From an uncultured Bacteroidales bacterium (GTDB lineage: Bacteria > Bacteroidota > Bacteroidia > Bacteroidales > Bacteroidaceae): DNA of 64,000 nt. Positions 1-64,000 of the stretch are shown here, one piece after another. Position 1 is the first letter of the stretch, and every line of letters begins with the position of its first letter. Under the pieces are notes generated by a model that saw only the letters and a program-made list of their open reading frames with translations, did not search any database and was not told the DNA's origin. Position numbers and translations under genes: made by a program. The DNA is taken from positions 1 to 64,000 of the forward strand of contig CADAGX010000008.1 in the NCBI GenBank assembly GCA_902787575.1, read 5' to 3'.

Positions 1-258
1 TTGCAACTGTACGAAGAACGGCTTCAGTTCCCAATGTTTCATGCCCCAGCGTTCGCACAATGTTTTCTTCGAGAGTAGCGCCTCGCCTCTCTTTACTTCT
101 ACGTCCCTGCCCCTGACACGTACCTTGCGGTCCGAGAAAGAACAGAGAAACATCAAGTCCATAAAGCGCCACAGCGCCTTCTCGTCTTTCCATATTGCTG
201 TGTGCGGAAGCCGGATAGTCACGGGCACGAAGCCCTCAGTAGTTTTAGTCATTGCCAT
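1..258 (-). CDS. Winged-helix, replication-initiator-like protein (3' end cut by window edge)
   Basis: Reading from 258 towards 1 gives an open frame beginning MAMTKTTEGFVPVTIRLP and still open at the window edge, so only about 86 N-terminal residues are seen. The pattern (aromatic near IW, hydrophobic helix LWRFMDLMFLCSF, basic strand, VKRGEALLSKKTLCERWGM, then a recognition-helix-like stretch) resembles the N-terminal winged-helix domain of DnaD/replisome-organiser-type proteins of phages and integrated elements. A second ATG at 252 is equally possible. A good Bacteroidetes promoter lies upstream at 307-338. Function beyond DNA binding is inference; the missing C-terminus would settle it. 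The gene sits at the edge of an AT-rich patch, which fits an accessory element. Confidence 0.5.
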   Translation of the reverse strand, partial: MAMTKTTEGFVPVTIRLPHTAIWKDEKALWRFMDLMFLCSFSDRKVRVRGRDVEVKRGEALLSKKTLCERWGMKHWELKPFFVQLQ

Positions 259-306
259 TGTTGTTTAGTTTTAGGTTCGTTTGCATTCAATTTTATAATT
301 CGTCCA

Positions 307-338
307 CAAAAGTACAACAAATACGAAATAAATGCAAA
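307..338 (-). promoter_or_regulatory. Bacteroidetes-type promoter for the winged-helix gene
   Basis: On the minus strand the -7 box TACTTTTG (307-314) is preceded, after 20 nt, by TTTG (335-338), matching the TTTG / TAnnTTTG Bacteroidetes sigma-ABfr consensus. It lies about 50 bp upstream of the start at 258/252. Confidence 0.6.
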
Positions 339-394
339 TCTTTGGACAATTAATTTCTAAAAAATCTATATCACGTTCGACGACATTGCCGCAC

Positions 395-577
395 CCACAA
401 TACAACCCCGTGCTGCCACAGCTCGAGGCGCTGACCAGCGAGATGACGGCCATCGGGCAGAAGTACGGAGCCTCGTGCTCGCAGGTGGGCATAGCATGGG
501 CCATTGCCAAGGGCACGCTGCCCATCATCGGCGGCGTCATCGCCAGCATACACTCCGGAGTGTATAAGCTGGGATAA
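395..577 (+). pseudogene. Remnant of an aldo/keto reductase (C-terminal fragment)
   Basis: The plus frame reads LPQLEALTSEMTAIGQKYGA, then a stretch with VGIAWAIAKGTLPIIG, which matches the C-terminal helices of aldo/keto reductases (the usual motif is ...QVALAWAIAKGTLPIIGVTK...). The catalytic barrel (Asp-Tyr-Lys-His) is absent, the sequence before about 390 is AT-rich and non-homologous, and after IIG the frame leaves the family and stops at 575-577. This is a decayed 3' fragment. The fragment ends in an 18-bp perfect palindrome (548-565). Confidence 0.5.
548..565. repeat. 18-bp perfect palindrome
   Basis: ATACACTCCGGAGTGTAT reads the same on both strands. It lies exactly where the aldo/keto reductase homology stops, so it may mark a rearrangement end or act as a terminator stem. 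Confidence 0.6.
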
Positions 578-601
578 TTGATTCTATCCCTCGGAACAGC
601 A

Positions 602-643
602 TTCGGGACATTGGTCAGTTTTTTCTGCAGCCAATGCCCCGAA
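602..643. terminator. Imperfect inverted repeat, possible terminator
   Basis: TTCGGGACATTGG (602-614) pairs with CCAATGCCCCGAA (631-643) with one mismatch and a T-rich 16-nt loop. It lies downstream of the 730-1491 gene on the minus strand. No T-run follows the stem, so the terminator role is uncertain. Confidence 0.35.
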
Positions 644-729
644 CTAATACCGAGCTCCGCCCTATCTGCCTTTAATCATTCATTACATAATTGAAAGGTT
701 GAGGACGATGTAGTTCATTCTTTCCCAAG

Positions 730-1491
730 TTACCTTTTAGCACTAAACGCATTATCAAGAGCATAGAGGAAACTGATCTTCGTGTCATGGAAAAATCTTT
801 CCCCTATTTTCGATATCTCAAAGGTGCCATTGGTAATCATGTCTAAAACAATCGCATTTCCATTCTCAATATTAATAATAATGCCGTTCTTCTCGTAAGG
901 AGCATAAGACAGTATCTTGCCCAAAGGAACAACTTTGTTCTTATTTGCGCCCATAATAACTATTCTTTGGTTCGTTACATAAACCTTACCTTGGAGAAAT
1001 AGCTTATACCCTTCGACATCATACGAATTTATGGAGAATGTGCCTGTTCGATAACCATTAAGATTCGCCCGGAATCCGCCATATGTTATTTGTTTGTTGA
1101 TTTTTTGGATAGTATAAACTGCGCAGTTAATTTCTGAATAATAGCATTCTTCTTGGGGATGCATCTGCAGACCCTTGCTGCCTCCAACCGGAACAATACG
1201 GTTCAACAATTCTGTGTACAATGCTTGCACATAGTCCGAATCTGTAGGATCTGAAACTGTATTAATTATATCTTTATATTTCATAACTGCGCGGTCTTCT
1301 CCATTTTCATAGACTTCTTTCAATCCATTGAAAACCTCCAAACCTTTTTCGCTTTTCATTTGTACATTTTCAATTGGCTCGAATCCTGTTAAATGTTTAG
1401 GCTCTCCTGCTTTTTTTGAAGATCCGTTCATTAGGCCGACCAGTAAGATAATTCCAGCCACGACTAAAAATAAAACTAATGTAGTACTCAT
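730..1491 (-). CDS. Membrane-anchored hypothetical protein with a PH/GRAM-like domain
   Basis: The chosen start (MSTTLVLFLVVAGI, at 1491) puts a single N-terminal membrane helix (about residues 4-22, LVLFLVVAGIILLVGLM) first; an upstream in-frame ATG at 1563 would add 24 residues ahead of the helix and is less likely. The product is 253 residues. Its C-terminal half contains KVYVTNQRIVIMGANKNKV followed by repeated strands, the pattern of bacterial pleckstrin-homology/GRAM-like domains (a strand, TNQRI, then a conserved turn). No catalytic motif is visible. The gene is AT-rich compared with the GC-rich genes to its right. Function unknown. Confidence 0.6.
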   Translation of the reverse strand: MSTTLVLFLVVAGIILLVGLMNGSSKKAGEPKHLTGFEPIENVQMKSEKGLEVFNGLKEVYENGEDRAVMKYKDIINTVSDPTDSDYVQALYTELLNRIVPVGGSKGLQMHPQEECYYSEINCAVYTIQKINKQITYGGFRANLNGYRTGTFSINSYDVEGYKLFLQGKVYVTNQRIVIMGANKNKVVPLGKILSYAPYEKNGIIINIENGNAIVLDMITNGTFEISKIGERFFHDTKISFLYALDNAFSAKR

Positions 1492-1883
1492 AATATTATA
1501 ATTAAATGGTTTACAATTACGAAAGAGGCGCAGACCTTCGCCATACGCCTCTCGGTTCACCACAAACCATACATGTATACGGGAGAAATCTGCGCCCAGA
1601 GGGTGCAGCTCCTATAACATGTATTGCTCTTTTCTCGTGGTGGTGAATGAGAGGCTATAGAGCAAATCTGTTACGCAATCCTTTCGGTTTGCACTGCAAA
1701 AATACGAAATTTCTTTTAATTCCCGACCTATAAGAGCAAAAATACCCGTAAAAATGTTCCTTTGGCCCCAAGAAATGTCAGATTTACTTCGTCTCGACAG
1801 GAAAAGAAATGCCATTTCTCTTTGCATTTCCTTCTTTTCTTTGTAACTTTGGCGTGTCATTCTAAACAACAACACGAAACGAC
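1492..1883. other. Intergenic region between divergent genes
   Basis: No supported gene. It holds the promoter of the CE15 gene at 1821-1851. I saw no clear promoter for the minus-strand gene; open frames here on the minus strand are low-complexity shadows. Confidence 0.6.
1821..1851 (+). promoter_or_regulatory. Bacteroidetes-type promoter for the CE15 esterase
   Basis: TTTG (1821-1824), 19 nt, then TAACTTTG (1844-1851): an exact match to the Bacteroidetes consensus, 32 bp before the ATG at 1884. Confidence 0.75.
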
Positions 1884-3155
1884 ATGATAAAACGATGGAG
1901 TGTATTGCTGCTGGCCGCAGGAATGTGTGCCTCGGCAGCAGGACAGAACAAAAAAGCGCCGGTGAACTACGATGAGAGCCTGGTGCCGGCATACGAGTTG
2001 CCAGACGTGCTGCGGTGCGCCGACGGCACTCGAGTGGAGAACGCGAAGCAGTGGGAGCGCAAGCGGAGGCCCGAGTTGCTGCGCATGTTCAGCGAACTGG
2101 AGTACGGCGTCACGCCGAAGCACACGGGCATTGAGGTGGAGCACGAACTGGTGGCGGAGAACCCCAACGCTTTCGGCGGCCTCGCCACACAGAAGCAGGT
2201 GCTCTTCAAATTCACGGGAGCGAACGGCAAGACGCATCAGGCGCTGCTCTTGCTCTACATCCCCAACGCACCGAAAGGCCGCGTACCGGTGATTGTGAGC
2301 TACAACTTCCATGGCAACCAGAGTACCACACTGGAGGAGGATGTCATCTTCTCGCCCTCAAAGGAGATTGTTGCCGAGATGGGTTCCGAGAAGTGGGTGC
2401 GCGGAGAGCAGCGGAGCCGCTGGTCGTACGAACTGATACTGCGCCGCGGATATGCGGTGGCCACAATGGCTTACGACGACATATACCCCGACCTGCCTCA
2501 CCTGCGCCCCTATGGTATCTCGCCGCTCTTCCCCAACTACAAGGAGGGTGAGCGCGATGCCGACGAGTGGGGCGCCATTGGCACATGGGCTTGGGGCTAC
2601 AGCCGCATCGCTGACTATCTGGCCAAGGAGCGCCGCATCGACAAGAAACGTATGGCTGTGCTGGGTCACTCGCGCCTGGGCAAGACAGCCATCTGGGCAG
2701 GCGTGCAGGACAAGCGCTTCAAGGTGGTTATGTCCAACGATTCGGGCTGCGGCGGAGCAGCGCTGGCCAAGCGCGTATTCGGCGAGAATATCGCACGCAT
2801 CACGGCCGCCTTCCCGCATTGGTTCTGCACGGCGTTCAACCAGTTCTCGGAGAACGAAAAGGCGCTGCCCTTCGACCAGCACGAACTGCTGGCACTTGTG
2901 GCTCCGCGACACATCTATGTGGCCAGTGCCCAAAACGACGAATGGGCCGACCCGAAAGGCGAATATCTGAGCGCGTACCACGCCGGCAAGGTTTACGAGC
3001 TCTACGGAATGCAGGGACTGCCGTCGGCGGAGCAACCCGGCATCCATCAGCCGCAACTCTACGACGTGGGCTACCACTACCGCGCCGGAAAACACGACGT
3101 GACGGAGTACGACTGGATGTGCTATCTGAACTACTGCGACAAGTACCTAAAATGA
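1884..3155 (+). CDS. CE15-family glucuronoyl esterase, secreted
   Basis: A 423-residue exported alpha/beta-hydrolase. Residues 1-20 (MIKRWSVLLLAAGMCASAAG) are a signal peptide. GHSRLGK at 261-267 is the G-x-S-R-x-G-K nucleophile elbow of carbohydrate esterase family 15 (Ser263), NDSGCGGAAL (285-294) follows as in the family, and RAGKHDVTEYDW (around His404) carries the catalytic His. CE15 enzymes cleave the ester between 4-O-methyl-glucuronate of xylan and lignin or an alkyl group, in the periplasm or outside the cell. The stop codon overlaps the start of the next gene (ATGA at 3152-3155), so the two are translationally coupled. A GH115 alpha-glucuronidase lies 3 kb away on the other strand, supporting a xylan role. 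Confidence 0.88.
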   Translation: MIKRWSVLLLAAGMCASAAGQNKKAPVNYDESLVPAYELPDVLRCADGTRVENAKQWERKRRPELLRMFSELEYGVTPKHTGIEVEHELVAENPNAFGGLATQKQVLFKFTGANGKTHQALLLLYIPNAPKGRVPVIVSYNFHGNQSTTLEEDVIFSPSKEIVAEMGSEKWVRGEQRSRWSYELILRRGYAVATMAYDDIYPDLPHLRPYGISPLFPNYKEGERDADEWGAIGTWAWGYSRIADYLAKERRIDKKRMAVLGHSRLGKTAIWAGVQDKRFKVVMSNDSGCGGAALAKRVFGENIARITAAFPHWFCTAFNQFSENEKALPFDQHELLALVAPRHIYVASAQNDEWADPKGEYLSAYHAGKVYELYGMQGLPSAEQPGIHQPQLYDVGYHYRAGKHDVTEYDWMCYLNYCDKYLK

Positions 3156-4243
3156 CGAGGATGAAAAGACGCTCGTTGAAACAATTCTTGCTCGAAATCC
3201 TTCTGCTGCTGCCCGTGATGCTCGACGCGCAGAACCTGCCAGTGGTGTTCGCTCACCGCGGTTGCTGGTTGGAGAACGAGGTGCCCGAGAACAGCATCGA
3301 GGCAGTGGCCATGGCCAAACGTTTCGGCTATCCGGCCATCGAGTGCGACGTCCACTACACGAAGGACAGTGTGATGGTTATCATGCACGACTTCCGCAAC
3401 ATGAAGCGCTGCATACGCAAGCGCAAGGGCTACGCCCGTCTGGACAGCGTGCTGGGGACGGCCGACATCACGTACGAAGACTTGAAGCGAGACTACGTGC
3501 TGGCCTCGAAGAACAAGGCATACCGCGTGCCAGTGCCCACGCTGGAGGAAATCCTAACGGCGTGCAAGCAACACGGCATCAAACCCATACTGCACAGCAA
3601 TGAAGTGGAGTCTTACCACATGGCACAGCGCATGTTTGGCAACGACTGGATTGCGTTCAGCGGCAAGGACTCGGCACTGACAGAGGCGCGACGTATCTCG
3701 GACTGCATGATACTGATGAGCCGCAACAACGCAACGGCCGACTCCACCATCCGCGCCATGCGTGCACTGGGCGGCAAGGTGGGACTCTCGAGCATGAACT
3801 ACGAGATGTACACCCGCGAATTCTGCGACTCCATACGTCAGGCGGGCTTCGACGTGCAGGCATCCATCTTCCCTGCGCCATACGAGGCACACGCCGTGGC
3901 CAACGGAGCCAGCATCCTGTTGAGCAACTATGTTTACATGCCCAACACCGGAAAGAAGCCCTACGGCAAGAAGAAAACGGGCCGCCACCTCTTCATCATC
4001 GGAGAGGGCACGTCTATCGAAGCCGACAAGGAAACAGAATTCGGCGCCTCGGTGCTGCAGGTGACATTCAAGGGTACGCTCAGCGTGAAGTTCAACGACA
4101 AACTCACCTACACCTTCCACCACGCAGACTGGGGCACAGACATCTTCGGCGTACGCCACTTCAAGAAGAAGCCCAAGGTGGACATCATGTCGCTCGAGAC
4201 GTCGGAGATAAAATCCGCCACACTGTCTTTCTACGAGTTCTGA
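3152..4243 (+). CDS. Secreted glycerophosphodiester phosphodiesterase family protein
   Basis: 363 residues from the ATG at 3152, overlapping the CE15 stop by 4 bp; a second start at 3161 gives a tidier signal peptide (MKRRSLKQFLLEILLLLPVM, then DAQ). GDPD fold motifs are all visible: HR (35-36), PENS with E47-N48, E-C-D (64-66) and HD (79-80), the metal and catalytic residues that hydrolyse glycerophosphodiesters to glycerol-3-phosphate and an alcohol. The barrel is followed from about residue 270 by a C-terminal beta-rich extension not part of the minimal domain. A paralogue without this extension lies at 52636-53472. Its coupling to CE15 may be incidental; substrate unknown. Confidence 0.82.
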   Translation: MTRMKRRSLKQFLLEILLLLPVMLDAQNLPVVFAHRGCWLENEVPENSIEAVAMAKRFGYPAIECDVHYTKDSVMVIMHDFRNMKRCIRKRKGYARLDSVLGTADITYEDLKRDYVLASKNKAYRVPVPTLEEILTACKQHGIKPILHSNEVESYHMAQRMFGNDWIAFSGKDSALTEARRISDCMILMSRNNATADSTIRAMRALGGKVGLSSMNYEMYTREFCDSIRQAGFDVQASIFPAPYEAHAVANGASILLSNYVYMPNTGKKPYGKKKTGRHLFIIGEGTSIEADKETEFGASVLQVTFKGTLSVKFNDKLTYTFHHADWGTDIFGVRHFKKKPKVDIMSLETSEIKSATLSFYEF

Positions 4244-4261
4244 AACACGGTGTCAGAACTC
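4235..4261. terminator. Bidirectional hairpin built from both stop codons of convergent genes
   Basis: GAGTTCTGA (4235-4243) and TCAGAACTC (4253-4261) form a perfect 9-bp stem around a 9-nt loop. Each arm encodes Glu-Phe-stop of one of the convergent genes (GDPD on plus, aminopeptidase P on minus). No long T-run follows. Confidence 0.5.
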
Positions 4262-5953
4262 CTCGGTGGCACTGCAAAGCCACCTGCGGTCTGCCTCGTC
4301 TGTGAGATGAGGCAGCAACTTTTCGCGCACACACCGATGGTACTGATTGAGCCACTGGCGTTCCTCGGCCGTGAGCATATCGGGCACGACGGCACGCATG
4401 TCGTAGGGACAAAGCGTAAGGGGTTCGAAGCACAGAAAGCGGCCGAACGGCGTCTCCTCGGCTGGCACGCAGAGCAGCGTATTCTCGATGCGCACACCGT
4501 AGCGACCGGCGGCGTAGATGCCGGGCTCGTCGGTTATGACCTGCCCGACCTGCATGGGCAGCGTGGTGCACGGTCGCAGATTCTTGCGGATTTGAAGCGG
4601 TCCCTCGTGCACCGAAAGCCGGTGGCCGACGCCATGACCAGTACCGTGGCCAAAATCGAAGCCGGCCCGCCAGAGCGGGGCACGAGCAGCCGTGTCGAGT
4701 TGCAAGCCTGTGGTGCCAACGGGGAAACGGAGGTTCTGCAGCTGCAGGTGGCCGCGCAGCACCAACGTGTAAGCCTTCTTCTGCTCGTCGGAGACCGTGC
4801 CGAGGGCAATAGTGCGTGTCACATCGGTGGTGCCGCAGTCGTAGTGCGCACCACTATCGAGCAGAAACAGTCCGTCGCGAAGCGGGATGTCGGTGTCGGC
4901 GGTCGGCTCGTAGTGCACGATGGCCGCATGTTCGCCGCTGGCAGCGATGGTGGCAAAACTCAACCCGCAGAAACCCGGTTGCTGGCGGCGAAGTGTTTCC
5001 AACTGGTCGCTGGCCGAGAGTTCTGTCCACTCCCCAAAATGCTCGTCGAGCCGGCGCAGGAAGCGCACCATGGCCACTCCGTCGCGCAGATGCGCCGTGC
5101 GGAAGCCCTCCTGCTCGACGGGATTCTTGATGGCGCGCATCTCCGCAATGGGCAGAGGCGGGAAGGAATGTCCGAGCCGCTGACGCTGTATCTGAAGGCC
5201 GCGTTCGTAGGCATCGAGCCTGACACCGAGTGCTGCGAGATACGTCTCCACTTCGGGCGACACCTGCTGGCGATGCACGCAGAGCGTGTGGTGGCCGTCA
5301 GTACGCAGCAGCAGGAAAGAAATCAGGAAGGGCGTGTAGGGGATGTCGGCAGCACGCAGGTTGAGCAGCCACGCTATCTCCGAGAGATCCGACACGCAGT
5401 ATTCGCCGATGCCACGCGTGGCCATCCAGTCCGCGACGCGTCGCAATTTCGACTGCGCGCTTTCGCCGGCCAGATTGTCGGGCATCCGCTCGGCTGCCGT
5501 CAGGGGCAAAGCAGGGCGCTCCGTCCAGCACACATCGGCAAAGTCGGCAGGCAGTGCCACAGCACGCTCGCGCAGCGAGTCGGGAAACAGCTCGTCGAAG
5601 AGTTCGGGCGTCATCATATCCTCGGGGAAACCCACGCGGCCCTGCGTCTCGCTCAACCACTGAGCCACCTCCACGTCCTCGCCCTCGCGCATCAGCCGGA
5701 AAGGCGTCTGTTGCAGCTGTGCCTCGGCCTGCAGCCAATAGCGCGAGTCGGTCCACAGCAGCGCCTCGGTGGACGTCAGCACAGCCGTACCCGCGCTGCC
5801 AGTGAAGCCCGTCAGCCACTCGCGCATCTGCCAGTGGCAAGCCACGTACTCAGACCCGTGCGGGTCCATGGTAGGAACCACGATGGCTCCCAGTTCGCTG
5901 CGACGCATGAAATCGCGCATCCATGCCACCCGTTCCATTACTTTCTCATTCAT
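4253..5953 (-). CDS. pepP: Xaa-Pro aminopeptidase (aminopeptidase P, M24B)
   Basis: 566 residues, a pita-bread metalloprotease removing N-terminal residues that precede proline. The N-terminal creatinase-like domains start MNEKVMERVAWMRDFM. In the C-terminal catalytic domain the five metal ligands are visible in order: LLDSGAHYDCGTTDVTRT (Asp near 365 and 376), GHGTGHGVGH (His near 444), TDEPGIY (Glu near 473) and RIENTLL (Glu near 488). No signal peptide, so cytoplasmic. It starts 34 bp after the stop of the GH115 gene on the same strand and may be co-transcribed. It is convergent with the GDPD gene and shares a terminator hairpin with it. Confidence 0.92.
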   Translation of the reverse strand: MNEKVMERVAWMRDFMRRSELGAIVVPTMDPHGSEYVACHWQMREWLTGFTGSAGTAVLTSTEALLWTDSRYWLQAEAQLQQTPFRLMREGEDVEVAQWLSETQGRVGFPEDMMTPELFDELFPDSLRERAVALPADFADVCWTERPALPLTAAERMPDNLAGESAQSKLRRVADWMATRGIGEYCVSDLSEIAWLLNLRAADIPYTPFLISFLLLRTDGHHTLCVHRQQVSPEVETYLAALGVRLDAYERGLQIQRQRLGHSFPPLPIAEMRAIKNPVEQEGFRTAHLRDGVAMVRFLRRLDEHFGEWTELSASDQLETLRRQQPGFCGLSFATIAASGEHAAIVHYEPTADTDIPLRDGLFLLDSGAHYDCGTTDVTRTIALGTVSDEQKKAYTLVLRGHLQLQNLRFPVGTTGLQLDTAARAPLWRAGFDFGHGTGHGVGHRLSVHEGPLQIRKNLRPCTTLPMQVGQVITDEPGIYAAGRYGVRIENTLLCVPAEETPFGRFLCFEPLTLCPYDMRAVVPDMLTAEERQWLNQYHRCVREKLLPHLTDEADRRWLCSATEEF

Positions 5954-5987
5954 CCCGCTTCTCGTTTCCTCCGCATTCGTACTTTTC

Positions 5988-8900
5988 TTACATCAACACC
6001 ACCTTGCGACCATCCATAATATAGATGCCACGCGGAAGCGGCGCATTACGACGTTCGACACGGCGGCCATCGAGCATGAAAATGTCGCGCCGACGCTGTG
6101 GCAAAAGCACGGAGTTGACGCCGGTGCCGTCGGCTTCCACCAGCGAGAGGCGGAAGTAGTCGCACCGAAACCAGCCGTTCTTCGTGCGCATAACGCCCAC
6201 GGCCTTGCTTTCAGAGGCATCGAGTCCGTCGGTAGCCATACGACCTGAGCGAAGTCCAAGACGAAGGTTCTCGCCCTCTCCCACATGCGTGCGCACCACC
6301 ATCTCGCAGAGGCGAGTGCCCTGTGTGGCATGTCCGGCAAAGGTGGCCGTCTCTCCCTCCGTCAGCGCGGCCAGCGCGTACGTCTCTTCGGGGCCGTAGT
6401 ATTGCACGGCATTGTTGGCAAAAAGCCGAGTGGTGCCGAAGTATTTATTCTCGAGCCACAGCAGGCAGCGCACCTCGTAAGTGCCTGCCACCAGCGAATC
6501 GGCCGGAATCTCCTGAAAAAGTTCGAAGCCCTCGGGCATGTAGTCGCCCTGCGGCTGATACCAGCAGAGGCCCTGTCCATGGAAGTCCTGCCCGTCTGTG
6601 TTGATGCCATAGGACGTGCCGGGGAACGATTGTGCGCCGTTCCACACATGCTGCCAGCCATAGGGCGCACGCAGCGTCTTGTGCGTGGCACCGTCAAAAG
6701 GGACGGGCAGCGAGGTGAGGGTGTCCTCGTAGAATTCGAAATCGTAGTTCTTCACCAGTCGACGCGTAAGGCCCAGCGTATCGGCCTGCGGCTCGGGGTC
6801 GGCCAAACGCTCGATGCGGAAGTGGTCGACCTTGAACCATCCGTGGTTATCGCTCGTGGAGCGCGTGCCATCTGTCTTGAAATTGCTGCTGCGGATGCCC
6901 ACACGCAGGTCTTCACCTTCCGCAAGCGTGACAAGCACCTGCATCGAATTGAGATTCATGCGACCGCCACCGCTGCCACCGTAGCCTGCGTAGGTGATGT
7001 CCTCGCCTTTGACGATGACGTCGGGCACGTAGTCAGTCTCCTTGCCGTAGTATTGTACTGAATTGTTGGCAAAGAGGCGGCAGTTGGCCAGCTTGTCCTT
7101 GTAGGCTCCCAGCAGACAGGAGACACGATACGTGCCAGGCTTCAGTTTCGAAGCAGGCACCGTCTGATAGAGCTCGAAGGCATCGGGCATCGGAGCCGAG
7201 CTAACCCAGCAGGCATTGATGCCATGGATGTGCTTGGCGTCCTGATTCACGCCCCACGAGTTACCCTTCAGCGTTCCGGAGTATTGCCAGCCCTTCGGCA
7301 TGTAACGCGTGCTGGTTCCCTGCGGGTTGAGACGACCGGCGTTGGAGTACTCGAAGTCGCTGTTCACGAGCAGATTCTCCGTCTCGTCACCTTCGGCATA
7401 GAGAGGCATGGCTGCCACACCGGCAATTACCACGCACGGATCCATCAGATAGAGCTTCACCTGTATGGTCTTGTCCTCGTCGCTCTCGTAAAAGACGGAG
7501 CAGGGGAAGTAGCCCTGCGAGACAGTCTCGTCCCACTGCTCGCTCATGGCCGACGTCTTGGCCGACACAAAGGTGGGGACGCCGGTGCCGGTGGAGATGC
7601 CAACGCGCAAGTCGTACGAAGCGTTGAGCGGGAACGTAGGCAGCAACCGCACTTCCACCTCGTTCAGCCCCTTGCGCACGCCGAGACTATAGGTCACGTA
7701 CGGGGCACGAATGTAGGAAGCGTTGGTGTAGGCTGTCAGATTGAGCGGCCAGACGGTGGCACTGCTGCCCTCGGCACCCAGACCTTCGATACGTACCACG
7801 GTGGAGCTCGACGTCTCGTAGTCGCCGCCGGCTATCACCTGATAGTTCCACTCCGGCAGGCTCCATACCTGCGGCACCACATCGTTCTGCGTGGCCACGG
7901 AGGGCATCAGGTGCTGCGACCAATTGTTGGGCTTGTAGTCCATCATGCGGTTCCACTTGCCACCCGAGATGCCCGTATTGTAAGTATTCGTCAGGCTAAC
8001 GATTTCGTTGAATGCATTCTGCGCTTCCGTGGCGTACTCCACGGCTTTCTGTCGTCCGGCACGCGCATAAGTGAAGCTCTGGCGAGCGCGCAGGAGCTTG
8101 ATATTCTGGTCGGCAGCCGCACAGACCGGATATTCCACCAGTTGGTAGTAAGCATCGCGAAGCGCGGTGGGAATGGATGCCTTGAGTGCCACTGCACGGT
8201 CGTAGATGCGGCGATAGTCGTCGAGACGCTTCTCGATCTGCACTTCGTCCCAGTCGAAACCGACCAACTGCACGTGCTCGGGCTTGGCCGCAATGCCGAG
8301 CCGATAGTATTCGAGCTTGATGGCGCTGATTTCGTCGGCCACCTTCTCGCCAAAGGTGCGTGCCGCCCATTCGCGCGTATAGAGATAGGCGTCCTGCGGG
8401 TTCCACTTATCCACGTCCCACGCCAGGTCCATACAGAACTCCAGTTCCTCCTCGGCCGGCTTGATGTCGCCGACGTTGATTATCCACTGGTTGCGGATGC
8501 CCTGCTCGTAGGCTTTTTTCAACTCCAGGCAGCAGAGTGTGGGCGACACGGTGCTCAACCACAACCACCCGTTGCCGGGCGAACCCCAGTACGACAGGTG
8601 ATAGTAAACGCCATGTCCGCCGGAGCGACGCTGCTCGGTGGCCGTCGGGAACTGACGTATGTAACCCTGGTTGTCGTCCACCCACATCAGCGTTACGTCG
8701 TCGGGCACGCGCAGTCCGGCGTTGTAGGCCGTCAGCACTTCCTTGTAGGGGATGAACACCTGCGGAATCGTCGTCGGGTCGCCCAGGCTGTCTGTGATAA
8801 GCTGACGCTGGTAGGCCAGAATCTCGGTGAGTCCTCTCACCTTGTCTTCCGTGGAACTGTATCCGTTGATGCCCGTATCATGAACGCCACGCATACCAAG

Positions 8901-9860
8901 CGTGTAGATGGCATTGTAGCCGCGGCTCTCGCCCACGCGGTCGGCCCAATAGCGCTGCACCATGCTCTTGTTCGTAGCGTAGTTCCAGTCGCTCTCGCCC
9001 GTGCCACCGAACTTTGTCCACTCGTACACATTGTCGCGAAGCATCTGTTCGCAGTGGCTCGAACCCATATAGATGTCGTACTTGTGGATGAGCGGCAGGT
9101 TTGACTTCTCGAACCAGAAGGCTCGAGAGCCGGGATGCATGGCCGGCCATAGCGTATTGGCGCGGAGACGCAACAGAAGTTCCATGATGCGGCCGTAGGT
9201 GACGGGACCGAAGTTATTGAGATTGGTATCCTGTGTCTTGGCGGCCCAAGGACGCAGGCAGAAATCCTCATCGTTGAGGAAGATGCCGCGGAACTTGACC
9301 GAAGGTTCGCCACGCACAAAGCGGCCAGGGGTGACATAGAGTGCAGTGCGGCCAGCAGGTGCCACGTCGGCCCACCATATCCAGGGCGAAACGCCCATGC
9401 GGCGAGAGAGTTCGAAGATGGCATACGCCGTACCGCGCGGCTGTGAGCCATAGAGCACGAGCGCCTGCTCCACGCCCTCGAAAGGAGCGTTGACTACCTC
9501 CATGCCGAAAGCCTCCCACTTGCCGACTATGGCGCTGGCATCGATTTTTCCCATGCGGACGAGCGAATCCACTAATGCGCTCTGCCCGACGGTGCCCACG
9601 ATAACGGGCTTAGTACCCTTCGTCAGCGAGCCGGTGACCACCGGAGTGCGACGAGTCACAGCCTTGATGTCTGATGCCAGACACGACAGCGCCGTATAGA
9701 CGACTTCGCCATCCGACCTATCATACACCAGCGGCGCACGGACCGAGGTCGTCACCAGTGGGAAGTAGCCATCGCCGTTGGCATCCACTACGTTGATTTC
9801 CTGAGCGCTCAGCGTAAAAGAAAGGAGCGCGAAAGCCAAAAACATGAATTTATGACGCAT
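5988..9860 (-). CDS. GH115 alpha-glucuronidase with duplicated C-terminal domains and sorting-like tail
   Basis: 1290 residues. Residues 1-19 form a signal peptide (MRHKFMFLAFALLSFTLSAQ). The GH115 signatures are clear: GVSPWIWWADV, SVKFRGIFLNDEDF (about 187), and VTLMWVDDNQGYIRQ (about 390) in the TIM barrel, followed by the helical region and the GH115 C-terminal domain with MMDYKPNNWSQHLMP. GH115 enzymes release (4-O-methyl-)glucuronate from xylan. Beyond the usual length lie two related modules, starting near 833 (LLVNSDFEYS) and 1035 (LVKNYDFEFYED), each with CRLFANNSVQYYG or TRLFANNAVQYYG; they resemble carbohydrate-binding jelly rolls. The last ~40 residues (MLDGRRVERR ... RGIYIMDGRKVVLM) resemble the short C-terminal sorting tails of type IX secretion cargo. 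Works with the CE15 esterase on glucuronoxylan. Confidence 0.88.
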   Translation of the reverse strand: MRHKFMFLAFALLSFTLSAQEINVVDANGDGYFPLVTTSVRAPLVYDRSDGEVVYTALSCLASDIKAVTRRTPVVTGSLTKGTKPVIVGTVGQSALVDSLVRMGKIDASAIVGKWEAFGMEVVNAPFEGVEQALVLYGSQPRGTAYAIFELSRRMGVSPWIWWADVAPAGRTALYVTPGRFVRGEPSVKFRGIFLNDEDFCLRPWAAKTQDTNLNNFGPVTYGRIMELLLRLRANTLWPAMHPGSRAFWFEKSNLPLIHKYDIYMGSSHCEQMLRDNVYEWTKFGGTGESDWNYATNKSMVQRYWADRVGESRGYNAIYTLGMRGVHDTGINGYSSTEDKVRGLTEILAYQRQLITDSLGDPTTIPQVFIPYKEVLTAYNAGLRVPDDVTLMWVDDNQGYIRQFPTATEQRRSGGHGVYYHLSYWGSPGNGWLWLSTVSPTLCCLELKKAYEQGIRNQWIINVGDIKPAEEELEFCMDLAWDVDKWNPQDAYLYTREWAARTFGEKVADEISAIKLEYYRLGIAAKPEHVQLVGFDWDEVQIEKRLDDYRRIYDRAVALKASIPTALRDAYYQLVEYPVCAAADQNIKLLRARQSFTYARAGRQKAVEYATEAQNAFNEIVSLTNTYNTGISGGKWNRMMDYKPNNWSQHLMPSVATQNDVVPQVWSLPEWNYQVIAGGDYETSSSTVVRIEGLGAEGSSATVWPLNLTAYTNASYIRAPYVTYSLGVRKGLNEVEVRLLPTFPLNASYDLRVGISTGTGVPTFVSAKTSAMSEQWDETVSQGYFPCSVFYESDEDKTIQVKLYLMDPCVVIAGVAAMPLYAEGDETENLLVNSDFEYSNAGRLNPQGTSTRYMPKGWQYSGTLKGNSWGVNQDAKHIHGINACWVSSAPMPDAFELYQTVPASKLKPGTYRVSCLLGAYKDKLANCRLFANNSVQYYGKETDYVPDVIVKGEDITYAGYGGSGGGRMNLNSMQVLVTLAEGEDLRVGIRSSNFKTDGTRSTSDNHGWFKVDHFRIERLADPEPQADTLGLTRRLVKNYDFEFYEDTLTSLPVPFDGATHKTLRAPYGWQHVWNGAQSFPGTSYGINTDGQDFHGQGLCWYQPQGDYMPEGFELFQEIPADSLVAGTYEVRCLLWLENKYFGTTRLFANNAVQYYGPEETYALAALTEGETATFAGHATQGTRLCEMVVRTHVGEGENLRLGLRSGRMATDGLDASESKAVGVMRTKNGWFRCDYFRLSLVEADGTGVNSVLLPQRRRDIFMLDGRRVERRNAPLPRGIYIMDGRKVVLM

Positions 9861-9891
9861 CTGTTTCTGTATTTAAGTGTAACTTACGCGG

Positions 9892-9922
9892 CAAAGGTAC
9901 GTAAAATTTTCATTTCCTCAAG
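9892..9922 (-). promoter_or_regulatory. Promoter for the GH115 gene
   Basis: Minus strand: TACCTTTG (9892-9899) with CTTG (9919-9922) 19 nt upstream, about 32 bp before the ATG at 9860. Confidence 0.6.
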
Positions 9923-9964
9923 CATATTCTATGCAAAAAAAATATCACACAGTGGGAATAAACA

Positions 9965-10009
9965 CGTGCTGCAAGAGATTTCGCACAGGGAAACCTGACT
10001 TGCAGCACG
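9965..10009 (-). terminator. 11-bp inverted repeat downstream of the gamma-carbonic-anhydrase-like gene
   Basis: CGTGCTGCAAG (9965-9975) and CTTGCAGCACG (9999-10009) are perfect complements with a 23-nt loop; a T-rich run follows further along the minus strand. Possible terminator of the gene ending at 10055. Confidence 0.4.
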
Positions 10010-10054
10010 CAGATATGTCAAATTTTGCCGCGAAGAAGCGCAGGCGATACACAA

Positions 10055-10630
10055 TTACTCTGCCGGTTCGTCGCCGTAAACCACCTGCCACGTGTTGGCC
10101 GGATTCTGGTCGGCGCGCCTGTACCAATCGCTGTACTCGATATAATGACTGGCATAGGTTTTGTTCAGTTCCTGTGCCTGCTGAGGGTCGACTTTCTTGA
10201 TGAACTTGGCCGGCACGCCGCCCCAGAGTTCGCCGTCGCCAATCACCGTATTGCTCAGCACGAGTGCTCCGGCTGCCACGATGGCGCCCCGCCCCACCAC
10301 TGCGTGGTCGAGCACCGTTGCCCCCATGCCGATGAGGGCACCGTCGCGAACCTCACATCCGTGGAGTGTGACACAGTGTCCCACCGTTACGTCATTGCCC
10401 AGAATGATGGGTGCACGCCCATTGAGCGTATGCAGGCAGCTGTTGTCCTGCACATTCGTACGGTCGCCAATCTTGATGTAGTCCACATCACCACGCACGA
10501 CAGCGTTGAACCAGATTGTCACGTCATCGCCCATCTCTACGTCGCCCACCACCACAGCACCTTCGCTGAAGTAGCAATGCTTGCCATACCGAGGACCGGG
10601 CATTCCCTCGAGACGTTTGAATATTGCCAT
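10055..10630 (-). CDS. Gamma-carbonic-anhydrase-like hexapeptide-repeat protein
   Basis: 191 residues of left-handed beta-helix: repeated hexapeptides such as VVVGDV, VTIWFN, IIVAAG-type triplets through residues 20-140. The three zinc-binding His positions of the gamma class are present (His67 in CLH, His85 in VTVGH, His90 in TLH). Members of this family are often annotated as YrdA/PaaY-like; true carbonic anhydrase activity is not assured. Cytoplasmic, no signal peptide. It stands alone between the GH115 gene and the fasciclin gene, all on the minus strand. Confidence 0.85.
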   Translation of the reverse strand: MAIFKRLEGMPGPRYGKHCYFSEGAVVVGDVEMGDDVTIWFNAVVRGDVDYIKIGDRTNVQDNSCLHTLNGRAPIILGNDVTVGHCVTLHGCEVRDGALIGMGATVLDHAVVGRGAIVAAGALVLSNTVIGDGELWGGVPAKFIKKVDPQQAQELNKTYASHYIEYSDWYRRADQNPANTWQVVYGDEPAE

Positions 10631-10696
10631 ATCAAAATAGTTTTATCAGAAAGCAGTTCTCCTGCAATAGCCACAGCCGAAATCCGCCGGCCGAGA

Positions 10697-10730
10697 AGAA
10701 AAAAGCGTTCTCCCGAAAGGAAGAACGCTT
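10697..10730 (-). terminator. Rho-independent terminator of fasciclin gene 1
   Basis: AAGCGTTCT (10703-10711) pairs with AGAACGCTT (10722-10730); on the minus strand the stem is followed by TTTTTTCTT. It lies 7 bp after the stop of the fasciclin lipoprotein at 10737. Confidence 0.8.
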
Positions 10731-10736
10731 CGTCTC

Positions 10737-12887
10737 TTACCAAATATCTTCAGGTTCGTTGGGGTTGTCGTAAACCTCCTTCGGGCAGTATTCCAGGTAG
10801 TCCATGTAGAACTCCTTCTGGTCCGTGTCGAGCACAGATTTTATCTTCATGTAGTACGTCTTGTTCGGGTCGAGCGTCTGGCGCACGAAGATACGGCGTA
10901 CGTTTTCGCGCTCGCTGTAGTCGCGCTCGCTCGTCTGCGACTGATAACGCGTAACGGACTTGCTCCCCTTCATCACCATGTTGTTGTGCATTCGCTTGTC
11001 CACTTCTGCATTATAGTCGTCGTCTTCTGTGTCGCGCTCCCAGCCGAAATTACTGTCGGTACCTGTCTTACGGTCTGTATCGGTAGCAAGATTCAGGTTC
11101 AACGGAATACCGGCCACGGGCAAGTTATTGGGATTGTCGCCAAAATAGAGCTGACCGATGCCACGCTTCGAGTTTGCCAGCACCTTGTAGCGCACTTCGT
11201 AAGTACCGCGGCGCGGCACAGGCGGCAGGCGGAACGTGAACTCCCAGCGGCCAGTGGCCTTCATCTCGTCCTCGTTGAGGTTACACCAGTTGTTGTTATA
11301 CGCGTTGTAATACACGAACTGGGCGTCCTCGTTCTGAATCATGTCGGGCAGATAGTTGTACTCCGTCACTGTGTTTGGGATATAGATGAACTGATTTGCC
11401 TCGGCCGTGGACTTCTTTTTGCGGAAGTCGTTGTTCATAGCCTCGGGGAAGATGCTCATCATGTCGAAACGGATACGCTGGCGGAAGAGGTTGTCGCGCA
11501 CCTCGTCGTTGTACGAAAGCGGAGCGTCGATGGGATAGATGTTGCAGTTGACGATGTCTGCCGTGACAGCCATTTCAGATTCTGTGAGAACGTGGCATCC
11601 CACCTTGTCGGCATCGCATTCCACCTCGCGACCTGAGCCGCGGCGGCCGTTGTCGAGCTTGGGGAAGCGGTTGATGCACACGCCATCGCTCATGGAAGTT
11701 TCAATGAGTTTGAAGAGACGGCGTTTGCCCATCGTGGTATAGTACTCCGTCACGGGTATCGAGTAAGTGTACGGATTGCTGGGATTGTAGCCCCACTCGT
11801 TGAAATGGAACACGAGACGGTTGCTGGGAATCTTCATCGGCAGTATGTGGTACGTAATCCACTGATAGAGCAGATGGTCCTCGCTCTCGTAGTTCTCGTC
11901 GGTGACGAAGACATCTTCGTTGGAATACTGATGATTGTCCAGAATCCACTGTGTCAGACGTGGCAGCAAGTCCGATGCCTGCGGGTCGAGGCCCTGAGAA
12001 CGCCAGAAGTCGTCGGTCTCGAGGAAGAGCGTGAAGCCGTATTTGCGATGCTCGGGCGTCGTGGCCTTGTTGCTGCTTTCGGCAAAACGCGTCATCGGCA
12101 CCGTAACGGGCAATTTGTCGCCCCGCTGATAGAGTGCCTCGTACACTTCGTCACGAATCTTCATCAGGGTGTCCATAAGACCACAGGCCTGAATGACACG
12201 GAAGGCCGTCAGATATCCCTCGCGCTTCTCGTCGAGGACTTCCTGGATGTAGTCTGCTGCCGTGATGTCGCGCGGAGCGATGACTTTCTGCATTTGGTGG
12301 ATGATGCCGTTGAGGCAAAGAATGTCGCGCTGCGTGTTGCTCAACGGATTATCCACGTTGATATAAATGCTGTCGGGCTCATTCTTTATATAATGTACGG
12401 CCAGTTTGTGGTCGTTCATCGTGGGCAACGGGAATTCTGCCTTGTCCACTTCGGGGAATTGAGCGGTCTCGTACTGAGTGTCGTCGCCGCCATCGATAAT
12501 TCCGTTGTAGACAACCACCTTGCGGATGGAGTCGAGTTTCGCAGAATCGGTGAAGGCTTCCCAAGAAGCAGCGGGTATCAGTCCATCTACCACCAGCGAT
12601 TCCAGGTATTCCTGAATGGCATCGTTCGTGGGAGCAAACACGGTATAATTACCGCGGGCCGAGAGCAACTGAGCCACGGTACTTGTGCTCATCGGAGACA
12701 CAGGCACGAGATCCAGCAACTTCACGTACTCGGAATAGACATCGTGTTTCTTGAGATAAGAAAGCACGGTGTCGTACTTAAAGACATAGCGAGCAGAAGT
12801 GTCTATCGACTCCTTACATCCGGCCACTGCCGCAGCCAGAAGCAGCACGAAACACACTTTCTTTAATAAATTCTGATTCTTCATCAT
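10737..12887 (-). CDS. Fasciclin-domain lipoprotein 1
   Basis: 716 residues from the double ATG at 12887/12884 (an upstream ATG at 12947 lies before the promoter's -7 box and is rejected). The lipobox AAAVAGC puts the acylated Cys at residue 24, so it is a membrane-anchored lipoprotein. A fasciclin module follows with the hallmark YTVFAPTNDAIQEYL and a later YNGIIDGG; a second fasciclin-like module starts near YGFTLFLETDDFW. The C-terminal third (RRGTYEVRYKVLANSKRG, QLYFGDNPNNLPV) is beta-rich and ends in PEDIW. Such proteins in Bacteroidetes are thought to act at the cell surface in adhesion or glycan binding, often near SusC/D pairs, which are not present here. Tandem paralogue of the next gene. 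Confidence 0.82.
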   Translation of the reverse strand: MMKNQNLLKKVCFVLLLAAAVAGCKESIDTSARYVFKYDTVLSYLKKHDVYSEYVKLLDLVPVSPMSTSTVAQLLSARGNYTVFAPTNDAIQEYLESLVVDGLIPAASWEAFTDSAKLDSIRKVVVYNGIIDGGDDTQYETAQFPEVDKAEFPLPTMNDHKLAVHYIKNEPDSIYINVDNPLSNTQRDILCLNGIIHQMQKVIAPRDITAADYIQEVLDEKREGYLTAFRVIQACGLMDTLMKIRDEVYEALYQRGDKLPVTVPMTRFAESSNKATTPEHRKYGFTLFLETDDFWRSQGLDPQASDLLPRLTQWILDNHQYSNEDVFVTDENYESEDHLLYQWITYHILPMKIPSNRLVFHFNEWGYNPSNPYTYSIPVTEYYTTMGKRRLFKLIETSMSDGVCINRFPKLDNGRRGSGREVECDADKVGCHVLTESEMAVTADIVNCNIYPIDAPLSYNDEVRDNLFRQRIRFDMMSIFPEAMNNDFRKKKSTAEANQFIYIPNTVTEYNYLPDMIQNEDAQFVYYNAYNNNWCNLNEDEMKATGRWEFTFRLPPVPRRGTYEVRYKVLANSKRGIGQLYFGDNPNNLPVAGIPLNLNLATDTDRKTGTDSNFGWERDTEDDDYNAEVDKRMHNNMVMKGSKSVTRYQSQTSERDYSERENVRRIFVRQTLDPNKTYYMKIKSVLDTDQKEFYMDYLEYCPKEVYDNPNEPEDIW

Positions 12888-12912
12888 TATATTTTTATTG
12901 TTTATTTCGCCA

Positions 12913-12920
12913 CAAAGATA
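12913..12920 (-). promoter_or_regulatory. -7 promoter element of fasciclin gene 1
   Basis: Minus strand TATCTTTG, 26 bp before the start at 12887. No convincing TTTG was found upstream. Confidence 0.45.
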
Positions 12921-12986
12921 AACATTTTTTTCTGACCGAGCACGCACTCTGCAAGAAATTCACACATATTGCCGGGGAAACCACCT

Positions 12987-15131
12987 TTACCAGATATCCT
13001 CCGGCGTCATGGGATTGTCGTACACTTCCTTCGGACAGATTTCGATAATGTCCATGTAGAATTCCTTCGCGTCAGAATCGAGCACCGACTTGTACTTCAG
13101 GTAGTACGTCTTGTCGGGGTCGAGCGTCTGCCGCGTAACGAGGTGGCGCACAATGTGCTTGTAGCCGTGCGAGCGGCAGACTGTACTTCCGTTCCAGGTA
13201 CCTTTCTCGCCCTTCATGAAGCCGTGGTTGCGCATACGCTTGTCTATCTCGGAATCGTAGTCCTCATCGCCAGTATCTTGCTCATAACCGACGCGTGCCA
13301 CACCCGACACGCCGCAGCGCGCTTCGTCGCCACAGAGCACCAAGTCCACGGGGATACCCGTCACAGGCAGATTGTTGGGATCTTCGCCGAAATACAACTG
13401 GGCTACACCACGGGCGGTGGTTGCCAATACGCGATAGCGCAACTCGTATGTGCCACGGCGTGCCACCGGCGGCAACTTGAACAGCAACTCGTAGCGGCCT
13501 ACAGCCTTCAACTCGTCGCCCTGATACGAACCCCAGCCCAAATTATACGCATTGTAGTACACAAACGTGGTGCCTTCGTTGATGCTGAGGTTGTCGAGGT
13601 ACTTGTACTGCGTGTCATCCATGAGCCATACGTTCTGGAAGCGTGCCGAGGTGAACGGCTGCCGACGGATGTCGTTGTTCATCAGCTCGGGGAAGAAGCT
13701 GGCACCCTCGTAGCGCAGGCGCTGACGTGCCAGATTGTTGCGGACGCTGTCGTTGTACGAGAGCGGTGCATCGATGGAGTAGATGATGCCGTTCTCCATG
13801 TTGTAGTCGAGCAGGTTGGGTGCGTCGTTGTTGACGCGGCATCCCACGCGCGACGGCAGACAGCTGGCTTCGTGGCCGTCTTGGCTTCGTCCGTTGTTGA
13901 TCTTCGGGAAACGGTTGAGGTACACACCGTTGCTTTCCTTGCTCTCGTAAATCTTCAGCAGGCGACGCTTGCCCATTGTGGTGTAGAATTCCATCACGGG
14001 GATGGTGTAGGTCGAAGTTTTTGACGGCTGATAGTATCCGTTCTCGTTGTAGTGGATGACAAGTCTGTCAGCCGCAAGGCGGTACGGCAGGATGTGGTAG
14101 GAAATCCACTGATTGAGCACGTTGTCCTCCGAGAGGTAGTCGGTGTTGTCCTTGGCTTCGGGATAGCAGTTGTGATCCACCACCCACTGCTGTACGTCGG
14201 CCGGCATGATGTCCTTGGCGGGCTTGCCCAGCTCTGCCTCCCACCAATCGTCGGTTTCCGCGAATATCGTGTAGCCGTACTTGCGGTGCTCGGGTGCATA
14301 GGCAAAGCCGTCGGTCAGGGATTTCAAGCCCTTGGATTCGGCATGGATACGCACGGGGATGTCGCCGTTCTGATAGAGGCGCTCGTACACTTCGTCGCGT
14401 GTCACCTCCAGCGTGTCGATATATCCGCACTGCATGATGCAGCGTGCCGTTACGAGGTACGGGCCTTTCTGCTCGTCGATGACGGTGCGAAGTATGCCGC
14501 CGAGCGATACAATGCTCGGTGCAACGACTTTCTCCATCTGGTGGATAATGCCGTTCAGCGCGTAGATGTTGCGGTTGCGAATGTTTATCGGGCAGTCGCC
14601 GTCCATGTAAATGCTGTCGGTGCCCTCTATCATATGCACGGCCAGTTTACGGCCGTTCATGTTGTTCATAGGCATCTCGGCGTTGTCGTCCGTCGGGAAG
14701 GAATATGTCTCGTAGAAACCTTCCTCGCCGCCGTCGATGACACTGTTGTGCACGATGACGTGGCGGACGGAGTCGAGTTTTGTGGAGTCGGTGAAGGCGT
14801 CCCACGAGGGCGATGCTATGATTTCCTTTTCCACCAGCTCCTCGAGGTACTTCTGTATAGCGTCGTTTGTCGGCGCGAACACGGTGTAATTGCCGCGGGC
14901 CGCAAGCAACTGAGCCACGGTGGACTCGCTGACGAAACTGACTGGCATTATCTTCAGCAACTTCACGTATTCCGTGTAATCGTCGTGCTTCTCGAGATAC
15001 GAAAGGATGGTCTCTTCTTTAAAGACGTAACGCGCAGATTCATCAATATTCTCCTTACATGCGCTCAGGAACAGCGCCACAAACAGTGCTGAAAGAAGTG
15101 CATATTTTGCCTTGACAGCTATCATTTTCAT
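12987..15131 (-). CDS. Fasciclin-domain lipoprotein 2
   Basis: 714 residues, start at 15131 (M3 at 15125 is an alternative). Lipoprotein signal ending LFLSAC, Cys25. It aligns along its whole length with the downstream paralogue: both begin C-K-E-x-I-D-x-S-A-R-Y-V-F-K, share VFAPTNDAIQ(K/E)YLE, RRGTYELRYRVLA, QLYFGEDPNNLPV and the ending PKEVYDNP..PEDIW. Two fasciclin-like modules are followed by a beta-rich C-terminal domain. A strong promoter lies just upstream, and each gene seems to have its own promoter. Surface adhesion or glycan binding is inferred from the family; partner unknown. Confidence 0.82.
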   Translation of the reverse strand: MKMIAVKAKYALLSALFVALFLSACKENIDESARYVFKEETILSYLEKHDDYTEYVKLLKIMPVSFVSESTVAQLLAARGNYTVFAPTNDAIQKYLEELVEKEIIASPSWDAFTDSTKLDSVRHVIVHNSVIDGGEEGFYETYSFPTDDNAEMPMNNMNGRKLAVHMIEGTDSIYMDGDCPINIRNRNIYALNGIIHQMEKVVAPSIVSLGGILRTVIDEQKGPYLVTARCIMQCGYIDTLEVTRDEVYERLYQNGDIPVRIHAESKGLKSLTDGFAYAPEHRKYGYTIFAETDDWWEAELGKPAKDIMPADVQQWVVDHNCYPEAKDNTDYLSEDNVLNQWISYHILPYRLAADRLVIHYNENGYYQPSKTSTYTIPVMEFYTTMGKRRLLKIYESKESNGVYLNRFPKINNGRSQDGHEASCLPSRVGCRVNNDAPNLLDYNMENGIIYSIDAPLSYNDSVRNNLARQRLRYEGASFFPELMNNDIRRQPFTSARFQNVWLMDDTQYKYLDNLSINEGTTFVYYNAYNLGWGSYQGDELKAVGRYELLFKLPPVARRGTYELRYRVLATTARGVAQLYFGEDPNNLPVTGIPVDLVLCGDEARCGVSGVARVGYEQDTGDEDYDSEIDKRMRNHGFMKGEKGTWNGSTVCRSHGYKHIVRHLVTRQTLDPDKTYYLKYKSVLDSDAKEFYMDIIEICPKEVYDNPMTPEDIW

Positions 15132-15153
15132 CTTTTTTTAAGGTTTAACGTTG

Positions 15154-15185
15154 CAAATATACGTCTTTTTTCTTTTTCGCTCAAA
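15154..15185 (-). promoter_or_regulatory. Promoter of fasciclin gene 2
   Basis: Minus strand TTTG (15182-15185), 20 nt, TATATTTG (15154-15161): an exact consensus match about 23 bp before the start codon. Confidence 0.75.
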
Positions 15186-15260
15186 GTTTGGCAGCATTTT
15201 TTTGGGCGTTGCATTGCCATTTCTTTGCTTTGGGCCATTCTTTGCGCTTGGAGACAGGCA

Positions 15261-15299
15261 AAAAAGGCACGTGTCGCAATCCGAAATGCGACACGTGCC
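15261..15299 (-). terminator. Rho-independent terminator of the arginine/proline cluster (after argF')
   Basis: GGCACGTGTCGCA (15266-15278) and TGCGACACGTGCC (15287-15299) form a perfect 13-bp stem with an 8-nt loop; on the minus strand TTTTTT follows. It lies about 60 bp past the stop of argF' at 15360. Confidence 0.8.
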
Positions 15300-15311
15300 G
15301 TCGGTTCACGC

Positions 15312-15346
15312 CACACGTAGTTTTGCTTCATGCGACGCGTGGCATT
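15312..15346. repeat. Copy of the GCGACGCGTGGCA repeat family
   Basis: GCCACACGT (about 15312-15320) faces GCGACGCGTGGCATT (from about 15332), an imperfect hairpin. The same word recurs near 49833 and 57413. Confidence 0.5.
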
Positions 15347-15359
15347 TTGTGTATCGAAG

Positions 15360-16331
15360 TCAGAGTTCCTGCAGGATGCGCTTCAGCACCACGGTGGCGC
15401 TAATCTCGCGATTGGCTGCCTCGGGAATGACCAGGCTGCGCGGGTCCTCGATGACAGCATCGCTCACTATCATGTTGCGGCGTACAGGCAGGCAGTGCAT
15501 AAAGTGAGCGTTGTTCGTCAGTGCCATGTGTGCCTCGTCCACCGTCCAATGCATCATCCGGTGGTAGTCGTCCAGCACCTTGCCATAGTCGGCAGGGCGC
15601 GTCACACCCGGGCAGCTCCAGTTCTTGGCGTAGACGAAGTCGGCACCCTGCAGTGCGTCCTGCTGATTGTACTCCACTCGAGCGCCGCAGAGGAATTTCG
15701 GGTCGAGCTCGTAGCCCTCGGGATGCGTCACCACGAAGTCCACGTCGGCAGCCATCATCCACTGCGCGAAGCTGTTGGGAACGGCCTGAGGCAGCGATTT
15801 GGGATGCGGTGCCCACGTCATTACCACTTTGGGCCGCTGCCGCTCCTTGTATTCCTCGATGGTTATCAGGTCGGCAAAGGCCTGCAGCGGATGTACGGTG
15901 GCCGTCTCCATGGCAAACACCGGCCGGCCGCTGTACTCGACAAACTGCCGGAAAACAGTTTCGGCGTAGTCGTATTCGCGGTCCGTCAGGCCGGCAAACG
16001 AGCGGACGCCTATCACATCGCAGTAAGAGCCCATCACGGGGATGGCTTCCAGCAGGTGTTCGCTCCGGTCGCCGTCCATGATAACTCCGCGCTCGGTCTC
16101 GAGTTTCCATGCGCCGGCGTTCACATCCAGCACAATGACGTTCATGCCCAGATTCATGGCGGCCTTCTGCGTGGAAAGGCGCGTGCGCAGGCTGTTGTTG
16201 AAGAAGACCATCAGCAGCGTCTTGTTGTGTCCCAACCGCTCGTACTGGAAGCGGTTTTCCTTCAGCTGACGTGCCTCCTCGAGTGCTTGGGAGAGTGAAC
16301 CCAAGTCTTCGACGTTGAGAAAACTTTTCAT
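15360..16331 (-). CDS. argF': N-succinyl/acetyl-ornithine carbamoyltransferase
   Basis: 323 residues, the Bacteroidetes transcarbamylase that uses N-acylated ornithine in arginine synthesis. The carbamoyl-phosphate motif appears as NNSLRTRLSTQ (45-55; S-x-R-T-R), and the conserved HCLPVRRN motif near the C-terminus binds the substrate. Recalled from the B. fragilis enzyme, residue 90 sets acyl specificity (Pro in the succinyl enzyme, Glu at the matching site of the Xanthomonas acetyl enzyme); here the aligned residue in DGDRSEHLLE is Ser90, which argues against acetyl specificity. It is the last gene of the cluster, 17 bp after the TldD-like gene, and is followed by a strong terminator. Confidence 0.9.
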   Translation of the reverse strand: MKSFLNVEDLGSLSQALEEARQLKENRFQYERLGHNKTLLMVFFNNSLRTRLSTQKAAMNLGMNVIVLDVNAGAWKLETERGVIMDGDRSEHLLEAIPVMGSYCDVIGVRSFAGLTDREYDYAETVFRQFVEYSGRPVFAMETATVHPLQAFADLITIEEYKERQRPKVVMTWAPHPKSLPQAVPNSFAQWMMAADVDFVVTHPEGYELDPKFLCGARVEYNQQDALQGADFVYAKNWSCPGVTRPADYGKVLDDYHRMMHWTVDEAHMALTNNAHFMHCLPVRRNMIVSDAVIEDPRSLVIPEAANREISATVVLKRILQEL

Positions 16332-16348
16332 GTCCTTTTTCTTTTAGT

Positions 16349-19300
16349 TTATCTTTTTAGCGGGAATGTCAGCACAGGCTTGGCCCTCTGTACGGACTCG
16401 TCCGGCGTCAACTCTATGTCGTTCAGCAGCATTGCCTTCGGCCCTACGATGGAAAAGCGCGCGCCGCCCCATTCGCTCGTCGTCACGACCTCCTGCTCTG
16501 CGGAGAGTGCACCGATGTGGCGAATATAAATGGACCCGAACCTGATGTCCTTCGGTCCGATGAGCGTTTCGCTGCCATCTTCGACGTTGATACGATACAA
16601 GAATTCCTCGCGCCAGAGGTATGCATGGTCGTAGCCTTCGCGCTTGGCACTGCGTAGCAGCATTTTCCGCATCTTGCTCAGCGGAACTGTCTTGCTGCTT
16701 TCTACACGCAGCACGCCGGGCGCCGTACTTACGCCCATCGGGCCATGCCAGTCGAAAGGATTGTTGAAGCGCAGGTTTCCCGTCGGAGCGGCGGTGCCAA
16801 GTGCAGGCGTGGCGCCACATAGTTGCCCACGGAAGATGCCGTGCTCCACCAGCGTTACGGCCTGCGGCGCCTGCCCGTTGGCGTCTGCTGTGTAGTAGCC
16901 CACAAGCGGCTTGCCTTCCCACTGACGCAGCGTCGGGTCTTGGCGAATACTAATCTTCTCGTCCACAATCTTGCGGTCGCGCCTCACAAAGATGCTTCGG
17001 TCGCTCTCCGTAAACGGATGCCGCGCACAGAAAATGTCGTTTCCGTAGCCGGTAAGGTCGTATATTCTCCGGCTTGCCCCGTTCTCCAGAAGCACGGGTC
17101 CCACGTAGTAATCCTCGGCTATCGAGTCGCGGAGCGTACTGAGCCGGTTGCCTACGTACTGACGCACCTGGCGAATGAAGCGCGCGCTGTCGGCCAATGC
17201 TTCGCTGCCCGTGCTGTATCTTTGCTCACGCACGGAATTAACATTCCCTCCGTTCGCTTTACGATATAGGTGAAAGGCGAAAACGATGGTTACAACGTCG
17301 TCCTGCGGCTGAGCCACGCGGACTCCCTCGCTTGTCAGGCGGTAGATGTCGGCCTGCCTTAGGGTTATTTCCGCCCGGCTGTCGGTCAGTTCGGGGAACT
17401 CGTTGGCGATGAGCGAGAGGCGCTGCGCATAGGCGGCCAGTTCGTCGATACGCAGATTTTCGCTCTCGGGCGTGCGTTTCTGAACGCTCACCACGGGCTT
17501 TGCCGCGAAGAACTCGTCCAGCGCCTCCTCGTCCTTGGGCCGTGTCACCTTCTGCAGGTCGCGTTTCTTATTTTCAAACGAGGAAATGGCCTGCTTGTAT
17601 CTTGCATCTGTGGCGAGCCACGCCTGGCGGCGCAGGTTGTCATAGTCCAACGCCATTGGGATTCCGGGACCGTCCAATTCTGGTTCTGCCGTCTTTAGGC
17701 TGCTGAGGTGATGGTCTCCCAGAACAACCTGCGCCTCAAAGTCCTGCGTCCACGGCCAACAGTCGAGCACCGTGAGTTCGCCACGCGAAGCGCTGATTAC
17801 CACCCGTCGTTGACGCTGCAAGCGGTAGTCGATGAGGAACGGTGCAGGCTGTCCTTCGGCGCGCAGGCTGTCCATCGAGCGCTGCATCTCGTCGGACAGC
17901 GCCCGAAAGACCACGTCCTCCGGGGCAGCACCCGCCACGTCTGCATGTTTCTGTCCCAACTGCGGAGCGGCCAAGTTCGGCATCAACGTTGCCTTCTCCT
18001 GCACGCGCTGTGTCTCTATCTTCGTGCAGAATATCATGGGCGAGGTGGCGCTCACCGGCACCCATCCGCTCTCGGCACCACACACGCCGATGAACGAGGA
18101 GGGTGTGTCGCCGCCCGCTGCGATGTTCGAGAACATCGAAAGTGGCGTGCCTATCAGACTCACGCCGCGTACCAATTCGTCGGGCCGGCCGTCCACATAG
18201 ATGCGGTAAACCTCCAGCGGTTTCACGTCGAACGAGTTAATGCTCCCACCCTCGCCCGTTCTGGTGTAGCCACCGCTGGCACTCTGGAAGAGATAGCCGT
18301 ATTCCTTGCCCTGCCGGCGTGCCTCGTCGAGCAGCATGCGGCGCAGTTCCGCCTCGGTGTACGGTTTTCGTGTCTCCACCACGAGGTTCGACTGCCGGCT
18401 CACAGGGTCGCGCCCAGCGGCCGTGCGGCCGTGGCCGTTGCTCTGCGGAAAACTGTCCAGTGGCACGCGGCTCATCAGGAATTCCCTGAGCACGCCGTTC
18501 ACCACATTGTCCACCCGACGGGCTCGTGTCCCTTCGTCGTCATAGACGTAACCGCCGTTCAGAGGCTGCGCGCCGTAGTGCGTTAGCGTGGGGTCGCAAT
18601 AAACTTGGAATTCTGTGGGCAGCACCTGCTCTCCCACCATCTTGCGGAACGTCTGTCCGCCTGTCTTCATACGGTGCCCCTCGAGCCGGTGCCCGAATAT
18701 CTCGTGGAAGAAAACGCCGCTGGCCGGACCGCTCAACAGTGCCGGCCCCGTATAGGGATCTGCAACGGGCGCTTTGGCGAGTGCGACGAGGCGGCGGCCT
18801 ATGTCCTCGGCGGCGCGAATCATCGTTGCCTCGTCGGGCAGCGCGTCCAGCGTGGTGGCGTAGTAGCTCTGCATGAGGGGCAACACCATGCCGTCCTCCG
18901 TTTTCAACTCGGCTTGGATGAAAACACGATAGCTGACGCGGTTCTGCACGACGGCCACGCCCTCGGTATTAACCAAGTGCGCACGCTGGTTCTCCATCTG
19001 CAGTACGGCTTCTGCCCTGTTGAACTGCGGATACTGGCGGAAGGCTGCCGTAACGTGGCAGAGACGCGTCTCCCACGCACGCTGTTCCTCCGCTGTCAGC
19101 GCGGGACGGGCGAGAGGTGCCTCGTAGTACGTCGCGCCCTTCTCTCCGACGGGCGAGCTGAAGCAGGGCGCCTTGTCTTCGTTGTCGGCCTGCGAGCGCA
19201 GTTTACTCTGTGCGCTGCGATAGGCGTTGGATGCGCGGTCGTAGGCAGAAATCATCGGCAGCCACATGGCAGCACGAAGGGCATCTGCCGAACCGTTGCC

Positions 19301-19636
19301 GAGGGGCAGAGCACTCGAGCCGACGCTGGATTGGTTGCTAAACTTGAAGTTATCCAACTCGGGCGAGCCGACGCGCACCTGTGGGGTGAAAGTGCGATTG
19401 TGGCGCTGGTGCGAATTGTAGAGGAAGCCAAAGGAGGCAACTATGTCGGCCTCCCATGTCTCCAGCACACGGAAACTCATGAAGTAGGGCTTCACGTCTT
19501 GCTGCTGCAACTCGTCGAAGTCGGCAGCCAGTTCCTCGCGGAGCACACGCAGCAGGGTGTCTGTCTCCGCCGTCGGCACAGCGCCGACACAGAGGGCGAA
19601 GAAGGAAATCAGCAGGATACAGGGGATTCGTTTCAT
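16349..19636 (-). CDS. TldD/PmbA-family protein, internally duplicated, exported
   Basis: 1095 residues from the ATG at 19636; the frame continues upstream but that part overlaps proA and is rejected. Residues 1-22 (MKRIPCILLISFFALCVGAV) look like a signal peptide. The first half has the TldD zinc motif HEIFGHRLEGHR (about 309-320) just after DPYTGPALLSG, and SNLVVET/SSFIGVCG-type elements. The second half repeats the layout: PFLIDYRLQRQRRVVIS (about 597) matches PYFMSFRVLETWEADIV (about 45), and DYYVGPVLLENGA (about 838) matches DPYTGPALLSG, but the HExxxH site is replaced by GYGNDIFCARH. One active and one decayed half, or a fusion of two neighbouring genes, is inferred. It sits between proA (19 bp) and argF' (17 bp), an odd place for a protease. 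Confidence 0.78.
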   Translation of the reverse strand: MKRIPCILLISFFALCVGAVPTAETDTLLRVLREELAADFDELQQQDVKPYFMSFRVLETWEADIVASFGFLYNSHQRHNRTFTPQVRVGSPELDNFKFSNQSSVGSSALPLGNGSADALRAAMWLPMISAYDRASNAYRSAQSKLRSQADNEDKAPCFSSPVGEKGATYYEAPLARPALTAEEQRAWETRLCHVTAAFRQYPQFNRAEAVLQMENQRAHLVNTEGVAVVQNRVSYRVFIQAELKTEDGMVLPLMQSYYATTLDALPDEATMIRAAEDIGRRLVALAKAPVADPYTGPALLSGPASGVFFHEIFGHRLEGHRMKTGGQTFRKMVGEQVLPTEFQVYCDPTLTHYGAQPLNGGYVYDDEGTRARRVDNVVNGVLREFLMSRVPLDSFPQSNGHGRTAAGRDPVSRQSNLVVETRKPYTEAELRRMLLDEARRQGKEYGYLFQSASGGYTRTGEGGSINSFDVKPLEVYRIYVDGRPDELVRGVSLIGTPLSMFSNIAAGGDTPSSFIGVCGAESGWVPVSATSPMIFCTKIETQRVQEKATLMPNLAAPQLGQKHADVAGAAPEDVVFRALSDEMQRSMDSLRAEGQPAPFLIDYRLQRQRRVVISASRGELTVLDCWPWTQDFEAQVVLGDHHLSSLKTAEPELDGPGIPMALDYDNLRRQAWLATDARYKQAISSFENKKRDLQKVTRPKDEEALDEFFAAKPVVSVQKRTPESENLRIDELAAYAQRLSLIANEFPELTDSRAEITLRQADIYRLTSEGVRVAQPQDDVVTIVFAFHLYRKANGGNVNSVREQRYSTGSEALADSARFIRQVRQYVGNRLSTLRDSIAEDYYVGPVLLENGASRRIYDLTGYGNDIFCARHPFTESDRSIFVRRDRKIVDEKISIRQDPTLRQWEGKPLVGYYTADANGQAPQAVTLVEHGIFRGQLCGATPALGTAAPTGNLRFNNPFDWHGPMGVSTAPGVLRVESSKTVPLSKMRKMLLRSAKREGYDHAYLWREEFLYRINVEDGSETLIGPKDIRFGSIYIRHIGALSAEQEVVTTSEWGGARFSIVGPKAMLLNDIELTPDESVQRAKPVLTFPLKR

Positions 19637-19655
19637 CGTATCGGGAAATTTATTT

Positions 19656-20885
19656 CTAAGGACGCGTCTGGCCGTTGCCGCGCACAATCCACTTGTAGGT
19701 TGTAATCTCTTCGAGCGCCATCGGGCCGCGGGCGTGGAGTTTCTGCGTCGAGATGCCGATTTCGGCACCCAGCCCGAATTGTGCTCCGTCCGTGAAACTC
19801 GTCGGCGCGTTGTGATAGACGCAGGCGGCATCCACCTCGGCGAGGAAGCGGCGTGCCGTGGCTTCGTTCTCAGTCACAATAGACTCGCTGTGCCCCGAGC
19901 CGAATGTCTGTATATGACGGAGCGCCTCGTCCAGGTTGTCCACGGTCTTCACGGCCATACGCAGTGCCAGGAATTCGGTGCCGAACGAGGCCTCTGTGGC
20001 AGGCACGGCGCCCGGCAGGAAAGGCAGCGACGCCTCGTCGGCTTCCACCACCGTGCCTTTCTCCAGCAGCGGGCCGCACAACTGCGGCAGGTCCTTCAGC
20101 CGCTGCCTGTGGATAATCAGACAGTCCAGTGCGTTGCAGACGCTCACGCGGCGTGCCTTGGCGTTCGTCACGATGGCCGTGGCTTTCTGCAGGTCGGCGT
20201 CGGCATCCACATAGCAATGCACCACACCGGCACCCGTCTCGATGAAAGGCACGCGTGCGTTTTCACGCACGAAGTCTATCAGCCGTCGGCTGCCGCGTGG
20301 AATAATCAGGTCTACGTACTCGCGAGCGCGCAAAAGTTCGGCCGTGCTCTCGCGTGTGGTAAGCAGCGTGATGGCCGCCTCGGGCAGGCCGTGACGTACC
20401 AACTGCGAGCGTATGAGTGCCGCTATGGCCTCGCAACTTGCCGCCGCGTCGCTACCGCCCTTCAGAATGCAGGCGCTGCCCGCCTTCAGGCACAGCGCAA
20501 AGCAGTCGAAGCACACATTCGGTCGCGCCTCGAAGATGATGCCGATGACGCCGAATGGCACGCTCACACGCTGAATGTGCAGGCCGTTGGGCAAGACCGC
20601 TTCTTTCAGCGTCCGACCCAATGGACTCGGGAGTGCAGCCACGTGGCGCAGTCCGTCGGCAATCTCAGCCAAGCGTTCGCGTGTGAGCCGCAGACGGTCG
20701 TAGCGCGGGTCGTCGGACGACATGCGGCTGAGGTCTTCTGCGTTGGCCGAGAGCAGGACGTCCGCCTCCTGAGCGATGGCGTCGGCCAAGTCGAGCAACA
20801 GACGGTCCGTGTCGGCCGAGCGAACGCCGCCCAGTTGTCTGCCAGCCTCGCGGGCCAGCGAAAAAATATGCTGCAAATCTGTCAT
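19656..20885 (-). CDS. proA: Glutamate-5-semialdehyde dehydrogenase (gamma-glutamyl phosphate reductase)
   Basis: 409 residues, start at 20885 overlapping the proB stop by 4 bp (ATGA). It reduces gamma-glutamyl phosphate to glutamate-5-semialdehyde with NADPH, the second step of proline synthesis. Family signatures: FGVIGIIFEARPNV (111-124), LKAGSACILKGGSDA, and the catalytic Cys250 in SVCNALDC. The C-terminus carries LGAEIGISTQKLHARGPM as in bacterial ProA. Cytoplasmic. Third in the run proC-proB-proA, all coupled by overlaps, so stoichiometric translation is likely. Confidence 0.95.
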   Translation of the reverse strand: MTDLQHIFSLAREAGRQLGGVRSADTDRLLLDLADAIAQEADVLLSANAEDLSRMSSDDPRYDRLRLTRERLAEIADGLRHVAALPSPLGRTLKEAVLPNGLHIQRVSVPFGVIGIIFEARPNVCFDCFALCLKAGSACILKGGSDAAASCEAIAALIRSQLVRHGLPEAAITLLTTRESTAELLRAREYVDLIIPRGSRRLIDFVRENARVPFIETGAGVVHCYVDADADLQKATAIVTNAKARRVSVCNALDCLIIHRQRLKDLPQLCGPLLEKGTVVEADEASLPFLPGAVPATEASFGTEFLALRMAVKTVDNLDEALRHIQTFGSGHSESIVTENEATARRFLAEVDAACVYHNAPTSFTDGAQFGLGAEIGISTQKLHARGPMALEEITTYKWIVRGNGQTRP

Positions 20886-21667
20886 GGCAAGAAATGAGTA
20901 AATGGTATAGCGTCGGGCTGCGAGAGTAAATCGGTGAGCACGTTCTCGCGCTTGCCGTTGGCGATGTAAACGTGTATGCCAGCAGCAGTCACGGTCTGAG
21001 CCGTCAGGCATTTGCTGTCCATGCCGCCGCGTCCGGCCGACGAGCGCTCGTCCGAGCGAATGAACTGCGCGATGTCTTCGCCCTGATGCACTTCGCGAAT
21101 GACACGGCTCGCGGCCTCCTTCGGGTTGCCGGTGTAGAGTCCGTCCACGTTAGAAAGTATTATCAGGGCGTCGCAGCCCATCAACTGAGCAATGAGGCCG
21201 CTCAGTTCGTCGTTGTCGGTGAACATCAGCTCGGTGACGCACACGGTGTCGTTCTCATTGACAATCGGCAGCACGCCGTGCGACAGCATGGCGGTCATAC
21301 ACTGGCGCTGATTCTCGTTCTGGCGGGGCGTGGAGAAATTCTCTTTGGTGGTCAGAACCTGCCCCACATGAATGCCATGGTCGCGAAAGAGCTCTACGTA
21401 TCGTCCCATCAGCTTGGCCTGCCCAACGGCCGAGAAGAGCTGTCTCTGCTCCACCCCGTCCATCTGCTCCGTCTCGGAAGCCGGCAGGTGCATCTCGCTG
21501 CGTCCGCTGGCCACGGCACCCGACGAGACGAGTATCACCTCCACACCCCGGCGACGCAAGTCAGCCAGTTGGTCCACAAGCGCCGACATGCGGGTTATGT
21601 CGAGCGTGCCGTCGCTGCGTGTCAGCACGTTGCTGCCCACCTTCACTGCCACTCGTCTGTACATCAT
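20882..21667 (-). CDS. proB: Glutamate 5-kinase, kinase domain only
   Basis: 261 residues of amino-acid-kinase fold; it phosphorylates glutamate for proline synthesis. Visible motifs: VAVKVGSNVLT at the N-terminus, VILVSSGAVASG (44-55), PIVNENDTV, FTDNDELSGLIA and RGGMDSKCLTAQ. The C-terminal PUA domain present in E. coli ProB (about 367 residues) is missing; short ProB proteins without PUA are known, so this is not necessarily damage. Overlaps proC by 4 bp at its start and proA by 4 bp at its end. Confidence 0.93.
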   Translation of the reverse strand: MMYRRVAVKVGSNVLTRSDGTLDITRMSALVDQLADLRRRGVEVILVSSGAVASGRSEMHLPASETEQMDGVEQRQLFSAVGQAKLMGRYVELFRDHGIHVGQVLTTKENFSTPRQNENQRQCMTAMLSHGVLPIVNENDTVCVTELMFTDNDELSGLIAQLMGCDALIILSNVDGLYTGNPKEAASRVIREVHQGEDIAQFIRSDERSSAGRGGMDSKCLTAQTVTAAGIHVYIANGKRENVLTDLLSQPDAIPFTHFLP

Positions 21668-22479
21668 CCCCTCCTTTCGCTTTCGGGCATTGCTGCCAGC
21701 AGTCCTTGCACGACGGCATTCGAGAATCCCTCGCGCTCCATCGCGTTCAGACCGCGTATCGTCAGTCCGCCCGGGGTTGTCACTTTGTCTATCTCGGCTT
21801 CGGCGTGTGCGCCTTCAGCGTCCAGCAGGCTGGCTGCTCCGCGCAACGTCTGAGCCACGATGTGCTGCGCGTCTGCGGCACGGAAGCCCAGTTGCACACC
21901 GCCCTCGGTGGCAGCCCGCACGTAGCGAAGTGCGTTAGCGATGCCGCACGAGGCCAGCACCATGCCGGCGTTCATCAGCCGTTCCTCCACCAGCATGGCG
22001 TCGCCCAACTGGCGGAAGACCGCCAGCAGGCATTCGTCCGTCTCGCGGTTGCTGCCTGCGGAACACATGAATGTCATGCTCTGCCGCTGTGCTATTGCGG
22101 TGTTGGGGATGAGGTAGTAAAGCGGCGGCAGCGGGTTTGCACCTGCCTGAGCAAACATTTCCTGCAGGGCCGTGAGTCCCACTCCGCCCGCCACAGAGCA
22201 AACCACCTGTCGACGGCTGTCTATCGCGGGTGCCACTTCGGCCACCACTTCGGCCAGCTTCCACGGCTTTACGGCCAGCACCACTACGTCGGCCTCGCGC
22301 ACACACTCCACGTTGCTGGTGGTGACGTTCACGTCGGGCACAGCGGCCTTCAGTTGTTCCAATTTCTGCGTGTGAGGATTGCTGACGCACACGTCTGCGG
22401 CCTTCACCGCTCCACTCTGTGCCAGTCCGAGGGCCAAGGCACGGCCCATGTTTCCGGCTCCTATGATTCCGAATTTCAT
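21664..22479 (-). CDS. proC: Pyrroline-5-carboxylate reductase
   Basis: 271 residues from the ATG at 22479, which overlaps the stop of the acyl-CoA ligase by 4 bp. The last step of proline synthesis. Rossmann motif GIIGAGNMG (4-12), VVLAVKPWKL, SVAGGVG and the C-terminal VTTPGGLTIRGLNAMEREGF (the P5CR signature V-T-S-P-G-G-T-T) are all present. A longer upstream frame runs through the ligase and is not used. The three proline genes form one tightly coupled block inside the arginine cluster; both pathways start from glutamate. Confidence 0.95.
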   Translation of the reverse strand: MKFGIIGAGNMGRALALGLAQSGAVKAADVCVSNPHTQKLEQLKAAVPDVNVTTSNVECVREADVVVLAVKPWKLAEVVAEVAPAIDSRRQVVCSVAGGVGLTALQEMFAQAGANPLPPLYYLIPNTAIAQRQSMTFMCSAGSNRETDECLLAVFRQLGDAMLVEERLMNAGMVLASCGIANALRYVRAATEGGVQLGFRAADAQHIVAQTLRGAASLLDAEGAHAEAEIDKVTTPGGLTIRGLNAMEREGFSNAVVQGLLAAMPESERRG

Positions 22480-24167
22480 GCTTGGTTGTCTTTTTGGCGA
22501 ATCTCCACGCGACGAATCTTGCCGCTGATGGTCTTTGGCAGTTCGTCCACGAAATCTATGATTCGCGGGTATTTGTATGGTGCCGTCACTCGCTTCACGT
22601 GCTGCTGCAGTTCCTCCACCAGCGCGGCTCCGGCGCGTTTCTTCCATTCCTTGCCCAATACCACTGTGGCCTTCACCACCATGCCTCGTGTCTCGTCCGG
22701 CACGCCAGTGATGGCGCACTCCACCACAGCGGGATGCTGCATGAGGGCGCTCTCCACCTCGAAGGGCCCGATTCTGTAGCCGGAGCTCTTGATGACGTCG
22801 TCGGCACGTCCTTCGAACCAGAAGTAGCCGTCCTGGTCGCGCCACGCCATGTCGCCTGTGAAGTAGTATCCATCGTGCCAGGCTTCGTGTGTGAGAGCCT
22901 CATCGCGGTAGTAATACTTAAAGAGTCCCAGCGGCTTGCGTCCTTCCGGCACGCGCACCACTATCTCGCCCTTCTCGCCGTCCTCGCAGGGTGTGCCGTC
23001 GGGCCGCAGCAGTTCTATTTCGTACTGTGCATTGGGCTTCCCCATGCTGCCGGGCTTGGGCTTCATCCACGGCATTGTGCCCAGTGTCATGGTCGTTTCT
23101 GTCTGTCCGAAGCCTTCCATGAGCTGAATGCCCGTGAGCTCGCGGAAACGTTCGTACACGGCAGCGTTCAGCGCTTCGCCGGCCGTGGTGCAATAGCGCA
23201 GCGACGAGAGGTCGTACTGGCTGAAGTCTTCGCGAATCAGGAAGCGATAGACGGTGGGCGGCGCGCAGAACGAGGTGATTCTGTACTTCTCTATCTGCCG
23301 CAGTATCTTGTCGGCCGAGAATTTCTCGTGGTCGAAGACGAAGACGCACGCGCCGGCAAACCACTGGCCGTAGAGCTTACCCCAAACGGCCTTGCCCCAG
23401 CCCGTGTCGGCCACCGTCAGATGGATGCTGTCCGGGCCGAGGTTGTGCCAGAAGACGCCAGTCGTCAGGTGGCCCATTGCGTAGAGGAAGTCGTGTGCCA
23501 CCATCTTGGGTTCGCCCGTGGTGCCCGACGTGAAGTACATGAGCATCGTGTCTTCGTTCTCGTTGACGTGCTGCGGACGGACGAACTGCGGAGCGTTGCC
23601 AATCTCGCCATGCCAGTCGTGGAAGATGCCTTCTGCCGGCACGGGTGCGTCGGCCTTGTCGCCCACCACGATGACACGTTCCACGGTGGGACTCTCGGGC
23701 AACGACTTGCGCACCTCGCCCAGCACATACGGCTCGTTGACGCACACGATGGCCTTCACCGAAGCGCGATTGTTGCGATACACGATGTCGTGTTTCGTGA
23801 GCATGTGCGTGGCAGGTATGGCCACTGCGCCCAGTTTGTGGAGTGCCAACATGCAGATCCACCACTCGAGGCGTCGTTTGAGGATGAGCATCACCATGTC
23901 TCCGTGCCCGATGCCGAGGCTGTCCAGATAGGATGCGGCGCGGTCCGACTCTTCCTTCAGCTGTCGGAAAGTGAGCCTCCGCTCGGTGCCGTTCTCGCTT
24001 ACCCAGAGCAGTGCCTGTTTGTCGGGCTGTTCGGCAGCCCATGCGTCCACCACATCGTATGCGAAGTTGAAATGCTGAGGCACGATGAACTCAAGGTGCT
24101 TCTGGTAGTCCTCCTCGGAGGAGAAACTAACCTGTTTTAAGAATCTTTCAAGCATTGCAAGGGACAT
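22476..24167 (-). CDS. Acyl-CoA synthetase (AMP-forming), acetyl/medium-chain type
   Basis: 563 residues of the ANL superfamily. P-loop YFTSGTTGEPKMV (211-223), GFGQTETTM (A5 motif), YFTGDMAWRDQDGYFWFEGR (A7/A8) and PKTISGKIRR with the catalytic Lys near 551. It activates a carboxylic acid as an adenylate and transfers it to CoA; the sequence is closer to the acetyl/medium-chain Acs-like family than to long-chain FadD. The start at 24167 directly abuts the stop of the XRE/cupin regulator (TAA then ATG); Met5 is an alternative. Conserved pairing with the cupin regulator suggests control by an acyl or carboxylate ligand. Its tie to amino-acid synthesis is unclear. Confidence 0.88.
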   Translation of the reverse strand: MSLAMLERFLKQVSFSSEEDYQKHLEFIVPQHFNFAYDVVDAWAAEQPDKQALLWVSENGTERRLTFRQLKEESDRAASYLDSLGIGHGDMVMLILKRRLEWWICMLALHKLGAVAIPATHMLTKHDIVYRNNRASVKAIVCVNEPYVLGEVRKSLPESPTVERVIVVGDKADAPVPAEGIFHDWHGEIGNAPQFVRPQHVNENEDTMLMYFTSGTTGEPKMVAHDFLYAMGHLTTGVFWHNLGPDSIHLTVADTGWGKAVWGKLYGQWFAGACVFVFDHEKFSADKILRQIEKYRITSFCAPPTVYRFLIREDFSQYDLSSLRYCTTAGEALNAAVYERFRELTGIQLMEGFGQTETTMTLGTMPWMKPKPGSMGKPNAQYEIELLRPDGTPCEDGEKGEIVVRVPEGRKPLGLFKYYYRDEALTHEAWHDGYYFTGDMAWRDQDGYFWFEGRADDVIKSSGYRIGPFEVESALMQHPAVVECAITGVPDETRGMVVKATVVLGKEWKKRAGAALVEELQQHVKRVTAPYKYPRIIDFVDELPKTISGKIRRVEIRQKDNQA

Positions 24168-24722
24168 TTAAATGATAATCGCCAAGAACTTCACGGGCTG
24201 TCCGCCGAGTGCTCTCATGCCGTGTGGCTGTGTGGCGTCGAAATAGATGCTGTCGCCCACGTTCAGCGTGAGCACTTTCTTGCCGATGGTCAGTTCGAGT
24301 TGTCCTTCGAACACCATATTGAACTCCTGCCCCGGATGCGAATTGCTTTCGCGCGGAGCGTCCTCGGGCTTTGGTTCCACGGTTACGATGAACGGTTCTG
24401 CCTTACGTCCGCGAAAGCCGCTGGCCAGGCTCTCGTAGTGATAAGCTTTGCGTCGCTGCACGCTGAGTCCCTGTCCGCTGCGTGTCAGAAAGTAGTTGCT
24501 CATGTGGGGTTCTTCCCCGAAGAGCAGGACGTCGAGGTCCACCTTATACTCGCGAGCTATCTTCTGCAGGTTGGCCACCGAGAGCTCGCTCTCTCCGCGT
24601 TCCATCTTCTCGTACTGTTCGAGGCTGATGCCGCAGAGGTCTGCCACTTCCTGTGCCTCGATGTCGAGCACGTCTCTGAGTCCCTTCAGGCGCTGTCCTA
24701 TTTGCTTAATGTCTTCGGTCAT
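24168..24722 (-). CDS. XRE-family regulator with C-terminal cupin sensor
   Basis: 184 residues. Residues about 8-65 form a helix-turn-helix (IGQRLKGLRDVLDIEAQEVA, then ISLEQYEKMERGESELS); residues about 105-184 form a cupin barrel (HPGQEFNMVFEGQLELTIG, DSIYFDATQPHGMRA), the layout of PuuR-like and other small-ligand regulators. The stop codon touches the start of the acyl-CoA ligase, so the pair is translated together and the regulator probably controls the ligase and perhaps the downstream pro genes. The ligand is unknown. It starts 22 bp after argD. Confidence 0.88.
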   Translation of the reverse strand: MTEDIKQIGQRLKGLRDVLDIEAQEVADLCGISLEQYEKMERGESELSVANLQKIAREYKVDLDVLLFGEEPHMSNYFLTRSGQGLSVQRRKAYHYESLASGFRGRKAEPFIVTVEPKPEDAPRESNSHPGQEFNMVFEGQLELTIGKKVLTLNVGDSIYFDATQPHGMRALGGQPVKFLAIII

Positions 24723-24744
24723 GTCTGCTTTCTTTTTTGGTGTT

Positions 24745-25893
24745 CTACAATACGGCGCGCAGTTTCTCTACAAACTCGGCGGCCTCCTGCTGTGTGAGGC
24801 AGAGCGGCGGCAGCAGTCGCAGTGTGTTCGTGCCGGCGCATCCCGTGAAGCAATGCTGCTCGGTGAGCAGGCGGTTGCGTATCTCGCGGTAAGGTTCGTC
24901 CAGTTCGATGCCTATCATCAGTCCGCAGCCGCGCACCTCTGTTATCTTGGGGCTGTGGATTCGGCTGATTTCCTGCATCAGGTAGTCTCCCACCCGACGG
25001 GCGTTCTCCACCAGCTGTTCGCTCTCCATCACGTCGAGCACGGCCAGCGCAGCGGCGCACGCCATGTGGTTGCCGCCGAAGGTGGTGCCCAGCTGTCCAT
25101 AGACGGCCTCGAACTGCGGCCCCACGAGCAGGGCTCCCATCGGGAATCCGTTGGCGATGCCCTTGGCCACGGTAATCAGGTCGGGCGCCATGTCGGCGCG
25201 TTCCTCGGGTGCGAAGAGATGCTGATGTGCGAAGAATCGTCCGCTGCGTCCGTAGCCGCACTGTATCTCGTCGCAGATGAGCACCGTCCCTGTCTCGGTG
25301 CAGAGCTGCCGCAGGCCGCGGTAGAAGTCGGCCGACACGAGTCGGATGCCGCCCACGCCCTGAATGCACTCGATGATGCAGGCCGCCACGTCGCCCTTCA
25401 GCAGTTCGGTGCGCCACGCCTCGAGGTCGTTCAGCGGCAGGAAGGTGACGTGTCCGCAGTCGTTCACCGGCGCCACTATCTTCTTGTTGTCAGTAGCCTC
25501 CACTGCCAGACTTGTGCGTCCGTGGAAGGCCTTCTGCAGGCTGAGTATGCGGCTGCGTCCGGTGTGGAAGCTGGCCAGCTTCAGTGCGTTCTCGTTGGCT
25601 TCCGCTCCGCTGTTGATGAGGAAGAGGCGATAGTCGGGATATCCGCAGGCCTCGCCCAGCCGCTGTGCCAACTGCTGCTGGAGGCGATTGATGACCGAGT
25701 TGCTGTAGAATCCCAGCTGCTGCATCTGTGCCGACAGCGCCTCGATGTAGTGCGGGTGGCAGTGTCCGATGCTGATGACGGCGTGCCCGCCGTAGAGGTC
25801 GAGGTACTCCTGCCCGCGGTCGTCCCACACCTTGCAGCCCCTGCCGCGCACGATGTTCACGGGCAGAAGCGGATAGACATCATATAGTTCCAT
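24745..25893 (-). CDS. argD: N-acyl-ornithine aminotransferase
   Basis: 382 residues, class III PLP aminotransferase, transferring an amino group from glutamate to N-acyl-glutamate semialdehyde. Visible: NSGAEANENALKLA (94-107), KAFHGRT, CDEIQCGYGRSG (208-218) and the Schiff-base Lys244 in TVAKGIANGFPMGA. Substrate may be N-succinyl rather than N-acetyl, in line with argF'. It starts 15 bp after the argC stop. Cytoplasmic. Confidence 0.93.
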   Translation of the reverse strand: MELYDVYPLLPVNIVRGRGCKVWDDRGQEYLDLYGGHAVISIGHCHPHYIEALSAQMQQLGFYSNSVINRLQQQLAQRLGEACGYPDYRLFLINSGAEANENALKLASFHTGRSRILSLQKAFHGRTSLAVEATDNKKIVAPVNDCGHVTFLPLNDLEAWRTELLKGDVAACIIECIQGVGGIRLVSADFYRGLRQLCTETGTVLICDEIQCGYGRSGRFFAHQHLFAPEERADMAPDLITVAKGIANGFPMGALLVGPQFEAVYGQLGTTFGGNHMACAAALAVLDVMESEQLVENARRVGDYLMQEISRIHSPKITEVRGCGLMIGIELDEPYREIRNRLLTEQHCFTGCAGTNTLRLLPPLCLTQQEAAEFVEKLRAVL

Positions 25894-25908
25894 ACGTTTC
25901 GTTTTCTT

Positions 25909-27096
25909 TTAAAATGCACTGGCCTTGAGCCGGAGTCCTTCGCGCTCGTCCAGCCCGCACATCAGGTTCATATTCTGCACAGCCTGCCCCACAGCGCCCT
26001 TGAGCAGGTTGTCGATGCAGCACGTCACGAGCAGCTGGTCGCCGTGCCGCTCGGTGCTGACCAGTGCCTTGTTGGTGTTCACCACCTGTTTCAGGTCGGG
26101 AGCCGCTGCCACATAGTGTGTGAAGGCGGCGTCGGCGTAGAAGTCGGCATATACGCGCGCTGCGTCCTCTGCCGAGACGTTGTCGGGGCAGGTGGCATAG
26201 GCCGTCACGAAGATGCCTCGCGTGAAGCAGCCTCGCTGCGGGACGAAGAGCACGCGGCCGTCGTATCCGGGCGAGAGTTCCTGCACCGTCTGGTTGATTT
26301 CGAGCAGGTGTTGATGCTCGAAAGCCTTATACACCGATATGTTGTCTTGCCGCCAGCTGTAGTGAGTGGTGGCCGTGGGTTTCTGTCCGGCTCCGGTGCT
26401 GCCCGTGATGCCGTTCACGTGAATGTCTCCGCCGAAGAGTCCGGCCTTCAGTGCCGGCAGCAGTGCCAGCTGTATGCAGGTGGCAAAGCAACCGGGGTTG
26501 GCCAGTCGCGTAGCGTGGCGTATCTCGTTGCGGTGCAGTTCGGGCAGGCCGTACACCCACTCGTCTGTCGAGCCGTCGGGTCGCCTCACGCGGAAGTCCT
26601 GTGCCAGGTCTATCACCTTCACTCGCTGCGGGATGCTGTGCTCGCGCAGGAACTCCTCGCTCTTGCCGTGTCCGAAGCAGAAGAACACCACATCCACCTC
26701 GTCGAAGGGCATCTGGTCGGTGAATCGCAGTTCCGTCTCGCCCACCAGTCCGCCGTGCACGTCGCAGACGCGGTTGCCCGCATTGCTGCCGCTGTTGGCA
26801 AACACTATCTCGGCCTGCGGATGATTCGTCAGCAGGCGAATGAGCTCGCCGCCCGTGTAGCCGGCGGCGCCAAGAATTCCAACCCTAAGAAGCCCCCTCC
26901 CCGGGCCCTCCCCGAGGGGAGGGAGTTGAAGCCCCAAAGCCCCCTCCTGGCCTCCACGAGGGGAGGGAGTTGAAGCCCCCTCCTGGCCTCCCCGAGGGGA
27001 GGAAGAATTAGCCCCGAGCCCTTGCTGAGGGGAGGGAGAATTAGAACCCTCCACGAACCCTCCCCGAGGGGAGGGAGTTGTTTGTTTATCTGTCAT
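25909..27096 (-). CDS. argC: N-acyl-gamma-glutamyl-phosphate reductase with repeat-derived N-terminal extension
   Basis: The ArgC core begins at RVGILGAAGYTGGELIRLL (about 26886) and has the catalytic Cys in LANPGCFATC, GITGSTGAGQKPT and VNTNKALVS. It reduces N-acyl-glutamyl phosphate in arginine synthesis. No ATG, GTG or TTG sits directly before the core. The nearest in-frame ATG is 27096, which adds about 68 Pro/Gly/Ser-rich residues encoded by five GC-rich repeats (SPRGG motifs), giving 395 residues against the usual 320-345. The same frame runs on upstream without a stop through the DUF559 domain to 27474 (521 residues in all). Whether the cell makes a fusion, a long ArgC or uses an unseen start is not decidable here. 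Confidence 0.88.
   Translation of the reverse strand: MTDKQTTPSPRGGFVEGSNSPSPQQGLGANSSSPRGGQEGASTPSPRGGQEGALGLQLPPLGEGPGRGLLRVGILGAAGYTGGELIRLLTNHPQAEIVFANSGSNAGNRVCDVHGGLVGETELRFTDQMPFDEVDVVFFCFGHGKSEEFLREHSIPQRVKVIDLAQDFRVRRPDGSTDEWVYGLPELHRNEIRHATRLANPGCFATCIQLALLPALKAGLFGGDIHVNGITGSTGAGQKPTATTHYSWRQDNISVYKAFEHQHLLEINQTVQELSPGYDGRVLFVPQRGCFTRGIFVTAYATCPDNVSAEDAARVYADFYADAAFTHYVAAAPDLKQVVNTNKALVSTERHGDQLLVTCCIDNLLKGAVGQAVQNMNLMCGLDEREGLRLKASAF
26891..27080 (+). repeat. Five tandem GC-rich palindromic repeats
   Basis: Five direct copies of about 33-45 bp, each AGCCCC(CTCC..) then a core close to CCCTCCCCGAGGGGAGGG, then AGTTGA or AGAATT. Cores lie near 26906, 26951, 26987, 27018 and 27058. 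They are translated as the SPRGG-rich linker in front of ArgC. Confidence 0.85.
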
Positions 27097-27474
27097 TGTC
27101 TTTATATTTAATTCCTTTTGTATGCGATTCAGCACTTCGTCCAGTGCGCCAAAGACTTCTTTGTTGGTGAACCTCATCACGCGGAAGCCCATTCGCTGCA
27201 AGACGATGCTACGCATTTCGTCGTGCTCCACTTGTTCGGCTTCGCTGTGGTAACTGCCATCCACCTCTATGACGAGCGACTGCTCTAAGCAAACAAAGTC
27301 GGCTATGTAATCGCCTATGATGTGCTGCCGCTTAAACCTCAGTCCCCAGTCGTTCTGCCGCAGATGGTTCCACAAGAGCGACTCTGCCTCGGTGGGATGC
27401 TGCCTGTTCTCTCTGGCAAACGCCTTTAGCAGCCCATACCTGTCAGTCGAAGCCGTCCTGTAAGCGTAACTCAT
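27097..27474 (-). CDS. DUF559 (Vsr-like PD-(D/E)xK) endonuclease domain, no stop of its own
   Basis: From the ATG at 27474 (MSYAYRTASTDRYGLLKAFA) about 126 residues match DUF559: RENRQHPTEAESLLWNHLRQ (21-40), LRFKRQHIIGDYIADFVC (45-62) and SLVIEVDGSYH (66-76). Glu29/Glu31, Asp59 and Glu70-x-Asp72 give the nuclease-fold acidic set seen in very-short-patch-repair-like enzymes. The frame has no stop and continues through a repeat-encoded linker into ArgC, so any product is fused to ArgC unless cleaved or truncated. It starts 71 bp after the argG stop and is bracketed by GC-rich repeats in opposite orientation. Target and activity unknown; probably a selfish or repair-like unit. Confidence 0.75.
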
Positions 27475-27496
27475 CCCAGCTCTATTCTTCGTTTCA

Positions 27497-27545
27497 CCCC
27501 TCCCCTCTCTTCCCCCTCCCCTCGGGGAGGGACGGGAAGGGGGCT
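27497..27545 (-). repeat. Single inverted copy of the GC-rich repeat
   Basis: Core CCTCCCCTCGGGGAGGG at 27515-27531, flanked by CCCCTTCCCGTCC on the minus strand; in orientation opposite to the five copies at 26891-27080. Together they bracket the DUF559 frame as inverted repeats. Confidence 0.8.
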
Positions 27546-28760
27546 TTACTTCCTTTCCTCCGGATGTGCCAGATAGTACGCGCGCAGGGGCGTACTGGTG
27601 ACCTTGATAAATCCTTTGGCGTCCTCGCTGCTCCAAGCCTTGGCCGTCTCGCCGTACTCGCCCAGCTTGTTCTTCACGAGGTCGTCGGGTGTGTCGCAAC
27701 CCACCGTCTGGAACGAGTATGGGCGCAGCTCCAGTGTCACCGTGCCGTTGACGTGCCGCTGGCTGCTCTCGAGCATGGCTTCCATGTCGGGCATTACGGG
27801 CTCCAGATACTGGCTCTCGTGCAGGAACATGCCATACCAGTTGGCAATCTGGTCTTTCCAGTACTGCTGCCACTTGCTCAGCACGTATTTCTCCAAGAAG
27901 CGGTGAGCGCCGATGATGAGCATGGGAGCAGCGGCCTCGAAGCCCACTCGCCCTTTGATGCCGATGATGGTGTCGCCCACATGGCAGTCGCGACCGATGG
28001 CATACGATGCACCGATGCGCTCCACCTCCTGAATGGCAGCTATCGGGTCGGTATATTCCACGCCGTTCACGCTGCAGATTTCACCTTTGCGGAAGCCGAT
28101 GCTCAGCGTCTCGGAGCCCTGCTTCGTGGGATGCTTCAGGTAGGCACTCTCGGGCAGACCTTGGCGGCTGTCCAGAATCTCGCCGCCGCAGATGCTTGTG
28201 CCCCAGATGCCCACATTGTACGAGTACTTCAGGCGGGCAAAGTCGGCGTTGAAGCCGTGCTGGTTCAGGTAATCCACCTCCTCCTGCCGGCTCAGGTTGC
28301 GGTCGCGCGTCAGCGTGATAATCTCCACTCCGGGCGCCTTCACCAGAAACGTCATGTCGAAGCGTATCTGGTCGTTGCCTGCTCCGGTGCTGCCGTGAGC
28401 GATGGCGTCTGCCCCAATCTCGTTGGCATAGCGCGCAATGGCCAGCGCCTGGAAGATGCGTTCCGAGCTGACACTGATGGGATAGCAGTTGTTTCTGAGC
28501 ACATTGCCGTAAATCATATAGCGCAGGCTCTTCTCGTAGTATTCGTGCGTCACGTCCAGCGTCACGTACTTCACAGCGCCCAGCCGGTAGGCGTTCTCCT
28601 CGTTCTGTCGCAACTGTTCGGCGCTGAATCCGCCCGTATTGGCGCATGCGGCATACACCTCGTATCCCATTTCGCGCGTCAGGTACATCACATTGTAGCT
28701 CGTATCCAAGCCACCACTGAAGGCCACTACCACCTTCTTACGTTTTCCGTTTTCCATCAC
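27546..28760 (-). CDS. argG: Argininosuccinate synthase
   Basis: 404 residues. N-type ATP pyrophosphatase motif AFSGGLDTS (13-21); HGSTGAGNDQIRFD and GRDCHVGDTIIGIKGRVGFE are conserved in the family. It joins citrulline and aspartate using ATP, the penultimate step of arginine synthesis. Cytoplasmic. Its start is preceded by a 189-bp stretch of 7-bp periodic DNA that separates it from the GNAT gene. Confidence 0.95.
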   Translation of the reverse strand: MMENGKRKKVVVAFSGGLDTSYNVMYLTREMGYEVYAACANTGGFSAEQLRQNEENAYRLGAVKYVTLDVTHEYYEKSLRYMIYGNVLRNNCYPISVSSERIFQALAIARYANEIGADAIAHGSTGAGNDQIRFDMTFLVKAPGVEIITLTRDRNLSRQEEVDYLNQHGFNADFARLKYSYNVGIWGTSICGGEILDSRQGLPESAYLKHPTKQGSETLSIGFRKGEICSVNGVEYTDPIAAIQEVERIGASYAIGRDCHVGDTIIGIKGRVGFEAAAPMLIIGAHRFLEKYVLSKWQQYWKDQIANWYGMFLHESQYLEPVMPDMEAMLESSQRHVNGTVTLELRPYSFQTVGCDTPDDLVKNKLGEYGETAKAWSSEDAKGFIKVTSTPLRAYYLAHPEERK

Positions 28761-28783
28761 AATATATATTTATTCGTTATTTC

Positions 28784-28972
28784 TCTTTTAGCGGTTAGCG
28801 GTCCTCTCACCTATAACCTATGAACTATGAACTATGAACTTTGGCATTTAGCCTTTAGCTTTTGGCCAATAGCCAACAGCGAACTATGAACTATGCACTA
28901 TGAACTATGGACTATGCACTATGGACTATGCACTATGAACTATGGACTATGAACTATGAACTATGCACTATC
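28784..28972. repeat. Tract of drifting 7-bp tandem repeats between the GNAT gene and argG
   Basis: Twenty-seven consecutive heptamers keep one phase while the unit drifts: GCGGTTA, TATGAAC (x3), TTTAGCC/TTTAGCT, TTTGGCC, AATAGCC, AACAGCG, then thirteen units of (A/C/G)ACTATG from 28882. The tract ends inside the stop region of the GNAT gene (stop at 28961) and begins 24 bp upstream of argG. Confidence 0.9.
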
Positions 28973-29560
28973 TATCTCCCTAATCCTCTCTATCACCTCG
29001 TCGGGGATTTTGGCCGGCAGGTGTTCCTCGGGGTCGTAGAGCATGGCCGTGCAGATGCAGTACTTGCGTCCTGTGCGGTGCAGCACGTCCACGTTCACGC
29101 AGCCCTCGCATCCGCGCCAGAAAGCCTCGTCCTCCGTCAGGTCGGCAAACGTCACCGGCTTGTAGCCCAGTTGCGTGTTCATAAACATCACAGCCGCTCC
29201 GCTCGTCAGCGAGAAGATTTTGGCGTGCGGCCAGCGAGTGCGCGCCAGCGAGAACGTCATGTCCTTGATGCGCTTTGCCAGTCCGCAGCCCCGATAGTCG
29301 GGATGCACTATCAGGCCCGACGTCGTCACGTATCGTTTCTGCTCCCACGTCTCTATGTAGCTGAAGCCCGCAAACCGCTCGCCGTCGAGGGCAATCACCG
29401 CCTTCGCCTCGCGAATCTTGGCCGCCAGATACTCGTGCGTCCGCTTGGCAATGCCCGTGCCGCGCACCTTTGCTGCATCCTCTATTGTTTTCAGTATCGT
29501 GTCCACGTACTTCTCGTGGCAGAGGTCGGCCACCATTACGTCTATGTTCTTTCCTTCCAT
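28961..29560 (-). CDS. GNAT-family acyltransferase, candidate N-acyl-glutamate synthase
   Basis: 199 residues. GNAT core with VIALDGERFAGFSYIETWEQ, the acetyl-CoA loop near VHPDYRGCGLAKRIKD (R-G-x-G-L-A) and SGAAVMFMNTQLGYKPV, the usual C-terminal GNAT motif B. No signal peptide. Its place directly after argR and before argG suggests the first step of arginine synthesis, acylation of glutamate (acetyl or succinyl), but this rests on context, not on a diagnostic residue. The stop codon falls inside the last unit of the heptamer tract. It starts 18 bp after argR. Confidence 0.75.
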   Translation of the reverse strand: MEGKNIDVMVADLCHEKYVDTILKTIEDAAKVRGTGIAKRTHEYLAAKIREAKAVIALDGERFAGFSYIETWEQKRYVTTSGLIVHPDYRGCGLAKRIKDMTFSLARTRWPHAKIFSLTSGAAVMFMNTQLGYKPVTFADLTEDEAFWRGCEGCVNVDVLHRTGRKYCICTAMLYDPEEHLPAKIPDEVIERIREIDSA

Positions 29561-29578
29561 ATCGTGTGTGTGTAAAGT

Positions 29579-30061
29579 CTATTTGATTTTTCCCCGCAAC
29601 GGAGCCACTATTTCCTCTATGGCGCGTATGGCCTCGGCGCGCTCCACGTCCTCGCCGAGCGCCACGAAGATGGTGTCGTCGCCGGCCACCGTACCGATGA
29701 ACGGTGTGCGCTTGGCACAGTCGATGTCGTAGGCCACCATGCTGGCATGTCCGGGCGGCGTGTGCACCACCATCAGCTGCCCCGAGAAGCGCACGCCCCA
29801 CTTCCCCAGGTCCATCTCCTCGCGTGTGGGCACGTGCACAAACTGCCCCTCGTGTGGCAGCGCATAGACCGGGTGTCCATTACGCGCGCGTACCTTACTT
29901 ATACGTAGCTGCTTCAGGTCGCGGCTCAGCGTGGTCTGTGTGCAGGGGTATCCCGCCTTGTCCATTTCCACCAGCAGCTCCTCTTGACTTTCGATGGCCT
30001 GACTGCTCACAATCATGCGAATCACCTGCAGGCGTGTCTTTTTGTCTTGCCTCGTTTGCAT
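29579..30061 (-). CDS. argR: Arginine repressor
   Basis: 160 residues. N-terminal winged helix with QTTLSRDLKQLRISKVR (42-58; the S-R-D recognition helix of ArgR) and C-terminal arginine-binding/oligomerisation domain with GTVAGDDTIFVA (123-134). In other bacteria it binds ARG boxes when loaded with arginine and represses the arg genes. It heads the whole arginine/proline cluster, so it probably controls its own operon. Operator-like dyads lie upstream at 30119-30183. Confidence 0.93.
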   Translation of the reverse strand: MQTRQDKKTRLQVIRMIVSSQAIESQEELLVEMDKAGYPCTQTTLSRDLKQLRISKVRARNGHPVYALPHEGQFVHVPTREEMDLGKWGVRFSGQLMVVHTPPGHASMVAYDIDCAKRTPFIGTVAGDDTIFVALGEDVERAEAIRAIEEIVAPLRGKIK

Positions 30062-30080
30062 ATTTATTCCTTTAGCGCTG

Positions 30081-30088
30081 CAAAGTTA
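30081..30088 (-). promoter_or_regulatory. -7 promoter element of argR
   Basis: Minus strand TAACTTTG, about 20 bp before the start at 30061. No clear -33 TTTG at the expected spacing. Confidence 0.5.
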
Positions 30089-30118
30089 ACAAATTTCCGC
30101 ATAGCGGCCGCATAAAGG

Positions 30119-30183
30119 ATGCAGAAATATTCACTCCGCCCCGCATTTTCTGCATACCATCCCACAAATTGGGAAAATATGCA
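30119..30183. promoter_or_regulatory. Nested dyads upstream of argR, candidate operator
   Basis: Two dyads share the TGCAT word: ATGCAGAAA (30119-30127) with TTTCTGCAT (30147-30155), and a hyphenated 33-bp palindrome TGCATA..TCCCA..TGGGA..TATGCA (30151-30183). They lie 60-120 bp upstream of argR. ArgR binding is inference; they could also terminate the mcrC transcript. Confidence 0.4.
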
Positions 30184-30241
30184 ACAAGAAAGCGACCCGT
30201 AGCCATGTAAATGCAAAGTGCTAATCTCGCTTCATGGGTAG

Positions 30242-30262
30242 GGTCTTTGCTTGTCAAAGACC
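30242..30262. repeat. Perfect 8-bp hairpin downstream of mcrC
   Basis: GGTCTTTG (30242-30249), 5-nt loop, CAAAGACC (30255-30262). On the minus strand it is followed by CTACCC, like the cruciform family at 34.7-36.1 kb, and it may be a relative. No T-run. Confidence 0.45.
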
Positions 30263-30314
30263 GCGCGACATGGGGCGGCACATGACAATCGCAAAGTAAT
30301 CCGACGAATTCGGG

Positions 30315-31358
30315 TTAGCATAAGTTTACGAAACTTTCCAATCTTTGCTTGATTCCTTCAAAATCCGTATTCAAGTCCAAGGTACGAATAAATAGAGAAT
30401 ATCCATCTCTATGATTTATTGTAGCATCATCAAAGTCATCATTCTTTGTCTTTGCATATAAAAGCATGCCATCCACATTATGATGATGTTCTCTATCATA
30501 TTCATCAACGTAGGTACGAATCTGATAAAGGTTATTATTACGAATAGTTTCCTTGCCGTATTGCTGCTGCAATATCTTGGAGTAGTATTTCGTATCAATT
30601 ATGAGAATCCTTTCACCCACTGTCAGCAAGATATCCGTTTGCATAATAGGTAGAACAGAAGTGTCTGTTGACTCTTCTATTATATTCCAACCTATCTGGG
30701 CAGCACAAGGATTAAACTCCGGATGGTGCTTCTTATAATACGACAAGACAAACTTCTCAAACAATCTGCACAAATGATCATCCGAGAATGACTGCATCTT
30801 GAAGTTTCCATTTTCTGTTGTCAGCAGCCACTCCCTCACAATAAAGTAACAGATATATAGCAACATCCTGTAGTTCTTGTTATTGCGGTCGAATCTGAGG
30901 CGATCCCAATGAATTGTACGAATATCTATGACACTCACATCTTGGAAGAATAACATCAGCTTCTTCAGTTTCACTTTTGTTTCTTTCTTTACCTCAGAAT
31001 GCTTCAGTAAAATGTGAGTTGTAGCCACAAGAATCTGATTGTAGATATTATCTTCTGTCAGCACGTCAAAATCACAACTTATCTGTTGATTATTTCGCAT
31101 CCTGTTTCTTATGGTTTCACTCATATTTATCTTGCCTCTTACCGTCAGCAATGACTCGTTATGCGAAACATATCCCCGATAAAGTCCTTGTTTCAACTGG
31201 TAAGATATGCCTCGACCTAATATCTCAGCAAAGAGGTCATAGATATCATCAAACGCCTCGCCTTCTATTTCTGCATAGTTATTCTGCCTAAGTTCCTGAA
31301 ACGCATAGGCAAGCATATAATAGATATTACGTATCAGTATGCCTCTATCTTCTGTCAT
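30315..31358 (-). CDS. mcrC: McrC-family nuclease subunit of a type IV restriction system
   Basis: 347 residues. The start MTEDRGILIRNIYYMLAYAF is typical of McrC. The C-terminal PD-(D/E)xK nuclease core is visible as LPIMQTDILLTVGERILIID followed by TKYYSK (D..D-x-K). McrC cuts DNA when recruited by McrB on modified sites. The start overlaps the mcrB stop by 4 bp. Both genes are clearly more AT-rich than the surrounding biosynthetic genes, in line with a horizontally acquired defence module. Confidence 0.88.
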   Translation of the reverse strand: MTEDRGILIRNIYYMLAYAFQELRQNNYAEIEGEAFDDIYDLFAEILGRGISYQLKQGLYRGYVSHNESLLTVRGKINMSETIRNRMRNNQQISCDFDVLTEDNIYNQILVATTHILLKHSEVKKETKVKLKKLMLFFQDVSVIDIRTIHWDRLRFDRNNKNYRMLLYICYFIVREWLLTTENGNFKMQSFSDDHLCRLFEKFVLSYYKKHHPEFNPCAAQIGWNIIEESTDTSVLPIMQTDILLTVGERILIIDTKYYSKILQQQYGKETIRNNNLYQIRTYVDEYDREHHHNVDGMLLYAKTKNDDFDDATINHRDGYSLFIRTLDLNTDFEGIKQRLESFVNLC

Positions 31359-33823
31359 TTAATGGCATTTCTTAACTTTTGGGCTTCGCTATTAAAGCGC
31401 TCATCGTTGTCGAACCAATACTCCCTAAGCATAGGAATAATGTCATATTCTACAATGCTCACTAAATCATAATCGCTTTCTAAATCGCAAAGATAGCTAT
31501 GACCTATACAGAATCCAGTTCCAAGAGAATCGTCGTCTGCTATCACCTTGTTCAACGCGATAAGCGCCTGAATCAACTTTTCAAGACGTATGTCACACAG
31601 ATTTTTTATATAATCCTTGAATCCTGAATTCTCAAAAGCTGGCTTCATTTCATAGAAGCTAAAACGTCTGCGCAACGCGTAGTCTATCATTGCAAGTGAA
31701 CGGTCTGCCGTATTCATCATACCAATCAGATAGACATTTGAAGGAACGGCAAACCTTCTGTCGGCATAAGATAGTTGTATTGGAGTATCTCGATAGTCTT
31801 TCTCTATCATCATCAACAGTTCACCAAATATCTTGCTCAAGTTACCACGATTTATCTCATCAATGATAAAGAAATACTCATGTTCCTTGTCAGTTTCTGC
31901 CTTTCTGCAGAATTGATAGAAGATACCTTCTTTCAGGTCAAAACCACCATTCTCGTTTGGCTTATATCCCAACACAAAATCCTCATAACTATAATTCTGA
32001 TGGAACTGAACAACCTCTATTCTGTCATCATCCTTTTCGCCCATTATGGCATAAGCCAATCTTTTTGCCGCAAAGGTCTTTCCAACACCTGGAGCACCTT
32101 GCAGAATGAGATTCTTCTTGCAACTCAATAGAGACTTCAATGTTTGCAATTGACGCTCATCCACAAACACATCCTTCAAGAAGTCTCTGTCAATATAGAC
32201 TTCATTATTCCCCACCTCTGTATCAGATTCAGGATTCTCTTTGCGGATAAGAAGCATTATTTCCTTGTACTCCTCTTGAGTAAGTTGAAAGAGACTGCCC
32301 TGACAACGATTCATTACAGGTTCTGATTTCTTGAGAATTGGATTATTAAAAATTTCAGAATAAGGAACTGGTGATAGCAGTTCTTCTGTCTTTCGTATAT
32401 ACAGAACCTCACCATCCGTTTCTGATACCACACGTCCGAGGGCAACAATTAGGAGTACAGGAGAGGATTCATAAGCTATCACTAAATCGCCAGGCTTAGC
32501 TTCCATAAAATGCTTGAAGATACGCCTTTTATGTCCATCCTCATTATATAGTGTGTAATCTACATCTTCACCTAAGTCCCAATCATGAGAAGGACTCCAA
32601 ATTTTGGGACTACCAGTTAACCACCAATAATGAATACCTGACGAATCAACAGCAGATTCTTGTCCCTCTATCAGATTATTTAAACTTTCAACATACTCAT
32701 TATACCTTGTGATATTGGTTAAGGTCTTCATGGCGTTCTTTTCTGTCGTTTCCCACTCTCCTACATGAATCCATCGAACCTTTCTTACATGCTTGTAATC
32801 ATTTCGGCCCGCATCAAAAATATAGTCAGATGTTACCACACCTCTACCTACTATTTTTGTCAATCCCTTCTTGGCAAATACTATATCGCCTTCCTTCATT
32901 TCGCGAGAAAATTGCCACACAGCCAAAGAGTCATTCTTAGCACTGCCATCAGTTGGATAATACTTCTTTATCTCAGACCTAACATCCTCGCGAGTCCTAT
33001 ATTTCGACACATCGCCAAGTTTATCCCAGCCAATGCATATAATGCCTTCCTCTTGACATTCCAGCCACTTAGAAGCATTCTCACCGGGAGCATACATCCA
33101 GTAGTTTACAGAATCTTGTTTATGCAAATCTCCTTTACTTGCCTCATCATTTTGTTTATATGTCATCTGCGAGAATTCTGCATAATTACGGCAGTCGATT
33201 TCTCCTGACTTCATTTTAGCATCAACTTGCTTCAATATATTCTCATACTCGTCATAACTAACGAATTTACCACCCTTGAATGACGCTATTCCTAATGTCT
33301 CCAGTTTCTTACGATTGTTGCCGTCAAAAGCAAGAAATCTATCTGGACGAATCCAGAACAGGCCCATAGTAATATTATATTTAATTAGGAATTGGCCATT
33401 TAAAGCATTATATGCATCCTCAATATCTTTATCAAGAACCGCACACTCAAACAACTCCCAAAGTCTATCAATATCACTTTCTACCCTATCTTCTTCAAAA
33501 CCAATAAAATTTGACCTTTGGTTATTCATTTCTGGCACACCCGTAAAATCTTGTGGGACTGATGCAGAAATATCTAAGAAACTCTTGAATTGCTTACAAA
33601 GTTCGAACTTTTTATTGTATGTAATTCCACGATTAATAATCGCCATTACCGTGAAAGGGTCTGTATCAGAAACACGTCTGCCGTCAGTACCATCTTTGAA
33701 ATGCTTGATAAGACTTCCATCAATGTTATCATATATCCAGTTTACCAGCGGAGTTCTGTTCTCTCTATACTTCAAGAGTTTCTTAGCAAACTCCATAAAA
33801 AAGGGGATCCAAGAGAATGTCAT
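31355..33823 (-). CDS. mcrB: McrB-family AAA+ GTPase with two PUA-like reader domains
   Basis: 822 residues (Met10 at 33796 is an alternative start). Order: an N-terminal domain (1-230); a first EVE/PUA-like domain (about 237-370, NYWMYAPGENASKWL, GDIVFAKKGLTKIVGRG); a second, more typical EVE domain (about 394-540, HYWWLTGSPKIWS, KPGDLVIAYESSPVLLIVALG); then the McrB motor with Walker A GAPGVGKTF (about 576) and the GTPase signature MNTADRS (about 700). EVE domains read modified cytosine or other modified bases, so this system likely targets modified phage or foreign DNA. With McrC it forms the translocating restriction complex. Confidence 0.9.
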   Translation of the reverse strand: MTFSWIPFFMEFAKKLLKYRENRTPLVNWIYDNIDGSLIKHFKDGTDGRRVSDTDPFTVMAIINRGITYNKKFELCKQFKSFLDISASVPQDFTGVPEMNNQRSNFIGFEEDRVESDIDRLWELFECAVLDKDIEDAYNALNGQFLIKYNITMGLFWIRPDRFLAFDGNNRKKLETLGIASFKGGKFVSYDEYENILKQVDAKMKSGEIDCRNYAEFSQMTYKQNDEASKGDLHKQDSVNYWMYAPGENASKWLECQEEGIICIGWDKLGDVSKYRTREDVRSEIKKYYPTDGSAKNDSLAVWQFSREMKEGDIVFAKKGLTKIVGRGVVTSDYIFDAGRNDYKHVRKVRWIHVGEWETTEKNAMKTLTNITRYNEYVESLNNLIEGQESAVDSSGIHYWWLTGSPKIWSPSHDWDLGEDVDYTLYNEDGHKRRIFKHFMEAKPGDLVIAYESSPVLLIVALGRVVSETDGEVLYIRKTEELLSPVPYSEIFNNPILKKSEPVMNRCQGSLFQLTQEEYKEIMLLIRKENPESDTEVGNNEVYIDRDFLKDVFVDERQLQTLKSLLSCKKNLILQGAPGVGKTFAAKRLAYAIMGEKDDDRIEVVQFHQNYSYEDFVLGYKPNENGGFDLKEGIFYQFCRKAETDKEHEYFFIIDEINRGNLSKIFGELLMMIEKDYRDTPIQLSYADRRFAVPSNVYLIGMMNTADRSLAMIDYALRRRFSFYEMKPAFENSGFKDYIKNLCDIRLEKLIQALIALNKVIADDDSLGTGFCIGHSYLCDLESDYDLVSIVEYDIIPMLREYWFDNDERFNSEAQKLRNAIK

Positions 33824-33896
33824 ATTATTTATTTGATTTTAAAGACTGACCTTAAAGAACACTACCCAACCTCTCGAAAAACTATGTTTCTGCCTA

Positions 33897-33904
33897 CAAA
33901 TATA
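33897..33904 (-). promoter_or_regulatory. -7 promoter element of mcrBC
   Basis: Minus strand TATATTTG about 75 bp upstream of the mcrB start. The -33 box is not clear. Confidence 0.4.
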
Positions 33905-34027
33905 CAAAAAAGCGCAATAACATCCTTGCTCTTTACAAAAAAACTTGCCTGTGCCATAAATGTCCGCAGGCATCGCGTTATTGAGAAGGAGACGATTTAA
34001 GGCTGTCGGTTTTTTCCTTCCCATAAA

Positions 34028-34058
34028 TTTTTCCTCGAAAAACCTACACACCTACACT
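34028..34058 (+). repeat. Left inverted end of the iteron element
   Basis: Matches the reverse complement of 34347-34378 over about 31 bp, with one extra A in the right copy and one C/T difference. Shared words: TTTTTCCTCGAAAAA, then CCTACAC, then CCTACACT. Confidence 0.85.
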
Positions 34059-34364
34059 AAACGCATTTAACAACAAGAAAAACAACGTATTAACAGTGTG
34101 TAGGTTCGGGTGTAGGTTCGCTGTTTTAGTGTAGGTTTTCCGCCATAAAGCCTCACTTTTCCTCAACATTTAACACTTCTCGGGCCACATGCTTATAGTT
34201 TGTGGGGTGACGCGTCGCACTCGTTTTTCCACCTGTGAAATGTTAAAAACCATGCGTAGTGTAGGCAAAACCTACACCTTTTGGCCTAACCTACACCGAA
34301 ACCTACACCCATAAACGCACTGTATAACAGTGAGATAAGTGCCAAGAGTGTAGGTATGTAGGTT
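34041..34364. repeat. Cluster of GTGTAGGTT / AACCTACAC iterons
   Basis: About eleven copies of a nonamer. Forward: 34098, 34110, 34129, 34348 and 34356, plus a partial copy at 34059 of line 34201 (GTGTAGGCA near 34259). Reverse: 34041, 34049, 34269, 34288 and 34300. Direct and inverted copies are mixed, as in plasmid or phage origins or operator arrays. Function unknown. Confidence 0.75.
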
Positions 34365-34379
34365 TTTTCGAGGAAAAAA
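34347..34379 (-). repeat. Right inverted end of the iteron element
   Basis: AGTGTAGGTATGTAGG then TTTTTTCGAGGAAAAA: the inverted partner of 34028-34058, about 290 bp apart. Confidence 0.85.
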
Positions 34380-34381
34380 AA

Positions 34382-34505
34382 TCAGGGGAGTATTATCCGC
34401 TGTTCATGTGTCCGAAGGTCGGTGATGGCTTGCTCGATACTCTTCTCCGGGTCTTGCATCTGTCGCACCTTCAGCGCTATGTTTGCTATCTGCTCTCTTT
34501 GCAGG
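34382..34505 (-). pseudogene. Remnant of an unrecognised CDS (C-terminal ~40 codons)
   Basis: On the minus strand an open stretch reads SLQREQIANIALKVRQMQ, then DPEKSIEQAITDLRTHEQ and RIILP before TGA at 34382-34384. It is helical and protein-like, unlike the flanking repeats, and is cut at about 34505 by a dispersed palindromic repeat. No start remains. I cannot place the family. It ends next to the right end of the iteron element, so both may be relics of one mobile or replication unit. Confidence 0.35.
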
Positions 34506-34632
34506 GACTTACGCCCCTGCCTGTACCCTTTTGCCCCTTCGGGACATCCTCAAATTCCGAAACGCGAACACAACTTGCCATGCCATGTGTCATCCCGACG
34601 TCAGGAGGGATCTCATGCAATCGTGGTGGTGA

Positions 34633-34665
34633 GATTCTTCCTCCGCTTCGCTCCCTCAGAATGAC
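34633..34665 (-). repeat. 33-bp repeat, inverted copy A
   Basis: The exact reverse complement of 35449-35481; the shared word starts GTCATTCTGAGGGAGCGAAG. The family is common between Bacteroidetes genes. The two copies bracket the tRNA pair. Confidence 0.9.
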
Positions 34666-34689
34666 AATGCTGGTGTGCCTCGTGGAGGG

Positions 34690-34765
34690 CGGAATTTGAC
34701 AAGCCCCACCTTCGGGCTGCGCCCTCACCAATCGCTTGAGCGCATAACGCGCGATTGCCCTACAG
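34690..34765 (+). repeat. Cruciform element E1
   Basis: A 76-bp block nearly identical to 35352-35427 (two differences). Stem AATCGC (34730-34735) / GCGATT (34751-34756) encloses an inner GCG-CATAA-CGC hairpin; flanked by TTCGGGC..GCCCTCACC on the left and GCCCTAC on the right. Confidence 0.75.
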
Positions 34766-34822
34766 TCGTTCGCCTTAGAATGACAAGGGTGGCGTGTCTT
34801 GTGCCATGCGGTCGAATGCTAT

Positions 34823-34850
34823 GCACTTTGCATTTTGCACTTTGCATTTG
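34823..34850 (+). repeat. Four heptamer repeats (GCACTTT/GCATTTT)
   Basis: GCACTTT GCATTTT GCACTTT GCATTTG in one 7-bp phase; a small relative of the tract at 28784-28972. Confidence 0.75.
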
Positions 34851-34938
34851 GTGTGGCCTTGTGTTGGGATGTCTGGCTGAGTGGGGAAAAGAAAAATCCT
34901 AAGCGTCTGCGTGCGAGATACTTAGGAATCTTTGGCTG

Positions 34939-35011
34939 TGGTGTCACCAGGAATCGAACCGGGGACACAAGGATTTTCAGTCCTTTGCTCTACCAACTGA
35001 GCTATGACACC
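34939..35011 (-). tRNA. tRNA-Phe (GAA)
   Basis: 73-nt cloverleaf on the minus strand: acceptor GGTGTCA / TGACACC with A discriminator, D-arm with AGCTCAGTTGGTAGAGC, anticodon stem AAGGA/TCCTT with loop CTGAAAA (anticodon GAA), and T-arm with GGTTCGATTCC. CCA is not encoded. Divergent from tRNA-Pro. Confidence 0.95.
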
Positions 35012-35058
35012 AACAAAAAAGAAGTTCATTTTGCGCCTCCTTGTCGGATTTGCGGATG

Positions 35059-35090
35059 CAAAGGTAGGCACTTTTTTGCATTTGTGCAAC
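35059..35090 (-). promoter_or_regulatory. Promoter of tRNA-Phe
   Basis: Minus strand TACCTTTG (35059-35066) with GTTG (35087-35090) 20 nt upstream. Confidence 0.55.
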
Positions 35091-35151
35091 TTTTTCGCAA
35101 TTATTTTTAATTTTTATGGCAGAAAACGATGCAATTCTCTAATTTATTCGT

Positions 35152-35159
35152 AACTTTGC
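35152..35159 (+). promoter_or_regulatory. -7 promoter element of tRNA-Pro
   Basis: TAACTTTG, 17 bp before the tRNA 5' end at 35176. No clear -33 box. Confidence 0.5.
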
Positions 35160-35175
35160 AGCCGAAAACAGGAAT

Positions 35176-35248
35176 CGGAAAGTAGCGCAGTTGGTAGCGT
35201 ACTACGTTCGGGACGTAGGGGTCGGGAGTTCGAGTCTCCTCTTTCCGA
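35176..35248 (+). tRNA. tRNA-Pro (CGG)
   Basis: 73-nt cloverleaf: acceptor CGGAAAG / CTTTCCG with A discriminator, D-arm GCGCAGTTGGTAGCGT, anticodon stem CTACG/CGTAG with loop TTCGGGA (anticodon CGG, reading CCG), and T-arm GGGAGTTCGAGTCTCCT. CCA is not encoded. Confidence 0.93.
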
Positions 35249-35265
35249 CTGGAAGAAGGAAGCTT

Positions 35266-35290
35266 CTCTCGTTAGAGAGGGGCTTGTTTT
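35266..35290 (+). terminator. Weak terminator after tRNA-Pro
   Basis: CTCTC (35266-35270), loop GTTA, GAGAG (35275-35279), then GGGCTTGTTTTG. Confidence 0.4.
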
Positions 35291-35351
35291 GTTGGGTGAG
35301 ATTCCTCTTGTCGTCGGAATGACAATGGCATGGCAAGTCGTGTTCGCGTTT

Positions 35352-35427
35352 CGGAATTTGACAAGCCCCGCCTTCGGGCTGCGCCCTCACCAATCGCTTG
35401 AACGCATAACGCGCGATTGCCCTACAG
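35352..35427 (+). repeat. Cruciform element E2
   Basis: Near-identical copy of E1 (34690-34765); one of the two differences (G to A) weakens the inner stem. Confidence 0.75.
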
Positions 35428-35448
35428 CGTGGTGCTATCGAAGCGAGT

Positions 35449-35481
35449 GTCATTCTGAGGGAGCGAAGCGGAGGAAGAATC
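35449..35481 (+). repeat. 33-bp repeat, inverted copy B
   Basis: Perfect inverted partner of 34633-34665, on the other side of the tRNA pair. Confidence 0.9.
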
Positions 35482-35848
35482 CCACACAGATATGCGAATG
35501 AGATTCCTCCTGTCGTCGGAATGACAATGGTGGAGCGATTAGCCCCGAAGGGGTGTCAGAGCACAGGCAGGGGTGAAGCCCCTGCAAGAGGTTGCACCCG
35601 CATGGCAGCCCTGAATGGGCGGCAGAATGATTGCGCTCTGTCGCACCTTCGGCGCTTTGTCGGATGTACGAACCAGTAGCAGGGACTCTCGCCCCTGCCT
35701 GTATTCTCCTGCCCCTTCGGGGCGTTATCCCGTGGCACGCGGAATTTGACATGGATTTGGGTCGCTTCGCTCGAAATTTTATTTAAAATTCGTATTTAAA
35801 ATTTTGTTTATAATGGCTCGTGCTGGGATGAGATTCCTCCTTGCCATG

Positions 35849-35963
35849 CGGAATTTGACAAGCATTTCTCCGCCTTCGGGCAGAGCACTGCCCTCACCAA
35901 GCCCTCAGACACGAAACGACATTTAGTCGTTTCTCTACGGTACGGTCTGGGCTTGCCCTACCC
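35849..35963 (+). repeat. Cruciform element E3
   Basis: Left flank GGAATTTGACAAGC and TTCGGGCAGAGCACTGCCC; inner hairpin GAAACGAC (35913-35920), loop ATTTA, GTCGTTTC (35926-35933); outer stem AAGCCC (35899-35904) / GGGCTT (35949-35954); right flank GCCCTACCC. Confidence 0.75.
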
Positions 35964-36020
35964 GTGATGCGACAATGCCGGGGGGTGTCTGGTGGTGGGT
36001 GTGCCCTACCCTTTCCCTTC

Positions 36021-36103
36021 TTCGGGCAGAGCACTGCCCTCACCTCTGCGGCGAACGAATTGACATCCAGTCAATTCTCTCAAAAGAGTCGCCGTTCGCC
36101 CTC
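36021..36103 (+). repeat. Cruciform element E4
   Basis: Same left flank as E3; inner hairpin GAATTGAC (36057-36064), loop ATCCA, GTCAATTC (36070-36077); outer stem GGCGAACG (36050-36057) / CGTTCGCC (36093-36100). The stems differ from E3 in compensating pairs. Confidence 0.75.
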
Positions 36104-36120
36104 TCCGAGGAGAGGGGCAC

Positions 36121-36148
36121 AACTATGGACTATGCACTATGCACTTTT
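36121..36148. repeat. Four heptamer repeats beside the OB-fold gene
   Basis: AACTATG GACTATG CACTATG CACTTTT, ending 3 bp from the stop codon at 36152. Same unit as the argG-upstream tract. Confidence 0.75.
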
Positions 36149-36151
36149 TTT

Positions 36152-38362
36152 TTACTTCACCAGCACTTTTTTGCCGCGCATGATGTAGAGGCCGCGACGG
36201 GGCTGTGTGATGCGGCGGCCTGCGAGGTCGAACACTTCGTTCTTCTGGCCGTCGAGGCTGACGGAGGCGACGCTGGAGCCGGTGGCGGTGAAGCTGAGGG
36301 CGAAGAGCTGGCCTGCGTTCTTGTAGATGTAGCCGGGGATGCCGGTGACGGTGTAGGTCTTGCCTTCGTAGTCCTCGGGGGCGGCTATGCCGGGTGTGCG
36401 GGTGCGCAGTTGCAGGGTGTGGCCCTCGGCGTCGGTGAGGTAGGTGTTGCCAAGGGTGTCGAGGCTGACGGTGACGCCCTGCAGCTCAACGAGGTTGCAG
36501 AGGTTGCGGAGCTCTACGACGTCGCTGACGGTGCTCTGCACGGGCACGGGTGTCTGGCCTGTCTCGCTGACGAGGATGGTGGTGACGTCGGTGGAGTCGC
36601 ACTTGGTGAACTCGGGTATGCCGTAGTAGTTCTTGAGGTGGCACTTGACTTCGCCGCCCAGCAGGTCGCCTGCCTTGCAGGTGAGGCCGAGCTGATAGAG
36701 CTCGACGGCTTTGTCGCCCTGACGGACGAAGATGGCATCGGCGTCGGCATAGATGACTTCGGCTGCGTTGAGCAGCAGGCGGGTGTTGCTCTTGGCGGTG
36801 GCGTTGGCAGTGGTCTTGCCTTCTACTGCAGCCACGGCCTCGGCGATGGTGATGTCGGTGAAGGTGACTACGATGGGCACGTCGTCGGGCTCGGTCTTAC
36901 CGTTGATGGAATAGAGGTAGTTGCCTTGTGTGAACTCGTAGGTGCCGTTGTAGTTGACGAGCTGGCCGTAGACGATGACTTCGTCGCCTTCCTTGAGTGC
37001 TGCCTCGGAGGGGAACTTCTCGTTCTTGAGGTAGTTGCCACGATAGACGAGCAGTGAGTCGCCGGCGCTGGCTATGGTGTAGTTGGCGTTGCCGAAGCCG
37101 AGGTCGATGGAGGGCTGGCCGGCCACGGTGCCGCGGACGTAGACTTTGCAGTCGAGGCCTTCGCCGGCTGTGATGAGTGCGCGGGCCTGGCCTACGGTGT
37201 AGGCGGAGTCGGGCGTATTGGTGATGTCCTTACCGATGACGGCATTGTCGATGGTGATGGCGGTGGCTGCGATGTTGACGTAGCTGTTGTTGCTGCTGGT
37301 GTAGACGGCGATGCCATAGACGGTGACGGTGCTGCCGCTGGTGAGGCCTTTGGTGAGTTCCTCGGTGGGATAGATGATGGAGCCCTTGGCGGTGCTGCCC
37401 TCGACGGCTAAGTTGTAGTAGGCGCCGGAGATGCTGAGCACGCCGGTGACCTTGACGTACTGTACGACGGGCGAGGCGGCCCATGCGTCGAGGTCTATCT
37501 CTTCGGGCTCGGGCAGGGCGAAGGTCTCGGTGCCGGTCTTGGTGATGGTGGCTGTGGCCGTGAACTGGTTGAAGCCGCCGTAAGCGGAGACGGCGCCCTT
37601 GACGGTGCACTTGTCGCCAACGGCGAGGCCGCTGATGGACTGGTTGTAGTAGTAGATGTAGCCAGTGGCATCGGCAAAGACGGCGCCGCGGGTGTTCACT
37701 GCCACTACGGTGCCCTCGATGGTGCAGCTGGAGCCGGCCGAGAGCTTCTGTGCGGCCTCGATGGTGATGATGTCCTCGCCGGGCACATCGCCGCCACCGC
37801 CGCCACCGCCGTCGTCGAGGCCTCCGTCTGTGGTGGTCAGCGAGGCGTCGTCTACGATGAGGTCGGAATAGAATTTCTGGTTCTTGCTGTCGGTCTTGGG
37901 GTTCATGGCCACGAGATTGATGGTGGCGGCTGCATCGAGCTTAAACTGGAAGGTGACTTGCACCCAAGTGGTGGCGATGTCGTTTGTGTAGTCGCCATAG
38001 ACGTAGGTGCCCACCGTGCCGTCGGCCTTCAAGGGGACGTAGCCGATGCGGATGGAGCCCTTGGGGTCGTCCGACGGGCTCTTGACCCAGAGAGAGAAGG
38101 TGTAGGTGCCGGCCTTCAGCGCGAGTTCCTTGTAGGCAAGGCGCTTGTTGGAGGTGGCGTTCTTGACGACAACTGCGTACGAGCCTGCGTGGGCATCGGT
38201 GCTCTGCTCGAGGGTGGCGTTGCTGGCCGTGTTGGTGGACTTCCAATGGTCGGGCTGGCCGTCGGTCCACGACTCGAAGTTGCCGTTTGTCAAAAGTTCG
38301 GTCTGCGCCCAGCCGGCTACGGCCATAAGTGCGGCAAACAGAGTGAGTAAGATTTTCTTCAT
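36152..38362 (-). CDS. Secreted multi-domain protein: CBM-like module, OB-fold repeats, sorting-like tail
   Basis: 736 residues. Signal peptide 1-19 (MKKILLTLFAALMAVAGWAQ). Residues about 22-178 form a jelly-roll like carbohydrate-binding modules (LLTNGNFESWTDGQPDHW ... YSDLIVDDASL). A Gly-rich linker follows, then three or four OB-fold-like repeats (SCTIEGTVVAVNTRGAVFAD; DCKVYVRGTVAGQ; EGDEVIVYGQLVNYNGTYEF; DLLGGEVKCHLKNYYG). The tail FDLAGRRITQPRRGLYIMRGKKVLVK-like ending is shared in form with the GH115 protein and resembles short type IX secretion sorting tails. No catalytic domain is seen, so binding or a structural role is likely. Strong own promoter with a dyad inside it. Confidence 0.75.
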   Translation of the reverse strand: MKKILLTLFAALMAVAGWAQTELLTNGNFESWTDGQPDHWKSTNTASNATLEQSTDAHAGSYAVVVKNATSNKRLAYKELALKAGTYTFSLWVKSPSDDPKGSIRIGYVPLKADGTVGTYVYGDYTNDIATTWVQVTFQFKLDAAATINLVAMNPKTDSKNQKFYSDLIVDDASLTTTDGGLDDGGGGGGGDVPGEDIITIEAAQKLSAGSSCTIEGTVVAVNTRGAVFADATGYIYYYNQSISGLAVGDKCTVKGAVSAYGGFNQFTATATITKTGTETFALPEPEEIDLDAWAASPVVQYVKVTGVLSISGAYYNLAVEGSTAKGSIIYPTEELTKGLTSGSTVTVYGIAVYTSSNNSYVNIAATAITIDNAVIGKDITNTPDSAYTVGQARALITAGEGLDCKVYVRGTVAGQPSIDLGFGNANYTIASAGDSLLVYRGNYLKNEKFPSEAALKEGDEVIVYGQLVNYNGTYEFTQGNYLYSINGKTEPDDVPIVVTFTDITIAEAVAAVEGKTTANATAKSNTRLLLNAAEVIYADADAIFVRQGDKAVELYQLGLTCKAGDLLGGEVKCHLKNYYGIPEFTKCDSTDVTTILVSETGQTPVPVQSTVSDVVELRNLCNLVELQGVTVSLDTLGNTYLTDAEGHTLQLRTRTPGIAAPEDYEGKTYTVTGIPGYIYKNAGQLFALSFTATGSSVASVSLDGQKNEVFDLAGRRITQPRRGLYIMRGKKVLVK

Positions 38363-38452
38363 AAGCCTGTAAGTTTAAATTTGTTATTGAGTGTGTCTGT
38401 GTTCTTACGTTTCTGACGCACAGTGCGTGGCCACCGCATGCAGTAGCGGCCA

Positions 38453-38483
38453 CAAAGTTACAACTTTCTTTTGGACTTCCAAA
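38453..38483 (-). promoter_or_regulatory. Promoter with internal dyad, for the OB-fold protein
   Basis: Minus strand TTTG (38480-38483), 19 nt, TAACTTTG (38453-38460): exact consensus. A perfect 9-bp inverted repeat TTCTTTTGG/CCAAAAGAA (38466-38474 / 38479-38487) lies across the -33 box and spacer, and could be an operator. The transcript would have an ~85-nt leader. Confidence 0.7.
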
Positions 38484-38540
38484 AGAATAGGCGCCAAAGT
38501 TGGGGAGATGTTTTCGGGGGCTCGAAGAGAGGGGACGAGG

Positions 38541-39344
38541 TCAGCGGCTGCGCTCGACGAGGAACCAGGGGTTGTGGAGGTCGGCCTTGTTGTAGAGCAG
38601 CGGAAGCCCTGTCGAGGCGTCGGTGACGGCACAGCCAGCGGCACGGGCCACTGCATCGCCCGCAGCGGTGTCCCACTCCATGGTGGGCGCGAAACGCGGA
38701 TAGACGTCTGCCCTACCCTCGGCCACGAGACAAATCTTGATGCTGGAGCCGCTGCTGACGAGCTGCACATCGGTGTGGCGGAGGCGCATCTGGCTGACGA
38801 ACTGCTCCGTCTCGGGCGACATGTGGCTGCGCGAGGCTACGACGACGAAGCCGCGGTGGGCATCGGCCGCCGGAAGCGGAAGGGCTGCGGCCTGTATGGA
38901 CTCGACGGACGGGAACGGGCGCCGGCAGGGGACTTGGGCCTTGAAGGCCTTGCCGGAGGCGGCGAAGTAGAGGTGGCCCGAGGCGGGCACATAGACGACG
39001 CCCAAGAGGGGCTGCCCTTGGCGCACGAGGGCGATGTTGACGGTGAACTCGCCGTTCTTCTTGATGAACTCTTTGGTGCCGTCGAGCGGGTCTACTATCC
39101 AGAGGGTGTCCCAGTGGCTGCGCTCGGAGAAGGGCAGGTGCTGGCCTTCCTCGCTGAGGACGGGCAGGCCGAGCGGCTCGAGGTGCTGCATGATGCGGCG
39201 GTGGGCGGCCTTGTCGGCCAGTGTGAGCGGGCTGTTGTCGGCCTTACGCTCGATGCCGAAGTCCTGCGAGGGGTCTTCGTAGATGTCCAGTATGTCGCGG
39301 CCGGCCTCGAGTGCGGCCAGCAGGGCTGTGTGCAGGTATTCCAT
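38541..39344 (-). CDS. cysQ: 3'(2'),5'-bisphosphate nucleotidase
   Basis: 267 residues of the inositol-monophosphatase fold. Metal-binding motifs VLSEEG (Glu65), IVDPLDGTKEF (83-93, D-P-L-D-G-T) and MEWDTAAGDAV near the C-terminus are intact. CysQ removes the 3'-phosphate from PAP formed in sulfate assimilation. Cytoplasmic. Starts 18 bp after ruvA, so likely co-transcribed with it. Confidence 0.9.
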   Translation of the reverse strand: MEYLHTALLAALEAGRDILDIYEDPSQDFGIERKADNSPLTLADKAAHRRIMQHLEPLGLPVLSEEGQHLPFSERSHWDTLWIVDPLDGTKEFIKKNGEFTVNIALVRQGQPLLGVVYVPASGHLYFAASGKAFKAQVPCRRPFPSVESIQAAALPLPAADAHRGFVVVASRSHMSPETEQFVSQMRLRHTDVQLVSSGSSIKICLVAEGRADVYPRFAPTMEWDTAAGDAVARAAGCAVTDASTGLPLLYNKADLHNPWFLVERSR

Positions 39345-39362
39345 AGTGTGTCAGAGGTTTTT

Positions 39363-39956
39363 TCAGAGCATCTTCAGCGCCAGCTTGATGACACGCTCCA
39401 CGGGCGCATCGGGCTCGTCGGTGAGTATCTTTGTGACTACCTTGTGTGTGGGAGCAGGGCTGAAGCCCAGCATGGTGAGGGCGCTGACGGCCTCTTTCTG
39501 CACCTCGGTATTGACGGTGGGCGCAGGCGAGCCGGAGGAGACGGGTGTGACGTCGAGCGAACCTATCTTGTCGTGCAGGTCTACGATGATGCGCTGGGCG
39601 GCCTTGGGACCGATGCCCTTGACCTGACGGAGCATCTTGTCGTTGCCGTCGCTGATGATGCCGCACAGCTCGGCAGGCGTCATGGCCGAGAGTACCATGC
39701 GCGCCATGGCTGCTCCGACGCCGCTCACACTGGTAAGCAGCAGGAAGAGCTCGCGCTCTGTGCGAGTGCCGAAGCCCCAGAGCTGATAGGCGTCCTCGCG
39801 GATGCTCTCGGTAATCCACAGCTTGACGTCCTGCTTGCCCTGCAGGGCGGCGTAGGTGTTGAGCGAGATGTTGACTCCGTAACCCACTCCGTGACACTCC
39901 ACTACGGCCAGAGCGGGCGTCAGCTCGGTGAGTGTTCCCTTGAGATATTCTATCAT
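39363..39956 (-). CDS. ruvA: Holliday junction helicase subunit RuvA
   Basis: 197 residues from the ATG at 39956 ([12 protein letters not shown]); a longer frame upstream to 40001 is rejected because ruvA proteins start at this point and the promoter overlaps it. Visible: OB domain [12 protein letters not shown], helix-hairpin-helix pairs [11 protein letters not shown] and [13 protein letters not shown], and the flexible linker before domain III ([15 protein letters not shown]). It tetramerises on Holliday junctions and recruits RuvB; ruvB and ruvC are not in this window. Confidence 0.94.
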
Positions 39957-39998
39957 AAGTCTTACGTTTTTTGGCTGATTTACGAACTTTTCTACGCG

Positions 39999-40006
39999 CA
40001 AAGTTA
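39999..40006 (-). promoter_or_regulatory. -7 promoter element of ruvA
   Basis: Minus strand TAACTTTG, about 43 bp before the start. Confidence 0.5.
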
Positions 40007-40066
40007 CGAAGTTTTCCGCACATTACGCACGGCAGCGGGCAGTTTCTTCCGAAAAACGGGCGAGAC

Positions 40067-41905
40067 TCACTGCATGGTGTGGGCTATCTTGTCGGCATTC
40101 ATGCTGCGGGCACTGGCATCGAAAATCTGCTTGTAGAGCCCGCCCTGACGATACACTTCGTCGGGTGTGCCGCTCTGCACGACACGGCCCTCCTGCAGGA
40201 CGTAGATGAGGTCGGCATCGATAATCTGGCCGATGTTGTGCGAGATGATGACCACGGTGCGGCCGGCCTTGATGGCGTCGATGCTGCTCTTTATCTGCTC
40301 GGTGGCAATGGCATCGAGGCTGGCCGTGGGTTCGTCGAGGAAGATGACGGGCGGATTCTTTACGAACATGCGGGCAATGGCCACTCGCTGCTGCTGGCCG
40401 CCACTGAGTTGCAGGGCCGGCGTGTCGAAGCCGTGCGGCAGGGCCATCACCTGGTCGTAGAGGCTGGCCTGACGGGCTGCGTGGAGGATGTCCTCGTGCG
40501 TGGCAGTGGGATTGCCGTAGCGGATGTTCTCCTCGATGGAGCCGTCGAAGATGTGGTTCTTCTGCAGCACGAGGCCAACGTGCTCGCGCAGGCAGCGCGT
40601 GTCCCAGCGGTCGAGCTCCACGCCGTCGAGCGTGACGCTGCCCGAGTCGGGCCGATAGAACTTGTCGAGCAGGCTCACGATGGTGGTCTTGCCGGCTCCG
40701 CTCAGCCCCACGAGCGCCGTTATCTTGCCAGCCGGAATGCGTAGCGTGACGTCGTGAAGCGCCTGATTACCATTGGGATACGTGAAGTTGACACCCTGCA
40801 TGCAGAACTCGCCCCGCACCTCGGCGGCACGATGCTCGCCGGTGGCCTCCACCTCGCCGTCGGCATGCAGGATGGAGAAGAAGCCCTCGGCGTAGATGAG
40901 CGCATCGTTGAGGTCGTCGTAGATGCGGTGGAGCTGCCGAATCGGGGCGCTGACATTGGCAAAGAGCATGACATGGTACATTATCTTGCCGATGCTCATG
41001 CCCGGGTAGTCGATGAGCACCAGATAGGCCGTAAGGATGATGATGAGCACGGTGCCTATCTGCTCGAGGAAGCTCTTCAGGCCGTTGAAGAAATAGCTCT
41101 GGCGGCGCGTGGCGAGCTGGCGGTCGGTCATCTGCGTCTGCACGTCGGCCTGACGGTCGGCCTCTATCGGCTCGCGGTTGAAGGACTTGATGACGGCGAT
41201 GCTCTCGATGATGTTGAGTATCCCCTGACTGACGGCCTGATGGCTCTGGAAGATGCTGCGGCGGCCTCCCTTCATGCGGCGCGCCTGTATGTTGGTGACC
41301 CAGAAGTAGATGGGCACGATGCAGAGTGCCACCAGTCCCACATACACATTGGCCGCAAACATCAGACAGAGGGCCAAGATGGCACTGGTGAAGAGCGGCA
41401 GAATCTCGATGAAGAAACCGTTCACCGTGTTGCTCAGGCTCATGATGCCGCGGTCGATGCGCGACTGCAGGCGGCCGGTCTCGTTGCCCTCGGCCGAGAA
41501 GAAATCCATGCGGAAGGACAGAATGCGCTCCACCACACGCAGCGAGAGGTCGCGGCTCACGAGGATGCGCATACGCTCGCCGAAATAGCGCTGGAAGAAC
41601 GTGACGAGCAAGGACACCACTTCCTTGCCAAGCAGGATGGAACTTATAATCAGCAGGATGCGAGTGGCACGGCTCCACGCGAAGGTGGGCTCGTGGAGGA
41701 GCGCATTGATGGCGTCCACGGCGCGGTCGAGCACGACTGCGTTCACCTGCGCCATGAGCGAGCCCACGAGCGTAAGCGACAGCGTGACGGCGATGAGCCA
41801 CCGATAGGGCAGCACAAAGGGGAGGATGTTGCGCAACAGGCGCAGGAGCGTCATCTTCTCGGTGGGAGCAGAGGCGACGGGTGTGGAATCTTGCGTGGCG
41901 GACAT
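40067..41905 (-). CDS. ABC exporter, fused permease and ATPase (MsbA/multidrug type)
   Basis: 612 residues, half-transporter working as a homodimer in the inner membrane. The N-terminal half has six membrane helices (about 30-330, starting NILPFVLPYRWLIAVTLSLT). The ATPase half has Walker A GLSGAGKTT (about 398), signature LSGGQQQRVAIAR, Walker B VIFLDEPTASLD and a switch His in ISHNIGQI. Substrate is not predictable from sequence; lipid A precursors, lipids or drugs are typical. It starts 22 bp after sprA and may be in its transcript. Confidence 0.88.
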   Translation of the reverse strand: MSATQDSTPVASAPTEKMTLLRLLRNILPFVLPYRWLIAVTLSLTLVGSLMAQVNAVVLDRAVDAINALLHEPTFAWSRATRILLIISSILLGKEVVSLLVTFFQRYFGERMRILVSRDLSLRVVERILSFRMDFFSAEGNETGRLQSRIDRGIMSLSNTVNGFFIEILPLFTSAILALCLMFAANVYVGLVALCIVPIYFWVTNIQARRMKGGRRSIFQSHQAVSQGILNIIESIAVIKSFNREPIEADRQADVQTQMTDRQLATRRQSYFFNGLKSFLEQIGTVLIIILTAYLVLIDYPGMSIGKIMYHVMLFANVSAPIRQLHRIYDDLNDALIYAEGFFSILHADGEVEATGEHRAAEVRGEFCMQGVNFTYPNGNQALHDVTLRIPAGKITALVGLSGAGKTTIVSLLDKFYRPDSGSVTLDGVELDRWDTRCLREHVGLVLQKNHIFDGSIEENIRYGNPTATHEDILHAARQASLYDQVMALPHGFDTPALQLSGGQQQRVAIARMFVKNPPVIFLDEPTASLDAIATEQIKSSIDAIKAGRTVVIISHNIGQIIDADLIYVLQEGRVVQSGTPDEVYRQGGLYKQIFDASARSMNADKIAHTMQ

Positions 41906-41927
41906 AGGCTGTGGCCTTAGGAATGGT

Positions 41928-44900
41928 TTATCTCGTCAGCGAGAACTTCATGCTCAGACCGAAGTCCTGCGTGATGGTCGGGTAGCTGGTGCTGGAGAGG
42001 AGCGGCTGCGAGCGCTGGCGGTCGTAGTAGAGGCTGAGCGTAACCATGCGGCTCATGGTGTAGTCGATTTGGGCGCTCGTCTTGATGGCCATATTGCCGC
42101 TGGTGGCTTCGCACAGGCTGGTCTGCAGGTCGCGCTTGATGGCATCCTGATTGCGCAGGCTGAAGTCGAAGCGCAGGTTCAGGTCGTGTGCAAAGTTGCT
42201 GCGGCCGCTGTTCTTCTGCTGGTTGGCGTCGGTCGCGCGCTGGCGGTCGTCGGTCGTCTTCTTGGCCTTACTCTTGCTGTTCTTGGCCATGCGCGAGCTG
42301 GCTCTCGACATGCCGAAGAGGCTGCCCAGGCGGAAGTCGTTGATTTTGTATCCCAGACCCAGCACGATGTCCTTGCTGCCCGTCTCGTTGAGCTGGGCGC
42401 TGGTCATGCTGAGGTTGAGCACGCGTGTGGTCTTGTACTCCATCTTCAGCGTCATGTTGTTGTTGAACGTCATATTCAGGCCGAGCAGCGGCGAGAAACT
42501 CTCGTTGATGGAGACGGTGCCGACGTCGTACATCGAGGTTGGCACGTAGTTGCCCGTGGTGGTATTGAGCGCATAACCCATGCTGCCGCCGCTGCCCATT
42601 GCCTCCACCCACGAGCTGAACGAATTGTAAGCTCCGACGGCATAGACGCTCTTGTAGGCGTGCGTCAGCGTCACGCTCTTGAAGTGGTCGCGCACCCACG
42701 GCAGGTTGCTCAGCCCCTTGTACGTCATGCTCCAGTTGGGCAGCATCTTGGTGATGGCCGGGAAGATGTCGAGCGAGCGCGTGCTGGCGTTGCCGCCCGT
42801 GTATGCTGCCAGGAAGGCCGGCACCATCACGTCGGCGCTGTAGCGGTCTACGGTTCCGTTCTCGGGGTTGAACGCTCCGCTCATGCCGGTGCCCTCGGGA
42901 TAGCGAGTGCCCATGTAACGGCGCTCCACACGCTGCTGGAAGATGCCCAGATAATCTTGGAAGCGTGTGAAAGTGGAACTGTGGTAGCCGTTGTTCACAT
43001 TGCCACGCTTGGCAAAGGTGCTCTTGAGGCTTATGGTGGTGATGTTGAACGAGCCGCTCTGCGTGGTGGGATTTCCCAGATACATGTACTGAATGCTCTT
43101 GTTGCGGTTGTCCGTCCGGCTCATGTTGATGTCTATCTTCAGGTCGGTAAACGGCTCCACCGACACCTTCACCTGCAGGTCTTTCGTGGTGGCAGAGGCT
43201 GCCGGAGTGGCCACGCTGTCGGCACAGAGCAGCCAGTTGCGTCCCTTGGCCGTCTCGATGTAAGAATCGTCCGTCAGACCGAAACCGAAGCCGACGCCCG
43301 GACTCAGCAGACCTGCCTGACGGCTCTGGCCAAGCATGTCGCCCACATCGGGCAGGAAGCCGGGCAGCGAGAGATTGTAGGTGGTACGGTAGCTGACAGA
43401 CACGTTGCGCACCATCATCAGGAAGCGGGCCGCGGACTGCAGCAGGGTGTAGCCCTTCATCTCCTCGCGCTTGGGCAGTGCCACCACGTTGAGTCGCACC
43501 TTGGTGGTGTCCTCAGGCGCGCGCGTAATCCTTATACTATTCTCGTCCACCTTCTTGAACTTGATTTTGTACGGGTGGCCGGTGCTGTCGAGGGCTGTGA
43601 CGCGGATGCGGTTGCTCTTCTGGTCGTGCTTTATCACGAGCACCGAGTCGGGATAGAGTGTTATCTCCTCGGCGAAGCCCTTGTTCTTCTTCTCGTTCAC
43701 CTTTTGCTGGCTACGGCCCTGCACGTTCGACTGGCGCGACTGCACCTGAGCCTTCCGGCGAGCAATGATGGAGTCGGGCGACTCGCCGGTCTTTGCTGCT
43801 TCCTCCTCGGCCTTCTGACGCTCGGATTTCTCAAATTCGCGCTGCCGCTTCTTGGCATCGTCCTCGCGCTGCTTCTCTACTTTCTTCTTGTTGGCAGCGT
43901 TCTTGGCACTCGAAGCCGAGAATCGCTTGTTCGTCTCCTGCAGGAACTTGCTGTGATTGTAGAGTTTCTCCAAGTCGATGCGGCCGTTCAGGTTGATGTT
44001 TCGCTGGCTGTTGATGGTATTACCCAGCGTGCCGCCACCCTCGAGCCTTGCACCGCGCCGCCAGTTGTAAGTGCCGTTGTAGGAGCCGTCGGCGCTGAGC
44101 CAGTCGAGCACCGGAATCTTGTCGAGCGGCACCTTGTAGCTGGCCTGCACGTTCTGATTGTAGTCGAGCGGACGGCCAAAGCTGCGAAGGCTCATCTTCA
44201 CCGAGTCTTTCCACGCTTCGTAGAGGTCGGGATAGAGGTCTTTGTTCACCTGCATGTAAGGCTCCACCACTTCGGCTCGCGTGCCGCTCTGGAACGTGAA
44301 GTGCAACGCCTTGAAAATGTCCCATCGCAACTGGAAATTGCGGTTCCAAAGGAAATTCTGGCTGAAGCTCACAGGCAGTGCCGTGGGCGTCTCGATGTTG
44401 TCGAGGTCGCGCTCCTGGAGTTCGTAGTAAGTGCGGTTCAGTTCGGTGCTGAACGTGATGCTCTGCGGTGCGTACGAGAGGTTCTGTGCCTTCAGCAGGT
44501 CGAGCCACTTGCTCTTGGACTTCATCTTCTTGAATGGCTCCCATGCCTTCCAGTTCGGGCTCCACGCATAGTTCATGCCGCCACGCCAGTTCTTCTCGTG
44601 TTCGTAGACCGTTGTCTCGCCTTCCGAGCTGTTGCTGCTGTGGCTGTAATTGAACGTAAAGTTGCCCGGGTCGTATGGCATGGGGTGCTTCAGGCTAACG
44701 ACGTTCACCTTGATGCCGCTGAAGGAGAGATTCTTGCTCACCTCGGTATGCGTGGTAAGCGATTTCAGCGAGTCTTTCTCATGCTTCGTGCTGAGCGCGT
44801 CCAGTGCATCGCTGAGCTGCATGTCGCTGTCGAACGGATTGTACTTCGGCTTCACCGTTTCCTTGCTGTAGCTGTAGTAGAGCGGAACGTTCACCTTTGC

Positions 44901-47900
44901 TTTCTCGGGCAGCAGGCGTCCGAGCTCCACGTTCGTAGTGATTGCGTAGTTGAGGTTGTTCTCGTCGCGCCGAGCCATCACGCTCTGCTCGATGCCGCCA
45001 AAGCCGGCTGTCTCGAGATGTCCCACCACGTTTACCGAACCGATGTCCGAGAGCTGCAGGTTCATGTTGCCCTGTGCAGCCCAGCCGCCCTCGTTGGTAA
45101 ACTCCTGCAGGCGCAGTTCGTTCACCCACACTTCCACACTCTTCACCGTACGACCGTTGTTGCGCACACCCACCATGATGGTCTTCACCTCGCCCAGCGA
45201 CGGATTTCCCATAATGGAGATGCGGTTGCTCGGGTGCTTGTCGTCGTAGTCCGAGAAGAGCTTGTTCATGCTCGTCAGGCCGAGGCTGCTCTGCGTGTTG
45301 CGTGCCTTCTTCAGACTGGTGAGCAGGTCGAAGTCGAAGTCCATCATATTCTCTTGCGGCCAGACGGCGCGGCAACCCGACGGGCTGTACGTGTCGTAAA
45401 CGCCTTCCGGCGTGAGTTTCAGCGGCACTTCGTACTCGTAGAAATTGCTCTTGTAGTCCGAGCCCAAACGCAGGAACACGCTTGTCTCGCCGTCCTGCAG
45501 GTCGGTGATGTTCTCGGCCAACGCATTGGCGTGGATAAACATCTGTATGTGCTTGTACTTGCGCATGTCGTACGAGCAGTTCTTATAGACGGCACGTGCA
45601 TCGCCGGGGCTCAGATTCTTCACGGTCATGGCCAGTGCCTGTTCGTTGCTCTCCACAAGCTGCGTCTGCGACGGGTCCGTAACACGACTGATGCCTGGAG
45701 GCAGCACGTAGTTGACGGGCTGCTTCTCGTTGTTCTCCTCTATGTTTACGGTGCTCACTTCCAGTGTGCCGCTCACCGAAGGCGCCTCGCCGGTGTATAG
45801 TGCCTGCTCGTAGGCTTGCCAGTCGCTGTGCACGAGGTCGAGGGTAGCAAGGCGGAGAATCACTTCCTCTTGGAAGCCCGTCAGGAACAGACGCATGAAG
45901 CGGATACTCGTGAAGTCGGAGATGCTACCTTGCTTCGAGTCGTAGGCATCCAGTGGCACGCGGAAGAGATACCAAGTGCACTCCTCCGTGTTGCCGTTGC
46001 GAAGCTTCACGCTGGCCACACGCTTGTCGGCAATGTGATTGCGGCCGACCACCATATCCTCGGGCCGTATGCTGATGTGATACTGGTAGTACTTTTCGTA
46101 TTCGTTGAGCGTGTAGTCCTGATTGAGGTCCTCCACATCCGGCGTGCTCTTCCATGCCGTCTCGTAGTTCTCGGGATTCGTGTCGCTGTCTGCGCTGTTG
46201 CCCTGCGGCATGTTCACGCGCTTGTATCGGTCGAGGATGCTCTTGCGCGCTGCGTCGAAGTCCGTACCCCGGTAGTAATGGTAGTTGTCGTTTGCGGGGT
46301 CGGCCTGCAGGCTGTCGAACACCTGTGCGTTCACCTTTCCCTGCATTTGCTGCAGATACTGCGCATAGGTGTTGAACTGGCGCTCCTCGTCGTCGTTCAA
46401 GCCATTGAGGCCGACATCCTGTCGCGCGCGCGCGCCTTTTTCATTATTAAATGCGTACGTGACGCTGGTGGTGTTCGGCACTCGGCCCCACAGCCCGTCG
46501 GTCCAATATTGGCTGTTGCCGTCTACGGGCATTCCGCTCTCGAAGTATTTCTTTCCGTCCTTCAGGATATCCTCGCTCACCTCGCCCAGATTGATGTAGA
46601 AGTCGCCACCGTGATTGCCGGGTTTGTCTTTCTTGTAGATAAACGGGTCCATCATCCAGAACTCGATGTACGCGATGTTCTGTGCCTCGAAGTCCGTGTT
46701 GTCCATCTTGCGCATCATACCGCCCCAGCGAGTCTGCGGGTTGGCCAGTCGTCCGTCCTGCCCGACGTCGGTCGTCAGGTTGTAGGCACCACGTTCGGTG
46801 GGATAATAAGCGATGTTCAGCACATTGAGGCTGCTGGCGCTGTTGTAGCTATTCTGCGCCTTGTGGGGATAAAGTTCGCGTTCGTAAACCTCACGCACGT
46901 AGTGGTTCGAGAGCTGCTCCATGTCGCTCTTGATATGGCTGGGTGTGAGCGTGCTGCTGCGGCGCGTGAAGATGGGATCGACGTAGTACCACGCGAGCAA
47001 TGCGCGGTTCTGGCCGTAGCGTAGGTCGTTAGAGAGCGAGCTTTCGGGGAACATGGAGGGTGTACTCGACATGCTCCAGTACGTGGGCTGCGAGAGGCTC
47101 GTCTTCATGCTGCTGCTCTCGAAATCGTCGAGATACGAGGCGCTGCCCTGAATCTTCTTGTTCTGCCCTGCAATGAGCTGTGCCACCTCTCCGTTGAAGG
47201 TCAGCAAGCTGGGTCGCGTGGCCTGGATGAGCGGCAACTTGTCTATCATATCCGTGAGCCATTGGCTCTCGTGCTTCCAGCTGATGTGTCCGCCCCAGAG
47301 TGTATTCTTCAGCGGCTCGCTGCCCATGTTCACTTTCGTCGTCAGCGGCTGCTCGTTGAGGAACATCATGGTGCCGCCCACGGTAAGGTTCTTGTTGAGT
47401 TCGTAGTCGAGGTTCACGCCCATCATCGTCTTGCGCTGCATAGCGTACGTGTCGTTGCTCTCCACGCTGGCGCTGATGTTTGTGCCGGCGTCTATGAGGC
47501 TCTGATTGATGATGTTTACGCGTCCCATGCTGTAGTCCACCGTGTAGTCGGTGTTCTCGGTCAGCGTCATACCACCGGCAGTAACGATGACGGAGCCGGG
47601 CGCCACGTTCGTCACTCCGAGGTCTATCTCGGCATTGTTCGTGCCCTTGTAGTGTCCGGTGATAAGGAACTTGTCGTGCTCGGCAATCTCCTCTGCCACC
47701 GTCTTGGTGCTGTCGTAGAGTTCGTCGAAACAATACTTGTCGGCCACAGCGTCATTGCCAATCCACTTACGCAGATGGCTGCCGAAAGGTTCTGCCACGG
47801 GGAAGATGATACGTCCCTTCTGTATCGTGAAGCCTTCCACGAAGTCGAACTGGCCGTTGGAGTTTGCATTGTTGTTTGCGTCGAGTCGGTCCAGATTCAT

Positions 47901-49781
47901 GGCCTTCAGCAGCGTGGTATTCTTGAGCGATTCCTCGGGCAGGTAGGTCAGATATACGCCTGTGCTGTCGCTCAGGTATTTTATATCGAGTCGGAATTTC
48001 TCTTTCTGCACGGAGTTCGCTCCCAAGTTGTAGATGTTTTTCATCATTAGGCGCCACGTAGGCAGACTGGGACTACCCGTCGTTCCCTTCAGCAGCTTCA
48101 CGAAGAGAGCCTGCGTGTTGCTGCTAAGGTCGCTGGCAAACTCGCCCACCTGATAAGTCTGCCCGCCGTAGGTATATTCGTAGGCGACAGCCAGCACGTC
48201 GTCCGTCTGCAGCGTGCTGTTGAGGCTCACATATCCCAGTGCGCTGTTCAGCGTGTACTCGCTGCTCGTCAGTTTGCGGGCCGACTGCAGCTTCTCGTAG
48301 TCCACCGAGCCTTCCAGACCGGCCTCGCCATCCAGTATATTTGTGGCCTGACTGATGTCGCGTGCGCCGGCATACTGACTCACCATTGCGTCGTACTCGC
48401 TGTTGCTGCGGTTGCTCGGCACGGAGACGCCCGTCGGCGTCCAGTTGCTATTGGAGATAAAGGAGGTTTCGCCCAAGTCGGCCAAGGCAATGATGTTGCG
48501 GTTGCTCTCGCTGTTGCTTGTCTTGTTTGTTACCCAGATTTCCACGCGCTTCACGTTGATTCCGCTGGCGATAGTCGGCAACGTGCGCATGCTCTTGTCG
48601 AATTGCTCGCGGAAGAAATGCGAGAGGAAGAAGTGGCGGTTGGCCTCGTAGTTCGTGCTGCTGAACTCAAAAGCGTTCGTCTGGCTGCCTCCCTTGCTGC
48701 TGGCAGTGGCCGTGGCACTCTTCTTTTGGCTCAGCACGGTCTGCAGTTTCAGTTTTCCGAACTGCACATCTGTGCGCAATCCGAAGAGGCTGCTTACGCC
48801 CGGCACCAGGCTAACGTTGCTGGGGAACGACACATTGCCGGCCTCGATGAGTTTCACGATTTCGTCCTCCTTGCCGTCGTACTTCAGCTTCAGGTTCTGC
48901 TGGTCGAAGTCGAACGTGGCCTCTGTGTTGTAATTCAGATTCAGGTCCACCTTGTCGCCCACTTTACCGTTCATCGACAGGTTGATTTTCTCGTCGAAGT
49001 CGAAGCCAAACGTTTTCCGACGGCTTGCAGCCAGAGCAGGGTTGTTCACTTTCTTCATGTTGGCGCCCATCTTCAGCTCGGCGCTACCCTGCGTTTTCAG
49101 CTGCACACCGCCGGGACCGAAGATTTTCTCAGCCGGTCCGAGGTCGAACTTCATGTCCGTGAAGTCAAACTTGCTCTTGCCCGAGTTCTCGAACGCCTCA
49201 CGATTCTTCTGTCGGTAGTATCGCTGCATCGACTGCCGAAGGCTCCACTGGCTATACTCCTCGGGCGTCATCAGCAACGGAGCGTCGAGATAACCGGTGG
49301 CTGTGCCCAGCGTCATGCCAGCCTGTCCGGGAATGCCGGTTCCCACGCTGGCTGCGCTGCTCTGCTGGCTGCCCGATGTGGTGGACGACTTGCGCTGGAA
49401 GTTGGGCGTTGCCGTCTGCGTGGTAGGTTTCGGTGCCTGACTGACCGTGCCGCCCTTGCCTGTAGTCTGACCGCCCTGTGCGCCCAGCGTAGTGCCCACG
49501 GTGTAGGTATTGTCCTTCTCGTCGTAGGTAACAGTTGTCTGCAAGTTGTCGGGGTCGCGAAGGTCGGCAGTGCGCTCCTTCAGGTCCTTCTTGTCCTGCA
49601 CTCCGGTGCGACGCACGCTGTAGCGCGCGTGCTTCTGCCGCGTGGTATCTGCGGGAGCCTCCGCCACACCGCGACCGAAAGACACAGCATTGCCCGTCGT
49701 CAGCATTTCTATGCAGAAGACAGACAGCAGGATGAGTATGATTCTACGCGCGCTCACGGAAATAATAACGCATACGCGCAT
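41928..49781 (-). CDS. sprA: SprA/Sov, giant outer-membrane channel of type IX secretion
   Basis: 2617 residues from the ATG at 49781 (MRVCVIISVSARRIILILLS), which begins a signal-like segment; earlier in-frame ATGs would put about 60 odd residues before it. Recognisable SprA traits: size, the N-terminal repeat elements (GPGGVQLKTQGSAELKMGAN, FDEKINLSMNGKVGDKVDLN), a second block around FDFDLL and VEVWVNELRLQEF, and long beta-barrel-like C-terminal stretches ending in FGLSMKFSLTR. SprA forms the 36-strand translocation pore of the T9SS. A charged helix (KKKVEKQREDDAKKRQREFE, DNA about 43.65-43.94 kb) interrupts the barrel. Other T9SS genes are not in the window, but two proteins here carry sorting-like tails. 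Confidence 0.92.
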   Translation of the reverse strand: MRVCVIISVSARRIILILLSVFCIEMLTTGNAVSFGRGVAEAPADTTRQKHARYSVRRTGVQDKKDLKERTADLRDPDNLQTTVTYDEKDNTYTVGTTLGAQGGQTTGKGGTVSQAPKPTTQTATPNFQRKSSTTSGSQQSSAASVGTGIPGQAGMTLGTATGYLDAPLLMTPEEYSQWSLRQSMQRYYRQKNREAFENSGKSKFDFTDMKFDLGPAEKIFGPGGVQLKTQGSAELKMGANMKKVNNPALAASRRKTFGFDFDEKINLSMNGKVGDKVDLNLNYNTEATFDFDQQNLKLKYDGKEDEIVKLIEAGNVSFPSNVSLVPGVSSLFGLRTDVQFGKLKLQTVLSQKKSATATASSKGGSQTNAFEFSSTNYEANRHFFLSHFFREQFDKSMRTLPTIASGINVKRVEIWVTNKTSNSESNRNIIALADLGETSFISNSNWTPTGVSVPSNRSNSEYDAMVSQYAGARDISQATNILDGEAGLEGSVDYEKLQSARKLTSSEYTLNSALGYVSLNSTLQTDDVLAVAYEYTYGGQTYQVGEFASDLSSNTQALFVKLLKGTTGSPSLPTWRLMMKNIYNLGANSVQKEKFRLDIKYLSDSTGVYLTYLPEESLKNTTLLKAMNLDRLDANNNANSNGQFDFVEGFTIQKGRIIFPVAEPFGSHLRKWIGNDAVADKYCFDELYDSTKTVAEEIAEHDKFLITGHYKGTNNAEIDLGVTNVAPGSVIVTAGGMTLTENTDYTVDYSMGRVNIINQSLIDAGTNISASVESNDTYAMQRKTMMGVNLDYELNKNLTVGGTMMFLNEQPLTTKVNMGSEPLKNTLWGGHISWKHESQWLTDMIDKLPLIQATRPSLLTFNGEVAQLIAGQNKKIQGSASYLDDFESSSMKTSLSQPTYWSMSSTPSMFPESSLSNDLRYGQNRALLAWYYVDPIFTRRSSTLTPSHIKSDMEQLSNHYVREVYERELYPHKAQNSYNSASSLNVLNIAYYPTERGAYNLTTDVGQDGRLANPQTRWGGMMRKMDNTDFEAQNIAYIEFWMMDPFIYKKDKPGNHGGDFYINLGEVSEDILKDGKKYFESGMPVDGNSQYWTDGLWGRVPNTTSVTYAFNNEKGARARQDVGLNGLNDDEERQFNTYAQYLQQMQGKVNAQVFDSLQADPANDNYHYYRGTDFDAARKSILDRYKRVNMPQGNSADSDTNPENYETAWKSTPDVEDLNQDYTLNEYEKYYQYHISIRPEDMVVGRNHIADKRVASVKLRNGNTEECTWYLFRVPLDAYDSKQGSISDFTSIRFMRLFLTGFQEEVILRLATLDLVHSDWQAYEQALYTGEAPSVSGTLEVSTVNIEENNEKQPVNYVLPPGISRVTDPSQTQLVESNEQALAMTVKNLSPGDARAVYKNCSYDMRKYKHIQMFIHANALAENITDLQDGETSVFLRLGSDYKSNFYEYEVPLKLTPEGVYDTYSPSGCRAVWPQENMMDFDFDLLTSLKKARNTQSSLGLTSMNKLFSDYDDKHPSNRISIMGNPSLGEVKTIMVGVRNNGRTVKSVEVWVNELRLQEFTNEGGWAAQGNMNLQLSDIGSVNVVGHLETAGFGGIEQSVMARRDENNLNYAITTNVELGRLLPEKAKVNVPLYYSYSKETVKPKYNPFDSDMQLSDALDALSTKHEKDSLKSLTTHTEVSKNLSFSGIKVNVVSLKHPMPYDPGNFTFNYSHSSNSSEGETTVYEHEKNWRGGMNYAWSPNWKAWEPFKKMKSKSKWLDLLKAQNLSYAPQSITFSTELNRTYYELQERDLDNIETPTALPVSFSQNFLWNRNFQLRWDIFKALHFTFQSGTRAEVVEPYMQVNKDLYPDLYEAWKDSVKMSLRSFGRPLDYNQNVQASYKVPLDKIPVLDWLSADGSYNGTYNWRRGARLEGGGTLGNTINSQRNINLNGRIDLEKLYNHSKFLQETNKRFSASSAKNAANKKKVEKQREDDAKKRQREFEKSERQKAEEEAAKTGESPDSIIARRKAQVQSRQSNVQGRSQQKVNEKKNKGFAEEITLYPDSVLVIKHDQKSNRIRVTALDSTGHPYKIKFKKVDENSIRITRAPEDTTKVRLNVVALPKREEMKGYTLLQSAARFLMMVRNVSVSYRTTYNLSLPGFLPDVGDMLGQSRQAGLLSPGVGFGFGLTDDSYIETAKGRNWLLCADSVATPAASATTKDLQVKVSVEPFTDLKIDINMSRTDNRNKSIQYMYLGNPTTQSGSFNITTISLKSTFAKRGNVNNGYHSSTFTRFQDYLGIFQQRVERRYMGTRYPEGTGMSGAFNPENGTVDRYSADVMVPAFLAAYTGGNASTRSLDIFPAITKMLPNWSMTYKGLSNLPWVRDHFKSVTLTHAYKSVYAVGAYNSFSSWVEAMGSGGSMGYALNTTTGNYVPTSMYDVGTVSINESFSPLLGLNMTFNNNMTLKMEYKTTRVLNLSMTSAQLNETGSKDIVLGLGYKINDFRLGSLFGMSRASSRMAKNSKSKAKKTTDDRQRATDANQQKNSGRSNFAHDLNLRFDFSLRNQDAIKRDLQTSLCEATSGNMAIKTSAQIDYTMSRMVTLSLYYDRQRSQPLLSSTSYPTITQDFGLSMKFSLTR

Positions 49782-49802
49782 GGATTTATTATTTCCACAC
49801 GT

Positions 49803-49868
49803 CATTTTTTCGCACGCGACGTGTCGCAATTCAGCACGCGACGCGTGGCGCGTGAATAATTGCCACAC
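49803..49868. repeat. Copy of the GCGACGCGTGGC repeat family upstream of sprA
   Basis: CACGCGACGTGTCGCAATT then CACGCGACGCGTGGCG and GCCACACGTA: the same words as at 15266-15346 and 57370-57440, in a leader between divergent sprA and yicC. Confidence 0.55.
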
Positions 49869-49944
49869 GTATTTGCACAGCCAATGCAAAAATGCCAAAA
49901 AGAGTAGGCGGCACTCGGGAAAAGGAAGAAAAAAAAGATTTTTC

Positions 49945-49975
49945 TTCGCTTTTCCGCTCATTTGCACTACCTTTG
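49945..49975 (+). promoter_or_regulatory. Promoter of the yicC-gmk-nadD-ispF run
   Basis: TTCG (49945-49948), 19 nt, TACCTTTG (49968-49975), 18 bp before the ATG at 49994. Confidence 0.6.
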
Positions 49976-49993
49976 TGGAAAAATTCGCACGAT

Positions 49994-50869
49994 ATGATAT
50001 TATCCATGACGGGATACGGCAAAGCCTCGGCCGAGTTCCAAGGAAAGAAAATCACAGCAGAGGCAAAATCTCTCAACAGCAAGGCGCTGGATTTGAGCAC
50101 TCGCATCGCTCCGCTCTACCGCGAAAAGGAACTGGAGTTGCGTGCCATGATAGCGCAGACGCTCGAGCGCGGAAAAGTGGACTTCAGTTTGTGGATTGAG
50201 CAAGAAGACACGGCTGGTGCCACACAACTCAACGGGCCGCTCATTGAATCCTATCGCCGTCAGATACGCCACATCTGCGACGTATACAGCATTCCGCAAC
50301 CCGCTGACTGGTGGGCCACACTGCTGCGCATGCCGGATGTGACGGCGCGACCGGAGAGCCAAGAACTGAGCGACGAGGAATGGGCCGTAGTAAAGCAACT
50401 GACGGAGGATGTCATAGGCCAACTGATGGAGTTCCGCCGTCAGGAGGGAGCTGCGTTGGAGAAGAAATTCAGCGAGAAACTAGACAACATCGAGTCTCTG
50501 CTGCAGAGCATAGAGCCGTACGAGAAGGAACGAACGGCCCGAATCCGCCAGCGCATAATCGATAGCCTACAGACGATTCCTGAAGTGGAAACCGACCGCA
50601 ACCGCCTGGAGCAGGAGATGATTTACTACATCGAGAAACTCGACATCAGCGAAGAGAAACAGCGTCTGGCGAATCATCTGCGATACTTCCGCGAGACGAT
50701 GGCCACGGGCCACGGGCAGGGCAAGAAGCTGGGATTCATCGCACAGGAAATGGGACGTGAGATAAACACCACGGGCAGCAAAAGCAACCAGGCTGAGATG
50801 CAGAACATCGTCGTTCGCATGAAGGACGAACTGGAACAGATAAAGGAACAAGTGCTAAACGTAATGTGA
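49994..50869 (+). CDS. yicC: YicC-family endoribonuclease
   Basis: 291 residues from the ATG at 49994 (MILSMTGYGKASAEF; the family usually starts M-I-x-S-M-T-G-F/Y-G). The C-terminus has the conserved GKKLGFIAQEMGREINTTGS then KSNQAEMQ, typical of YicC/YloC. E. coli YicC is an endoribonuclease with a role in small-RNA turnover. Cytoplasmic. gmk starts 1 bp after its stop, a pairing conserved in many bacteria. Confidence 0.92.
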   Translation: MILSMTGYGKASAEFQGKKITAEAKSLNSKALDLSTRIAPLYREKELELRAMIAQTLERGKVDFSLWIEQEDTAGATQLNGPLIESYRRQIRHICDVYSIPQPADWWATLLRMPDVTARPESQELSDEEWAVVKQLTEDVIGQLMEFRRQEGAALEKKFSEKLDNIESLLQSIEPYEKERTARIRQRIIDSLQTIPEVETDRNRLEQEMIYYIEKLDISEEKQRLANHLRYFRETMATGHGQGKKLGFIAQEMGREINTTGSKSNQAEMQNIVVRMKDELEQIKEQVLNVM

Positions 50870-50870
50870 C

Positions 50871-51449
50871 ATGCCAACAGGATTACTCATTGTTTCCGCT
50901 CCGAGCGGGAGCGGAAAAAGCACCATCGTGCAGTGGCTCATGCGCGAACACCCTGAACTGCGGCTGGCCTTCAGCATCAGCGCCACAAGCCGCCCACCGC
51001 GAGGCACCGAGCAACACGGAGTGGAGTATTTCTTTCTCTCGCCCGAGGAATTCCGGCAGAAGATTCAGGAGGACGCCTTCCTCGAATACGAAGAGGTGTA
51101 CGAGGACCGTTTCTACGGCACGCTGAAGGAGCAGGTGGAACGACAGCTGGCAGCCGGGCAAAGCGTGGTCTTCGACGTGGATGTGAAGGGTGGCCTCCGC
51201 ATTAAGGAGTTTTACGGAGAGCGCGCCATGAGCCTTTTCATACAGCCGCCCTCGGTGGAGGAACTGCGCCGCCGCTTGGAAGGACGCGGCACGGACTCGC
51301 CGGAACAGATAGAGGAGCGGCTGGCCAAGGCGGAATACGAGATGTCGTTTGCGCCACGCTTCGACCACATCGTGGTGAACGACAATCTGGACGATGCAAA
51401 AGCCGAAACCCTGCGACTCGTAAGCAACTTTCTGAAGCAAACACCTTGA
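50871..51449 (+). CDS. gmk: Guanylate kinase
   Basis: 192 residues. P-loop SAPSGSGKST (9-18), SATSRPPRGTEQHGVEYFFL (GMP-binding region) and lid EGRGTDSPEQIEERL. Phosphorylates GMP to GDP with ATP; essential in nucleotide metabolism. Its stop overlaps the TTG start of nadD. Confidence 0.95.
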   Translation: MPTGLLIVSAPSGSGKSTIVQWLMREHPELRLAFSISATSRPPRGTEQHGVEYFFLSPEEFRQKIQEDAFLEYEEVYEDRFYGTLKEQVERQLAAGQSVVFDVDVKGGLRIKEFYGERAMSLFIQPPSVEELRRRLEGRGTDSPEQIEERLAKAEYEMSFAPRFDHIVVNDNLDDAKAETLRLVSNFLKQTP

Positions 51450-52063
51450 AGCGAAGGAAAATCATAACAGGCATCTACGGAGGCAGCTTCAACCCCATCC
51501 ATCTGGGACACGTCCGCCTGGGAGAGACATTGGTCAGAGACGGGCTGATGGACGAGTTGTGGCTGCTTGTCTCGCCCCAGAATCCGTTTAAGGCGGACCA
51601 AGATTTACTGGCCGACGATGAGCGCCTGCGTCTGGCACGGCTGGCCGTAAGCGGACACCCGAAGTTGCAAGTCTGCGACGCGGAATTCCGAATGCCGCGC
51701 CCCTCGTATATGGTTTTCACGCTCGAGACTCTGCGCCGCCAGCACCCCGAACGCGAATTTGTGCTCGTCATCGGCGCGGACAACTGGGAACGTTTTCCGC
51801 AGTGGCACAAGAGCGACGAGATTCTTCGCCACCACCGCCTCGTCATTCTGCCGCGGCCGGGCTACGCGCTCGACGGGCTGCCCGACGGCATCACCGTGGC
51901 ACGCACACCGCTGCTCGACATCAGCAGCACTCAGATACGCCAAAACATAGCCCGAGGCGGCTACCGAGGAAAAGGCCTCCCGCGCGCCGTGTGGCACGAA
52001 ATCCGCAAAATGGGTTACTACGCCAGCCGCGCCAAAAACGAAACAGCAAACACAAGAAATTAG
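51446..52063 (+). CDS. nadD: Nicotinate-nucleotide adenylyltransferase
   Basis: 205 residues. GIYGGSFNPIHLGHV (9-23) is the nucleotidyltransferase (H/T)xGH-type motif of NadD, and ISSTQIRQNI near the C-terminus is the second signature. Makes deamido-NAD in NAD synthesis. The start is probably TTG at 51446, overlapping the gmk TGA (TTGA), as no ATG lies close enough to the motif. Confidence 0.93.
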   Translation: MKRRKIITGIYGGSFNPIHLGHVRLGETLVRDGLMDELWLLVSPQNPFKADQDLLADDERLRLARLAVSGHPKLQVCDAEFRMPRPSYMVFTLETLRRQHPEREFVLVIGADNWERFPQWHKSDEILRHHRLVILPRPGYALDGLPDGITVARTPLLDISSTQIRQNIARGGYRGKGLPRAVWHEIRKMGYYASRAKNETANTRN

Positions 52064-52065
52064 CT

Positions 52066-52560
52066 ATGGCAAACGAAATGACAAAGATTCGCGTAGGAAT
52101 GGGATACGACGTACACCGACTGGTGGAGGGACGCCCGCTGTGGCTGGGTGGCATACGGCTGGAACATAGCATGGGCCTGCTCGGACACAGCGACGCCGAC
52201 GTGCTGATACACGCCATCTGCGACGCCCTGCTCGGCGCAGCCAACATGCGAGACATCGGATACCACTTCCCAGACACGGCCGAGGAATTCCGTGGCATCG
52301 ACAGCAAGGTGCTGCTGCGCAAGACCATCGACCTCATCGCCACAAAAGGATTTCGGGTAGGCAACATTGATGCCACGGTATGCGCCGAACGCCCGAAACT
52401 GAAGCCACACATCCCCGAGATGCAGGCCTGCCTGGCCGAGGTGATGGGCATCGACCCCGACTGCGTCAGCATAAAAGCCACCACCACAGAGCGACTGGGA
52501 TTCACCGGACGAGAGGAAGGCATCAGTGCCTACGCCACCGTACTGATTTGCGGCGAGTAG
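52066..52560 (+). CDS. ispF: 2-C-methyl-D-erythritol 2,4-cyclodiphosphate synthase
   Basis: 164 residues from the ATG at 52066, 2 bp after nadD's stop. GMGYDVHRL (11-19, metal Asp and His), LLGHSDADVLIHAICDALLG and the C-terminal ATTTERLGFTGREEGISAYA are the IspF signatures. A trimeric zinc enzyme of the non-mevalonate isoprenoid pathway. Confidence 0.95.
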   Translation: MANEMTKIRVGMGYDVHRLVEGRPLWLGGIRLEHSMGLLGHSDADVLIHAICDALLGAANMRDIGYHFPDTAEEFRGIDSKVLLRKTIDLIATKGFRVGNIDATVCAERPKLKPHIPEMQACLAEVMGIDPDCVSIKATTTERLGFTGREEGISAYATVLICGE

Positions 52561-52635
52561 GATTTCTGACGATGGCGGCACATCATACAGTTTCGACACG
52601 CGACATTCACTTTTACAACACCTAAAAAATAAATT

Positions 52636-53472
52636 ATGAACTGCAAGAAAATTATTCTGACGCTTTGTTTGGGACTCTTCGCCCTGACGGGCTTTGCACA
52701 GCCCCACATACTTTCACACAGAGGATTCTACACGAACCCGAAAGTGGACGAGAATTCCATCGATGCTCTGCGCGAGGCACAGCGCCTGCACCACGACATG
52801 GGACTCGAGGCCTGTGAGTTCGACGTACACATGACGGCCGACGGCGAACTGGTGGTACGTCACGACAACAAAATCGAAGGCCGCCTCACGTGCCAAGGCA
52901 GCAAGCTGGCCGAGATTAAAGCCTACACGCTGCCGCACGGAAGCAAGATTCCGACGCTACGCGAGTGGTTTCAGCAGGCCAAAAGAACACCGAAATTCAA
53001 GTTGGCACTGGAACTGAAATCCCACCCTACACCGGCCAAGGAGACAGAGGTAGTGGAGAAGGTTGTGGCACTGGCCCGCGAGATGAACATGATGGACCAG
53101 CTTTGTTTCCTCTCTTTCAGCCTGCACGCCTGCAAGGAGTTTGTGCGACTGGCACCCGGCAGCTACGTAATTCTGAACTCGTCGAACATGAATGAGCCCG
53201 TCACACCGGCAAAAGCCAAGGAGCTGGGATTCGCCGCCATCTCATACCACCTCTCGGTCTTCATGAACCACGTGAAGTGGATAGACGAGGCAAATCAGCT
53301 GGGACTGGACACATACCTGTGGATGTGCGAAGATCCGTACCTGATTGACTGGGCCACGGCCTACGGCGTAACGTGGATTACCACAGACTATGCCGACCGG
53401 ATGCTACCCTACGCGCAGCAACTGGCCAAAGACCGCAAGCGCCTGAAGAAGTTGCGCAAGAGCCGCTTCTAA
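52636..53472 (+). CDS. Secreted glycerophosphodiester phosphodiesterase family protein
   Basis: 278 residues. Signal peptide 1-21 (MNCKKIILTLCLGLFALTGF, then AQ). GDPD catalytic residues are visible: HR (28-29), DENS, CEFD and RHD, and later LALELK and the C-terminal YLWMCEDP..WITTDYADR. It resembles the gene at 3152 but lacks its C-terminal extension. It lies 75 bp after ispF, in the same direction, and 35 bp before the HAD lipoprotein. Periplasmic or surface hydrolysis of glycerophosphodiesters is inferred. Confidence 0.87.
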   Translation: MNCKKIILTLCLGLFALTGFAQPHILSHRGFYTNPKVDENSIDALREAQRLHHDMGLEACEFDVHMTADGELVVRHDNKIEGRLTCQGSKLAEIKAYTLPHGSKIPTLREWFQQAKRTPKFKLALELKSHPTPAKETEVVEKVVALAREMNMMDQLCFLSFSLHACKEFVRLAPGSYVILNSSNMNEPVTPAKAKELGFAAISYHLSVFMNHVKWIDEANQLGLDTYLWMCEDPYLIDWATAYGVTWITTDYADRMLPYAQQLAKDRKRLKKLRKSRF

Positions 53473-53507
53473 GAAAAACGAGAAAAACACCTAACGAAAG
53501 CAGAAAA

Positions 53508-54431
53508 ATGAATATGGCAAACAAGAAAACGACGTGGCGCCTCCTTGGAGGCATGCTATTCTGTGCGGCAATGCTGGGCGTCAGCGCCTGTGGACAGAAA
53601 ACTGTACAGGGGGAAAATACGCCGACCGACAGTACCGAACTGCGCGAAGCATGGGCCGCAGGTGCTACACGCATAGAACCTCAGGACGTGGAGCAGCGAG
53701 GAGCAGAAATCAGGGCACAGAAGCAACTTATCTGCTTCGACCTCGACGGCACGCTGACGCAGCACAAGACGCCGCTTACGGAGGCAAACCGCGCAGTGCT
53801 CGACTCGCTGGCCGTCCGATACCAGCTGGTGATGTGTGGCGGCGGCAGTTGCGAACGAATCTTCAGGCAGATGAACGGCTACCCCATCGACATTCTGGGC
53901 AACTACAGCATGCAGGAGAGCCGCGTAGAGGACGGAAAGCTCGTAATCATACGTCAGGAAACGGTTCACCCCGACTCGGCCGACGTACTCCGCAAGTGCC
54001 GCTATCTGCGCGAGAAGTACGGCTACACGGGCTTCAAGGGAGAATCTGTGGAATTCCACCCGTCGGGAATGATGACATTCGCGCTACTGGGCACACAGGC
54101 TTCGGCAGAGAGCAAACTCTACTTCGACCCCGACAAGAGCAAGCGCAGAGCCATGTTCCGCGAGGTGTGCGAACTATTTCCGCAGTACGCCGTATTCATC
54201 GGTGGCACGTCTTCGTTTGACTTTGCCGAGAAGCAATTCAACAAATACTCGGCCGTGATGCGATACGCGCAGGAGCACGGGTTCACGAAAGAGCAGGTAC
54301 TCTTTGTGGGCGACGACTTTGGCGACGGCGGCAACGACAGCCACATCCGGTTGGGCGGCATGGATTACATACAGATAACCGACTACGAGAAACTGCCCGA
54401 GCGGCTCAGTTTCCTGTTTTCCGAGAAATAA
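53508..54431 (+). CDS. HAD-superfamily phosphatase anchored as a lipoprotein
   Basis: 307 residues from the ATG at 53508. The N-terminus is a lipoprotein signal (RLLGGMLFCAAMLGVSAC, acylated Cys28), so the enzyme is exported, unusual for this family. Motif I is FDLDGTLT (Asp78, Asp80); a motif II-like CGGGSCERI follows; the C-terminal motif IV VGDDFGDGGNDSHI is intact. The cap region with YFDPDKSKRRAM and KQFNKYSAVMRYAQEHGF resembles phosphomannomutase-like or Cof-type (IIB) HADs. Substrate unknown; a periplasmic sugar phosphate or the product of the preceding GDPD (a phosphorylated polyol) is a guess from position. Confidence 0.78.
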   Translation: MNMANKKTTWRLLGGMLFCAAMLGVSACGQKTVQGENTPTDSTELREAWAAGATRIEPQDVEQRGAEIRAQKQLICFDLDGTLTQHKTPLTEANRAVLDSLAVRYQLVMCGGGSCERIFRQMNGYPIDILGNYSMQESRVEDGKLVIIRQETVHPDSADVLRKCRYLREKYGYTGFKGESVEFHPSGMMTFALLGTQASAESKLYFDPDKSKRRAMFREVCELFPQYAVFIGGTSSFDFAEKQFNKYSAVMRYAQEHGFTKEQVLFVGDDFGDGGNDSHIRLGGMDYIQITDYEKLPERLSFLFSEK

Positions 54432-54444
54432 AATGCGATTATGA

Positions 54445-54472
54445 CGAGGGCGGCTGCAAAAGTCAGCCCTCG
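54445..54472. terminator. Bidirectional terminator between HAD lipoprotein and lpxH
   Basis: CGAGGG (54445-54450) pairs with CCCTCG (54467-54472), with further pairing inside (GGCTG / CAGCC); AAATTTT follows. It overlaps the lpxH stop. Confidence 0.55.
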
Positions 54473-55215
54473 AAATTTTCCATGCGCATCGTCTCGCCGT
54501 CGAAAACGGCGTACGTCCACTGCGTTATCCAGTCGCCAAGAATCATAAGGCGTGTGGAATGCGAGAGCATCAAGTCGAGTTCTATGTGGCGGTGCCCGAA
54601 GATAAAGTAATTTATATCGGGATGCTGCTGCAAGTACGCTTTGGCGTAGCGCACCAGATGTTCACGATTCTCGCCCAGATACGGCGGATCTCCGCCCTCG
54701 CGGCCGTGCTTCAGTCGGCTGCGCTTTGCCCACGCCAGTCCGAAGTCGACGCCCCATCGCGGATGGAGGCTGGAGAAAAGCGTCTGACACACGCTACTGT
54801 GGAAGATTGCACGCAGCAGCCGGAATGTCCGGCTCGGGTCGCCCATTCCGTCGCCGTGCGCAATATAGAAACGCTTGCCAAATAAATCGGTACACAGCGG
54901 CTCGCGATGCAGGATAACGCCACACTCTGTCTGCAGATAGTCGCCACACCAGATGTCGTGGTTGCCCGTAAAAAAGTGGACTTCCACACCGCGGTCCGTG
55001 AGCTCGCTCACCTTGCCCAGAAAACGTGTGAAACCGCGCGGCACCACCATCTTGTACTCGTACCAGAAGTCGAACATGTCGCCCAGCATGTAAACGGCCG
55101 CAGCCCGCTCCTTGATGGAATCGAGAAAACGCACGAGCCGCTGCTCCTGCTGGCGATTATTGGGGACGCCGCGCGAGCCAAGATGGGCATCGGTGATGAA
55201 ATATATCTCCTTCAT
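54463..55215 (-). CDS. lpxH: UDP-2,3-diacylglucosamine diphosphatase
   Basis: 250 residues from the ATG at 55215 (MKEIYFITDAHLGS). Metallophosphoesterase motifs: D-A-H (9-11), GDMFDFWYEY, FFTGNHDIW, HGDG and FGHRHIE. Makes lipid X in lipid A synthesis at the inner face of the membrane. Last gene of the GT2-radC-DUF59-lpxH run. Confidence 0.88.
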   Translation of the reverse strand: MKEIYFITDAHLGSRGVPNNRQQEQRLVRFLDSIKERAAAVYMLGDMFDFWYEYKMVVPRGFTRFLGKVSELTDRGVEVHFFTGNHDIWCGDYLQTECGVILHREPLCTDLFGKRFYIAHGDGMGDPSRTFRLLRAIFHSSVCQTLFSSLHPRWGVDFGLAWAKRSRLKHGREGGDPPYLGENREHLVRYAKAYLQQHPDINYFIFGHRHIELDLMLSHSTRLMILGDWITQWTYAVFDGETMRMENFEG

Positions 55216-55256
55216 ACGTATTCTATTATTGGTGACTGGCAAGACTACGGCTGCGA

Positions 55257-55571
55257 CTAATCAAATCCCAGTTCGACGCGTGCCTCCTCGCTCATCATTT
55301 CTTTTGTCCACTCGGGTTCGAAGACCAGATTCACGTCCACCTTCTGCAAGCCTTGTATTGTCTCGAGTTTCTGCCGGACATCCTCCATGATGAAATCGGC
55401 CGCCGGACAGTTGGGAGCCGTCAGCGTCATGTCGACAGACAGTTCGGTCAGTTCGTCGTTCAACTCGATGCGGTAGATAAGCCCGAGGTCGTAGATATTA
55501 ACCGGAATTTCGGGGTCGTAAACCGTGCGCAGCACCTCGATAATCCTTTCTTCCAACTCTATCTTTTCCAT
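55257..55571 (-). CDS. DUF59/MIP18-family iron-sulfur assembly factor
   Basis: 104 residues, matching the whole small family: TVYDPEIPVNIYDLGLIY (16-33) and MTLTAPNCPAADFI with the conserved Cys near 55. SufT-like proteins help mature Fe-S clusters. Cytoplasmic. 11 bp after radC, 41 bp before lpxH. Confidence 0.88.
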   Translation of the reverse strand: MEKIELEERIIEVLRTVYDPEIPVNIYDLGLIYRIELNDELTELSVDMTLTAPNCPAADFIMEDVRQKLETIQGLQKVDVNLVFEPEWTKEMMSEEARVELGFD

Positions 55572-55582
55572 TTTCCTTCTCT

Positions 55583-56260
55583 CTAAATTGCTCCCTCATC
55601 GGAGAAACTATAAAAGCCGCGGTCAGAGACTATGACATGGTCGAGCAGGCGTATGCCCATGACCTTGCAGGCACTGGTCAGCGCGGCCGTCAGCTGTCTG
55701 TCCTGCGTGCTGGGACGGAGATTTCCGCTGGGATGATTGTGACACAGCGCCAGCACGGGAGCGCCCTTCAGCAACGCACGCTGCAAAATGAGCCTGACAT
55801 CGACGGCTGAGCCTGCGATACCGCCACGGCTAAGCATCGAAGTCTCCAGTAGCGAGAGGTCCTGTTTGAGAAGCATCAGGTGGCACTCCTCATACGGCAG
55901 GTCCTGCAGGATGGGACGGAAGTAAGCAGCTACGTCGGTGCTCCTCAGAATGTGTACTTTCTCCTCCTGCGGCTCGCTTTCTCGGCGGCGACCCAGTTCG
56001 CAGGCAGCCATCAGCGTGACGGCCTTGGCTGGCCCCATTCCCTTGTAGGCCGTCAAGTCTTCGAGTTTCAGGCGTCCGAGTCGTTTGAGCCGGCCGTCGC
56101 AGTCGGCCAAGATGCGGCGCATCAGCTCAACGGCCGACTCGCCACTGCTGCCGCTCCCAATGAGAATGGCCAGCAACTCGGCATCTGTCAGCGCAGCGGC
56201 GCCTCGCGCTATGAGTTTCTCACGTGGCCTGTCTTGTTCGGCCCACTCGTTGATATTCAC
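55583..56260 (-). CDS. radC: RadC-family JAB/MPN domain protein
   Basis: 225 residues. N-terminal helix-hairpin-helix (YKGMGPAKAVTLMAACELGR) and a C-terminal JAMM metalloprotease-like site CHNHPSGN (173-180) with Asp187. Often called a DNA repair protein, though its role is not established. Starts 21 bp after the GT2 gene. Confidence 0.9.
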   Translation of the reverse strand: MNINEWAEQDRPREKLIARGAAALTDAELLAILIGSGSSGESAVELMRRILADCDGRLKRLGRLKLEDLTAYKGMGPAKAVTLMAACELGRRRESEPQEEKVHILRSTDVAAYFRPILQDLPYEECHLMLLKQDLSLLETSMLSRGGIAGSAVDVRLILQRALLKGAPVLALCHNHPSGNLRPSTQDRQLTAALTSACKVMGIRLLDHVIVSDRGFYSFSDEGAI

Positions 56261-56281
56261 TTCCCCTCTGCTGTCTCTGGT

Positions 56282-57367
56282 TTACTTATAGAATGTCTGG
56301 CGGAAGGCCTGCAGTTCCTCGTTGCGGCCGCAGACGCAGCGCAGCCACCACGCTTTGAGGAATCCCATGCCGTAGCCCATCAGTTGGATGAAGGCAGCCG
56401 GCACGCTCAGTGCCGCCACTCGCAGGCTGCGGTTCTGCCGCCACGAGTCACAGAATATCAGCAGGCTGTAGAGCAGCAACGGCAAGAGTGCAAGCACCAT
56501 CAAGGCTGCACCGCCGAAGACGCCTAGCAGGCCCATGTTGCAACCTGTCGTGCTGAACGCGGCGACGAGTCCCAGCACGGCCACTACGAGCCCCAGCACG
56601 AAAATCAGCAGCAGCGTCAGCACTCCCAGCGTAAAGACGGCCGGAAGCAAGTGCACCAGCTTGAGGCTGCCAGGGTGGCGCTTCATCAGGTTGATGCGGG
56701 CAATGCCGCTGTTGAAGACCTGACGGAAAAACTTACGCCAGTCGGTACGCCGTTTGTGCCACACCCACGCCTCGGGAAACAAGCGACACGAAGCGCCGCT
56801 CTCGAAAATGCGGATGCTGAGGTCGATATCCTCGCCAAAGCGCATGGCAGAGAAGCCGCCAAGTCGACGATAGAGGTCAGCGCGCAGTCCCATGTTGAAG
56901 GAACGCGGGTAGAATTTGTCGAGCTTCTTGCGTCCGCCACGAATGCCGCCCGTGGTGAAGAAACTGGTCATCGAATAATTGATGGCCTTCTGCACCGGCG
57001 TAAACGATTCGTGGGCACGGTCCGGACCGCCAAAGGCATCGCAGGGCTGCGCCCGCAGTTCGTCGTCCACAGCCTGCAGGTAGCCCTCGGGTAGCACGCA
57101 GTCGCTGTCGAGCACTATCAGGTATTCGCCCTGACTGCGCTCGGCACCGTAGTTGCGCGTCTGGCCGGGCCCGCTGTTCGGCTTCGTGTAATATTTTACC
57201 GCGAGGCGGTCGGCATAGCGCTCCACCACACTGCGGCAGGGCACCGACGAGCCGTCTTCCACCACCACTACCTCAAAATCCTGCAGCGTTTGGCCGCAGA
57301 GACTCCCAAGCAGTTCGTCCACCTCGTCGGGACGGTTGAAGACCGGAATTATCAGGCTGTACTTCAT
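56282..57367 (-). CDS. Family 2 glycosyltransferase with C-terminal membrane helices
   Basis: 361 residues from the ATG at 57367 (MKYSLIIPVFNRPDEV). GT-A motifs: VVVEDGSSVP, VLDSDCVLPEGYL (D-x-D) and EDIDLSIRIFESG. Two or three membrane helices follow (LLPAVFTLGVLTLLLIFVLG, and a second cluster), placing it at the inner membrane. It probably transfers a sugar from a nucleotide donor to a lipid or glycan; donor and acceptor are unknown. Confidence 0.85.
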   Translation of the reverse strand: MKYSLIIPVFNRPDEVDELLGSLCGQTLQDFEVVVVEDGSSVPCRSVVERYADRLAVKYYTKPNSGPGQTRNYGAERSQGEYLIVLDSDCVLPEGYLQAVDDELRAQPCDAFGGPDRAHESFTPVQKAINYSMTSFFTTGGIRGGRKKLDKFYPRSFNMGLRADLYRRLGGFSAMRFGEDIDLSIRIFESGASCRLFPEAWVWHKRRTDWRKFFRQVFNSGIARINLMKRHPGSLKLVHLLPAVFTLGVLTLLLIFVLGLVVAVLGLVAAFSTTGCNMGLLGVFGGAALMVLALLPLLLYSLLIFCDSWRQNRSLRVAALSVPAAFIQLMGYGMGFLKAWWLRCVCGRNEELQAFRQTFYK

Positions 57368-57369
57368 TG

Positions 57370-57440
57370 CTGTGTCGCGTGTCGCGTGCTTCGGAAGCAC
57401 ACGTCGCAAAACGAATTGCGACGCGTGGCATTCCAAAAAA
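57370..57440. repeat. Copy of the GCGACGCGTGGCA repeat family between GT2 and the M16 gene
   Basis: TGTGTCGCGTGTCGCGTGC, a GTGCTT/AAGCAC hairpin, CACGTCGCAAAACGAATT and GCGACGCGTGGCATTCC. The last word recurs at 15332 and 49833. Confidence 0.55.
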
Positions 57441-57466
57441 CTACGCGCAGTTTCTATTCCGCCGGC

Positions 57467-60388
57467 TTAATATCCGAACACTTCCTCGAGCGAAACGCGA
57501 CGGATGGGAGCAATCTGCTCGAGTGCCTTCATGTCGAGTTCCTTCTCGTCACCCAAGATGATGTAGCGTCCCACCTTGCCGGCCATCTGTGCCTTCTCGA
57601 AGTCGGTGATGTCCTGAAGCGTCACGTTCTGCAAATCCTCGAATATCTTCTTGTTCGGGTCGAAGTCGTATCCCTTGCGCTCGGCGGCCAGATAAGCATT
57701 GATGACACCGAACTTGGTGGTACGCTGGCTTGCCATCTGCTTTGTGACAGCATCTTTGGCGATGTCGAACGCCTTATCGCTCTGCGGCATATTGTCCACA
57801 ATCTCGCGGAAATGGCGCACGCAGTCCATCATCTTGTCGTTCTGTGTGATAATATGCGTGAAGTAGCTCTCCGTCTCACCCTTCTTGCTGGGCAGATTAT
57901 AGTTGGCAAAAGCATTGTAAGCCAAGCCGCGTGCCTCGCGCATCTCCTGGAATACGATTCCGTTCATGCCGCCGCCGAAATACTCGTTGAAGAGCGTCAC
58001 GGTGGCTGCCTCGTCGAGGTTGGTGGCACGGCCCTCGTTGTAGAACATACGCATGTAGATGTTCTTTGCGTCGTACGGCGCAATCAGCACTTCAGGCTCG
58101 GCCGTCAGTTGCGCCACGTAAGGTTCGCCCTCGGGAACGGGCAGGAACTTCTCGGGCACGGCATGCACCTTCTCCACCACCTCGGCCAGTGCCTTCTCCG
58201 ACAGCGGGCCGTAGTAGCAAACGCGGTGCTCGTAGCTGGAAAGATTCTTCAGCAGGTCGAGCAGTTCCTGCGGTTTGGTTTCGCGCAGCTGAGCTTCGCT
58301 CATTACGTCGCGAGCAGCGTTGCGTGCACCGTACATGCCGTACTGGAACAGCGTGCTGAAGCACTGGCGCTGGTCCTGCTTGTTGTCCTGACGGTTCTTG
58401 AGTATCAGTGCCACGCCCTGTGCGTAAGCCTCTTCGTCGGCCTTCGCATCGGTGAGCAAGCTCTCGAGCAGCGTCAACGCAGCCTCCATATTCTCGCCCA
58501 GACCCGTGAGAACGATATCCATATGGTCGGAACCGACGGATATATAGTACGAGCAGGCCAGTTTGTAGAACTCCTGCTTCACTTCGGCAGCCGACATTTT
58601 CGATGTGCCGATGTATTCGAGATACTGCGAAGCCACGTCGTAGCGGTTGTCATCCTCGTTGCCGAATTCGTAGCGGAAGGCCAGCGTGAAGAGGTCGTTC
58701 TCCATATTCTGCTTATAGATGACGGGCAGACGGTCTGCAATGGAGAAATGCGAAAGGTCCTTTTGGAAATCGAGGAACTGCGGCTGAATGGGCTCCACCT
58801 CGGTCTCCTGAACGGCTTTCACAAAGTCGCTCACCTGGTCGCGGTTCGTAGGAATCGGCGTGATGGCCGGTTTGTCTATCTTCTTCTGTGTCTCATCCAC
58901 GCCCTGACGCTTGTAAACGGTCACGTAGCCGTCGGTAAAGAAGCGGTTGGCAAAGGCTACGAGTTCGTCCTTCGTGATGGTGGAGAGGCGGTCGAGCGAC
59001 TTCACCTGCTGCTCCCACTCGATGCCGTTGATGAAGGCGTCGAGCATCTTGCTGACACGAGCGCGGTTGTTGTCCAGCGCACGCAGTTCAGAGAGTTTGT
59101 AGTTATTAATGGTAGATACGAGCAGATCCTCCGAGAAATCTCCCTTCTTCAGTTTCTCTATCTCGCCCAGCATCAGGTCTTTCACCTCCTCGAGTGTCTG
59201 TCCTTCCTTAGGCACGCCGAAGAGCAGGAAGAGTCCGTAGTCTTGCATACCTTCCACTTCGCTTCCGGCCTGCATCACCTTCATTTGCTGGTTCAAGTCG
59301 AGGTCGAAGAGGCCGGCCTTTCCGTTCGTTAACACGGCATCCACCAGCGTCAGCGTGTCGAGCTGCAGCGAAGAAGCCTTCTCAGAGCGCCAGCCCATCC
59401 ACACATTCTCAGCCTCGAGGCCTACAACCGTAGTATCCACAGGAGCTGCGATGGGTTCCAATGCGGGGAACTCGGGCTGCGACACGTCGTCGCCCGGCTG
59501 CCACTCGCCGAAATACTTCTTGATGATAGCCAGCGTCTGCTCGGGGTCGAAGTCTCCGGCCATACAGATAGCGACGTTGTTGGGCACGTACCACTTGCGG
59601 AAATAATTCTTGATGTTTGTAATCGAAGGATTCTTCAGGTGTTCCTGCGTTCCGATAGTTGTCTGTGTACCATACGGATGCTCGGGGAAGAGTTTTGCCA
59701 GCATGGCGTAATACTGCTTGCGGCTGTCGCTTGTCAGACCGATGTTGTATTCCTCGTACACAGCTTCCAACTCGGTGTGGAAGCCGCGGATTACCATATT
59801 CTGGAAGCGGTCGGCCTGAATCTTGGCCCAGTTCTCCACTTCGTTGGACGGGATATCCTCGGTGTAGCACGTCACATCGTTGCTCGTGAAGGCGTTTGTT
59901 CCCTCGGCACCGATGGCAGCCATCAGCTTGTCGTACTCGTTTGGAATGAAATACTGCGCGGCTACCTGCGAGACGCTGTCAATCTCGTGGTACTTCTGGC
60001 GGCGCACCTCGGGATCGACAATTGTGCGATACTCCTCGTAGCGCGATTCTATCTCATCGAGCAGCGGCTGTTCGGCCTCCGGGTTGTTGGTGCCGAACTG
60101 CTTCGTGCCTTTGAACATCAAGTGCTCCAGATAATGTGCCAAACCAGTCGTCTCGGCCGGGTCGTTCTTCGAGCCTGTGCGCACGGCAATGTAAGTCTGG
60201 ATGCGCGGCTTCTCACGGTTTACCGAGAGGTACACCTTCAATCCGTTATCAAGCGTGTAGATGCGAGTCTGCATCGGGTCGCCTTTCACAACCTCATATG
60301 CGCTTTTTCCCTTCTGGGCCACGAAATAGGCCACGGCGGCTGCCGCAATGACGCAAAGCAATACCGCAAAGATTTTCTTTGTCTTCAT
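57467..60388 (-). CDS. M16-family (pitrilysin-like) peptidase, full-length two-domain form
   Basis: 973 residues from the ATG at 60388 (MKTKKIFAVLLCVIAAAAVA, a signal anchor). The zinc motif HYLEH (85-89; H-x-x-E-H) is followed by the downstream Glu in ELEAVYEEYN. The second half (about residue 500 on, beginning DFQKDLSHFSIADRLP) repeats the M16 fold with GMNGIVFQEMREARGLAYNA. One polypeptide holds both halves that form the clamp. Likely periplasmic peptide degradation. Divergent from glyS, with mirror-image -7 boxes 40 bp apart. Confidence 0.9.
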   Translation of the reverse strand: MKTKKIFAVLLCVIAAAAVAYFVAQKGKSAYEVVKGDPMQTRIYTLDNGLKVYLSVNREKPRIQTYIAVRTGSKNDPAETTGLAHYLEHLMFKGTKQFGTNNPEAEQPLLDEIESRYEEYRTIVDPEVRRQKYHEIDSVSQVAAQYFIPNEYDKLMAAIGAEGTNAFTSNDVTCYTEDIPSNEVENWAKIQADRFQNMVIRGFHTELEAVYEEYNIGLTSDSRKQYYAMLAKLFPEHPYGTQTTIGTQEHLKNPSITNIKNYFRKWYVPNNVAICMAGDFDPEQTLAIIKKYFGEWQPGDDVSQPEFPALEPIAAPVDTTVVGLEAENVWMGWRSEKASSLQLDTLTLVDAVLTNGKAGLFDLDLNQQMKVMQAGSEVEGMQDYGLFLLFGVPKEGQTLEEVKDLMLGEIEKLKKGDFSEDLLVSTINNYKLSELRALDNNRARVSKMLDAFINGIEWEQQVKSLDRLSTITKDELVAFANRFFTDGYVTVYKRQGVDETQKKIDKPAITPIPTNRDQVSDFVKAVQETEVEPIQPQFLDFQKDLSHFSIADRLPVIYKQNMENDLFTLAFRYEFGNEDDNRYDVASQYLEYIGTSKMSAAEVKQEFYKLACSYYISVGSDHMDIVLTGLGENMEAALTLLESLLTDAKADEEAYAQGVALILKNRQDNKQDQRQCFSTLFQYGMYGARNAARDVMSEAQLRETKPQELLDLLKNLSSYEHRVCYYGPLSEKALAEVVEKVHAVPEKFLPVPEGEPYVAQLTAEPEVLIAPYDAKNIYMRMFYNEGRATNLDEAATVTLFNEYFGGGMNGIVFQEMREARGLAYNAFANYNLPSKKGETESYFTHIITQNDKMMDCVRHFREIVDNMPQSDKAFDIAKDAVTKQMASQRTTKFGVINAYLAAERKGYDFDPNKKIFEDLQNVTLQDITDFEKAQMAGKVGRYIILGDEKELDMKALEQIAPIRRVSLEEVFGY

Positions 60389-60420
60389 AATAATAAATGT
60401 ATTTACATCAATTTCTCGCG

Positions 60421-60428
60421 CAAAGGTA
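60421..60428 (-). promoter_or_regulatory. -7 promoter element of the M16 peptidase
   Basis: Minus strand TACCTTTG, mirror image of 60452-60459. Confidence 0.5.
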
Positions 60429-60451
60429 GCACTTTTCTCCCGAAAATGTCG

Positions 60452-60459
60452 TACCTTTG
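60452..60459 (+). promoter_or_regulatory. -7 promoter element of glyS
   Basis: Plus strand TACCTTTG, about 40 bp before the ATG at 60500. No clear -33 box; it faces away from the M16 promoter. Confidence 0.5.
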
Positions 60460-60499
60460 CCCCAGAAAATAACAAAACACATATAATACACACAAAAGC

Positions 60500-62044
60500 A
60501 TGGCACAACAAGAAGATGTTTTCAAGAAAATCGTGTCGCACTGCAAGGAGTACGGCTTTGTCTTCCCCTCGAGCGACATATACGACGGTCTGGGCGCCGT
60601 CTACGACTACGGACAGAATGGCGTAGAACTGAAGAACAACATCAAACAATACTGGTGGCAGTCGATGGTGCTGCTGCATCAGAATATCGTGGGCATCGAC
60701 GCAGCCATCTTCATGCACCCCACCACGTGGAAGGCCAGCGGACACGTGGATGCCTTCAACGATCCTCTCATCGACAACCGCGATTCCAAGAAACGTTATC
60801 GCGCCGACGTGCTCATCGAGGACCAGTTGGCCAAGTACGACGAGAAGATAGAGAAAGAAGTAGAGAAAGCTCGCAAGCGTTTCGGCGACTCGTTCGACGA
60901 GCAGCAATACCGTTCTACCAGCGCACGCGTATTGGAGCATCAGGCCAAACGCGACGCACTGCACGAACGCTTCGCCAAAGCCATGAACGACAATAACCTC
61001 GACGAACTGCGCCAGATTATCCTCGACGAGGAAATCGTATGCCCCATCAGCGGAACGCGCAACTGGACCGAGGTGCGTCAGTTCAACCTGATGTTCAAGA
61101 CCGAAGTGGGAAGCACCGCCGACGGCGCATCGACCATCTATCTGCGTCCTGAGACGGCTCAGGGCATCTTTGTGAACTATCTGAACGTGCAGAAGACGGG
61201 CCGTATGAAACTGCCCTTCGGCATCGCACAGATTGGCAAGGCCTTCCGCAACGAGATTGTGGCACGCCAGTTCATCTTCCGTATGCGCGAGTTCGAGCAG
61301 ATGGAAATGCAGTTCTTTGTGAAACCCGGCACCGAGCTCGAATGGTTTGAGAGCTGGAAAAAGACGCGCATGGCATGGCATCAGGCTTTGGGCTTCGGCG
61401 CAGAGAACTATCGCTTCCACGACCACGACAAGTTGGCGCACTATGCTAATGCGGCCACCGACATCGAATTCCACATGCCCTTCGGTTTCAAGGAAGTGGA
61501 AGGCATCCATTCGCGTACGAACTTCGACCTCTCGCAGCACGCCAAGTACAGCGGCAAGAAGATTGAATACTTCGACCCCGAGACGAACGAGAGCTACACG
61601 CCCTACGTCATCGAAACGTCGATTGGCGTGGACCGCATGTTCCTCTCCGTCATGTGTCACAGCTTCGAAGAAGAGCAACTGCCCGGCGGCGAAACGCGCA
61701 CCGTGCTGCATTTGCCCGCCGCACTGGCTCCCGTCAAGCTGGCAGTCTTCCCACTGACCAAGAAAGACGGGCTGCCCGAGAAGGCACAGCAGATTGTGGA
61801 CGACCTGCGTTTCCACTTCAACTGCAAGTACGAGGAGAAGGATCAGATAGGCAAGCGCTACCGCCGCATGGACGCCATTGGCTGTCCTTACTGCGTCACT
61901 GTCGATCCGCAAACGCTGGAAGACGACACCGTCACCCTGCGCGACCGCGACACCATGCAGCAACGCCGCGTGGCCATCGCCGACCTGCGCTCCATCATCG
62001 AAGATCAGGTGAGCATCACATCGCTGCTCAAGAAGCTGCTGTAA
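60500..62044 (+). CDS. glyS: Glycyl-tRNA synthetase (class II, alpha2 type)
   Basis: 514 residues. Class II motifs: FNLMFKTEVGS, TIYLRPETAQGIFVNYLN, PFGIAQIGKAFRNEI, RQFIFRMREFEQMEMQFF and ETSIGVDRMFL. It attaches glycine to tRNA-Gly. The C-terminal anticodon-binding domain (about 410 on) ends VSITSLLKKLL. Cytoplasmic and essential. FKBP-like lipoprotein starts 10 bp after its stop. Confidence 0.95.
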   Translation: MAQQEDVFKKIVSHCKEYGFVFPSSDIYDGLGAVYDYGQNGVELKNNIKQYWWQSMVLLHQNIVGIDAAIFMHPTTWKASGHVDAFNDPLIDNRDSKKRYRADVLIEDQLAKYDEKIEKEVEKARKRFGDSFDEQQYRSTSARVLEHQAKRDALHERFAKAMNDNNLDELRQIILDEEIVCPISGTRNWTEVRQFNLMFKTEVGSTADGASTIYLRPETAQGIFVNYLNVQKTGRMKLPFGIAQIGKAFRNEIVARQFIFRMREFEQMEMQFFVKPGTELEWFESWKKTRMAWHQALGFGAENYRFHDHDKLAHYANAATDIEFHMPFGFKEVEGIHSRTNFDLSQHAKYSGKKIEYFDPETNESYTPYVIETSIGVDRMFLSVMCHSFEEEQLPGGETRTVLHLPAALAPVKLAVFPLTKKDGLPEKAQQIVDDLRFHFNCKYEEKDQIGKRYRRMDAIGCPYCVTVDPQTLEDDTVTLRDRDTMQQRRVAIADLRSIIEDQVSITSLLKKLL

Positions 62045-62054
62045 TTTTCGAGCT

Positions 62055-62750
62055 ATGAGGTTTCAGGTTTCAGGTTTCAGGTTTGCGCCGCTGCGCTTGA
62101 TGTTTGCCATCGGTCTGCTGGCCCTCGTCTCCTGCTCAGAGAAGAACGACGAGTGGGATCCCTACTACGACTGGGCTGGCCGCAACGCCCGGTGGTTTGA
62201 GCAGGTGGCCGACAGTGCCCGCACTGCCATAGCTGCAGCAAAAGCCACTTACGGCGAGGCGTGGGAAGAGCACTGCGAGTGGCGCATGTACAAGACGCTG
62301 CTCAAGACGCAGGACACGCCCGGTGCACTCACCGACAGCATCTGCGTGCACATCCTGCCCCGGGCGCCCAAAGAAGAGGCCGACACCGTGAGCCCAGCAC
62401 TGACAGACAAAGTGAGGCTCCACTTCCGCGGCTGGACGATGAAGACCGAATACGAAACAGCAACAGGCAGTCGCGAAGCATCGATGGCCGTCTTCACGCA
62501 GACGTACTACGGGCCGTTCAATCCGCAGACTGCGATGCCGCAACTCATGGAGGTGAAAAGCACCATCGAAGGCTACGCCACCGCCTTGCAATACATGGTA
62601 CGCGGCGACGATTGGCTCGTTTACATCCCGCAGCAGTTGGCATACAAGGAGAAAGACTCCGAAGCCATCCCGGCATACAGCACACTGCTCTTCCGGCTCA
62701 ATCTGGTTGCCATCTACCGCGCCGGTACCACGGTGCCCGACTGGAAATAA
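62055..62750 (+). CDS. FKBP-type peptidyl-prolyl isomerase-like lipoprotein
   Basis: 231 residues. Lipobox LLALVSC puts the acylated Cys at 27. The C-terminal part (VRLHFRGWTMKT, VRGDDWLVYIPQQLAYKEKD, YSTLLFRLNLVAIY) matches the FKBP fold, so it may help fold proteins in the periplasm; several FKBP active-site aromatics are not evident. The signal peptide's first codons fall in four 7-bp repeats (62058-62085); Met16 at 62100 is a second start. Likely co-transcribed with glyS. Confidence 0.8.
   Translation: MRFQVSGFRFAPLRLMFAIGLLALVSCSEKNDEWDPYYDWAGRNARWFEQVADSARTAIAAAKATYGEAWEEHCEWRMYKTLLKTQDTPGALTDSICVHILPRAPKEEADTVSPALTDKVRLHFRGWTMKTEYETATGSREASMAVFTQTYYGPFNPQTAMPQLMEVKSTIEGYATALQYMVRGDDWLVYIPQQLAYKEKDSEAIPAYSTLLFRLNLVAIYRAGTTVPDWK
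62058..62085 (+). repeat. Four heptamer repeats inside the lipoprotein signal peptide
   Basis: AGGTTTC x3 and AGGTTTG, encoding RFQVSGFRF. Seven is not a multiple of three, so loss or gain of a unit shifts the frame. Confidence 0.85.
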
Positions 62751-62754
62751 AAAG

Positions 62755-62794
62755 CATTAAGCCCTCTGTTCCGCGCAAAACAGAGGGCTTAATG
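62755..62794. terminator. Strong bidirectional terminator
   Basis: CATTAAGCCCTCTGTT (62755-62770) and AACAGAGGGCTTAATG (62779-62794) form a perfect 16-bp stem with an 8-nt loop between the convergent FKBP-like gene and asd. Confidence 0.8.
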
Positions 62795-62834
62795 TATGCG
62801 TTTGGCGGCAGAAAGGAGCAGCCACAAGCAAACG

Positions 62835-63836
62835 TTATTCGTTCTTAATCAGCCACTCGGCAATCTGCACGGCATTCAGCGCCGCACCCTTCTTAATCTG
62901 GTCGCCCACGAGCCAGAAAGTCAGGCCGTTCGGGTTGGCCAAATCCTTGCGTATGCGCCCCACATACACATCGTCCTTGCCAGCAAGGAAAAGTGGCATG
63001 GGATAAACTTTGTTGGCAGGGTCGTCCATCAGCTGCACGCCTTCGCCTTGGCGAATGGCTTCGGCAAATGCCTCGGGTGCCACGGGTTGCTCCGTTTCCA
63101 CCCAGATGGCCTCACTGTGACTGCGTAGGCTGGGCACACGCACGCACATGGCTGAGCATGCGGCGTCGGTGTGCATAATCTTACGTGTCTCGTTGAACAT
63201 TTTCATTTCCTCCTTCGTGTAGCCGTTGTCGGTGAAGGAGTCGATTTGCGGTATCACGTTGTATGCCAACTGATAAGCGAACTTCTCCACAGTGGCGGGC
63301 TTGCCGTCGAGCACCTCGCGGTACTGCTGCTCAAGTTCGGCCATGGCGGCAGCACCGGCGCCGCTGGCTGCCTGATAAGATGCCACGTGTATGCGGCGTA
63401 TGTGGCTCAGCCGCTCGAGGCACTGCAGCACAACCACCATCATGATGGTCGTGCAGTTGGGATTCGCAATGATGCCGCGCGGACGGCACAGCGCATCGGC
63501 AGCGTTGCACTCGGGCACTACCAGAGGCACATCCTCGTCCATGCGGAAGGCTGAGCTGTTGTCTATCATCACTGCGCCGTGACGCGTGATGGTCTCAGCA
63601 AACTCCTTGCTCGTGCCACCGCCGGCACTCACAAAGGCATAGTCCACACCGCGGAAGTCGTCGTTGTGTTGCAGCAGTTTCACCTCCACTTCCTTCCCAC
63701 GGAACATATACTTTCGGCCGGCACTCCGCTGGCTGCCGAAGAGCAGCAGTTCGTCTACCGGAAAATTACGCTCGTCCAACACGTGCAGGAGTTCCTGCCC
63801 CACGGCGCCACTGGCGCCAACAATAGCCACTTTCAT
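62835..63836 (-). CDS. asd: Aspartate-semialdehyde dehydrogenase
   Basis: 333 residues. NADP motif [10 protein letters not shown] (7-16), catalytic Cys128 in NPNCTTI, the substrate-binding SYQAASGAG and the His in [11 protein letters not shown]. Makes aspartate semialdehyde for lysine, threonine and methionine synthesis. Cytoplasmic. Good promoter upstream. Confidence 0.95.
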
Positions 63837-63882
63837 CGTATACCTATTTTATATATAAGTTATCCTTTTTGGAAACTTGCTG

Positions 63883-63913
63883 CAAAGGTAAGGCAAAACG
63901 TCGGAACGCGAAA
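63883..63913 (-). promoter_or_regulatory. Promoter of asd
   Basis: Minus strand TTTC (63910-63913), 19 nt, TACCTTTG (63883-63890), about 47 bp before the start codon. Confidence 0.6.
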
Positions 63914-64000
63914 GAAAAACCGCTTTTCTTTTGCATTTCTCGCGTTTATTCGTGCTTTGGCCTTTGTTCGAAGGTACTTTCGCTCGACAGAAACAAAAAA

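Follow-up and report, generated by a model that had tools for sequence, protein, structure and literature searches.

A putative nuclease-encoding element with translated, inverted ends at the start of argC in an uncultured Bacteroidales bacterium

In an uncultured Bacteroidales bacterium, the gene for ArgC (N-acetyl-gamma-glutamyl-phosphate reductase) is preceded by a unit consisting of a DUF559 nuclease reading frame and GC-rich hairpin repeats. Here we report that this unit replaces argC's own start, with an ATG at the DUF559 end and a repeat-coded arm standing in frame with the ArgC core, and that in most of the loci compared the arms flanking DUF559 match each other as inverted repeats. 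Furthermore, sequence and domain comparisons indicate that many other proteins have related nucleases in frame, either at an end or internally. We consider it probable that the argG–argC insert is a small nuclease-encoding element, composed of a 5′ arm, DUF559, an ATG with its leader and an inverted 3′ arm, which would provide a restart for argC and spread in a homing-type manner. Both the inverted ends and the in-frame recurrence with many other enzymes go beyond the claims of a preliminary description of this locus.

The window, the whole 64,000-nucleotide stretch analysed here, comprises positions 1–64,000 of contig CADAGX010000008.1 (assembly GCA_902787575.1) and belongs to a draft genome of 34 contigs that is 86.9% complete. 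On its minus strand, argR, a GNAT-type gene, argG, the DUF559–linker–ArgC frame and a class-III aminotransferase gene of the argD type follow one another; about 13 tandem copies of the 7-base unit GAACTAT (28881–28971) lie between the GNAT-type gene and argG. The upstream neighbour argG (27546–28760; Pfam Arginosuc_synth and Arginosuc_syn_C) ends in a stop codon at 27548–27546, the last base of which is the first base of the 5′ hairpin arm (27514–27546). Next come the DUF559 reading frame (27100–27474), which has no stop at its end in this genome, an ATG at 27096 with the short A-rich leader MTDKQT (27080–27096), five GC-rich hairpin repeats that form the 3′ arm and are read as a linker (26890–27087), the ArgC core (25909–26892) and the aminotransferase gene (24745–25893; Pfam Aminotran_3). 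From the ATG at 27474 to the stop at 25909 there is a single open frame, 723 residues long from stop to stop. Its residues 17–122 match DUF559 (Pfam PF04480; 108.1 bits, curated cut-off 20.6) and the remainder is ArgC, as indicated by relatives, by Pfam matches to both semialdehyde-dehydrogenase domains and by the NCBIfam model TIGR01850 (297.9 bits, cut-off 233.6). The preliminary description of a stop-free frame with DUF559, a repeat-coded linker and a complete ArgC core is thus confirmed by the sequence, Pfam and NCBIfam. Within the draft assembly, the ArgC core of this frame is the sole full argC match.

In most relatives, ArgC begins with M[IV][RKN][VI]GILGAAGYTGGE or with a short ATG leader. 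The window has CTT CTT AGG GTT (LLRV) at the native start position, where it reads LLRVGILGAAGYTGGE. The reported loss of the ArgC start codon holds directly before the core, but the linker does contain in-frame starts, namely ATG 27096 (68 codons before the core), GTG 27054 and TTG 26937. A+T makes up 80% of the 20 nt upstream of ATG 27096, where the local mean is 43.5%; the corresponding stretches of other starts nearby range from 55 to 90%, and that of the proposed DUF559 start is less A+T-rich (0.55 versus 0.80). In 11 other argC loci, DUF559 ends in its own stop, and an argC-frame ATG overlaps this stop or lies within 8 nt of it. To locate this leader ATG, we scanned the argC frame from a point 12 nt short of the DUF559 match end and took the first ATG. 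Its position relative to the last base of the DUF559 stop ranges from 19 nt before to 8 nt after, and it lies 7–25 codons ahead of the ArgC core. Because an ATG stands at the same place in these 11 loci and the upstream context is A+T-rich, ATG 27096 is most likely the ArgC start in the window, to judge by the sequence. A full DUF559–ArgC fusion may also be made, since the window lacks the stop with which DUF559 ends in the other 11 loci. Of the three start options proposed earlier, these two therefore persist, with ATG 27096 ahead, whereas the third, a non-standard codon right at the core, was rejected as unneeded, given the argC-frame ATG at the DUF559 end in the 11 other loci.

Two other explanations bear on this junction. 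ArgC might be made only as a bifunctional DUF559–linker–ArgC protein initiated at ATG 27474, as the uninterrupted window frame would allow; this is distinctly unlikely, as the 11 other loci combine a DUF559 stop with an overlapping or close argC-frame ATG, and ATG 27096 occupies the same place in an A-rich context that the DUF559 start lacks. Alternatively, an error in sequencing or assembly, or a frameshift that arose recently, may account for the missing DUF559 stop, leaving an ArgC start at 27096 unaffected. The draft state of the genome, the retention of the stop in the 11 other loci and the stops present in another frame just before ATG 27096 speak for such a loss, whereas stop-free DUF559 junctions in other hosts (described below) speak against it, and we regard it as unlikely.

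We collected 181 distinct argC sequences and left out three with less than 450 nt upstream, so that 178 loci remained, of which 123 belong to the window's genus and 55 lie outside it; 132 of the 139 genomes of the genus had a match, and 125 had a locus in the comparison of argC starts. In the commonest state, seen in 166 of the 178 loci, argC follows argG, has a normal start and is not preceded by DUF559. Although such relatives had been set as a case against the original reading, they represent the empty site and thereby favour an insertion. Twelve of the 178 loci, the window included (6 of 123 in the genus and 6 of 55 elsewhere), have DUF559 directly upstream of argC, and a GC-rich hairpin lies in the argC N-terminal frame in 15, two of which (L171 and L199) are false. 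DUF559 and the hairpin occur together in 8 loci and neither occurs in 159 (Fisher p 1.3e-7, with loci treated as independent of ancestry); L118, with a repeat-coded leader that is apparent by eye and was missed by the hairpin filter, was scored as having neither. In 10 of the 12 DUF559 loci (9 of 11 without the window), the frame of ArgC extends back through a hairpin arm, and L016 and L132 are DUF559 loci whose repeat-coded leaders the filter missed. Three loci count against reading the insert as an element: the 3′ arm is lacking beside DUF559 in L204 and L219, and in L157, which is yet among the 12, DUF559 is a degraded remnant. The argC-frame ATG at the DUF559 end in relatives supports the earlier proposal that the ArgC start depends on an invading nuclease–repeat unit.

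The repeats themselves form a pair of inverted ends. As first described, five GC-rich repeats (copies at 26896–27087) code for the linker; a sixth copy (27504–27543), upstream of DUF559, pairs with the 3′ copies as an inverted repeat over 30 nt with 83% complementarity. The three forward frames of the 199-nt array contain 0, 0 and 2 stops, compared with a mean of 4.4 over three frames in simple shuffles, 8 of 2000 of which had none. In a structure model of the fusion, most of the ArgC core is confident and linker residues 121–192 score below 50; the DUF559 part is poor because its alignment had no DUF559 relatives.

To compare arms between loci, we took 50 distinct DUF559 loci and scored the 250 nt that precede DUF559 against the reverse-complemented 300 nt that follow it; these loci include DUF559 regions, part of a batch of 20, that were picked by hand, mostly for long frames; a separate set of 40 regions, likewise hand-chosen mostly for long frames, was used for no rates. 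The median score of a locus's own pair was 47, versus 21 across loci. Own pairs exceeded the cross-locus 95% value of 41 in 33 of the 50 loci and were unbeaten by any cross pairing in 22, and the window's arms scored 51, with 47 as the best cross-locus pairing. Control flanks from 23 argC genes without the element had a median of 18 and a 95% value of 20.9, and 200 random stretches of AroB loci gave 17 and 22.0, respectively. All but two loci (48 of 50) scored above the control value of 22, the exceptions being L099 and L332; the flanks of L099, at 21, are no better than controls, which counts against the element reading. A phylum-wide set ranked solely by DUF559 score gave a weaker signal, with a median of 31.5, 22 of 30 loci above 22 and 8 not, 14 of 30 above the set's own cross-locus 95% value and 9 of 30 the best of their row. 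Also counting against an element, no target-site duplication was found at 33 loci (mean 1.58 nt, versus 1.50 for cross pairs).

DUF559 is widespread and recurs in frame with other proteins. Within the window's genus, 22 of the 41 genomes searched have a match (53 matches, 10 of them in frames of at least 300 residues); the family has matches in 80 of 251 genomes and 13 of 30 genera, and Bacteroidota, among the matches listed, in at least 84 of 198 genomes and at least 59 of 103 genera. Each host protein was checked by Pfam with one or two sequences, and further copies were named by eye. Pfam detects host domains on both sides of DUF559 in MiaB, UvrA, a CapF-like enzyme, a helicase, LeuRS, MetH, HsdR and a Type ISP enzyme. 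Several host stretches accompany DUF559 in a DegT aminotransferase and a SpoIID protein, the best one alone being given here, and in a UDP-sugar epimerase the part after DUF559 was assigned by eye. DUF559 stands ahead of Gmk, LeuC, LeuB, IspF, an SDR protein and RNase H, and behind IspG, ApgM and a PurL-type amidotransferase (Pfam). Before rmlB, malY, purD and cysS, we recognized by eye a DUF559 that ends in a stop of its own and is followed by a leader ATG and an arm read in frame.

Some of these cases favour the view that ArgC is made only as a fusion: DUF559 inside MiaB, UvrA, LeuRS and MetH has a plain reading as part of one protein, and the translated stretch from DUF559 to the host domain contains no methionine in L301 (Gmk) or in L396 and L398 (IspF). 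Gmk is single, and in the DUF559 frame, in all four genomes listed as 99% complete, and two genomes listed as 100% complete, one consisting of a single contig, each contain the C-terminal half of LeuRS once; the DUF559-fused Gmk or LeuRS was the only copy found in the six genomes checked. Repeat-coded arms flank DUF559 inside single genes as well. In L379, two DUF559 units lie close together, one before leuC and one before leuB, and L390, from another genome, has several DUF559 matches, one of them before leuB. The DegT-type aminotransferases of L394 and L395 contain further repeat-coded segments in the same frame as DUF559. Outside the family, DUF559 is in frame in Type ISP, DNA methylase, HsdR and HsdM proteins (L416, L417, L422, L424 and L432), and repeat-coded segments adjoin it in most of these restriction–modification cases.

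By its predicted structure (mean pLDDT 85.0), DUF559 has a Vsr/I-Bth0305I-like fold. Foldseek matched the model to 3hrl (E 2.3e-6), I-Bth0305I (E 5.0e-5) and Vsr (E 6.1e-3), and the match to 3r3p at the sequence level is weak (E 0.034). Residues E70, D72, H76, D59 and others are invariant in seven argC-site DUF559s. PADLOC gave weak matches, the best to Hhe (E 9.9e-6), with a homing endonuclease model at E 2.4e-5. Internal stops occur in 7 of 115 distinct DUF559 sequences. A search for intron RNA across 25700–27800 of the window and 14 loci gave no Rfam hit that attained the gathering score, and no intein or splicing (Hint) domain was found in Pfam scans of the window protein and the fusions scanned.

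On the argC tree, in which L171 and L199 were set to 'no element' since they keep the native ATG, the 17 element-marked rows are scattered, with 17 changes needed and at least 8 forced by supported branches, and the element-marked argC genes are no more clustered than in shuffles. This scatter fits repeated gain or loss of the putative element, and a single ancient argC insertion inherited by all carriers is not supported. On the DUF559 tree, which is weak (118 columns) and, like the argC tree, has few well-supported branches, 11 site labels require 15 changes, compared with a shuffled mean of 31.9. Copies at one host gene tend to group, and a single supported clade (96) unites those in the epimerase, CapF-like, DegT and UvrA genes; such grouping by site would fit either homing or inheritance. 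The argC-site DUF559s fall in several places of this tree, and its supported branches do not force more than one origin.

These observations suggest a mechanism for the proposed element. Ribosomes that finish DUF559 would restart at ATG 27096 and produce ArgC with a 68-residue, probably disordered tail, and some DUF559–ArgC fusion would be made too, the DUF559 stop being missing. The Vsr/I-Bth0305I-like nuclease would cut the empty site, and repair of the break would copy the element in. Stop-poor arms and a portable start codon may allow it to land in operons without killing genes, and it would be tolerated because the frames of its neighbours are kept open. Once it is in place, imprecise loss would cost the cell argC, which may stabilize the element.

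Several known systems share features with the argC insert. REP repeats are moved by RAYT, a Y1 transposase. Like REP/RAYT systems, the window has dispersed GC-rich hairpins beside an enzyme gene; unlike them, it has DUF559 rather than a Y1 transposase between the arms, and one Y1_Tnp match lies elsewhere in the genome. Inverted terminal repeats and nuclease-less copies recall MITEs and insertion sequences, but the unit contains no transposase, no target-site duplication was found and the ends are translated. As with inteins, a nuclease domain is nested in frame in conserved enzymes; without the Hint domain of inteins, for which Pfam scans of the fusions gave no match, the insert would remain part of the protein. 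The EDxHD homing endonuclease I-Bth0305I and Vsr, as described in PMC3943268, offer a similar nuclease fold and a small selfish-type gene near or within host genes, whereas in our loci no intron or intein domain was found and translated inverted arms and an ATG leader are added. Rickettsia palindromic elements, as described in PMC10969869, are about 150 bp long and encode a conserved peptide and no nuclease. They, too, are palindromic DNA lying in frame in genes for metabolic proteins and translated (PMC10969869), as are the palindromes at the ArgC start and loop and in GltD and AroB here, but the arms of our loci are about 30–40 nt long, vary between loci and often flank a nuclease gene. The insert is not classed as a Rickettsia palindromic element, transposon, intein or intron because each fails a tested defining feature; by analogy, it would act like a homing endonuclease with translated ends. 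Searches of an open-access collection of papers gave none that appears to describe such an element.

More broadly, the chances seem evenly balanced that these loci represent a distinct class of selfish elements distributed through Bacteroidota, in which a homing nuclease of Vsr/I-Bth0305I-like fold, bounded by translated hairpins and bringing a portable start codon, is read, without splicing, in frame in, before or after essential genes. Its nuclease-less copies would account for scattered translated palindromes, and its own ATG would make loss costly. Such a class, if real, would join two puzzles, the source of translated palindromes and the presence of unspliced nuclease genes in essential genes. 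Single-copy Gmk and LeuRS genes with a nuclease domain are natural tests of foreign-protein tolerance. Automated gene calling will place such starts wrongly, and annotation based on domains will be misled by DUF559 fusions.

Repeats are also found away from DUF559 in the window's genome, which counts against the element reading. With palindromic sites scored on both strands, the repeat core matches 17 times forward and 22 times in reverse at up to two mismatches, compared with 0 forward and 1 reverse for the same pattern read backwards. Repeat-coded in-frame inserts occur in GltD, the glutamate synthase small subunit (L337), and AroB, the 3-dehydroquinate synthase (L338), of this genome, and most of the aligned relatives lack them; inserts similar to that in GltD of the window's genome are found in GltD of L250 and L254. 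In ArgC itself, the loop after DLAQDFR contains in-frame GC-rich arm pairs in L016, L100, L124, L220 and L222, and a degenerate pair in L087 (identical to L182). These copies without DUF559 are what would be expected if a self-spreading REP-like repeat settled in stop-tolerant places and a DUF559 gene came to lie among such repeats by chance. The single Y1_Tnp match in the window's genome (L452, G000:C1:149956-150246, E 6.3e-9), unlinked to the DUF559 unit, points the same way, as this enzyme could be a mover of the repeats. Nevertheless, the arms on either side of DUF559 match each other far above controls and better than they match most other loci's arms, and they flank DUF559 within single genes too, so that coincidence appears very improbable beside a nuclease-encoding element with inverted ends. 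In L019, L083 and L223, the same ArgC loop has A+T-rich, repeat-like in-frame inserts of another kind, which indicates that the loop tolerates insertion. A second hairpin subtype (CCCTCTCCTCGGAGAGGG) lies at 36099–36116 of the window and recurs at several other places in the genome.
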